Source of the DNA: a virus
Strand: one strand, 5' to 3'
Length of the DNA stretch: 22,870 nt
Virus record (IMG/VR): IMGVR_UViG_3300036828_000615
Span: 64,001 to 86,870 of that record
How positions within the stretch are numbered: position 1 is the first letter of the stretch; each line of letters opens with the position of its first letter. The notes below the pieces were generated by a model that was not told where the DNA came from, ran no database searches, and was given only the letters and a program-made list of their open reading frames with translations. The position numbers and the translations under genes are program-made. Below, piece by piece: positions 1 to 22,870 of this stretch.

Positions 1-468
1 CTGGATCGTCGACAGCGCGAGCTCGTAGGCGACCTCTTTGACGGGGTTGGGCAGCACGTCGTAGCCGTGGTTGAAGGTGACCTGCGCCTCGCCGGCCTGA
101 AACACCGGCAGGTAGTAGGGGTCGTTGCCGTAGTAATAGCCCGAGTAGGTGTCACCCCACAGCGGCCAGCCGTTGCGCTGAATCCAGCCGTCGGCATACC
201 AGGTGTAGTCGCGCTCGGGGTCCAGCACGCACGGATCATTGCTCTTGGGGAACACCGTCACGTTGCTCACGTCGGTGACATACCGGCTGCGCAGCATGAT
301 GATGCCTTTGGCGCCGATCGGGCTGACCTTGGTCGCCTGCACGTTCGGGAACAGGTGCCAGCCGCAGTAGATACGGATCGCGTCGCCGGCGACCTTCAGG
401 AACCAGTCCGGATCCTTGGTTTGAAACGCCTGCCAGTCGGGGTCCGCGGTGGAAACGAGATCCTGCAC
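1..468 (-). CDS. Head-to-tail connector/adaptor protein (partial, C-terminus off window)
   Basis: Reading leftwards from a GTG at 468, 156 codons stay open to the window edge. A strong GGAGGTG ribosome site lies a few bases upstream of the GTG. The product starts MQDLVSTADPDWQAFQT and is rich in Trp and Tyr, with a GYYYGNDPYYLPV stretch and a late FNHGYD segment. Connector proteins of actinobacteriophages have this kind of sequence and normally sit just downstream of the capsid gene; they close the portal vertex and receive the tail. The upstream head gene ends at 480, so the two are probably co-transcribed and co-translated. The assignment rests on position and general resemblance; no diagnostic motif was seen. 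The true C-terminus is outside the window. Confidence 0.72.
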   Translation of the reverse strand, partial: MQDLVSTADPDWQAFQTKDPDWFLKVAGDAIRIYCGWHLFPNVQATKVSPIGAKGIIMLRSRYVTDVSNVTVFPKSNDPCVLDPERDYTWYADGWIQRNGWPLWGDTYSGYYYGNDPYYLPVFQAGEAQVTFNHGYDVLPNPVKEVAYELALSTIQ

Positions 469-479
469 GGCGTCACCTC

Positions 480-1016
480 CTACCCACTCTGCGAGAGCAG
501 CTCGATCAACTCAGCCTTGCGCGCGGTGGAAGGGTACTCGACGCCGCGTTCCTCCAGCTGCGCCTTGAGTTCGGCGACCGTGAACTCCCCGAGGTCTTCC
601 TCGTCGTCGTCGGCCTCCGGCTCAGGCACGGGCTCGGGCTCAGGCTCGGGCTCAGGCTCGGGCTCGGGCTCCGGCGAGGTCTGCCAGGCGCGAGTGGCGC
701 CGTCGGGCAGGTCCTCACCCGCGTCGTGGTCGACGACATCGACATCCTCCATCAGCTCACCGGTGGCCTTGTCGACCAGGATGACGTCGTCGTCGTCGTC
801 GGCCACGTCACCTTCCAGCGCGGCCGCCATCGCGGCCAGGTGCTCGGGCACCTCCTGGCCCAGCGCCTCGAACAGCTCAACCTGGCGCCGGACGGCCAGT
901 GCGCTGGCCGCCACCGGATCGCGCACGAACACACCGCCCTTGGGCGGTGCCGCGAGCCGGCCGAATTGACCGCTGGAAACCTCGGCCTCGGTGTGATCCT
1001 TACGACCAACGGCCAT
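480..1016 (-). CDS. Head protein with Glu-Pro linker and C-terminal SAP/HeH-like domain
   Basis: A 178-residue acidic protein starting with ATG at 1016 behind AAGGAGGTAGCG. Residues about 1-65 hold a compact segment (QFGRLAAPPKGGVFVRDPVAAS). An Asp-rich run follows near 72-77, then a low-complexity EPEPEP linker around 115-135. The last about 35 residues (FTVAELKAQLEERGVEYP...KAELIELL) have the leucine spacing of the SAP/HeH/Rho-N type helix-extended-loop-helix fold, which binds nucleic acid or other capsid parts in other families. Such domains recur in small head proteins encoded between capsid and connector in actinophages. It could be a minor head, decoration or head-completion protein; which one cannot be told from sequence. 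Confidence 0.65.
   Translation of the reverse strand: MAVGRKDHTEAEVSSGQFGRLAAPPKGGVFVRDPVAASALAVRRQVELFEALGQEVPEHLAAMAAALEGDVADDDDDVILVDKATGELMEDVDVVDHDAGEDLPDGATRAWQTSPEPEPEPEPEPEPEPVPEPEADDDEEDLGEFTVAELKAQLEERGVEYPSTARKAELIELLSQSG
619..672. repeat. Short tandem repeat encoding the Glu-Pro linker
   Basis: A degenerate 6- and 12-bp tandem array built from GGCTCG and GGCTCA units lies inside the head protein gene. On the minus strand it reads as alternating Glu-Pro codons. Such arrays can expand or contract by slippage in steps of two residues without breaking the frame. Confidence 0.75.
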
Positions 1017-1061
1017 CGCTACCTCCTTGGGCGCCTGAGCGGAGATTACCGCCGGGAGGTG

Positions 1062-1274
1062 TCAGAGGGGCGCAGGTGCGGGGCGTGTCCGGAGAAGATA
1101 GTCGACCAATCCCAGCAGCCGCTCAACATCGTCATCGGCCATACCGAGAGCAGTATTGCACTTACCGCAGAGCAATCCGCGGACCTCGCCGGTCTCGTGA
1201 TCATGATCGACGTGCAGCCGCTTACCCCGCTCCTCCGACTCCTTACCAGTCGGCCACAGCCCCGGCCTGTTCAC
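1062..1274 (-). CDS. Truncated endonuclease VII-like (HNH/His-Me finger) nuclease
   Basis: A 70-residue ORF with a GTG start carries the core of the recombination endonuclease VII family: [21 protein letters not shown] at residues 20-40, followed by the usual [17 protein letters not shown] helix. The HVDHDH stretch is the catalytic beta-beta-alpha motif. C36 and C39 are the second zinc-binding Cys pair. The family normally has an earlier Cys-x2-Cys pair and about 30-60 more N-terminal residues, which are absent here; an in-frame TAA lies six codons before the GTG. A short ATG ORF in another frame (1271-1327) contains two cysteines and ends with TGA overlapping this GTG. The gene therefore looks like a degraded or frameshifted homing nuclease placed after the capsid gene. 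Activity is doubtful. Confidence 0.6.
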
Positions 1275-1310
1275 GCAGGCGCGGGGTCTTTACTGCAACC
1301 TACTACGCAT

Positions 1311-1346
1311 ACCGAGCGGCCACCCATTTCTGAGTGGCCGCTCGGT
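1311..1346. terminator. 13-bp perfect hairpin after the capsid gene
   Basis: ACCGAGCGGCCAC (1311-1323) and GTGGCCGCTCGGT (1334-1346) form a perfect 13-bp GC-rich stem with a 10-base loop, 15 bases beyond the capsid stop codon. There is no T-run on either side, as is common for actinobacterial terminators. It may end or attenuate capsid transcription, or stabilise the 3' end of the capsid mRNA. Confidence 0.7.
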
Positions 1347-1361
1347 CCTAAAACGTTGGAT

Positions 1362-2813
1362 CTAGAAAGTGGGCGCGGTCAAACCCGTGATCTCGACCAC
1401 GCTCTGCGGATATCGGCCGGCCGAAAATGCTAAGTAATTGTAGATTTGGAGCAGCACGGTCAGATTTTGCGCCTTGGTCTCGGGCAGCACGCGCGCCCGG
1501 ATCCCGCTCTCCCAGAGCACCAGGTCGGAAGTACGCGCGACGATGATGACGTCGTTCGTACCGGCCGCGGTGCCCACGCCCGCCGTGGTGGTGATGTTCG
1601 GGTCGGTCACGACCGGCAGCCCGTGCATCTGGCCCACGACCTGCTGGCTGGCGACCTCCTCGAGGATGCCCGCGGCGTTGAACGGGTTGTTGGCCGACGG
1701 CAGGAACAACGGGCGCTGCTGACCATCCAGCAGGGACAGGAACCAGCCCCAGCGCCGGGGGTGCATCACGATCACCTCGGCCGGCAGGAAACGGGTCGTG
1801 TGGATCGTCTGGATGGCGTTGGCGATCGCGGAGTACACGCCCTGAATCGTGACCGCCGAGGCCGGCACGGTACCGATGCCCGGCGTCTTGTCGACACCGA
1901 GTACCTGACCGCTGACGCCGGTGCCACTCAGCACCTGCTGGTCGGTCGAGGCGGCGTGCGCGGCGACCAGGTCGCGGAACACGACGTCGTCGAAGGCGAT
2001 CGGGCTCTGGTCGATCAGCTGGATCGAAACCCCTTGCGCGCCAGCCAGAGTGCACACCGGCGCGTTGATGAAGGTGTCGGTCAGATCGACGTCCACCACC
2101 GGCACGTTGTCGGCGGTCTGGATACCGACCGCGGTACCGGTCAACAGCTTGGGGATGTTGATGCTGTCGGTTCCACCGGGCAATGGTTGCCGCTGCACGA
2201 GATTGGCGAAAGCCCTACCGGGACGGGCCAATTCGACGTACTGGTCCATGAGCCAGGCGGGTGGGACCGCATATCCGCCGGAGCCGTCGACCCGGGAGAG
2301 GTCGCGGTACTCCTTGTACTCGTCGAGCGTGGCGACGTCCTGGGCGTGGCGGAACAGCCGCTCGCGGCTGGACCCGTCGTAGTCGATGTTCATCTGGTGC
2401 CTGATGAGGTCGTTGACCCAGGACCGCTGTCGATTGCCCTTGGTGTAGATGGCCTGTTCCTTGACCGATACCAGGCTGTTGGTCGCCTTGCGGATACCGG
2501 CCAGGTTCTTGGCGATCTGCCCGGTGCGCTCCACCTCGGAGCGAACCTCGTCGATGCGTTCGTCGAGGCCGATGATCTCGGCGCCCTCGCTGCGCATGTC
2601 CTTCATGTAGCGGCGGTACTCGCCGTCTTCCTCGGGCTCGAGGTCCTCGCGGCCCTGCTCGCGGGCGAGCAGCAGTACCGCTTCGGCCTTCTGCTGGCTG
2701 CGGGCGCGCTTCTCGGCCGTGGCCTCGCGCCGCTTGACGAGTTGGCTCAGGAAGTCTTCCAGGCCGCTGGAACCGACACCGGTGTCCAGGCGGCTTTCAA
2801 GCATCTCGGTCAT
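1362..2813 (-). CDS. Major capsid protein, HK97 fold
   Basis: 483 residues, ATG at 2813 behind AAGGA. Residues 1 to about 118 are charged and strongly helical (KRREATAEKRARSQQKAEA, DERIDEVRSEVERT), like the coiled-coil scaffolding delta domain of HK97-type capsids that the prohead protease removes. The shell domain follows: SGGYAVPPAWLMDQYVELARPGR near 178-200, the TDSINIPKL strand, the internal DQQVLSGTGVSGQVLGV segment with its Gly-rich turn, the ANAIQTIHTTRFLPAEVIVMHP spine helix and strand, and the C-terminal LPVVTDPNI...RTSDLVLWESG region. Family knowledge predicts self-assembly into hexamers and pentamers of an icosahedral head. Neighbouring protease and portal genes agree. The exact cleavage site was not determined. 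Confidence 0.95.
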   Translation of the reverse strand: MTEMLESRLDTGVGSSGLEDFLSQLVKRREATAEKRARSQQKAEAVLLLAREQGREDLEPEEDGEYRRYMKDMRSEGAEIIGLDERIDEVRSEVERTGQIAKNLAGIRKATNSLVSVKEQAIYTKGNRQRSWVNDLIRHQMNIDYDGSSRERLFRHAQDVATLDEYKEYRDLSRVDGSGGYAVPPAWLMDQYVELARPGRAFANLVQRQPLPGGTDSINIPKLLTGTAVGIQTADNVPVVDVDLTDTFINAPVCTLAGAQGVSIQLIDQSPIAFDDVVFRDLVAAHAASTDQQVLSGTGVSGQVLGVDKTPGIGTVPASAVTIQGVYSAIANAIQTIHTTRFLPAEVIVMHPRRWGWFLSLLDGQQRPLFLPSANNPFNAAGILEEVASQQVVGQMHGLPVVTDPNITTTAGVGTAAGTNDVIIVARTSDLVLWESGIRARVLPETKAQNLTVLLQIYNYLAFSAGRYPQSVVEITGLTAPTF

Positions 2814-3015
2814 GACGAATCCTTAATGAGGGTGCGATCAGATGGGGGCGTGGCCCGAACTGGGCGGATGGCTCGTCACCGCTCCGGCCCGTTTGGTGGG
2901 TTCGTCACCGGCACCTGGGGCACTCGGTCGGCGTTCCGGCGATCGGTTGTACGCGCGGGAACAGACCTGCCCGTGATTATGCAACCAGGACGCCGCCGGT
3001 GTGAGCCGACACGCC
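2814..3015. other. Non-coding gap between capsid gene and small head ORFs
   Basis: About 200 bases hold no ORF with convincing codon use or start site on either strand. The capsid ribosome site lies at its left end. No clear sigma-70 promoter is visible, although the gap after a hairpin would be a natural place for a capsid-specific promoter. Confidence 0.4.
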
Positions 3016-3035
3016 GGTGCCCGAATTTGGGCACC
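3016..3035 (-). terminator. Hairpin directly after the 49-residue ORF
   Basis: GGTGCCC and GGGCACC pair as a perfect 7-bp stem around a GAATTT/AAATTC loop, starting at the base after the TGA of the upstream minus-strand gene. There is no T-run. It lies at the boundary between the protease/portal genes and the capsid gene, so it may act as a partial terminator or RNA-processing signal. Confidence 0.5.
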
Positions 3036-3185
3036 TCATCGCGCGGTCCACATCATCCACCACGGCGGGCGCCAGCCCGGCCATCGTGCCGAGGCGAGAT
3101 AGGCGTCGATCTGCTCCTCGGTCCAGCCCTTTCCGCGCAGATAACCCGCCTTCTCGGCGCTGGCCTGGGCCAGGGCCTCGTTCAT
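3036..3185 (-). CDS. Small hypothetical protein (49 aa)
   Basis: ATG at 3185 follows GGAGGAG, and the ATG overlaps the TGA of the gene before it (TGATG), so translation is likely coupled. The product begins MNEALAQASAEKAGYLRGKG, continues with WTEEQIDAYLASARW, which resembles a short helical module, and ends in a Trp/Pro-rich tail (PGWRPPWWMMWTAR). No family is recognised. Position between protease and capsid suggests a head-assembly accessory role, but this is inference from context only. Confidence 0.6.
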   Translation of the reverse strand: MNEALAQASAEKAGYLRGKGWTEEQIDAYLASARWPGWRPPWWMMWTAR

Positions 3186-3355
3186 CACTCCTCCGGCGGC
3201 GGCTTAGCGGCCTCGTCGCGCTCATGCGCCAGCTGAGGCTCCAGCGCGGGATCGGCGGCCAGCCGCTCCTGGTCGGTCTTCGCCAGGTCGGTGTCGTGGC
3301 CCGGTTCGCCCGGTTCCTGCGCGTCGCCGGGGTCGTCGATGGGGGTGTCGGTCAT
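3185..3355 (-). CDS. Small acidic hypothetical protein (56 aa)
   Basis: ATG at 3355 is preceded by GAGAGGGA at a usable distance. The product starts MTDTPIDDPGDAQEPGEPGH and ends AAKPPPEE. It is highly charged, Pro-rich and probably disordered. Its TGA overlaps the ATG of the next small ORF. It lies between the protease and capsid genes, where small scaffold or decoration proteins are sometimes found. No family was recognised and function is unknown. Confidence 0.6.
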   Translation of the reverse strand: MTDTPIDDPGDAQEPGEPGHDTDLAKTDQERLAADPALEPQLAHERDEAAKPPPEE

Positions 3356-3367
3356 TTCCCTCTCTCC

Positions 3368-5056
3368 TTAACTCGCTTTGGTCTTGGGCTGCATGGTGTC
3401 GGCGAAGCCGGACTGGCGGATCACGGCCAGCCCTTCGGAGACCTTGATCGTCTTGGGCTCGCCGAACTCGGCGCGCAACTCCTCGAGCCTGCGAGTCACG
3501 TCGGTGTCAGTGGGCGCGCTGGCCTGCAGATCGCGGATCTGGCGGCGGGCCTTGGCCAGCATGGTGCGCAGATCCTTGTCGCCCTCGGCCATGTTGTAGC
3601 AGGTGACAATGGTGGCTTCCAGCGCCTTGGCCAGGCCGAGGTCCAGGCCCAGCTCCTGCTCGTGCTCGTCCTCGTCGCAGTCCTCGTTCTCGCCGATGGC
3701 GCCCTCGGCGTCGGTACCGGCGTAGTCGTCCATCTCCGAGTGCGCGTCGGGCATCCCGCGCCGGCCCTTCTTCTCGTCGTCGTCGCCCTCGCGGCCGCCG
3801 CCCTTCTTGAACGGCTTGGCCTGCTTGTCGGCGAAGTCGCGATCCTCGTTGTCGTTGCAGGACTCGTCGTCGTCGTGCTCGCCGTCGCAGCTCGCGTCAT
3901 GCCCGCGGTCGGCAATCTCGTCAATCATCGCGTGTTGCTCCTTGTCGTATTCCTCGTCGTGCGGGTCCAACGGCCAGTCGGTGGGCCGCCAGACATAGGG
4001 AGCGCCCTTGAAGGCCGTGCCCCGCTTGGCCGAGGGCAGTTGCACCTCGCTGCCGTCCTGCAGGACCGCGACCAGCATGGTGCCACCCGCCGCGTCGGGC
4101 CGCAGGTCGATGTGGTCGACACCGCTCAGCGTCTTGGATTCGTCGACCGTGATGCCGAACGACTTGGCCGCCGACCGGAGCTTGCCCATGATCGCGGACT
4201 GCTGCTCGGAGGTGTAGCTGCCTTTGTTCTGGGCGAAGCGCGCCAGCGCGTTGCGCACCCGGGCGGCGGAGTTCAACGGGTACCGCTTCACGCCGTTACC
4301 CTCCTTGGCGGGCTTGCCCTTGCTGTCCAGGTAGCCCGGGTCGGCGAAGGTGGAGACCCCGGAGTACTTCTTGGGTGTCGACGCCCGGATCGTCGCCTTC
4401 AGCACGCCCATCGCCCGCTCCACCTGATCGCGGTCCATCTTGCGCAGCTCAACCAGGTCGTTGTTCGACAGCTGGGCCAGCGCGGAGACCGCCTCGGTGG
4501 ACAGCATCGCCGCCGTGTTGGGATTGGCGCCGTAGTTGACCACCGACACGTCACCCTTCTGCAGGTTGATCTCGGTGATGGTGCGCCGGGTGTAGGAGTC
4601 GTCCCATTCCTGGCCGTTGTTGGCCACCCGGAACGCGAAGCTCATCTCGTCCATATCGCCGCGGCGCATCTTGGGCATGAGCCGCTGCACGTCGGGGTCG
4701 GTCGGGTCCAGCGTGGCGCGCACCAGCAGCCCGTGCGGGTCGGTCGACAGGCTCATGGTGCCGCTCTTGGTCCGGGCCAGCGGCAGCCCTTCGTGGTTGA
4801 GCAGCAGCTGCACGTCGGGACTGGTGGACAACGTACGGTCGAACGCGCGGGTGTGGATCGACTCGTCCCAGCCCCCGCCGGTCGGACCGCCGTACACCGG
4901 GTAGGGCTGATCGAAGGTCGCCGCGTAGCCCTCCAGGATCACCTGGGGACGCTCGCCGTCGTTGCGGTATTCGTAGTGCAGCGGCTGCGCCATCCGGCGC
5001 TGCTCGCGCACGTCGAAGATCTTCGCCCGGAAGCTGTAGTCGGTGGCGGTGGTCAT
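3368..5056 (-). CDS. Prohead maturation protease with long acidic C-terminal extension
   Basis: 562 residues, ATG at 5056 behind AGGAGGAATC. Residues 10 to about 190 match the HK97-family prohead serine protease: LEGYAATFD near 41-49, the catalytic-type His in LLLNHEG (H88), the catalytic-type Ser in DEMSFAFRV (S139), and the GDVSVVNYGANP strand after it. The mature enzyme would cut the capsid delta domain inside the prohead. After residue about 230 comes a second module (KKYSGVSTFADPGYLD, RVRNALARFAQNKGSYTSEQ) resembling a helical domain seen after phage and bacterial proteases. A very acidic Asp/Glu-rich tract lies near 385-470 and a helical tail (ALEATIVTCYNMAEGDKDLR) ends the protein. The protein is well over twice the usual 180-220 residues, so the extension may serve as scaffold. 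Confidence 0.88.
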   Translation of the reverse strand: MTTATDYSFRAKIFDVREQRRMAQPLHYEYRNDGERPQVILEGYAATFDQPYPVYGGPTGGGWDESIHTRAFDRTLSTSPDVQLLLNHEGLPLARTKSGTMSLSTDPHGLLVRATLDPTDPDVQRLMPKMRRGDMDEMSFAFRVANNGQEWDDSYTRRTITEINLQKGDVSVVNYGANPNTAAMLSTEAVSALAQLSNNDLVELRKMDRDQVERAMGVLKATIRASTPKKYSGVSTFADPGYLDSKGKPAKEGNGVKRYPLNSAARVRNALARFAQNKGSYTSEQQSAIMGKLRSAAKSFGITVDESKTLSGVDHIDLRPDAAGGTMLVAVLQDGSEVQLPSAKRGTAFKGAPYVWRPTDWPLDPHDEEYDKEQHAMIDEIADRGHDASCDGEHDDDESCNDNEDRDFADKQAKPFKKGGGREGDDDEKKGRRGMPDAHSEMDDYAGTDAEGAIGENEDCDEDEHEQELGLDLGLAKALEATIVTCYNMAEGDKDLRTMLAKARRQIRDLQASAPTDTDVTRRLEELRAEFGEPKTIKVSEGLAVIRQSGFADTMQPKTKAS

Positions 5057-5072
5057 GATTCCTCCTGGTTGC

Positions 5073-6446
5073 TCACTGTCTCACCGGAACGCTTTTTCCG
5101 TTACGCGGCGCGCCGCGCGGCCGTCGGGGCGGCTCGTCCTCGTCATCTTCACCGCCGCCGTCGTTCTCACCGCCGGCGATCGGGGGTGTCGGCAGACCGC
5201 CTGGTGCAGTACCCGGCTTGATCAGCGGCGGCGGCGGGTTCATCAGGCCGGGCGGAGTGCCCAGCGGGACCATCGTGCCGGGGTGGAAGATCTCGTCGCC
5301 GCCCTCGACCGGGTCCATCTCCTCGCGGGCGCGCACCTCGTTGGTGGAGGTCCAGCCCGCGACGGTCGACCCGCCCAGCGCGTTCTTGTACGCCGCGAAG
5401 CGGGCTTCGATATCCCCGCGCAGCAGGGCGTCGAAGTCGAACCGCACGTATTGGCCGCCCGGCAGGCAGCGGTTGATCATGGATTCGATGCAGGCCGTCC
5501 AGGCGCGGAAGGTGTAGGTGATCGCACCCAGGGTGATCTGCTCGACGCCGGTGCCCCAGGCGGTCGTCTCCTTGGTGTCGCCGATGAGGATGGGCGGGAC
5601 GCCGAACATGATGCAGATCTCGGACCGCTGGAATTGCCGGGTGGCCAAAAACTGCGATTCCTCGGGGCTGATCGACAGGTTCTTCCAACTGAACCCGCTG
5701 GTCAGCACCGCAGGTAGCCGCCGCCCGCCGTGGGAGGCGATCCAGTTCTTCTGCTGGCGCTCCACCGCGCCCTCGTCGAGGTCCTGATCGGTCATCAGCA
5801 GACCTGACGGGTTGGCCGACTCCTTGAAGTAGCGGAAGCCGTATTCCTCTGCGCCCAGGCTCATCCCGATCGCCACCGCGGCCTGTTTGACCGGCGAGAG
5901 CCCCCACGGCTCGCCGGGCATGGTGAAGCGTCTGATGTGCAGCATGTCGGCGGGACTGACCTTCTCGCCCATGATCCGGTAGATCGGGTCGAACCACATC
6001 AGGATGTCGGGACGGCGCTCGAGGAACACGATGTCGGGGTGCAGCGGCAGCAGTGAGGTGGGGTAGTTCAGCCGGTCGCGGCTGGTGATCAGGTGATAGC
6101 TGTTGCCACGCAAGGCCATTGAGGCCACGACCATCCACTTCCACTGGAACAGGTCGAAGCCCGGGAACGGCTCGCGCAGCAGCACCGGCTGCGGCTTGAC
6201 CTCCTTGGGGATGCCCTTGGCGTCGCGCCGGTACGCCTTCCACGGCAGGCTCGCGATGGTGTCGGCCAGGATGCGCACGCAGGCATACACCGTCATGTTC
6301 GCCATAGCCCGGTGCACGCCGAGGTAGTCGTCGATCACCCCGACCTGCGGGGGCGGCACGAAGGCGCTGGTGGTCAGGGTGCGCTGCTCGGCACCGCCGG
6401 TGCCGCCGGCGCGGCCGGTGCGCAACAGGTTGGTCAGGACGCTCAA
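5073..6446 (-). CDS. Portal protein, HK97/SPP1-like
   Basis: 457 residues with a TTG start at 6446 behind GAGGGG, two bases after the stop of the upstream gene. Hallmarks in order: VYACVRILADTIASLPWK at 53-70, the ALRGNSYHLI strand near 111-120, LLPLHPDIV near 132-140, DMLHIRRF and WGLSPVKQAA near 167-190, SPEESQFLATRQFQ near 260-273, and the portal signature FGVPPILIGD at 281-290. The C-terminal about 90 residues are Pro/Gly-rich and then acidic. As a dodecamer it forms the DNA entry channel and docks TerL and the connector. Gene order TerL-portal-protease-capsid confirms the role. Confidence 0.94.
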   Translation of the reverse strand: MSVLTNLLRTGRAGGTGGAEQRTLTTSAFVPPPQVGVIDDYLGVHRAMANMTVYACVRILADTIASLPWKAYRRDAKGIPKEVKPQPVLLREPFPGFDLFQWKWMVVASMALRGNSYHLITSRDRLNYPTSLLPLHPDIVFLERRPDILMWFDPIYRIMGEKVSPADMLHIRRFTMPGEPWGLSPVKQAAVAIGMSLGAEEYGFRYFKESANPSGLLMTDQDLDEGAVERQQKNWIASHGGRRLPAVLTSGFSWKNLSISPEESQFLATRQFQRSEICIMFGVPPILIGDTKETTAWGTGVEQITLGAITYTFRAWTACIESMINRCLPGGQYVRFDFDALLRGDIEARFAAYKNALGGSTVAGWTSTNEVRAREEMDPVEGGDEIFHPGTMVPLGTPPGLMNPPPPLIKPGTAPGGLPTPPIAGGENDGGGEDDEDEPPRRPRGAPRNGKSVPVRQ

Positions 6447-6447
6447 C

Positions 6448-6849
6448 TCAGCCCCTCATCACCTTGGAGGTGGCCACCCCGAGCAGGATCAGCGCGATCC
6501 CGATGATCGCCAGGCCCAGCGCCGGATGCACCAGCCACCCGGCGACGCTCAGCGCGGTGATCCCGGTCAGCTCCAGCAGGGTGGAGAACAGCTCACGCCA
6601 GTCGAAGCCCGGCTCGCCCACCGGCTCGGGCAGGTTCTTCGGTGTCACCACCGACACCGGCTTCTCCGGCTCCTTGTCCCCGTCCTTGTCCTTCTTGGCC
6701 TTGTGTGGTGGCTCGGGCTCGTCGGCCCAGGGCGGCGGATCGGGCAGCAGCATCTCCGCGCGGCGCTGGTCCTCGAGCGCCTCCCGGGCGTCGGCGTACA
6801 GCTTGCCGCCGCCACCGAAAGAGACCACGTTGTCAGGAGAATCGCTCAT
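6448..6849 (-). CDS. Two-TM membrane protein between TerL and portal
   Basis: 133 residues, ATG at 6849, overlapping the end of TerL by 17 bases and stopping two bases before the portal start. Residues 1 to about 80 are hydrophilic with a Lys/Asp/Glu-rich stretch (PPHKAKKDKDGDKEPEKP). The C-terminal half has two hydrophobic segments (LLELTGITALSVAGWLV and GLAIIGIALILLGVATS). Small membrane proteins at this place are seen in actinophages, but their function is not established. A holin is conceivable but not supported, since no lysin gene is nearby. Confidence 0.72.
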   Translation of the reverse strand: MSDSPDNVVSFGGGGKLYADAREALEDQRRAEMLLPDPPPWADEPEPPHKAKKDKDGDKEPEKPVSVVTPKNLPEPVGEPGFDWRELFSTLLELTGITALSVAGWLVHPALGLAIIGIALILLGVATSKVMRG

Positions 6850-8428
6850 CGGCTTCCTTTCGCCAGGTGTCGAGGGTTTCTTCGTCGGGCCACTCCCAGA
6901 TCGTGGGTGGCCCCGGGGTCGGCGGCGGGTTGTTGAGCAGCCACACCGCCCCTGCGACCGCGACCAGCGGTGCGGCGTCGACCGGCGAGTTGCGCCGGGA
7001 GAAGAACCAGGCGTCCCCCGACGTGCGCGCGATCGTCGAGGCCGCGGCCCGGTCCAGGATCGCCGACGGGCGGTGGCGGATGGTTCCGTTGACGATGCCG
7101 TCGTAGAACTCCCCGGCGCCGCTGGCGAGCTGGGCCACCGGCGCGCCCCATTCCACCACGTCGAGCCCGGCCGCGCGCAGGTCCTCGATCATCGACGAGG
7201 CCGGTGCCCCGGTCTTCTGCACGCACAGTCCGGCGAAGTTCGCCTTGCGTTCGGCCAGCCACGCAGGCACCCACTCGGTGCCGGTGACCGGGGTTTTGAG
7301 CACCTCGGCGTGGATCTTGCCGTCGGCCCGCAGTGCGGCCATGGCGATGTAGGCGCGGGTGCGGTGGTAGTTGACGTCGACGCAGATGTAGGCCGGGTTG
7401 GCCTTGTCACGCTCCGAGTCCTTGTCCTTGGTGTCGGCCCACGCCTGGGCCGGGATGATGCCCGGGTCCAAAGAGTCCACCCACTGACATAGGTATTCGG
7501 TCTGGAAGCCCGGCATGTCCCCGGCCTCCATCGCCTCGAACTTGCCCATCAGGTCGTCCATACAGAACTCGTTGAGCAGCCCCAGCGCAGGCTGCGCCAG
7601 GTGCCAGTACTCGGGCTTACGCGGGTCCACGTCGTCGGGTACCGACCACTCGAAAAACCCGGTGCGGGTGCGCTCGGTGTTCCGCGTGACGATCGCGCGC
7701 ATGGCGGTCTCACGCAGGCTGCGCAGCACGATCGAGCGATTGTCCCCGGCGTTGGAGGTGACCAGCAGCTGGCTGCACGGGCGCACCGTGGTGGTCGGCT
7801 CAATGGCGCGGTAGGCGTCCCAGGTGGAGTGCGTGCGCAACTCGTCGAGCCACGCGAAGTCCACCGGCAGGCTGCGCCCGCCCGAGGAGTTGGCGGTCAC
7901 CGCGCGCCACAGCCGCCGGTAGGTGAGGATCGCGCGGTGCTTGCCGTTGGTGACGGCGTGGTTGAGCAGCTCGGGGGCCAGCAGCGGATGATCGCGCATC
8001 TCGTCCACGCAGTCCTTCAGTGTGGACTCCGCGTATTCCAGGTTCTGCGCGGCGACCACCGCCAGCTTCGCCGCCGGCCAATGCTTGCTGCCGCGCCCGC
8101 GCTCGTCCATGAACAGCCGCCAGAGCCCCAGGCCGCGGCCCCACTTGGTCTTGCCCTGCTGGCGCCCGACCATCACGATCAGGATGCGGAAGCGGAACCC
8201 GGTGTTGTCGGTCTGCTTCTCCAGCGCGCGGTAGTAGAGCCATTTCTGCCAGGGCAGCAGATGCCAGCCCAGGATCATTTCCAGGAAGTAGCAGCACAGC
8301 GGGCCCCAGGTGGCCTCGGGCCTGATGCCGTACTCAGCCTCGGGATCGACGTGTTCGGGCAGCGGAGGAGTGAACATCCGCGGCGTGGTGGACCCGATCC
8401 GTGGATCGACGTCGAGTGCAGTGCTCAT
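6833..8428 (-). CDS. terL: Terminase large subunit (TerL)
   Basis: 531 residues. The ATPase half shows WHLLPWQKW near 55-63 (adenine-binding Q motif), Walker A VGRQQGKT at 87-94, and Walker B with catalytic acid in VDFAWLDEL at 189-197 (D195, E196), followed by the LLVTSNAG coupling motif near 221-228. The nuclease half has ICVDVN with D351 and a late Asp (D484) in SPVDAAPLVA, as in RNase H-fold terminase nucleases. It pumps and cuts concatemeric DNA into the prohead through the portal. The start ATG overlaps the stop of the preceding small gene (ATGA), and its end overlaps the membrane-protein gene. Confidence 0.95.
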   Translation of the reverse strand: MSTALDVDPRIGSTTPRMFTPPLPEHVDPEAEYGIRPEATWGPLCCYFLEMILGWHLLPWQKWLYYRALEKQTDNTGFRFRILIVMVGRQQGKTKWGRGLGLWRLFMDERGRGSKHWPAAKLAVVAAQNLEYAESTLKDCVDEMRDHPLLAPELLNHAVTNGKHRAILTYRRLWRAVTANSSGGRSLPVDFAWLDELRTHSTWDAYRAIEPTTTVRPCSQLLVTSNAGDNRSIVLRSLRETAMRAIVTRNTERTRTGFFEWSVPDDVDPRKPEYWHLAQPALGLLNEFCMDDLMGKFEAMEAGDMPGFQTEYLCQWVDSLDPGIIPAQAWADTKDKDSERDKANPAYICVDVNYHRTRAYIAMAALRADGKIHAEVLKTPVTGTEWVPAWLAERKANFAGLCVQKTGAPASSMIEDLRAAGLDVVEWGAPVAQLASGAGEFYDGIVNGTIRHRPSAILDRAAASTIARTSGDAWFFSRRNSPVDAAPLVAVAGAVWLLNNPPPTPGPPTIWEWPDEETLDTWRKEADERFS

Positions 8429-8637
8429 GGCGGCGGCCCCGGCGTGACCGGATCAACAGCACCCCAGGTCAGGGCGGAGCCGTTGCACCCGGTGTCCATA
8501 TGTGGACACCGCTGCAGCGTTACGGAATCGGCGCGGCAGTCGAGGGCCTCGCCGATCGCGTCGGCGAACAGCCTGCGAAGCGGTGCAGTGAGCAGGAGCC
8601 AGGCCGCTTCGAAGGCGTCGCCGAGCAGTTTCCGCAC
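8425..8637 (-). CDS. Small hypothetical protein upstream of TerL (70 aa)
   Basis: A GTG start at 8637 gives MRKLLGDAFEAAWLLLTAPL, continuing through LRRLFADAIGEALDCRADSV to a Cys-containing RCPHMDTGCNG and a Pro-rich end. Its TGA overlaps the TerL ATG (ATGA), which argues for real translation, and codon third positions are GC-rich as in neighbours. There is an in-frame TAG shortly upstream, so the start cannot move far. No strong ribosome site is visible. No family is recognised. It could be the first gene of the left-going head operon. Confidence 0.5.
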   Translation of the reverse strand: MRKLLGDAFEAAWLLLTAPLRRLFADAIGEALDCRADSVTLQRCPHMDTGCNGSALTWGAVDPVTPGPPP

Positions 8638-8775
8638 GTCATCATTGTCGAAGCGATTTGCCTATACCTTGTGTCAAGCACATTTCCCGGCGTGTCGCAT
8701 TCGCTCTCGGTGATCGTTGGGCGTGTCGGCACTGCGACCTCGGCGTGTCGCCGGAATCACCCCGACAATTGACAG
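8638..8775. promoter_or_regulatory. Divergent gap with promoter-like elements
   Basis: About 140 bases separate the minus-strand TerL-side gene from the plus-strand small gene. On the minus strand TTGACA (8677 to 8672) is followed by AAGGTATAGG, an imperfect promoter whose spacing to a -10 is poor. On the plus strand GATTTGCCTATACC (8655-8668) resembles the sequence at 14992-15005. The motif GGCGTGTCG occurs three times (near 8690, 8721 and 8743). No convincing gene lies inside. Confidence 0.4.
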
Positions 8776-8916
8776 GTGCGCAGCCTGGCAATCTCGCTGT
8801 TTGTGCTCGCCGCGCTGATCGCCTGGCTGATCATCAGCCAACCCGACTCCGCAAGCACCACGATCCGCCCACCGCTGACACCGGTCACGAGCCCCTGGTA
8901 CGGCGACCGCGATTGA
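8776..8916 (+). CDS. Tiny single-pass membrane protein (46 aa) on the opposite strand
   Basis: GTG at 8776 opens MRSLAISLFVLAALIAWLII, a clean hydrophobic helix of about 18 residues after a short basic start. A Ser/Thr/Pro-rich tail ending TSPWYGDRD follows. It could be an uncleaved membrane anchor or a signal peptide; no lipobox is seen. The TGA abuts the TerS stop tail to tail in TGATCA. The ribosome site is weak (AGG close to the start). It is the only plus-strand gene in the first 15 kb and sits between TerL and TerS. Function unknown. Confidence 0.5.
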   Translation: MRSLAISLFVLAALIAWLIISQPDSASTTIRPPLTPVTSPWYGDRD

Positions 8917-9378
8917 TCATCCCAGCTTTTCGCGCTGCTGGCGGTAGCGGGCCAGCTCGTCGAGCTGGGGTCCGTCCACCTCGATGTCGTTGTCGTTCAT
9001 CGGCGGGATCGGCGCACGCACGACGTCGGCCAGGCCGTACACGTCGATCTGCTCACGCAGCAGCCGGCGCGCCACCTCGATGGCCTTTAGGTCGCCGGTC
9101 TCGACATGCTCTAACGCCTTGCGCACCAGCGACTCCATCCGCGCCAGCAGGATGATCATGGCGTTCTCGTTGCGCAGGATGTGATCCTTGGTGGCGCGCT
9201 CCAGCTCGGTGCGGATGATGCGCCCGACGTGGTAGTGGCTCAGCTTGACCTGCGCGTTGGCGGCGATGTCGCGCTGGCTGTGCCCGGCCAGGAACAGATC
9301 CAGGATCAGGTTGTCGCGCTTCTCCCGCTGCGCCGGGGTCAACCGCGGCGGGGGTTTGGGTTTGCGTTTGGCGGCCAT
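8917..9378 (-). CDS. Terminase small subunit (TerS)-like DNA-binding protein
   Basis: 153 residues from ATG at 9378, behind AGGAGA; the open frame extends further upstream, but that part is the out-of-frame shadow of the neighbouring gene. A basic Pro-rich start (MAAKRKPKPPPRLTPAQREK) leads to a helix-turn-helix near 24-56 (LILDLFLAGHSQRDIAANAQ, HVGRIIRTEL). A long helical region follows (MESLVRKALEHVETGDLKAI, VARRLLREQIDVYGL) and a C-terminal tail. N-terminal HTH plus helical oligomerisation region is the usual TerS architecture; TerS recognises packaging sites and loads TerL. It is separated from TerL by two small genes, one on the other strand. Confidence 0.72.
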   Translation of the reverse strand: MAAKRKPKPPPRLTPAQREKRDNLILDLFLAGHSQRDIAANAQVKLSHYHVGRIIRTELERATKDHILRNENAMIILLARMESLVRKALEHVETGDLKAIEVARRLLREQIDVYGLADVVRAPIPPMNDNDIEVDGPQLDELARYRQQREKLG

Positions 9379-9386
9379 GGCTTCTC

Positions 9387-11171
9387 CTAGTGCCCGACCG
9401 GGAAGCCGTAGTCGACCAGCGGTCGCTCTCCGGCTTCCCGCAGCGCCAGGATATGGCGCATAAGCCATTGTCGCCCGTTGGCGTTTCGATAGGGCTTCAT
9501 CAGTGCTTCGTTGCGGGCGATGTCGCGATCCCAGCCCGGCGAGTCGGCCTTGGCGTCGTGGTATTCGCCGGCGTTGGTGTTGTGCTCGAACGCGTAGACA
9601 TTGCCCTCGATGCGCTTGAGCCTCGACAGCGTCTGCACGATCGCGGTGAACGCGGTGTCCTCCCAGCCCCAGCCGCAGTTGCCGGTGAAGTACACCTTGC
9701 CGTTGCGCCGGGCCAGCCATGTCCCGTTCTCAGTCGTCGGGCACCACACGATTCCCTCGACCTGGTGACGCGTGTGTGTCCCCTTGGACAGCATGAACCG
9801 GCGTTGACGTCGGATCGACACGACGGTCATGCCGTAGCCGTACTTCGTCATAACCGGCCTGGTCACCGACGAGGTGGCATAGCCAGCCAGGATGCACGCG
9901 AACTGGAATGACTCAGCGGCAGCTTGGTTCTTCTGGGCCAGCTGCTGCTCATAGGACCGGGTCCGGGTGTGACCGTCAGCCCAGAGGGAGGTCTGGATGA
10001 AAGATTCCAGCTGAGACTGGGTGAGCGATATCAGGAACTCGTGGGTGACCACCCGGTTCGGGGCACAGGACTGGACGAGAGCACCGGCTTCAGCGTTGAG
10101 GTTGAAAATGGCGGTCTGCCCCGCACGGGTTTCCCGCCAGGCTGGAGGTACTTCGGGCGAGCGGCCCGACCGTCGCTGTGCGCCTATCGGTGGCCCCAGT
10201 GATCGACGCAGTGCCGAGCGGATCCTTTCGCAGTGGTCCGGGTTGACGGTTACCGACTGGCTGATCGAAACGGTTCTCGCCCGGGAGCCGTCCCGGTTCC
10301 GGGAGATGCAGCCCTCGGTCCAGAACCAGCCCACTAACTCCACGAAAGCGTCGGTGTATTTCGGCTCCGTGGGCAGGTCCGAGCAGTGAGCAGCGGTCGG
10401 AACGTAGTCCTGCTGCTGGAAGGTTCCCGTCGTAGTCCACGTCCGACGGGTCCGTCGGAATGATCTCTTGCCAACCTGGCGGACGTTCCAGTTCCGCTCG
10501 ACCGGCCAGCGGTGATCCATCGTGCTCAACGAGGAGTGGGTCTTGCTTTCGATCCCGACCATCTCCCGGCTACCGGGGTAGACGTTCACCCGCTGAAGCG
10601 GTTTCCATTCGCTCATAGCCGTGTCGTGGTTCAGGGTTAAGACAGGCTCACCGATAGTGATATCGGTATATCGCTTCCAGCCCTGACTGGTCAGAATCTC
10701 GGTGGGCTCATCCACGCAGAACTCCGGCGGTTGCCCGCCCAGACGCCAGTACTCGGTCTGGGTGGCGACCAGACAGCCACCCACCCCGTTGACCCCGTCA
10801 CCGTCCCAGGAGGTGGTCATGTAGGGCGCCCGGTCCAGCTGGTCGAACGGCGTATAGAGGTAGTCGGTGCTCAGAATGCGGTAGTGGGTGAAGGGCCAGC
10901 AGACGCACTGCTGCGGGTCGGCGACCGCCGCGCGCACATTGTCGAGCACGGGAATCGTGTCGGCGTCGCAGATCACCACGACCTCGGTGCGGGCCTTGCG
11001 CACCGCGTTGTTGCGGGCCTGGGCGAGGCTGAAGATCTCGGTGTCTGAGTCGGCGGTGACCACCGGCCAGCCGACCTGCTCCCAGAACGCCATCACCCGC
11101 TCGAAGATCGGGATCCGCGACGGGGACGGGCGCCACGGAATGCACACGGTGGCTTCAGGTTTCGTGGACAC
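9387..11171 (-). CDS. Glycosyltransferase (GT-A, DxD) interrupted by an intein
   Basis: 594 residues from GTG 11171, which has GAGG six bases upstream; an ATG at 11177 is possible. The host protein is 247 residues after removing the intein. Residues 1-151 give a GT-A fold: VCIPWRPS, then VVVICDADTIP with the metal-binding DAD at 69-71, then VNGVGGCLVATQTEYWRLGG. After the intein comes CGWGWEDTAF, the GW-x-ED acceptor motif of polypeptide-GalNAc-transferase/Glyco_transf_7C-like enzymes. The N-extein ends PPEF and the C-extein starts C, so splicing restores PPEFCGWGWED. The start overlaps the upstream GT gene by 17 bases. Likely substrate is a nucleotide sugar, with a virion protein or a glycan as acceptor; acceptor unknown. 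Confidence 0.88.
   Translation of the reverse strand: MSTKPEATVCIPWRPSPSRIPIFERVMAFWEQVGWPVVTADSDTEIFSLAQARNNAVRKARTEVVVICDADTIPVLDNVRAAVADPQQCVCWPFTHYRILSTDYLYTPFDQLDRAPYMTTSWDGDGVNGVGGCLVATQTEYWRLGGQPPEFCVDEPTEILTSQGWKRYTDITIGEPVLTLNHDTAMSEWKPLQRVNVYPGSREMVGIESKTHSSLSTMDHRWPVERNWNVRQVGKRSFRRTRRTWTTTGTFQQQDYVPTAAHCSDLPTEPKYTDAFVELVGWFWTEGCISRNRDGSRARTVSISQSVTVNPDHCERIRSALRRSLGPPIGAQRRSGRSPEVPPAWRETRAGQTAIFNLNAEAGALVQSCAPNRVVTHEFLISLTQSQLESFIQTSLWADGHTRTRSYEQQLAQKNQAAAESFQFACILAGYATSSVTRPVMTKYGYGMTVVSIRRQRRFMLSKGTHTRHQVEGIVWCPTTENGTWLARRNGKVYFTGNCGWGWEDTAFTAIVQTLSRLKRIEGNVYAFEHNTNAGEYHDAKADSPGWDRDIARNEALMKPYRNANGRQWLMRHILALREAGERPLVDYGFPVGH
9678..10718 (-). mobile_element. Intein with LAGLIDADG homing endonuclease (347 aa)
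   Basis: Starts at Cys1 (TGC, 10718-10716) in CVDEPTEILT, the block A form. Block B is HSSLSTMDHRW with the TxxH histidine. Two dodecapeptide motifs of a DOD endonuclease are present, FVELVGWFWTEGC (about 125-137, Glu) and SFIQTSLWADGHT (about 239-251, Asp), separated by about 100 residues. Block F is VWCPTTENGTWLARRNGKVY and block G ends FTGN followed by extein Cys+1 at 9677-9675. The last Asn is preceded by Gly instead of the usual His, a tolerated variant in some inteins. All splicing and cutting residues otherwise look intact, so the element is probably active and mobile. Confidence 0.93.
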
Positions 11172-11835
11172 CGTCATCCTCGTCGTGCACGTACTTCCAC
11201 ATCCCGGGCCCGGCCGGACGCCGCCACACCGAGTGGATCGTCGGCACGTCCACCAGTGTGTAGCCGGCGGCCACCAGCGCGAAGGACTCGTAGACGTCGG
11301 CGCCCCAGTGCGCGTAGGGGCCGTGGATGTCGGGCGGATAGGGGACCGCGCGCAGCGCCTCGATCCGCGCCGCGAACACCCCGCCCTGGATGTGCAACTC
11401 GGGCAGCGCGGAGTCAAAGCCCATCGCGGCCGGCGGACCCGCGTCGGCCAGCGTGCCGGTCATCCCCGCCCTCGGGTTGTTGATCAGCGGCGTCAGCAGA
11501 TCCCAGGGCCAGCTCGGGTCGTAGCTGTGGCCGTGGTTGGTGCAGACGTAGAGCAGGTAGGGATGGCGCGCGAGCTCGGCGGCCACGTTCAGCGCCGGCC
11601 CGCTTTTCAGGTTCGCCCCGCGCTGCCAGCGGTAATGCGGTTCGCACACGCCGTTGTCGTACACCGCCGTGGCCAGCTTGTTGGCGCGCCGCGTGCTGTT
11701 GTCGATGACGATCAGCTCGGCGTCGAGCTTGTGGCGCAGGTGTCCCAGCGCGGGCACCAGGTCGCGCTGCAGCCGGACCAGGGCCCGGTCCTCGTTGTTG
11801 TGCACGATCATCACCGCGCTGACCCCGAACCTCAT
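11155..11835 (-). CDS. Glycosyltransferase family 2-like protein
   Basis: 226 residues from ATG 11835, which overlaps the stop of the methyltransferase gene (ATGA). The start MRFGVSAVMIVHNNEDRALV and the ELIVIDNSTRR strand-turn near 40-50 are typical of the nucleotide-binding half of GT-A enzymes. The middle YLLYVCTNHGHSYDPSWPW stands where a DxD would be expected, but no DxD is present there. The later HIQGGVFAARIEALRAV and HWGADVYESFALVAAGY segments resemble the acceptor half. It may be metal-independent, or act with its neighbours on the same glycan. It overlaps the intein-bearing GT downstream, suggesting one operon. Confidence 0.75.
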   Translation of the reverse strand: MRFGVSAVMIVHNNEDRALVRLQRDLVPALGHLRHKLDAELIVIDNSTRRANKLATAVYDNGVCEPHYRWQRGANLKSGPALNVAAELARHPYLLYVCTNHGHSYDPSWPWDLLTPLINNPRAGMTGTLADAGPPAAMGFDSALPELHIQGGVFAARIEALRAVPYPPDIHGPYAHWGADVYESFALVAAGYTLVDVPTIHSVWRRPAGPGMWKYVHDEDDGVHET

Positions 11836-12482
11836 CGCGCCGCCTTGCGCAGGATCACCAGCGAGGGCCAGAAGTGGGCGAACTCGACCGCATAGCCGCG
11901 CCAGAACCGCTCGGGATACAGCGGTTCGGTGGGGCGCCAGTGCAGCCGGTAGCTCACCTCGTCGACCATGCCTTTGAACCACTGCACCGACGTCGGCCCC
12001 TGCGCCCGGGCGCCCTGCGGGTCTTCGAGCTCGGTGTAGGCCAGCCAGGTGTCCTCGCAGACGTAGAACCCACCGGGGCGGACGAGCGGCCACACCGCGG
12101 CGAAGGTGGCGATGGTCAGCTCGGAGCAGTGACTGGCGTCGTCGATGACGATGTCGAACAGGCCGTAGTCCTCGGCGATGCGTCCGGCCAGACCGGCGTC
12201 GGCCTGATCGCCGGTGAGAACCCGCACCCGGCCGGGTAGGTCCAAGGTCTTGGGCTGGTTGTCGATACCGATGACGGTGGCCTTGTCGAAGTAGTCGCTC
12301 CACATGCGCAGCGACTCGCCACCGGCGCGGGGATCGCCGTAGCCGCCGACGCCGTACTCGACCACGGTGATCGGCTCGAACCGCAGGTGCGAAAAATACC
12401 GCTCGTAGATCAGGGTGTAGGCGTGGTGCTCGGTGGACTTGTCGGTGTGATGCCGGATGGCCAGCTCATTAAGGGTTTCCAT
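11832..12482 (-). CDS. SAM-dependent O-methyltransferase, MycE/TylF-like
   Basis: 216 residues, ATG 12482 behind AAAGGGG. The start carries TDKSTEHHAYTLIYERYF, a hallmark of the MycE-like sugar O-methyltransferases. SAM motif I is VVEYGVGGYGDP (40-51), followed by ESLRMWSDYF and IGIDNQPK (71-78). DIVIDDASH at 110-118 holds the acidic and His residues that bind metal in this family. The family methylates hydroxyls of deoxysugars in macrolide and glycan pathways. Lying between glycosyltransferase genes, it probably methylates a phage-made glycan. The 3' end overlaps the next GT gene by ATGA. Confidence 0.85.
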   Translation of the reverse strand: METLNELAIRHHTDKSTEHHAYTLIYERYFSHLRFEPITVVEYGVGGYGDPRAGGESLRMWSDYFDKATVIGIDNQPKTLDLPGRVRVLTGDQADAGLAGRIAEDYGLFDIVIDDASHCSELTIATFAAVWPLVRPGGFYVCEDTWLAYTELEDPQGARAQGPTSVQWFKGMVDEVSYRLHWRPTEPLYPERFWRGYAVEFAHFWPSLVILRKAAR

Positions 12483-12642
12483 GTGCCCCTTTCACCCGTG
12501 CTGCGCCGCAGAGCACACAGCCGCCGTGCTCGAGATATTCATGCGGACACGGCGGCGGCCCGTGGCGCACCGCGCAACCCCACGGGCACCGCCCATCGGG
12601 CGTGATGTCGGTGCGGCCACAGAAATGGCACGGTGCAGGCAT
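12469..12642 (-). CDS. Small cysteine-rich zinc-binding protein
   Basis: From ATG 12642 the product is 57 residues; a TTG at 12663 would add seven. It has CHFCGRTD near the start, CPWGCAVRH in the middle, CPHEYLEHGGCVLCG near the end: eight cysteines with spaced histidines, enough for two zinc sites. The 3' end overlaps the methyltransferase start by 14 bases. No catalytic domain can be seen. The ribosome site is weak. It may be a protein- or nucleic-acid-binding zinc ribbon; function is unknown. Confidence 0.6.
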   Translation of the reverse strand: MPAPCHFCGRTDITPDGRCPWGCAVRHGPPPCPHEYLEHGGCVLCGAARVKGAHGNP

Positions 12643-12689
12643 CGGCCTATTGTCGGCCCACAACCCCGGCGTGGTTGCCCCGACACGCG

Positions 12690-13406
12690 CTAGCCATCTG
12701 GCTTACTCCATCCGTTGCAGTACCCCAGCGGCGTCGCCGCTGTCGCCCAGTTCTGTCGCGTTCCGCAGCTCCAGGCCCGCCGCTCACTGCGTGCCTCGTC
12801 GGGCCCGTACCCGATCGGTGTGTCATCGGCGTGATCGACCAGGCTGGGGACGGTGTAGCAGATGGGCATCTCCCAGTTCTGCGCCCACCGCGACACCGCC
12901 AGCGGATACTCCACTCGCGCATACCGCTGCTCAGCCGCGCCGAGTGTCTCGACCAGCTCGGGCAGCATCGCCTCGATCAGCGAGGTGCGGATCGCGTACC
13001 CCACCGACCCGATCAGACAGTCCGCGGTGATCCAGGCCAGATTGCGGCGCTGCGCCGTCATCAGGGCTGCGCGCATCTGGCGCTGCACCTGGCCCGAAGG
13101 ATTGCCGGTACCCAGGTAGAGCCCGATGACAGGGGCCGGCGTGTGCCGCACCGCCTGGGCGATCTCGACACGGAAGGCCGACACCGGCTCGGCGTCGTCC
13201 TCGAGTACCACGCTCCAGCCGGTGTCGTACCCGGCCAGCTCGCCCAGCACCTTCAGATGGTTGCCCGCACAGCCCAGCGTGCCGTCGTCGACGTTGCAGT
13301 AGTCGGCCTTGACGGCATCGAACAGCGCGTGGGCCCGCTCGACCCGCGCGCTGTGGGCGACGATGCCGATCGCGATGTGGTCGACGATGCCGATCGCGAT
13401 GCTCAC
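12690..13406 (-). CDS. Glycosyltransferase family 25-like
   Basis: 238 residues from GTG 13406, overlapping the preceding stop (GTGA). Features of LPS-type GT25 enzymes: LGCAGNHLKVLGELA near 44-57, then WSVVLEDDAEP with the EDD metal/nucleotide-sugar motif at 69-71, and GSVGYAIRTSLIEAMLPEL later. GT25 enzymes transfer galactose or glucose from UDP-sugars to lipooligosaccharide or to hydroxylysine; the phage substrate is unknown. The N-terminal strand is odd: IAIGIVDH and IAIGIVAH are tandem copies from a 24-bp duplication, either of which could serve as beta-1. The tail after PSLVDHADD is probably disordered. Confidence 0.72.
   Translation of the reverse strand: MSIAIGIVDHIAIGIVAHSARVERAHALFDAVKADYCNVDDGTLGCAGNHLKVLGELAGYDTGWSVVLEDDAEPVSAFRVEIAQAVRHTPAPVIGLYLGTGNPSGQVQRQMRAALMTAQRRNLAWITADCLIGSVGYAIRTSLIEAMLPELVETLGAAEQRYARVEYPLAVSRWAQNWEMPICYTVPSLVDHADDTPIGYGPDEARSERRAWSCGTRQNWATAATPLGYCNGWSKPDG
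13359..13406. repeat. 24-bp tandem duplication at the GT25-like gene start
   Basis: GACGATGCCGATCGCGATG occurs at 13359-13377 and again at 13383-13401, a 19-base exact match with a 24-base period. It encodes IAIGIV twice and keeps the frame, so it is a recent in-frame slippage or duplication. Confidence 0.8.
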
Positions 13407-13588
13407 CCGTCTACCTGTGTCGTCTGCAACGCGTAGAGGCGATGGGCGTTGCTGACGGCGTCACGGACAGCTTCCAGGTAACGGTCTGCACGGCCCTGAA
13501 AATCGTGTGCGTCGGCGGAGTTGTCGAGAACTTGGCGCAGCGACGAGAAGGCCAGCATGATCATTTCGTCAAGCGGGTTGTTGGTCAT
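13403..13588 (-). CDS. Small helical hypothetical protein (61 aa)
   Basis: ATG at 13588 lies inside the overlap with the preceding gene (ATGA) and the TGA overlaps the GT25-like GTG start (GTGA), so it is locked into the operon. The sequence MTNNPLDEMIMLAFSSLRQV continues as one amphipathic helical protein (DRYLEAVRDAVSNAHRLYAL). No motif or family is recognised; a structural or regulatory peptide is possible. Confidence 0.6.
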   Translation of the reverse strand: MTNNPLDEMIMLAFSSLRQVLDNSADAHDFQGRADRYLEAVRDAVSNAHRLYALQTTQVDG

Positions 13589-13920
13589 CGCTTCTCTTTC
13601 TTCAGCCGCGCCGTCACCCGGTCGATGGCGGCGTGGAAGCGTTCCTGGAAGTCAGGGTCGGAGATCTCCCCCTCCACAATCTCGTCGGCCACCTTGGCCA
13701 GCTTCAATGGCACCTTGCGACCGGACGGGATGACCGCGATGATCGGCTTGTCCAGCATGATCATGAAGCCCAGCTCGACGGCGAACTTCACGTCCAGCTT
13801 CCCGTCTCCGGGGACCAGGGACACGGTGACCGCGCTGTCTTTGATCATCGGGATCAGTTCGGCGCGGATGCGGCGCTGGTAGTCCTGCCATTCCGGGCCG
13901 TCGAACGGGTCCCCGCTCAT
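13585..13920 (-). CDS. Rossmann-like phage protein, possibly nucleoside 2-deoxyribosyltransferase-like
   Basis: 111 residues from ATG 13920, chosen over GTG 13929 because it overlaps the upstream stop (ATGA). The core IKDSAVTVSLVPG, DVKFAVELGFMIMLDKPIIA, VIPSGRKVPLKLAKVAD has the beta-alpha-beta pattern, with a conserved-looking FAVELG-x-M helix, seen in 2-deoxyribosyltransferase-like and related nucleotide-binding folds. In those enzymes an acidic residue on such a helix is catalytic; E in AVELG could play that part. It is small for a complete enzyme. In a glycan cassette it might act on nucleotides or sugars, but this is speculative. Confidence 0.5.
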   Translation of the reverse strand: MSGDPFDGPEWQDYQRRIRAELIPMIKDSAVTVSLVPGDGKLDVKFAVELGFMIMLDKPIIAVIPSGRKVPLKLAKVADEIVEGEISDPDFQERFHAAIDRVTARLKKEKR

Positions 13921-14300
13921 CCCACGCACCCCCGCATGTGCAGGATCTCCCAGAGCACCCAGACCGCCAGCACGAATGCGACCAGCGCGACGATAAGTGC
14001 CGCGCCCATCGCCATCAGCAGCCCGTGCCGGGGAGCCGGTGGCGGGGGTTGGTCGTCCTCAACCCATGGCTTTTTGTCCGCCACCGGCTCCGGCTCAATG
14101 CGCGGCAGCTCGTCGGTCCGGTGCATGCCGCGGAACATCGGGGCGAAGTGATGGTGCCGCGTGCGGTCCCAGGTGAGCGGGCCGCCCTTGTGTACGGGGC
14201 CACCGTGCCCCTCGGGCAGCTCGCATTCGTAGGTCGGGCCGCCCAGCAGCCCGCCCCGGTCCCGGCACAGCGGCACTTCCACCGCGAGGATCTCTGTCAT
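13917..14300 (-). CDS. Single-TM protein with Cys/His-rich N-terminus
   Basis: 127 residues from ATG 14300 (MTEILAVEVPLCRDRGGLLG), which has GAGG five bases upstream; an upstream start at 14333 would add 11. The first 50 residues carry CRDRGG, ECELPEGHGG and VHKGG, a plausible metal site like those of small phage proteins that begin C...C...H...H. A Pro-rich linker leads to one hydrophobic helix (LLMAMGAALIVALVAFVLAV) near the C-terminus. A tail anchor in the host membrane is likely. Function is unknown. Confidence 0.65.
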   Translation of the reverse strand: MTEILAVEVPLCRDRGGLLGGPTYECELPEGHGGPVHKGGPLTWDRTRHHHFAPMFRGMHRTDELPRIEPEPVADKKPWVEDDQPPPPAPRHGLLMAMGAALIVALVAFVLAVWVLWEILHMRGCVG

Positions 14301-14377
14301 GTCGTCCTCACCTGGCCTGTGATGCTTGCCCATTGACCCCCAGCTCTTTCATTTCGGTTCCCTTCTCGTGGCTTCAC

Positions 14378-14566
14378 TCATCCGTCATCCCGTGGGCTGG
14401 GCATGTAGATCGGGGTTCCGTTGATGACGCACCGCCACTCATACCAGCCCGTGTTGGCGATATAGCCGCCCCGGTCATGGCACCACTGCCGCTGAGACTC
14501 CATGCCGCCGCCCCGGTTGCAGCAACCGGCGAGCAGTAGCGCCAACGCGGCGGCGAGCACCCTCAT
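14378..14566 (-). CDS. Small predicted lipoprotein
   Basis: 62 residues from ATG 14566, which overlaps the upstream stop (ATGA). The start MRVLAAALALLLAGCCNRGG is a type II signal peptide with lipobox LAGC and the modified Cys at 15. The mature part is short with two more cysteines (WCHDRGGYIANTGWYEWRC) that may pair. Phage lipoproteins on the cell surface can block superinfection or help lysis; nothing here decides between these. No lysis gene is adjacent. Confidence 0.7.
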   Translation of the reverse strand: MRVLAAALALLLAGCCNRGGGMESQRQWCHDRGGYIANTGWYEWRCVINGTPIYMPSPRDDG

Positions 14567-14889
14567 CGAACCGAGTCGATCTGGCGGTCCACCCACATCT
14601 GTGCGTAGGCCACCCCGGCCTCGTCGGGCAGATCGGGATCGGGGATTTCGAGGATCTCGTTGACCTCGGCGAACCAGCCGTCAGCGATACCGCTGATCGC
14701 TACCCGCCGCCAGGACAGCGGGCCGATGATCGCGCTCAGCGTCTTGATCCGCTCCCCGATGGATTCACAGCCGATCGTCCACGCCTGGAACGGGCCGGCC
14801 GCCGCCTCCGAGTGGGCGTTGCGCAGGTGGCCCCAGAGCCATTCCAGCTGGAAGTCGGCCCACTCACGCAGGGCGGCGTCGTCGGTCAT
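14563..14889 (-). CDS. Hypothetical protein, first gene of the leftward operon (108 aa)
   Basis: ATG at 14889 follows AAGGAG at a rather long distance; an upstream in-frame start exists but has weak coding character. The product MTDDAALREWADFQLEWLWG is Trp-rich and helical, continuing FQAWTIGCESIGERIKTLSA and ending WVDRQIDSVR. No domain is recognised. It lies next to the divergent control region and would be transcribed first in the leftward unit that leads into the sugar-modification genes. Confidence 0.65.
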   Translation of the reverse strand: MTDDAALREWADFQLEWLWGHLRNAHSEAAAGPFQAWTIGCESIGERIKTLSAIIGPLSWRRVAISGIADGWFAEVNEILEIPDPDLPDEAGVAYAQMWVDRQIDSVR

Positions 14890-15047
14890 TATTCGGTTCT
14901 CCTTCTCGTGGTGCCACGATAGTAACGGTAAACCTTGCAAACGGCGGAATGTGGCTGTGAACACGCCCGAAACGCCGAAAAGTCCTGCATTGATTTGCCG
15001 TTACCGTGGTGTAGGTTCGGCGGGGAATCAACGCTTAGGAGGACAGC
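14890..15047. promoter_or_regulatory. Divergent promoter region with matched motifs
   Basis: The 158-base gap separates divergent operons and is less GC-rich than its neighbours. TTTGCCGTTACCGTGG (14994-15009, plus) and TTTACCGTTACTATCGTGG (14932 to 14914, minus) are the same motif facing outwards, differing by one mismatch and a 3-base insert. Each lies 25-40 bases before a start codon. On the plus strand TTGATT (14990-14995), a 16-base spacer and TAGGTT (15012-15017) form a plausible sigma-70-like promoter overlapping the motif. The rightward gene has the strong site AGGAGG before ATG 15048. A shared regulator of both operons is possible. Confidence 0.55.
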
Positions 15048-15848
15048 ATGGCCAAGGGCATGAGGGTCTGGAAGGCCGGGGACAATCTGGACGAGTCGAT
15101 CGGGTTCAAGTTCCGGGTGACCGATGCCGACGAGTTGGTCAAGGCCGCCGCCGAGAACTTCGTCGAGGAGCAGGCCCGCGCCTGGCGTGATGTCCGCCAA
15201 TGGGCCGATGACCAGATGGAGCTGATCGAGGTTGAACCCGGCGGCTCCCCCAACGGCCCGGGCGCGAGCCTGTCGTTGACCGAGAACCTACGCACCGAGC
15301 TGCCCAAGCTGTGGGTGCGCCACAACATCCGTTCGGTGCTCGACGTGGCGTGCGGCGACCTGAACTGGATGCGCCACGTCGACTTCACCGACCTGACCGC
15401 CCCCGAGCACACCAGGCCGTTCAACTACTTCGGCTGGGACATCGACCCTGAGCTGATTGTGCGCGCACAACAGCGCGCGGGCGAGATGAAGGGCAACCCG
15501 CACACCTGGTTCGAGATGCACAACATCCTCGACACCCCGTTCCTCAACGTGGACTGCATCCTGGCCCGGCACATCCTGATCCACCTGCCCAACGACTACA
15601 TCAGCGCGGTGCTCGACGAGATGCGTCACAGCCACGCCAAGTATCTGTTGGCCTCCAACTTCCCCGACGAGACCAACGACTTCATCTACGACCCGACCCG
15701 CTACGCCTGGATCGGCTACATGGAGCATCCGGTCAACCTGGAAGCCCCGCCGTTCAACCTGACGACCAAGATCGACGCGATTCCCGAGACGCCCGGCCCG
15801 GCCGGGGTGCTCACCGCGCGTCACGAGCTCGCGCTGTTCAAGCTATGA
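15048..15848 (+). CDS. Class I SAM-dependent methyltransferase, glycan-locus type
   Basis: 266 residues, ATG 15048 behind TTAGGAGGACAGC. SAM motif I is SVLDVACGDLNW (96-107). Motif II is YFGWDIDPELI (127-137) and motif IV region is DCILARHILIHLPNDY (169-184). YLLASNFPDETND follows, with a C-terminal PFNLTTKIDAI and LALFKL. The D-x-ACGD-x-NWM pattern with a HLP-containing strand matches methyltransferases found in polysaccharide and phage glycan loci. The first 90 residues form an unrecognised helical lead. It faces away from the glycosyltransferase operon but shares the control region, so it may methylate the same product. Confidence 0.8.
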   Translation: MAKGMRVWKAGDNLDESIGFKFRVTDADELVKAAAENFVEEQARAWRDVRQWADDQMELIEVEPGGSPNGPGASLSLTENLRTELPKLWVRHNIRSVLDVACGDLNWMRHVDFTDLTAPEHTRPFNYFGWDIDPELIVRAQQRAGEMKGNPHTWFEMHNILDTPFLNVDCILARHILIHLPNDYISAVLDEMRHSHAKYLLASNFPDETNDFIYDPTRYAWIGYMEHPVNLEAPPFNLTTKIDAIPETPGPAGVLTARHELALFKL

Positions 15849-15985
15849 GGGCCGCCGACGGATACGCGAACTGCGCGGAGTGCAAGCAGGCCCGGCTGGC
15901 CAAGGTGCTCAACGCCGACGGGGTGTGCCCGTGGTGCCTGCTGAGCGCGATCCTGGTCGCGCCCAATCCACTGCTGCACCGATGA
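15845..15985 (+). CDS. Zinc-ribbon miniprotein (46 aa)
   Basis: ATG 15845 overlaps the methyltransferase TGA (ATGA) and its own TGA overlaps the next ATG. The protein has two paired knuckles, NCAEC at 9-13 and VCPWC at 27-31, the classical four-Cys zinc ribbon. A short hydrophobic C-terminus (LLSAILVAPNPLL) follows. It is probably a structural or regulatory zinc protein. No partner is known. Confidence 0.65.
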   Translation: MRAADGYANCAECKQARLAKVLNADGVCPWCLLSAILVAPNPLLHR

Positions 15986-16365
15986 TCTCCGACGCCATCG
16001 ACATCAAGGCGATCGACCGCCGGCTCAACCCGGACAGGCGGATGTGGGACAAGCCCGAGCGGTGGGGCGATGACGCCTGGTTCATCACCGGCCCGCACCA
16101 GTGCATCATCGTGAGCCTGGATCAGGCCAGCGACCCCGGCACCGACTGGATCCACGCGTCGATCAGCTACCAGATGCGCTCGCGGATGCCCAGTTACAAC
16201 GACCTGAAGATGCTGCACCGCGCCGTGTTCGGCGACGCCCCGGCGTATCAGTGCTTCGTGCCCGAAGGCGAGCACATCAACCAAACCCACAACGTGCTGC
16301 ACCTGTGGGGAAAATTGGACGGTAAGCCCGCATTACCGAATTTCGGCTGGTTGGGGACGATATGA
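15982..16365 (+). CDS. Conserved phage protein, DUF7694-like
   Basis: 127 residues from ATG 15982, which overlaps the previous stop; the open frame continues further upstream without coding support. The pattern TDWIHASISYQMRSRMPSYN, DLKMLHRAVFGDAPAYQCFV, EHINQTHNVLHLW matches a small family of phage proteins with an H-x-S-x-S strand, a P-[ST]-[YW]-x-[DE]-L helix and a terminal LW. That family is known to me only as a domain of unknown function, and the exact name is from memory. A perfect CGGTAA/TTACCG inverted repeat (16320-16338) lies in its 3' end. Confidence 0.65.
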   Translation: MISDAIDIKAIDRRLNPDRRMWDKPERWGDDAWFITGPHQCIIVSLDQASDPGTDWIHASISYQMRSRMPSYNDLKMLHRAVFGDAPAYQCFVPEGEHINQTHNVLHLWGKLDGKPALPNFGWLGTI

Positions 16366-16601
16366 CGGTGGCGGCCTGCATTCTCGGTGCCCTCAATGTG
16401 TTCCTGCTGATCTGGATGCTCTGGATTCTGTCCAACATCCGCGATGACCAGATGATCATCCGCACCTGGATCGCCAACCAGCTGCGTGAGCGCCGCGCCC
16501 TGATGGGTGCGCCGATGGAGGACGGCGCGTTTTACGAGTGGTTGCGCGCGCATCCTGACCGGCCCGGCCGCGACAACCCTCCGGTGATGGGAAAGCAGTG
16601 A
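16362..16601 (+). CDS. Small membrane protein (79 aa)
   Basis: ATG 16362 overlaps the preceding stop (ATGA). One N-terminal hydrophobic helix (VAACILGALNVFLLIWMLWI) is followed by a basic cytoplasmic-type tail (RTWIANQLRERRALM, AFYEWLRAHPDRPGR). It is a single-pass protein with no signal-peptidase site seen. Function is unknown. It sits in a string of small overlapping genes. Confidence 0.7.
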   Translation: MTVAACILGALNVFLLIWMLWILSNIRDDQMIIRTWIANQLRERRALMGAPMEDGAFYEWLRAHPDRPGRDNPPVMGKQ

Positions 16602-16795
16602 GCACCTTGAGCGAGTACGTGGACAAACTGCGCACCCTGGCCGAGGGCGCGCTGAGAACCATCGACGAGAAGCGGGTCAAGGAAGTGCAGAAGCCCATCT
16701 TCACCGACCATGAGCGCCAACGTAATTGGTGGGACGGCTACTACCAGGCCATCCTCGACGTCACCGCCGAGATGGAAAAGCAGGCCGCCTCGTGA
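16598..16795 (+). CDS. Small helical hypothetical protein (65 aa)
   Basis: GTG 16598 overlaps the preceding TGA (GTGA). The product MSTLSEYVDKLRTLAEGALR is amphipathic helical throughout, with IFTDHERQRNWWDGYYQAIL in the middle. It looks like a short coiled protein. No family is recognised. Its stop overlaps the next ATG (TGATG). Confidence 0.65.
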   Translation: MSTLSEYVDKLRTLAEGALRTIDEKRVKEVQKPIFTDHERQRNWWDGYYQAILDVTAEMEKQAAS

Positions 16796-16953
16796 TGCGG
16801 GTCTCCAAAGCCAACGCCGAGAACGCCAAGGCCAGCTCCGCGGCGGCCAACGAGGCGCGGCGCAAACGCGTTCCCACGGTGATCGACTGGGACGCGGCCA
16901 TCGCCCGCTGTCGCGACATGCTCGACGAGGAGCCCGGTGAGCGGGCCGGTTGA
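16795..16953 (+). CDS. Small basic hypothetical protein (52 aa)
   Basis: ATG 16795 is in the TGATG overlap; a GTG three bases upstream is also possible. The sequence MRVSKANAENAKASSAAANE is Ala/Lys-rich, followed by RRKRVPTVIDWDAAIARCRD and an acidic end. It is probably helical with a basic patch, perhaps nucleic-acid binding. No family recognised. It overlaps the next gene by 17 bases. Confidence 0.6.
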   Translation: MRVSKANAENAKASSAAANEARRKRVPTVIDWDAAIARCRDMLDEEPGERAG

Positions 16954-17287
16954 ACGGCTGAGCACACCGATCGAGCGGCTACACCGTACGGTCGGGCGGG
17001 TGCTGGTCACGGTGGCCCAGCTCATGGACATGCACCCCGGCGTGAGCCTGCGCCTGCAGGATGGCGTCTGGATCTGCGAGGAGGCTGCTCCCGCCGTCTG
17101 GTTCGGGATGCCGTTCGTGTGGGGGATCAGGGCCGACCGCGTGGCTAGCCCCTGGTGCCGGCGCGGGCGCATCGTGAACCTGGACGCCGCCAACGGCAGC
17201 TGGCGCTGGAAGCTCACCGATCAGTACCGCATGGGCACCAACCCCGACGGCGAGCTGCGCTCCCAGCTCGGGATCTGGCCGGACTGA
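16937..17287 (+). CDS. Hypothetical protein ending in the W-P-D motif (116 aa)
   Basis: GTG 16937 starts MSGPVERLSTPIERLHRTVG, then a helix (VLVTVAQLMDMHPG) and the strand-rich part SLRLQDGVWICEEAAPAVWF. The C-terminal half contains GSWRWKLTDQYRMG and ends LGIWPD. The same W-x-L-T...WPD end is seen in two nearby minus-strand proteins (17706-18092 and 18080-18451). No known domain is recognised. The stop overlaps the next ATG (TGATG). Confidence 0.65.
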   Translation: MSGPVERLSTPIERLHRTVGRVLVTVAQLMDMHPGVSLRLQDGVWICEEAAPAVWFGMPFVWGIRADRVASPWCRRGRIVNLDAANGSWRWKLTDQYRMGTNPDGELRSQLGIWPD

Positions 17288-17415
17288 TGAGTATCCACAA
17301 GGTCCGCTGCTGGCTGTGCGGGCACATGGTGACGGCCCAGGCTTCGCGATGGAACGACGAGAAGTTCGCCTGGCAGTGCAAGGACGCCGGGCGGTGCCGC
17401 AAGCGACGGAAATGA
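17287..17415 (+). CDS. Zinc-finger miniprotein (42 aa)
   Basis: ATG 17287 overlaps the previous stop. The product starts MSIHKVRCWLCGHMVTAQAS and has CWLCGH at 8-13 with a second pair (CKDAGRC) near 32-38, and ends with a basic RKRRK tail. This is a small zinc finger that could bind nucleic acid. The TGA faces the next gene tail to tail in TGATCA. Confidence 0.65.
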   Translation: MSIHKVRCWLCGHMVTAQASRWNDEKFAWQCKDAGRCRKRRK

Positions 17416-17718
17416 TCACTCCGGCGTAGAGAAAATATCCGTATATCCGTACGGGTTCTCGGCGTCGTCGATGAAGCCCTCCGCGCGCAGCCACGCCAAC
17501 CACTGCTCGGTGCTGCGGCGGCGCGCCGGCAACTCCACGCCGGGATGCGGGTTGGCCGCCATCCACTCGGCGACCAGCTGATTGGTGCACACCACCGCCG
17601 GGTCCAGGCTGCCGTCGGTGCGCGGGAACTGCGGCTGCGGCGGCGTGAACGGGTTGGGCCACGCCAGCATGTAGCGCAGCAGCTCCCACTGCCACGGCTG
17701 CATCTCTAGTCCGGCCAT
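17416..17718 (-). CDS. Hypothetical protein starting M-A-G-L (100 aa)
   Basis: ATG 17718 lies within the end of the upstream gene (13-base overlap). The protein starts MAGLEMQPWQWELLRYMLAW, continues PNPFTPPQPQFPRTDGSLDP, and has a helical second half (CTNQLVAEWMAANPHPG, STEQWLAWLRAEGFID). The last region ends NPYGYTDIFSTPE. No family is recognised. It is the last gene of the leftward small-gene block. Confidence 0.65.
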   Translation of the reverse strand: MAGLEMQPWQWELLRYMLAWPNPFTPPQPQFPRTDGSLDPAVVCTNQLVAEWMAANPHPGVELPARRRSTEQWLAWLRAEGFIDDAENPYGYTDIFSTPE

Positions 17719-18092
17719 ACCCCCAGTCTCCACACGTCATCGTCGCGCCCGAAGGTCTCCACGCCGAACCCGCGTCGGGCGTCGGCCGGGTCGCGCGGGA
17801 TGGTGGTGTCGGTCAGCCGCCACACCGCCGACCACTTCACCGTCGTCCACTCGTCGGTGCCGTAATGCTCGTAGCGCAGGTGGCCCAGCGTGAAGACCTT
17901 GCCTTCGACGGGGTTCAGCGTCCAGGCGCCCAGGTCGAGCTCGTCGATCGGCCACCGCGCATCGCCGATCGGCCACCGCTCGGCCAGGAAGACTTGCTCG
18001 AGGTGGCGGTCCAGAAACCACAGCCGGGGCCGACGTTCGGGTACGCCGGTGAAGATGTAGCCGACGAACTCGTCGTCACTCAGTCCGGCCAT
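17706..18092 (-). CDS. Hypothetical protein ending in the W-P-D motif (128 aa)
   Basis: ATG 18092 overlaps the upstream gene by 13 bases. The product starts MAGLSDDEFVGYIFTGVPER and has LWFLDRHLEQVFLAERWPIG, DLGAWTLNPVEGKVF, and YGTDEWTTVKWSAVWRLTDT before a C-terminal WRLGVWPD. It is beta-rich with many Trp and Asp. The W-x-L-T and terminal WPD are shared with the genes at 16937 and 18080, and the start M-A-G-L with the gene at 17416. Function unknown. Confidence 0.68.
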   Translation of the reverse strand: MAGLSDDEFVGYIFTGVPERRPRLWFLDRHLEQVFLAERWPIGDARWPIDELDLGAWTLNPVEGKVFTLGHLRYEHYGTDEWTTVKWSAVWRLTDTTIPRDPADARRGFGVETFGRDDDVWRLGVWPD

Positions 18093-18451
18093 TTGCCCTC
18101 GTACATCGTGCTCTGCGTCAGCGGGAAGTAGGTCCCGGTCAGCACCCAGATCCCGCGGTCATGGTGGGGGAACTCGTGGGTGATCTTGGTGCCTTTGGGC
18201 CACAGGAACCAGCCGACGTAGTCCCGCTCGTCCTTGCACACCGCCTCGTAGCCCCGGGCGAGCAGGACGTGGTACTCGTAGCGGTCCCATTCGGGCATCG
18301 TGGCCAGCCAGTTGTGCGCGTCCTCCAGGGCCGGCAGCGCGACCTCGCACCACATCGGCGGCTCGGACAGGAACGCGTCAGTGAAGTACAGCCGCGGGCA
18401 TTCGATGATCGGCCCGCTGACCCCCGGCGGGTGCACGATACCCAGGCTCAT
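18080..18451 (-). CDS. Hypothetical protein ending in the W-P-D motif (123 aa)
   Basis: ATG 18451 overlaps the upstream stop (ATGA), so upstream in-frame sequence is not used. The product MSLGIVHPPGVSGPIIECPR continues LYFTDAFLSEPPMWCEVALP, ALEDAHNWLATMPEWDRYEY, HVLLARGYEAVCKDERDYVG, then GIWVLTGTYFPLTQ and the end EGKWPD. It is a soluble alpha-beta protein. The W-x-L-T-x-x-x...WPD tail links it to two neighbouring proteins. No function can be assigned. Confidence 0.68.
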   Translation of the reverse strand: MSLGIVHPPGVSGPIIECPRLYFTDAFLSEPPMWCEVALPALEDAHNWLATMPEWDRYEYHVLLARGYEAVCKDERDYVGWFLWPKGTKITHEFPHHDRGIWVLTGTYFPLTQSTMYEGKWPD

Positions 18452-18672
18452 ATTCCCAACACCTTGTCGACGGCCTGGTCGATGCTCAGCTCGCCGGCCT
18501 GCACGGCACGCAGGAGGATCACGGTGCGGCAGCCCAGACAGCCCTCGTCGAGATAGCACCACTCACGGCACTGGAAACACCAGGCGCGGTGCTCGCCGAC
18601 CGTGCGGTGCTCGCCGCAGGGACGCGGGTCGTGTCCTTGGAAGTTGCCCGCCGCGTCGTAGACCGCGCTCAT
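18448..18672 (-). CDS. Cys-rich zinc-binding small protein (74 aa)
   Basis: ATG 18672 overlaps the preceding stop (ATGA). PCGEHRTVGEHRAWCFQCRE and WCYLDEGCLGCRTV give at least six cysteines and two histidines, suitable for two zinc sites. A helical C-terminus (ILLRAVQAGELSIDQAVDKV) follows. It may be a small adaptor that holds nucleic acid or protein. No family was recognised. Confidence 0.65.
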   Translation of the reverse strand: MSAVYDAAGNFQGHDPRPCGEHRTVGEHRAWCFQCREWCYLDEGCLGCRTVILLRAVQAGELSIDQAVDKVLGI

Positions 18673-18821
18673 AGATTCTCGATCGTCACGCCGGCCACGA
18701 TCTGCTCGGCGATGCCGCGCAGGATCGCGACCACCAGCTCGTTGCCCACCCCGGGCGCCTGCTTGAAGTCGTAGGTGCCGTCGCGGCGGTAGACCACTTC
18801 GAGCAGGGTGTCCTCATCCAT
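18669..18821 (-). CDS. Small hypothetical protein (50 aa)
   Basis: ATG 18821 overlaps the end of the upstream gene by 8 bases and the TGA overlaps the next ATG (ATGA), so the reading is locked at both ends. The product MDEDTLLEVVYRRDGTYDFK is followed by QAPGVGNELVVAILRGIAEQ and a short end VTIENL. It is a small beta-alpha protein without a known domain. Confidence 0.6.
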   Translation of the reverse strand: MDEDTLLEVVYRRDGTYDFKQAPGVGNELVVAILRGIAEQIVAGVTIENL

Positions 18822-19341
18822 CGCGACCGTCCATGCGCCACTCGTCCTCCTCGCAGCCGCCGTAGGCCCACCACGGTTTCATCCCGGCCCGCACGTCGGT
18901 CACCGCCTCGAGGTGCCCGCGGGCCGCCTGTGCCTCGGTGCAGTAGCGGCGCTGCCAGTGGCTGTATTGGCCGCCGAAGATCATGGTCTCGAAGATGACC
19001 GGTTGATACGCCTCGCCCAGCGCCTCGCGCTCGGTGAAGCTGCAGAAGCCGTGGTCGATGCCCAGCCACACCGTGCTCACGGTGACCTCGCCGATGCGGT
19101 CCTCCCCGACGCGCAGATACGCCCGCGCGCCGTAATGCCCGTCGGGGTCCAGGCCGGTCTCGCGCAGCTCGCCCCAGCGGGTCATGGAGATCGGGCGGGC
19201 CTGGCGGTCGAAGTAGAGCGGGCGGCCCATGAACGGGTCGATGACGTCGTCGATCCAGTCGTCGATCGCGATCACCCGGCCGACCTTGACCGTCTGCCAG
19301 GCCGCGAACAGCGGGTCGTACGGCAGCGGCAGGTTAGTCAT
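18814..19341 (-). CDS. Conserved actinophage-type hypothetical protein (175 aa)
   Basis: ATG 19341 overlaps the preceding stop (TGATG). The sequence is rich in what look like conserved motifs: RVIAIDDWIDDVIDPFMGRP, PISMTRWGELRE, STVWLGIDHGFCSFTER, FETMIFGGQYSHWQRRYCTE, AQAARGHLEAV. The protein has an alpha-beta look, with TVWLGIDHG and YSHWQRRYCTEAQA as the most recognisable blocks. I recall similar proteins in actinobacteriophage small-gene regions, where they are annotated as hypothetical. No catalytic site is assigned. Confidence 0.72.
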   Translation of the reverse strand: MTNLPLPYDPLFAAWQTVKVGRVIAIDDWIDDVIDPFMGRPLYFDRQARPISMTRWGELRETGLDPDGHYGARAYLRVGEDRIGEVTVSTVWLGIDHGFCSFTEREALGEAYQPVIFETMIFGGQYSHWQRRYCTEAQAARGHLEAVTDVRAGMKPWWAYGGCEEDEWRMDGRDG

Positions 19342-19580
19342 CACCGGTCCTGCGCGATCCGGCGCCACGCCTCGGCCGACTCCCGCCAGGTCGCCGCTGT
19401 CTGTTGCCACATCAACGACGCCTCCCGCCACGCGTCAATGGTCTTCTGGTTCATGATGAGCACGCCCAGTAGCAGCGCCAGCGAGAGGGTGTCGAGGTTG
19501 TGGCCGTAAAACAGGAACAACCACAAGTTGAGCGCCGCGGCGATCCCGTACACCCAGATACTCACCCGCGAGAAGGTCAT
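19341..19580 (-). CDS. Small membrane protein with two TM helices and helical tail
   Basis: ATG 19580 (an in-frame GTG at 19589 is an alternative) gives MTFSRVSIWVYGIAAALNLW, with hydrophobic helices VYGIAAALNLWLFLFYG and LDTLSLALLLGVLIM. A cytoplasmic amphipathic tail, WREASLMWQQTAATWRESAE, repeats a W-x6-W-x6-W spacing. The Trp-heptad pattern suggests a coiled coil. It is first in the leftward block and is divergent from the plus-strand gene at 19616. Neither gene has a strong ribosome site. Confidence 0.68.
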   Translation of the reverse strand: MTFSRVSIWVYGIAAALNLWLFLFYGHNLDTLSLALLLGVLIMNQKTIDAWREASLMWQQTAATWRESAEAWRRIAQDR

Positions 19581-19615
19581 GGACGTCACCGTACCGCGTC
19601 AGGCACAATCCAGTA

Positions 19616-19774
19616 ATGGCAAATGCGGAGGTGTGTCGGCACTGCGGCGAACCCATCCTCAAATTCAACTTCCGCGACCAGGGCGAGCAGTGGTGGCACG
19701 CCAACCCGCTGCGCGGATCCACCACCTATCTGCACTGCGCCGCCGACATTGACCGGCCCAGGGCCGCGCCGTGA
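19616..19774 (+). CDS. Zinc-knuckle miniprotein (52 aa) upstream of DNA methyltransferase
   Basis: ATG 19616 begins MANAEVCRHCGEPILKFNFR, with a C-x2-C knuckle at 7-10, then QWWHANPLRGSTTYLHC with a third cysteine and histidines that could complete the site. The TGA overlaps the methyltransferase GTG start (GTGA), so the pair are translationally coupled. Similar Cys-His mini proteins occur in actinophages near DNA-modification genes; role unknown. Confidence 0.65.
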   Translation: MANAEVCRHCGEPILKFNFRDQGEQWWHANPLRGSTTYLHCAADIDRPRAAP

Positions 19775-21135
19775 AGCCCTACTACCACGACGATCAGCTC
19801 ACCCTGTACCACGGCGACGCCCTGGCCGTAGCGCGCGAGCTGCCCGATCGCGCCGTGGACTGCATTGTCAGCAGCCCGCCGTATTACGCGCTGCGTGACT
19901 ACGGCGACCCCGGCCAGTACGGGCTCGAGGACACCCCGGCCGATTATGTGGAGCACCTGCGCGCGCTGTTTTTCGAGCTGCGCCGGGTGCTGGCCGCCGA
20001 CGGGACCTGCTGGCTGGTGCTGGGCGACAGCTACAGCAGCAGGAAGGGCGCGGCCGCCGACGACAAGAACCTGATGGGCATGCCCTGGCGGGTGGCTCGT
20101 GCGCTGCAGCAACCGCAGTACGTCGGCAAGATTCACAATGAAGCGGACCGCGCGTGGCTCGCTGCGATGGTCGACGGTGAAGGCTGCATCGCCATGCATC
20201 GCCGGATGTCTGAAGAACGTAAGCGACCGACCTTCGCGCCGGTGGTCCAAGTGGCTAACACCAATCTGGGATTACTTGAACGCTGCCAACAGGTAGCGGG
20301 CGTTGGGACAATCTCGCATAGCGACCGCGGGCGGAACCGGCGCATTTATCGCTGGTGTGTAATGAGTAACCAAGCGCGTCAACTACTTCGCGAGCTATAT
20401 CCGCACCTAATTGCCAAACAACCGCAAGCTCGCGCCGCGGTAGCCGCATCGTGCGGGGGTGGCCGCTGGGGAGAATCGTCGCCCGGCGCGGAGCGCGCAT
20501 GGTTAGAGATAAAGGCCCTCAACAAGGGCGGCACGCATGATGGCGGATGGCCCGTCCCGGCCAGCATGTTCACTCCTGGATGGATTTTGAGAAATGCCAT
20601 TATTTGGTCGAAGCCCAACACGATGCCCGAGTCGGTCACCGACCGGCTCGCCTCGCGCTACGAGCACGTGTTCCTGTTCGCCAAGCAGCAGCGGTATTTC
20701 TTCGACCTCGACGCGATTCGCGAAGCGCATTCGCCGATCACACTGGACCGCTCGGCGCGTTCGGAGCGCAAACCGTATTCGGCCCGCGGCAGGAGCGGGA
20801 TGGCCAAGGTCCCCGGCCTGGGCGCCTACGGCGCGATCTCGGCGGGCAGGCGCACCCTCAACGAGGCCGGCGCCAACCCCGGGGACGTGTGGTCGGTCCC
20901 CACCGAGAAATTCCCCGGCGCGCACTTCGCCGTCTATCCCGTGGCGCTGGCGCAGCGCGCTATTTCCGCCGGGTGTAAACCCGGCGGAGTCGTATGCGAT
21001 CCGTTCAACGGCAGCGGTACCACCGGGCTGGCCGCCCAGAAAACCGGGCACCACTACATCGGCATCGACATCAGCCGCGACTACCTGGACCTGGCCCTGA
21101 GCACGCGCTTGAGCCAGGCCGCCCTGGACTTCTGA
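19771..21135 (+). CDS. DNA methyltransferase (N4/N6 class) with homing-endonuclease-like insertion
   Basis: 454 residues, GTG 19771. The catalytic SPPY (motif IV) is at 35-38 in VSSPPYYAL. AIIWSKPNTMPESV (276-289) and RYEHVFLF follow, and the SAM motif DPFNGSGTTG is at 410-419, with GIDISRDYLDLAL after it. This order (IV before I) is the beta class that methylates cytosine N4 or adenine N6. Without residues 116-269 the protein would be a normal 300-residue phage MTase reading ...ALQQP then GWILRNAIIW. It may protect phage DNA from host restriction. No cognate nuclease gene is beside it. The 3' end overlaps the convergent gene by 55 bases. Confidence 0.88.
   Translation: MKPYYHDDQLTLYHGDALAVARELPDRAVDCIVSSPPYYALRDYGDPGQYGLEDTPADYVEHLRALFFELRRVLAADGTCWLVLGDSYSSRKGAAADDKNLMGMPWRVARALQQPQYVGKIHNEADRAWLAAMVDGEGCIAMHRRMSEERKRPTFAPVVQVANTNLGLLERCQQVAGVGTISHSDRGRNRRIYRWCVMSNQARQLLRELYPHLIAKQPQARAAVAASCGGGRWGESSPGAERAWLEIKALNKGGTHDGGWPVPASMFTPGWILRNAIIWSKPNTMPESVTDRLASRYEHVFLFAKQQRYFFDLDAIREAHSPITLDRSARSERKPYSARGRSGMAKVPGLGAYGAISAGRRTLNEAGANPGDVWSVPTEKFPGAHFAVYPVALAQRAISAGCKPGGVVCDPFNGSGTTGLAAQKTGHHYIGIDISRDYLDLALSTRLSQAALDF
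20116..20577 (+). mobile_element. In-frame LAGLIDADG-type insertion in the DNA methyltransferase
   Basis: About 154 codons inside the MTase gene that are absent from the basic enzyme plan. The block starts QYVGKIHNEADRAWLAAMVD, and AWLAAMVDGEGC is a LAGLIDADG dodecapeptide with the acidic Asp/Glu. TFAPVVQVANTNLGLLERCQ, GVGTISHSDRGRN and YRWCVMSNQARQLLRELYPH follow, as in single-motif LAGLIDADG domains. There is no Cys/Ser first residue, no TxxH block and no terminal Asn, so intein splicing is unlikely. Codon third positions use more A/T (TTA, GTA, CTA, AAT) than the rest of the gene, suggesting separate origin. Boundaries are estimates. Confidence 0.75.
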
Positions 21136-21482
21136 GGCTGGGCGTCTGGTGAGACGCCGGTGAACCACTGCGACGGGTCGAACATCTCGCCGGACAGCAG
21201 CCACACCGGCGCCGGCGGCGTCTTCCACCGGATCCACCGGCACGCGCTCACCAGCCGTGCCCGCTCGTCCTCGTTCCCGGGTGCATTGAGGTAATCGGCA
21301 TGATCGGCGATCGCCGCGCCGACGGCGAACTCGCGCCCACCGACCGCCGACCAGAACGCCAGGCGCATCACGAACACGTTGGGGCCGACGAACTCCTCGT
21401 ATGGCCGCACCAGCCGCCATACCGCCGGGTCGATTCCGCGCGGCTCATCAGGCCGCGGCTCCAGCAGCTTGCGCAGGCTCAC
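21081..21482 (-). CDS. Hypothetical protein overlapping the MTase tail (133 aa)
   Basis: GTG 21482 lies in a GTGA overlap with the preceding gene. The product begins MSLRKLLEPRPDEPRGIDPA, then VWRLVRPYEEFVGPNVFVMR, LAFWSAVGGREFAVGAAIAD, HADYLNAPGNEDERA, CRWIRWKTPPAPVWLLSGEM. It is helical with many Trp and Arg. No domain is recognised. Its last 55 bases overlap the 3' end of the convergent methyltransferase gene, giving a short double-coding region. Confidence 0.65.
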   Translation of the reverse strand: MSLRKLLEPRPDEPRGIDPAVWRLVRPYEEFVGPNVFVMRLAFWSAVGGREFAVGAAIADHADYLNAPGNEDERARLVSACRWIRWKTPPAPVWLLSGEMFDPSQWFTGVSPDAQPQKSRAAWLKRVLRARSR

Positions 21483-21733
21483 GGGTCCTTCCTCCACACT
21501 GCCACGCCGGCCGCGTCGACCTCCCGGGCGATGATCTCCACGGTCACCGTGTAGGAGCCCTCGGCCAGCCGTTTCACCACTGGTCCGCGTTCGCTGATGT
21601 GCCACGGGAAATCCACCCCGTCGATGCGCAGCACATGTTCCTCGCCGTCCTCGCCGGGTGGCGCGGTCGCGGTCGCACACTCGCACCGGTGCCGGATGAC
21701 CACGGTCTCGGCAACCTTGGCCTCAGTCCGCAC
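21479..21733 (-). CDS. Small hypothetical protein starting V-R-T-E (84 aa)
   Basis: GTG 21733 lies in the 19-base junction repeat and overlaps the upstream stop by 11 bases. The product starts MRTEAKVAETVVIRHRCECA, followed by EDGEEHVLRIDGVDFPWHIS, ERGPVVKRLAEGSYTVTVEI. It is beta-rich, like small phage proteins of the type 'hypothetical, with a -DF-x-W-x-I- turn'. Function unknown. Confidence 0.65.
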   Translation of the reverse strand: MRTEAKVAETVVIRHRCECATATAPPGEDGEEHVLRIDGVDFPWHISERGPVVKRLAEGSYTVTVEIIAREVDAAGVAVWRKDP

Positions 21734-21740
21734 GGCGGTC
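21722..21740. repeat. 19-bp gene-junction direct repeat, copy 1
   Basis: CTCAGTCCGCACGGCGGTC. On the minus strand this contains the stop of one gene (ends R-R-A-D) and the GTG start of the next (V-R-T-E). An identical copy lies at 21855-21873. Confidence 0.85.
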
Positions 21741-21866
21741 CACCCTCCAGGGCAGCGAATGAAACGGGGCGCCGCACCAGCAGTTCTGGTGCCGGTGGGT
21801 GCGGACGGGAACGCCTGACAGATCGCTGAGAAGCCACACGGGCGGCACGTAGTACTCAGTCCGCAC
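21723..21866 (-). CDS. Tiny hypothetical protein (47 aa)
   Basis: GTG 21866, inside the upstream gene's end, opens MRTEYYVPPVWLLSDLSGVP, then VRTHRHQNCWCGAPFHSLPW and ends VDRRAD. CWC with neighbouring His residues could bind metal. The start and the stop both lie in copies of the same junction repeat (V-R-T-E at the start, R-R-A-D at the end). It fills the space exactly between two genes; no family recognised. Confidence 0.55.
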   Translation of the reverse strand: MRTEYYVPPVWLLSDLSGVPVRTHRHQNCWCGAPFHSLPWRVDRRAD

Positions 21867-21873
21867 GGCGGTC
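21855..21873. repeat. 19-bp gene-junction direct repeat, copy 2
   Basis: Identical to 21722-21740, placed 133 bases away, so the unit between is exactly one small gene. On the minus strand it carries the HTH-protein stop (R-R-A-D) and the GTG start of the 47-residue ORF. Confidence 0.85.
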
Positions 21874-22038
21874 CCGTCCGGGGTCGCCGCGCTCGATGCG
21901 CTCCAGGCTGCGACACACTCCCGAGGCGCTCATGCCCACCTGGCGCGCGATCTGGCGCATCGAGTAGCCCTTGTTGTAGAGCTCGAGGATGCGCCGGTCG
22001 CGTTCGTCGGCCGCCAGCATGTAGCGCCGCTCAGCCAT
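21856..22038 (-). CDS. Helix-turn-helix DNA-binding protein (60 aa)
   Basis: ATG 22038 overlaps the preceding gene. MAERRYMLAADERDRRILEL is followed by YNKGYSMRQIARQVGMSASG and VCRSLERIERG, a compact three-helix HTH of the resolvase/Hin or sigma-region-4 type (about 16-48), with recognition helix SASGVCRSLERI. With only 60 residues it is a bare DNA-binding module, perhaps a small regulator or excisionase-like protein. It lies near the promoter and palindrome at 22290-22359, so local autoregulation is possible. Confidence 0.75.
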   Translation of the reverse strand: MAERRYMLAADERDRRILELYNKGYSMRQIARQVGMSASGVCRSLERIERGDPGRDRRAD

Positions 22039-22213
22039 ATGCCCGCCACCGCTCCACCACGTCGTGGACCTCCTGCATCGTCCCGTACACCACGTCAGTG
22101 ACCTTCAGATCGCGCCCGAAGCGGGTCGCCACCCAGCGCCCGCCCACCACGTCCACCCGCAGTAGGCGGCCGTCGTGGGCCGTCACATGTCCGGTTGACT
22201 GGCCGCTGATCAT
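22031..22213 (-). CDS. Small hypothetical protein (60 aa), first in its leftward block
   Basis: ATG 22213 opens MISGQSTGHVTAHDGRLLRV, then DVVGGRWVATRFGRDLKVTD and a helical end (MQEVHDVVERWRAYG). It is a small beta-sheet protein with one C-terminal helix. It overlaps the HTH gene by 8 bases. A GGAGGTGGAG sequence (22237 to 22228) lies somewhat far upstream, so the start is reasonable but not certain. Confidence 0.6.
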   Translation of the reverse strand: MISGQSTGHVTAHDGRLLRVDVVGGRWVATRFGRDLKVTDVVYGTMQEVHDVVERWRAYG

Positions 22214-22289
22214 CGGTTCTCATCTCCACCTCCAAGTCTGAACCGCGTCGAGCGTGGCCGAGGGCGCGACACACCAGGCCATGAGCGAT

Positions 22290-22307
22290 ATGGTAGAGGA
22301 TTACCAT
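22290..22307. promoter_or_regulatory. ATGGTA/TACCAT palindrome, possible operator
   Basis: Perfect 6-bp arms around GAGGAT lie between divergent genes. On the minus strand TACCAT sits 16 bases after TTGCGC, so it may be the -10 of the leftward promoter covered by the operator. The half site TTACC-A/G-TGG also occurs at 15001-15009. Likely a regulator-binding site; the protein is unknown. Confidence 0.5.
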
Positions 22308-22330
22308 GGCCGCGCAACCGCTAATTCCAC

Positions 22331-22359
22331 TTGACATAAGGAGGTAAATAAGGTATAAT
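22331..22359 (+). promoter_or_regulatory. Consensus sigma-70 promoter
   Basis: TTGACA (22331-22336), exactly 17 bases, then TATAAT (22354-22359): full consensus for the housekeeping sigma factor, in an AT-rich island unlike the rest of the window. Transcription should start near 22366 and give a leader of about 48 bases before the GTG at 22414. Consensus promoters like this drive early genes in phages of actinobacteria. Confidence 0.85.
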
Positions 22360-22413
22360 TAATGTAGAAGGTTGAATTCTGCTTCAAATCCCCACGAGAA
22401 ACGGAGAACTACT

Positions 22414-22719
22414 GTGCCCCCTGATTACCAGGATGAGACCCTGTCCTATCTGCAGTTCGGCGATCTACCCACCGGAATCGGCCCCAACGCCTGGTGTCCG
22501 AATATGGACACCCCCGACTTCTACAGCTACCCCGAGGCGCGGCCGGTGTTCCAGCACGTCACGGTGGTTCCGGCCGAGGGCGTCGTCGAGCGCGCCATCC
22601 TGGCCGACTTCCTCGACTGTCCTCATCGGAGCTGGGCCCAGGCGTTCGCCGCGCTCTGGGCCATCATGGTGATCACCCTGACCGTGATCTGCTTCATCTT
22701 CTGGACGGCCAGCGCATGA
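22414..22719 (+). CDS. Single-TM protein expressed from the consensus promoter (101 aa)
   Basis: GTG 22414 is preceded by GGAG at seven bases; an upstream TTG at 22372 in the same frame has no ribosome site. MPPDYQDETLSYLQFGDLPT is followed by GIGPNAWCPNMDTPDFYSYP, a hydrophilic domain (VFQHVTVVPAEGVVERAILA), and a C-terminal helix ALWAIMVITLTVICFIFWTA. The N-terminal domain is thus probably cytoplasmic or outside, tail-anchored. It could alter the host membrane early in infection. No family recognised. Confidence 0.7.
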   Translation: MPPDYQDETLSYLQFGDLPTGIGPNAWCPNMDTPDFYSYPEARPVFQHVTVVPAEGVVERAILADFLDCPHRSWAQAFAALWAIMVITLTVICFIFWTASA

Positions 22720-22865
22720 GCCCGCGCAGCTTCGCCGTCGCGTTGGCCGCGGTGTTCCTGCTGGCGAACCTGTGGAGCAATCCACTGGCCAGCATCGCGG
22801 TCGCCGCGGTCGGCACCGTGCTCATCGCCGGAGGCGCGGCCTGGGCGCTGAGTTTCCGGTCATGA
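22716..22865 (+). CDS. Small two-TM membrane protein (49 aa)
   Basis: ATG 22716 overlaps the previous stop (ATGA). MSPRSFAVALAAVFLLANLW and ASIAVAAVGTVLIAGGAAWA form two hydrophobic helices with a short SNPL turn. It ends at the overlapping ATGA of the next gene. Holin-like size and topology are noted, but no endolysin is seen, so function remains open. Confidence 0.65.
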   Translation: MSPRSFAVALAAVFLLANLWSNPLASIAVAAVGTVLIAGGAAWALSFRS

Positions 22866-22870
22866 GGATC
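22862..22870 (+). CDS. Start of a next gene (first three codons only)
   Basis: An ATG at 22862 overlaps the preceding TGA (ATGA) and reads M-R-I before the window ends. The overlap pattern of the operon suggests a real start, but nothing else can be said. Confidence 0.35.

Follow-up and report, generated by a model that had tools for sequence, protein, structure and literature searches.

What is the 347-residue in-frame insertion that interrupts a phage glycosyltransferase (GT) gene, and does its removal set when the enzyme becomes active? The gene lies in a window of 22,870 nucleotides, which corresponds to bases 64001-86870 of an 86,870-base IMG/VR metagenomic virus record. The minus strand of the window contains genes encoding the terminase large subunit (TerL), portal, protease and capsid-like proteins, as well as a small-terminase-like gene, the last named from its position alone. 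Upstream of this block there is a run of sugar-related genes, two of them with matches to a glucosyltransferase and to a methyltransferase, respectively. The insertion (Table 1) is very probably a full-length mobile LAGLIDADG intein located in the active-site loop of a GT-A enzyme of the B4GalT type, and most likely a selfish element that splices constitutively, not a regulator.

Table 1. Location in the window of the interrupted glycosyltransferase gene and its parts.
Feature	Position	Strand	Remarks
Precursor CDS (glycosyltransferase with the intein inserted)	9387..11177	-	596 aa from ATG 11177; GTG 11171 is an alternative start
N-extein, GT-A donor half, 153 aa	10719..11177	-	PHROG 1721 galactosyl transferase match, residues 8-149; profile hit in own genome
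Asp-Ala-Asp (DxD) motif, GT residues 71-73	10959..10967	-	Invariant across GT alignments
Intein, 347 aa, splicing domain and LAGLIDADG homing endonuclease	9678..10718	-	Precursor residues 154-500
Cys1, block A nucleophile	10716..10718	-	68/68 in the intein family
Block B TMDHRW with Thr66, His69 and Trp71 (B:12)	10506..10523	-	Intein alignment
First LAGLIDADG helix DAFVELVGWFWTEGCI, acidic Glu135	10305..10352	-	Model helix 123-135; E or D in 65/68
Second LAGLIDADG helix region QSQLESFIQTSLWADGH, acidic Asp248	9969..10019	-	Model helix 234-248; D in 66/68
Block F GIVWCPTTENGTWLAR with Cys326 (F:4)	9708..9755	-	Cys in 68/68
Block G VYFTGN with Thr345 (G:5), Gly346 (penultimate) and Asn347	9678..9695	-	Intein family alignment
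Cys+1 codon TGC	9675..9677	-	The DNA of four empty relatives was read and has ATC or GTG (Ile/Val) here
GWGWED acceptor/catalytic motif, intact within the C-extein	9657..9674	-	Sequence
C-extein, 96 aa	9390..9677	-	Sequence comparison

Host enzyme and empty alleles

The joined exteins give an enzyme of 249 residues from the ATG at 11177, or of 247 residues from the GTG at 11171, two codons downstream; the 247-residue ligated product foreseen in the initial annotation thus holds for the GTG start and not for the ATG start. The match to PHROG 1721 "galactosyl transferase" scores 114.2 bits in the joined form and 98.8 in the interrupted ORF, Pfam Glyco_tranf_2_2 rises from 21.2 to 26.4 bits on joining (just under the cut-off), and Glyco_transf_7C, also just under the cut-off, is matched in the joined form only. 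The AlphaFold2 model of an uninterrupted homologue, L012 (pLDDT 90.9), matches beta-1,4-galactosyltransferase B4GalT1 with a Z score of 16.9. In the F-x-GWGxED segment, Phe151, Trp154, Gly155 and Asp158 (L012 numbering) are invariant or nearly so, and Asp71-Ala-Asp73 is invariant. The phage enzyme therefore shows the GT-A fold, as modelled on this empty homologue, together with the DxD and GWGxED motifs of beta-1,4-galactosyltransferases (GT7) and related GT-A enzymes; however, it is only about 15% identical to the beta-1,4-galactosyltransferases. The record contains one copy of the GT and one intein of this kind, so GT function should depend on splicing. The sugar-related cluster immediately upstream of this gene (11155-13406, minus strand) shows a glucosyltransferase match, a methyltransferase-like gene and a third gene which looks like a glycosyltransferase by its start only and has no family match; the cluster is partly kept in L012, L022 and L026.

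Uninterrupted homologues, 58-73% identical, are present in 23 loci (some of them identical), and most have the same terminase genes next to them. The insertion site is genuine, since the nearest relatives are uninterrupted and read PPEF-[I/V]-GWG[W/H]ED. Among 17 distinct close homologues showing F-x-GWGxED without insertion, the residue at the Cys+1 position is Ile in 13, Val in three and Tyr in one. The nearest empty homologue, L012, has the same gene order (its TerL is 82% and its portal 88% identical) and the sequence PPEF-I-GWGWED; at the DNA level, its ATC codon corresponds to the intein plus TGC in the query, and the next 32 bases are identical. The in-frame insertion is thus missing from close homologues at the same genomic place, and its flanks join exactly. 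An intron is excluded, since the frame is open and conserved at the protein level throughout the insertion.

Phe153 precedes the intein, and the variable residue immediately upstream of GWGWED follows it. The intein had been proposed to split the GW-x-ED motif, which would form only on splicing, but the motif is entire in the C-extein, one residue downstream of the intein. Nor is CGWGWED the ancestral join: the empty homologues carry Ile or Val, as F-[I/V]-GWGxED, and only the intein allele has Cys+1. Because the empty site has no nucleophile at +1, the element must bring its own Cys or Ser codon, and the way in which homing alters its target can be tested cleanly at this site.

Anatomy and predicted fold of the intein

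The initial annotation located the intein exactly (10718 to 9678, ORF residues 154-500), and the complete LAGLIDADG intein that it described is borne out: Cys1, T66-x-x-H69 (Thr at B:7, His at B:10), two LAGLIDADG helices (123-135 and 234-248) with E135 and D248, the terminal Asn347 and Cys+1 are all present. The AlphaFold2 model of the insertion (mean pLDDT 96, pTM 0.93) predicts an intein with an endonuclease, and its top PDB matches, which are endonuclease-bearing inteins, point to a HINT fold: TliVMA is the closest (Z 25.0, rmsd 4.1 over 301 residues), followed by PI-PfuI (Z 22.2) and PI-SceI (Z about 21). As for the homing endonuclease, the fold matches PI-SceI and I-DmoI.

The intein aligns end to end with the inteins of three other phage glycosyltransferases (53-66% identity) and over its full length with inteins of portal, terminase, methylase, sigma-factor-like and other genes (about 22-66% identity overall), carried by Gordonia, Mycobacterium, cyanobacterial and environmental phages; it is therefore not a chance resemblance. 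The insertion has no internal stops and, when its codons are compared with those of the inteins of two of these glycosyltransferases (L091 and L172), position 2 is far more conserved (about 77%) than position 3 (about 43%), which indicates that the intein protein is under selection. Pfam and NCBIfam models do not recognise the query intein. The same models, run on 50 members of the intein family (alignment A6), give one weak intein_Nterm match and five LAGLIDADG_3 matches; since they hardly detect the family, such inteins are probably overlooked in routine annotation.

Inteins at the same site and in other genes

The search for the same insertion point that had been suggested finds related inteins at the very same site in at least three more phage glycosyltransferases, L091, L092 and L172, with Ser, Ser and Cys at +1, respectively. 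The query intein is 65.9% identical to that of L091, 53.2% to that of L092 and 63.2% to that of L172, and the corresponding extein identities are 52.4%, 29.0% and 62.9%. On the GT tree, intein presence needs three changes and the carriers are on scattered branches; on a quick intein tree without L172, the GT inteins of L091 and L092 fall into a single clade with that of the query (SH-aLRT 99). Scattered presence together with clustered inteins fits movement between GT genes, as judged from these trees; the alternative is one early gain with repeated losses. That the intein has a higher protein identity than the extein (66% versus 52% for L091) was not accepted as proof of a recent transfer: at third codon positions, which look saturated, it has diverged as much or more, and identity there gives no hint of a recent exchange. 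The scatter of the carriers over the GT tree is the better evidence of movement. A search of bacterial genomes yielded only two relatives of the intein, neither within a glycosyltransferase.

The same sequence family includes LAGLIDADG inteins of actinophages in the portal of Gordonia phage Hail2Pitt, the TerL of Gordonia phage GMA3 and gp135 of Mycobacterium phage Pinkcreek, with 38-41% identity to the query over the whole intein, and mycobacteriophage methylase inteins with about 27% identity. All of them share Cys1, the F:4 Cys and the TGN ending with the query, but differ from it in host gene and insertion site. An unannotated relative, about 28% identical, is found in gp289 of Synechococcus phage B23 (L002 1854-3368), noted as T4 gp55-like. 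The ORF adjoining the L092 glycosyltransferase (L174 5787-7826) contains a different intein, which starts with CLSGDTEV, ends with HN before Cys and has a different middle domain.

In a 2016 survey of mycobacteriophage inteins, all phage intein hosts are, once spliced, nucleic-acid-binding proteins (PMC5050341), and a full-text literature search found no glycosyltransferase intein, in agreement with the earlier remark that this host is unusual. The GT host and the insertion site are apparently new; inteins as such are well known, and the element is an ordinary mobile intein. A sugar-transfer enzyme thus joins the phage intein hosts, with one conserved site, F-x-GWGxED, filled in four glycosyltransferases whose identity goes down to 29%.

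Splicing chemistry and the penultimate glycine

The precursor would fold and splice itself soon after translation. Cys1, or possibly Cys326 of block F, would attack the Phe153-Cys1 bond, the N-extein would be transferred to Cys+1 and Asn347 would cyclise without a penultimate His; the halves would then join as PPEF-CGWGWED, giving the active 249-residue (or 247-residue) enzyme with Cys beside GWGWED. The freed intein is expected to cut intein-free GT genes at the conserved F-x-GWG-x-ED site, a target taken from the insertion point alone, and this cutting would lead to the copying of the element between co-infecting phages.

The residue that starts splicing was considered in the family of 68 inteins (the query and 67 relatives). 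Cys1 and the F:4 Cys are present in all 68, the latter partly imposed by the search pattern; the block C pattern does not impose it, and 33 of the 34 members with this pattern keep Cys1 and the Trp-Cys-Thr triplet. Trp B:12 is found in 62 of the 68, Thr G:5 in 66 and Gly G:6 in 64. At +1, the query has Cys, whereas 40 of the relatives have Ser, 22 have Thr and five have Cys. The query has the full triplet (W71, C326 and T345), as do 60 of the 67 relatives. This triplet is characteristic of class 3 inteins such as Msm DnaB-1, Mch DnaB1 and AceL NrdHF (the latter with Met for Trp), which also resemble the family in the splicing-domain fold and in the Ser or Thr at +1 of most query relatives. Class 3 inteins, however, by definition have no nucleophile at position 1 (PMC7891396, PMC5050341), whereas the nucleophile residue of class 1 inteins, Cys1, is present in the query, which is therefore not filed as class 3.

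It is nevertheless conceivable, although rather unlikely, that Cys326 and not Cys1 starts splicing by class 3 chemistry, or that both can; this concerns the first step only and leaves the identity as a mobile intein unaffected. Besides the triplet, the Ser or Thr at +1 in 62 of the 67 relatives is as in class 3 inteins (PMC5222942), and among splicing domains without an endonuclease, the AceL NrdHF intein of class 3 matches best (Z 18.5 with an rmsd of 1.8 over 144 residues; next match 16.4); it likewise lacks both assisting His (PMC7891396). Against this, retention of Cys1 in the whole family would be odd if it were unused, an F:4 Cys is common among class 1 inteins too (PMC4031507), the query itself has Cys at +1, and the Z gaps between inteins are modest. 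According to the account in PMC3196547, Tori and Perler proposed that class 3 inteins descend from a phage intein whose first nucleophile had been lost. A phage family with Cys1 plus the triplet could resemble such an ancestor, a lead drawn from residue patterns; the stronger proposal, that splicing in this large family can start from either Cys and that the family is a living form of the Tori-Perler progenitor, is more speculative still and improbable. The signature renders the origin of class 3 testable. Other intein-like insertions, two in the TerL gene of L172 (4086-7196) and one in that of L018 (5540-8347), appear to start without Cys (for example ALDVNTPVLTT...) and show Trp and Cys near the class 3 positions.

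Whichever Cys acts first, the query intein ends in Gly346-Asn347, as the initial annotation had noted. With neither a penultimate His nor the His usually found in block F, Asn cyclisation must be assisted in some other way. The proposal that splicing controls when sugar transfer starts, with slow or conditional splicing setting the moment at which the GT turns active during infection, is very unlikely. In its favour, the precursor is expected to be inactive with the insertion next to the catalytic GWGWED, the residue before Asn347 is not the canonical one, and variation at this position has been proposed to tune splicing (PMC5050341). But 64 of the 68 family members have Gly there, in widely differing host genes, and for this reason it was also rejected as a defect or a special regulator; most close relatives of the GT have no intein. 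Moreover, the class 1 intein of the Bethlehem RDF (gp51), a mycobacteriophage intein with measured splicing, has the same penultimate Gly and splices completely in its native form, and Gly-to-His slows its splicing (PMC5050341); its host gene differs from that of the query, and the two are likened by description, not by sequence. The timer idea is weakened by this family norm and by complete splicing with Gly, and these comparisons agree better with a selfish homing element that splices constitutively. A decayed, splicing-dead intein in a dispensable gene is hardly credible: inactive phage-type inteins exist, for example Arth_1007 (PMC3196547), but here all the catalytic residues examined are intact, there are no stops, position 2 is strongly conserved and the predicted fold is confident.

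The plus strand of the window shows a further in-frame insertion, of about 140 residues, in a DNA methylase gene (19771-21135). It is placed between WRVARALQ and GWILRNAIIW, resembles LAGLIDADG at its start (EADRAWLAAMVDGEGCI), lacks the ends of an intein and matches PHROG 5046 "HNH endonuclease"; among phages, it matches only Caulobacter phage homing endonucleases. An intein-free endonuclease insertion in mycobacteriophage methylases (PMC9957025) is the comparison case for this gene.

What the first reader, a model, noticed from the sequence alone, without database searches (positions are those of the whole stretch)
9387..15848. Virion-sugar cassette: three glycosyltransferases and two sugar-type methyltransferases next to the head genes
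A DxD GT, a second GT-A enzyme, a GT25-like enzyme and a MycE/TylF-like O-methyltransferase lie in one operon with TerS. A glycan-locus methyltransferase is divergently encoded from the same control region. A methylated glycan on capsid or tail is the simplest reading, and sugar-coated virions are known for some mycobacteriophages. This many different enzyme types together, with a possible nucleoside-type enzyme (13585-13920), may build an undescribed decoration.
Basis: partly seen in the sequence, partly recalled or inferred. Interest (0 to 1): 0.7.

Follow-up and report, generated by a model that had tools for sequence, protein, structure and literature searches.

The report
Intein-split sugar-coat genes in phage
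Beside its capsid genes this phage of actinobacteria carries a set of sugar-transfer and sugar-methylation genes, related to the sets that some mycobacteriophages are reported to use to coat their particles with sugar, and one of the sugar-transfer enzymes is interrupted at its active site by an intein (a self-splicing protein insert), a kind of host gene not listed for phage inteins in the survey I could read.

Summary
The cassette is real. The window is the right end of an 86.9-kb IMG/VR phage record; head genes, endolysin and homologues point to an actinobacterial phage. MT1, GT2, GT1 and TerS are tightly packed on one strand; a GT25-like enzyme lies upstream and a second methyltransferase (MT2) is divergent.

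The GT25-like gene is 41% identical to Che8 gp110 and matches Catdawg gp36 (Corndog gp38 counterpart); Che8 gp110 and Corndog gp38 are described as essential for capsid glycosylation. GT1 is a remote homologue of their neighbours Che8 gp109 and Catdawg gp35. MT1 is homologous to macrolide-sugar O-methyltransferases MycE and TylE. In most relatives GT1 lies beside TerS, TerL or the capsid gene. The target itself is inferred, not shown.

Seventeen distinct relatives have an empty site; two other contigs carry the same intein at the same site. All phage intein hosts in the 2016 mycobacteriophage survey bind nucleic acid; this one is a glycosyltransferase. Splicing is predicted from sequence only.

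Verdict: a known kind of cassette, a new variant because of the intein in GT1.

The parts
10719..11177 (-). GT1 N-extein (153 aa): GT-A domain with DAD motif
   Evidence: intein-free homologues aligned
9678..10718 (-). Intein in GT1, 347 aa: Cys1, block B TMDHRW, LAGLIDADG-like motifs (WFWTEG, SLWADG), block F VWC, C-terminal TGN, then Cys+1
   Evidence: homologue in Gordonia phage Woes portal annotated 'contains intein'
9387..9677 (-). GT1 C-extein (96 aa), begins CGWGWEDTAF, the Glyco_transf_7C motif
   Evidence: Pfam PF02709 in 10 of 10 intein-free homologues, not found in the unspliced ORF
11155..11835 (-). GT2: GT-A-fold glycosyltransferase without DxD (TNHG instead)
   Evidence: AlphaFold pLDDT 82; Foldseek PDB; alignment A2
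11832..12482 (-). MT1: MycE/TylE-type sugar O-methyltransferase homologue
   Evidence: 3ssm E 3e-36 and 8ia9 E 2e-29, IDDxSH and ED motifs shared
12690..13406 (-). GT25-like glycosyltransferase, homologue of Che8 gp110 and Catdawg gp36
13585..13920 (-). Small nucleoside 2-deoxyribosyltransferase-like protein; probably not part of the sugar system
   Evidence: relatives in ~70-72-kb mycobacteriophages lie at about 65-67 kb, whereas cluster-O glycosyltransferase genes lie near 18 kb
13917..14300 (-). Small protein with one predicted transmembrane segment
15048..15848 (+). MT2: class-I methyltransferase; homologues lie in GT/MT clusters beside head genes (Ariel gp17, prophiGD91-2 gp76) or just upstream of the MCP gene
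8917..9378 (-). Probable terminase small subunit (PHROG 645, annotated RNase E), 8 nt after GT1
6833..8428 (-). Large terminase (no intein here)
1362..2813 (-). Major capsid protein, candidate acceptor of the glycan
   Evidence: 52% and 56% identical to annotated MCPs of Hilltopfarm and prophiGD43A-5

Best explanation
This is a virion-decoration cassette of the Che8/Corndog kind. GT1 and the GT25-like enzyme, probably with GT2, build a short glycan on a structural protein (most likely the major capsid protein), and MT1 and MT2 O-methylate its sugars. GT1 is made as a precursor with a LAGLIDADG-type intein immediately before its GWGWED motif; the intein excises itself after translation and joins the exteins, restoring the active site. 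The intein spreads between GT1 alleles by homing. Shown here: gene content, homology, head-gene neighbourhood, empty and occupied sites, intein motifs. Inferred: enzyme activities, splicing, homing, acceptor, sugar identity and order of transfer.
For: GT25-like: 41% identity over 218 aa to Che8 gp110, profile hit to Catdawg gp36 E 1e-48; Che8 gp110 and Corndog gp38 are described as the essential glycosyltransferases for capsid glycosylation (PMC12363180). GT1 profile hits Che8 gp109 (E 5e-12) and Catdawg gp35 (E 3e-15), the genes just before those. MT1 matches MycE/TylE. MT1 and GT25 are also adjacent upstream of TerS in M. abscessus prophage prophiFSIL01-1. GT1 lies beside TerS, TerL or MCP in most relatives; 15 of 18 records of 30 kb or more with this MCP have it. 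In many relatives the MT1 slot holds a methyltransferase of another family (MTB), so a methylation step looks conserved. Intein: 17 distinct empty-site alleles; same intein at same site in L025 and L050; the three inteins form one clade (support 1.0) while their exteins do not; window-L025 identity is 66% in the intein versus 54% in the extein; position +1 is C, S, C in intein alleles against I 12, V 4, C 1 in empty ones.
Against: No glycan, splicing or mass data. The phage is known only as a metagenomic record. Of other phages with homologous heads, Hilltopfarm and prophiGD43A-5 have no GT1 match, so the cassette is not needed for such a head. Nearness to head genes fits virion modification but does not prove the acceptor. 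GT2 has no DxD and no homologue among 50,697 named phage records. The GT1 model is poor (pLDDT 65), so its fold assignment beyond GT-A leans on Pfam PF02709. No Pfam or NCBIfam intein model matched the insert itself; its identity rests on motifs, homologues and empty sites. The penultimate intein residue is Gly, not His. E-values are for a 20-protein set.
Confidence: 0.77

Rival explanations
1. The enzymes modify host cell-envelope glycans or glycolipids (superinfection exclusion or receptor change), not the virion.
For: GT-A and GT25-type enzymes also build cell-surface polysaccharides, and sugar methyltransferases modify surface sugars (own knowledge); the fold matches include surface-polysaccharide enzymes.
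Against: GT1, GT2 and MT2 keep to the head module in several different arrangements; the closest functional precedents modify the capsid (PMC12363180); none of the five enzymes has a clear transmembrane segment and no flippase-type gene was seen in the cassette.
Confidence: 0.13
2. The glycosyltransferases decorate a modified DNA base, with the nucleoside-type enzyme part of a nucleotide pathway.
For: A relative with a homologous terminase, Hilltopfarm, carries DNA-base modification genes (DpdA, QueD, QueE, FolE) at the same spot upstream of its terminase; other phages glucosylate DNA (own knowledge).
Against: No thymidylate-synthase-family gene matched in the record (controls rang). The Tet/JBP search was also empty, but its controls did not ring either, so that is inconclusive. 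The GT homologues belong to capsid glycosylation systems.
Confidence: 0.04
3. The insert in GT1 is not a working intein: a decayed insert that leaves GT1 dead, or a domain that stays in the protein.
For: No library intein model matched; decayed inteins are known (PMC3196547).
Against: Three open alleles with all splice-site residues, 63-66% identical to each other; the +1 residue is C or S in all three although I or V is usual in empty alleles; extein motifs kept; a relative is annotated as an intein.
Confidence: 0.06

Closest known systems
Corndog / cluster O head-gene cassette (gp35 O-methyltransferase, gp36, gp37, gp38; Catdawg gp33-36)
   Same: GT1-like and GT25-like genes adjacent, an O-methyltransferase, embedded in head genes; proposed in 2015 to modify the capsid (PMC4351075); glycosylation reported (PMC12363180)
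   Different: Lies between portal and protease; Catdawg's methyltransferase gp33 and glycosyltransferase gp34 were not matched by the window's families; no intein
Che8 gp108-gp110 virion glycosylation genes
   Same: gp110 is a 41% identical GT25-like homologue, gp109 a remote GT1 homologue
   Different: Located at the right end of the genome, not next to TerS; no MT1 or MT2 homologue matched among gp108-110
M. abscessus prophage prophiFSIL01-1 gp45-gp47
   Same: GT, MT1 (39%) and GT25 (39%) in a row just upstream of TerS
   Different: No GT1 match; no head-gene homology found to the window
MycE / TylE macrolide-sugar O-methyltransferases
   Same: MT1 aligns over most of its length with shared IDDxSH and ED motifs
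   Different: MT1 lacks their N-terminal region; its substrate is unknown
Phage inteins of the Woes portal / GMA3 TerL / F-cluster DNA methylase group
   Same: Homologous over the whole intein at about 27-41% identity; Woes and GMA3 share the splicing blocks, LAGLIDADG-like motifs and TGN ending
   Different: Host protein is a glycosyltransferase; the GT inteins form their own clade

Membership tests
Mycobacteriophage virion glycosylation cassette (Che8/Corndog kind) | Homologue of Che8 gp110 / Corndog gp38 glycosyltransferase | tested here: met
   41% over 218 aa, E 2e-47 to Che8 gp110; profile E 1e-48 to Catdawg gp36. Corndog itself was not found in the collection
Mycobacteriophage virion glycosylation cassette (Che8/Corndog kind) | Second glycosyltransferase homologous to Che8 gp109 / Catdawg gp35 | tested here: met
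   GT1 profile E 5e-12 and 3e-15, remote
Mycobacteriophage virion glycosylation cassette (Che8/Corndog kind) | Covalent glycan on capsid or tail protein | not testable with these tools
   Needs virion mass spectrometry
MycE/TylE sugar O-methyltransferase family | Homology over catalytic domain with the metal and catalytic-base motifs | tested here: met
   3ssm E 3e-36, 8ia9 E 2e-29; IDDASH and CEDTW aligned; the role of these motifs is own knowledge
MycE/TylE sugar O-methyltransferase family | Methylates a sugar hydroxyl | not testable with these tools
   Enzyme assay needed
Inteins | Cys/Ser at position 1, Thr-x-x-His block B, C-terminal Asn, Cys/Ser/Thr at +1 | tested here: met
   C1, TMDH, N347, C+1; residues as listed in PMC4031507
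Inteins | In-frame insert with uninterrupted alleles at the same site | tested here: met
   17 distinct empty-site alleles
Inteins | Self-excision and ligation | not testable with these tools
   Expression experiment needed
Class 3 inteins | Trp B:12, Cys F:4, Thr G:5 motif | tested here: met
   HRW, (I/V)WC, FTGN in all three GT inteins; block positions counted by hand; definition in PMC3196547
Class 3 inteins | No nucleophile at position 1 | tested here: not met
   Cys1 present in all three; mixed class 1/class 3 motifs, so no class assigned
GT7-type glycosyltransferases (for GT1) | Glyco_transf_7C domain | tested here: met
   PF02709 in 10 of 10 intein-free homologues, over the curated cut-off in L015; model matches chondroitin polymerase, beta4GalT7 and ppGalNAcT at Z 9-10.6
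GT25 family (for 12690-13406) | Pfam Glyco_transf_25 above cut-off | tested here: not met
   E 0.1, 12.9 bits against cut-off 24; called GT25-like only

The most novel reading that the evidence does not exclude
The intein is a post-translational switch: splicing of the precursor, sensitive to redox or metal state through its cysteines, decides whether GT1 becomes active and so whether progeny virions carry the glycan.
Probability: 0.08. Interest if true: 0.8.

Novelty: new variant of a known kind. Interest (0 to 1): 0.5.

Why it matters
The 2016 mycobacteriophage survey found that all phage intein hosts bind nucleic acid (PMC5050341). A group of inteins inside a coat-sugar enzyme breaks that pattern: either these elements can live in a gene that some phages with related heads do without, or the sugar enzyme matters more than its 'accessory' label suggests. 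It also extends the virion glycosylation genes, whose glycans are reported to shield phages from antibodies (PMC11256854, PMC12363180), to a wide set of uncultivated phages, with methylation as a recurring step.

Tried and rejected
DNA-base glycosylation was tested by searching the record for thymidylate-synthase and Tet/JBP families: no match (the Tet/JBP controls did not ring). The nucleoside-type gene as part of the cassette was set aside as unsupported, since its relatives are not consistently near glycosyltransferase genes. Synechococcus phage B23 seemed to extend into the GT extein, but its host gene is annotated as T4 gp55-like. A bacterial genome scan with GT1 found only two remote hits, in Saccharibacteria and Carboxylicivirga, so no host was identified. 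NCBIfam and Pfam gave no intein model match. A promoter scan was no better than chance. Freeman 2023 and Tori and Perler 2011 were not held, so statements about them rest on papers that cite them. Myrna, the third phage reported to be glycosylated, has no GT1 match.
Full report
The window is bases 64001-86870 of an 86,870-base virus record. Its large terminase is 48-51% identical to those of mycobacteriophages Hilltopfarm and Typha and of M. abscessus prophage prophiGD43A-5, and the capsid protein is 52-56% identical to those of Hilltopfarm and prophiGD43A-5. The record also encodes an 822-residue endolysin. No host was identified directly.

Observation. All five claimed enzymes are there. The GT25-like protein and both methyltransferases have strong PHROG matches. 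GT2 is nearly unmatched by sequence, but its model (pLDDT 82) has a GT-A fold, with best matches to a mannosyltransferase and other glycosyltransferases. It has no DxD: the equivalent residues are TNHG in four and SNHG in one of the five homologues. MT1 to TerS is tightly packed on one strand.

The hidden intein. The GT1 ORF contains 347 extra residues, from CVDEPTEIL to VYFTGN, between PPEF and CGWGWED. Eleven relatives were found first, and 58 loci with the GT1 alignment. Seventeen distinct alleles have no insert. Two other contigs, L025 and L050, carry the same intein at the same place. The three inteins form one clade apart from portal and TerL inteins, whereas on the extein tree the window groups with intein-free L015 and L025 with intein-free L049. 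Intein identity exceeds extein identity for window-L025 (66 against 54%) and L025-L050 (64 against 53%) and equals it for window-L050 (63 and 62%). These facts fit sporadic gain by homing.

The residue after the intein must be Cys, Ser or Thr for splicing (PMC4031507). In 17 empty alleles it is Ile in 12, Val in 4 and Cys in 1; in the intein alleles it is Cys, Ser, Cys. By a simple count, all three falling among the four C/S alleles of 20 has a chance of 4/1140, about 0.004, ignoring relatedness. The GT inteins show the Trp-Cys-Thr triplet that defines class 3 inteins (PMC3196547) but keep Cys1, so they have mixed motifs and I do not assign a class. A penultimate Gly also occurs in the Bethlehem RDF intein, which splices (PMC5050341). 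The insert splits the Glyco_transf_7C domain: that domain is found in 10 of 10 intein-free homologues but not in the unspliced window ORF. An unspliced enzyme is therefore probably inactive.

Hosts of the intein family. All 54 matching records among 50,697 named phage records were listed; where the annotation names a function, the host genes are portal, TerL, DNA methylase, DNA polymerase, or an endonuclease or DNA-binding label. None is annotated as a glycosyltransferase; several are hypothetical. Table 1 of the 2016 survey lists none either, apart from one unnamed hypothetical class, and the survey states that all phage intein hosts bind nucleic acid. Text searches found no mention of a glycosyltransferase intein, but most subscription papers could not be searched, so novelty is likely and not certain.

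What the cassette does. The GT25-like gene is 41% identical to Che8 gp110 and matches Catdawg gp36, counterpart by position of Corndog gp38. Che8 gp110 and Corndog gp38 are described as essential for capsid glycosylation (PMC12363180). The genes just before them, Che8 gp109 and Catdawg gp35, match the GT1 profile. In C1 phages such as Drazdys the GT1-like and GT25-like genes are gp240 and gp242. So GT1 plus GT25 is a recurring pair. MT1 is a MycE/TylE homologue; in relatives its slot often holds MTB, of another methyltransferase family. MT2 homologues lie in GT/MT clusters next to head genes in Ariel and prophiGD91-2, and just upstream of the capsid gene on the other strand in several relatives.

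Genomic association. GT1 lies upstream of TerS, between protease and capsid genes, or divergent from TerL, depending on the contig. Of 18 records of at least 30 kb with this capsid protein, 15 have GT1; two of the three without it start within about 2.2 kb of the capsid gene, so only one is informative as a real absence. Shorter records G027 and G035 also lack it although their TerS region is partly covered. A second sugar cluster (a methyltransferase, a family-2-type glycosyltransferase and a PHROG 12406 glycosyltransferase) lies at 33.4-35.8 kb of the record.

Judgement. The cassette is a member of a known kind, with its own gene arrangement and GT2 as an unmatched extra enzyme. The intein in GT1 is the new element. 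Enzyme activity, splicing and acceptor remain untested.

Noticed in passing
window 19771-21135 (+): DNA N6/N4 methyltransferase with an inserted LAGLIDADG/HNH-like segment (aa 123-225, PHROG 5046 E 2e-17), reminiscent of homing inserts known in phage methylases (PMC11855218).
   Followed up: no
L050 4158-7772; L033 7506-10046; L035 12798-15176: The large terminase of L050 is in three pieces and those of L033-L037 in two; the portal of L035 is also split. These look like further inteins, so this phage group may be intein-rich.
   Followed up: partly
L003 13453-15760 (record 33453-35760): Second cluster of a methyltransferase and two glycosyltransferases in the same phage, away from the head genes.
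   Followed up: partly
L024 2553-3269: Intein-free GT1 allele that nevertheless has Cys at the +1 position; could be an intein-loss scar or a ready acceptor site.
   Followed up: no
L038, L039, L040, L122: A second short GT1 fragment (residues 8-63) beside the full gene, possibly a partial duplication.
   Followed up: no
L164 2533-4911: Mycobacteriophage Pinkcreek gp135, a hypothetical protein between baseplate and minor tail genes, carries a related intein.
   Followed up: partly

Follow-up and report, generated by a model that had tools for sequence, protein, structure and literature searches.

How does a homing nuclease persist inside a coding gene when nothing appears to splice it out? The usual view is that such nucleases can persist within genes only if splicing removes them, in the manner of introns and inteins. 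The question is raised here by a stretch of viral DNA of 22,870 nucleotides (hereafter the window), in which the gene of a beta-class N4/N6 DNA methyltransferase (MTase) has a LAGLIDADG block built into its reading frame. Portal, prohead protease and capsid genes are present on the same virus contig, which has 86,870 bases.

A LAGLIDADG block within a phage methyltransferase

The gene starts with GTG and is free of internal stops (Table 1). Its match to the Pfam family N6_N4_Mtase (E = 6e-44) is split into two pieces that flank the block, and motif IV (SPPY, residues 35-38) precedes motif I (DPFNGSGTT, in the C-terminal part), which is the order of the beta class. Alignment with nine insertion-free homologues revealed that the window protein is longer by a net 154 residues between ALQ(Q) and GW, the junction reading ALQ-xD-GW in the homologues versus ALQQ-block-P-GW in the window, and the insert lies in the loop between the helix ending in ALQ and the strand GWYLRxDIIW. 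The first-pass annotation, made from the letters alone, had described a 154-codon in-frame LAGLIDADG block splitting an MTase, and its coordinates proved correct to within one codon against this alignment. Insertion-free homologues are abundant, the closest being gp54 of Xula, which is about 67-69% identical to the host part of the window protein. Among the 499 cultured-phage records that match the window MTase, none covers 80% of the reading frame and hence none has the block, which excludes that every homologue carries it.

Table 1. Features of the MTase gene in the window; the borders of the insert are approximate.
Feature	Position	Strand	Basis or remark
Whole reading frame, beta-class amino-MTase with LAGLIDADG insert	19771..21135	+	454 aa plus stop
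N-terminal MTase part, residues 1-114, with SPPY (motif IV), ending in ...WRVARALQQ	19771..20112	+	alignment
LAGLIDADG insert including linkers, residues 115-269, net gain 154 residues	20113..20577	+	alignment, phrog_5046, I-CvuI, Foldseek, GC3
LAGLIDADG motif AWLAAMVDGEGC, with E137 at the catalytic acidic position	20152..20187	+	E/D in 38/38 site-A inserts
Lys216 of YPHLIAK, invariant in the site-A insert family	20416..20418	+	38/38; alignment with I-CvuI
C-terminal MTase part, residues 270-454, with GWILRNAIIWSKPN-MPESV and DPFNGSGTTG (motif I)	20578..21132	+	Pfam, alignment

The block matches phrog_5046 (E = 2.6e-18) and I-CvuI (E = 3.6e-5). An AlphaFold2 model of the whole reading frame, based on an alignment of 37 homologues, reached a mean pLDDT of 85.9 and a pTM of 0.81, with most residues of the block at pLDDT 87-98. 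When the model was compared with the PDB using Foldseek, the block retrieved I-CvuI and I-CreI (E about 1e-7, TM by target length 0.64-0.70 in most matches) and the MTase part retrieved the beta-class enzymes M.BceJIV, M.RsrI, CcrM and M.PvuII. The model thus predicts an I-CvuI/I-CreI-like LAGLIDADG domain inside an intact MTase. The motif of the window insert reads WLAAMVDGEG and is the only one in the chain. Alignment columns show E or D at the acidic catalytic position, and the Lys of YPxLxxK, in all 38 inserts of the family described below (site A); in the window this Lys aligns with a Lys in the equivalent segment of I-CvuI, and its counterpart in I-CreI is presumably K98. I-CreI works as a dimer and, with one motif per chain, the insert should by analogy act as a dimer as well. 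PHROG and several GenBank records label such proteins 'HNH endonuclease', a label that motif and fold contradict. Two instances are phrog_5046 itself and gp061 of CcrRogue (L012, 3010-3450), which are in fact LAGLIDADG proteins (YLAGLIDGEGC).

Codon usage, splicing signals and selection

GC3 is 64.3% in the block, whereas the two host halves reach 87.6% (Fisher p = 1.5e-8); this bears out an earlier impression of A/T-richer third positions, and it is lower in insert than in host in 30 of the 38 relatives. The block begins with Pro-Gln, ends with Pro and is followed by Gly at position +1; its sequence has no Cys, Ser or Thr at position 1, no terminal Asn and no +1 nucleophile, and no Hint-like fold was present among the listed Foldseek matches of the window model. 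The first-pass annotation was therefore right that the intein blocks are absent, and we rejected an intein. It had also proposed a group I/II intron with its ORF fused to the exon, which fared less well: no Rfam intron match was found in the window at E <= 5 or in 20 relatives at Rfam gathering scores. The intron was likewise rejected, also because in 38/38 an open and conserved coding frame spans the insert from end to end, which leaves no space for a ribozyme core.

Sixteen of the 38 site-A inserts, including that of the window, have no in-frame start codon between the junction and the motif, and in the others the start codons in the linker differ in place. Separate internal translation of the nuclease was thus rejected as a family rule, and those 16 cases make its translation within the MTase fusion probable. 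The two closest usable insert pairs gave dN/dS values of 0.13/1.36 and 0.09/1.0, i.e. about 0.1 (synonymous sites are saturated in most of the other pairs), which indicates strong purifying selection on the insert. As for the hosts, 32 of 38 have an SPPY-type motif and 36 of 38 an FxGxG motif, both of which are found in the window, and the hosts lacking one of them may represent contig ends, ORF ends or broken genes. From the conserved motifs and the model we infer that the MTase tolerates the insert.

Related inserts at four methyltransferase sites

Relatives were sought by scanning IMG/VR with LAGLIDADG alignments, and the ORFs around the matches were then examined with HMMs; an exact-pattern protein scan of IMG/VR with the insert alone gave no match. 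Almost all of the sequences most closely related to the block proved to lie within MTases. A homologous insert is found at the identical position (site A, host column 135) in 38 distinct MTases: that of the window, 36 from the uncultivated viruses of IMG/VR and one from a gammaproteobacterial MAG (L169). These inserts have 141-182 aa, are always in frame and have the borders ALQx/PYYTG...EP/GW, with family-wide linkers that read P-Y-Y-T-G-x-I at the start and E-P at the end. Site-A inserts were absent from cultured phages in three queries of 50,697 phage records, and from the plasmids in PLSDB. Site A falls at the 90th percentile of conservation along the MTase, and highly conserved stretches are the usual homing sites.

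Other MTases carry an insert elsewhere: at site B (host column ~175, after the stretch HEYVFLLSK) in five cases (L015, L017, L024, L126, L128), at site C (after GTVWLNIGS) in one (L023) and at site D (host column 33, after DPPY...KxWD) in five (L010, L011, L014, L093, L161), the latter being of the mycobacteriophage Taj/Wee/Mantra type. With 38 + 5 + 1 + 5 cases at four sites, the initial suspicion that the layout belongs to a wider class is supported.

LAGLIDADG domains were also seen outside MTases. In L033 (1739-3064, + strand) a nucleoside deoxyribosyltransferase-like domain (PF05014) carries one, fused in frame at its C-terminal side, and three free-standing viral proteins (L064 833-1930, L077 1360-2286 and L089 2087-2974) have two tandem LAGLIDADG motifs, like duplicated single-motif domains.

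Histories of inserts and hosts

In a tree of host MTases with the insert removed, whose deep branches are poorly resolved, the site-A label amounts to 26 changes among 136 rows, at least nine of which are forced by well-supported branches, and to 18 changes in a pruned tree of 69 rows. Grouping of all site-A hosts in one clade is rejected (p-AU 3.8e-6). The window MTase clusters with that of Mycobacterium phage Xula, which is empty (support 99), and 21 of the 38 site-A MTases have an insert-free nearest host relative (empty-site MTases were sampled by similarity to an empty-site query, and their counts are not an occupation frequency). In the insert tree, site-A inserts amount to one change with the linker and three with the core only, versus about 31 for shuffled labels. 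The site-A inserts thus form one to three lineages with scattered hosts; a strict single origin is not secure, given the three changes without the linker and the closeness of the site-B inserts.

Mantel tests gave a rho of 0.63 for the N-terminal versus the C-terminal host part (matched or exceeded in 0 of 2000 permutations), and of only 0.15 and 0.13 for the insert versus the N-terminal and C-terminal host parts, respectively. Close inserts (85% aa identity) are found in hosts of 59-63% identity; in the pair L101/L103, for example, the inserts are 85% and the hosts 63% identical in amino acids, and nucleotide identity is 0.76 in the insert versus 0.54-0.62 in the flanks. No near-identical pair of an occupied and an empty MTase was found, the closest such pairs being 67-74% identical. 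Phage MTases are often transferred and recombine, which weakens the tree contrasts, although the correlation between the two host parts still holds. By trees, AU test and Mantel tests alike, the site-A inserts have the allele-specific lineage spreading among diverged hosts that characterizes homing elements. Intein and intron alleles show comparable decoupling from their host genes, and the decoupled histories fit a mobile element, as would be expected of a selfish element spreading from gene to gene. The 'fixed' fusion contemplated in the first-pass annotation is, accordingly, not the best reading.

Discussion

We consider it quite probable that a putative homing endonuclease spreads from one phage MTase to another with no need of splicing, the enzymes tolerating it as a domain in a loop. 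The loop of the orphan phage MTase would house a single-motif LAGLIDADG homing endonuclease of the I-CreI/I-CvuI kind, which would be translated with the enzyme and retained in it, neither an intein nor an intron removing it. The fusion protein would dimerise, each chain contributing one motif, and the dimer would cut the uninterrupted MTase gene of a co-infecting phage or prophage at the ALQ/GW codons, with repair from the occupied copy spreading the insert. The MTase would stay functional, the insert occupying a tolerant loop, and the linkers seem adapted to permit folding. Whether the adaptation has gone further could be answered either way with equal confidence: splice-free homing elements may have become permanent extra domains of phage MTases, their linkers being fine-tuned so that the enzyme stays active and a single polypeptide being both a working MTase and a self-spreading nuclease; the loops colonised in the MTase fold would then number at least four.

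LAGLIDADG folds bind DNA, and the strong purifying selection on the insert, together with its family-wide linkers, could also be expected of a domesticated, immobile module serving as an extra target-recognition domain of the MTase. We regard this as unlikely since insert and host histories are decoupled, many close homologues lack the insert, the same kind of domain occurs at four different places of the MTase, and the acidic residue retained in 38/38 is required for cleavage and not for binding. Less likely still is a bifunctional methylase-nuclease that would methylate its own genome and cut those of rivals, in the manner of a restriction-modification system or of a weapon for inter-phage exclusion. 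Both predicted activities do reside in one chain with conserved motifs, and the inserts recur in MTases, although the deoxyribosyltransferase-like fusion has a different host; LAGLIDADG enzymes, however, recognise long targets, and restriction-modification systems are not known to include them, as was argued in PMC9957025. Neither of these two readings explains the decoupled histories. We find it very hard to believe in a spliced element, be it a group I/II intron with an exon-fused ORF or an unknown kind of intein: an in-frame homing endonuclease with sharp borders at a conserved site is indeed the usual habit of introns and inteins, but the insert has neither an Rfam intron match nor splicing nucleophiles, its +1 residue is Gly, its whole length is conserved coding frame in 38/38, and its model shows only the homing endonuclease fold, with nothing Hint-like among the listed matches.

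Systems close to that of the window have been described. A lone LAGLIDADG homing endonuclease was reported in the Taj_79/Wee_78/Mantra_64-type methylases of mycobacteriophages by Gosselin et al. 2023 (PMC9957025), and its lack of a supporting splicing element was repeated later (PMC11855218). This Taj-type insert was found in nine cluster-F phages and judged to be vertically inherited, and an intein and the ShiLan domain were mapped to other methylase sites (PMC9957025). It resembles the window insert in being an in-frame LAGLIDADG domain of ~140 aa in a phage amino-MTase, with neither intein nor intron detected and with related inserts (phrog_5046), but its MTase is a paralogous one and its site differs, directly following DPPY, KxWD (column 33 versus column 135). 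The site-A class is far wider and deeper, and is decoupled from its hosts. The apparent vertical inheritance of the Taj type, the closest published case, counts against a mobile reading of site A (PMC9957025). The ShiLan domain, an out-of-frame HNH according to Arsenault et al. 2025 (PMC11855218), is likewise an insert in a phage methylase with a homing-like distribution and no splicing found, although its nuclease is hidden in another frame and that of the window is in the MTase frame. The function of the class had been thought not to be described. This stands for site A, since we found no published report of the class or its spread in an incomplete coverage of the literature, but not for lone LAGLIDADG domains at another site, known from the Taj type (PMC9957025, PMC11855218).

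More distant systems share single aspects. I-CreI and I-CvuI have the same fold, motif and conserved acidic and Lys positions, but are made as stand-alone proteins by self-splicing group I introns. In rps3-HE, a two-motif homing endonuclease is fused to a ribosomal protein and not inserted in an enzyme loop. As in the window, this LAGLIDADG enzyme is in frame with an unrelated host protein (PDB 6bda, 'Ribosomal protein 3/homing endonuclease-like protein fusion'). Phage inteins containing homing endonucleases also place a LAGLIDADG domain in frame in a conserved phage gene with a sporadic distribution, but have the protein-splicing domain that is absent from the window insert.

If our reading is correct, tolerance of a loop can replace splicing, as illustrated by a widespread lineage that moves among diverged phage MTases; such a splice-free lineage would be a plausible intermediate in intein evolution, and the fusions would be natural bifunctional methylase-nucleases, which is directly testable.

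Some further genes deserve mention on their own account. The phage of the window has a glycosyltransferase-like ORF (9387-11417, - strand; weak PF10111 match) with an intein recognized by eye, CVDEPTEILTSQGWKRYTDITIGEPVLTLNHD ... VYFTGNC, and two weak LAGLIDADG-like motifs. In Gordonia phage Lennon (L298), a MuF-like capsid gene (944-4054, - strand) has an apparent intein, also by eye, and a 236-aa LAGLIDADG ORF lies opposite to it (2360-3070, + strand), the nuclease being apparently antisense to its own intein; Sitar, Nordenberg and Thing3 have the same LAGLIDADG match beneath their MuF gene. Finally, gp85 of Gordonia phage Getalong (L297, 2116-2979), annotated as a DNA methylase and of the C5 type by sequence, is followed by another gene called methylase and contains a LAGLIDADG ORF (2342-2935) in another forward frame, similar to the out-of-frame HNH of ShiLan but from a different nuclease family.
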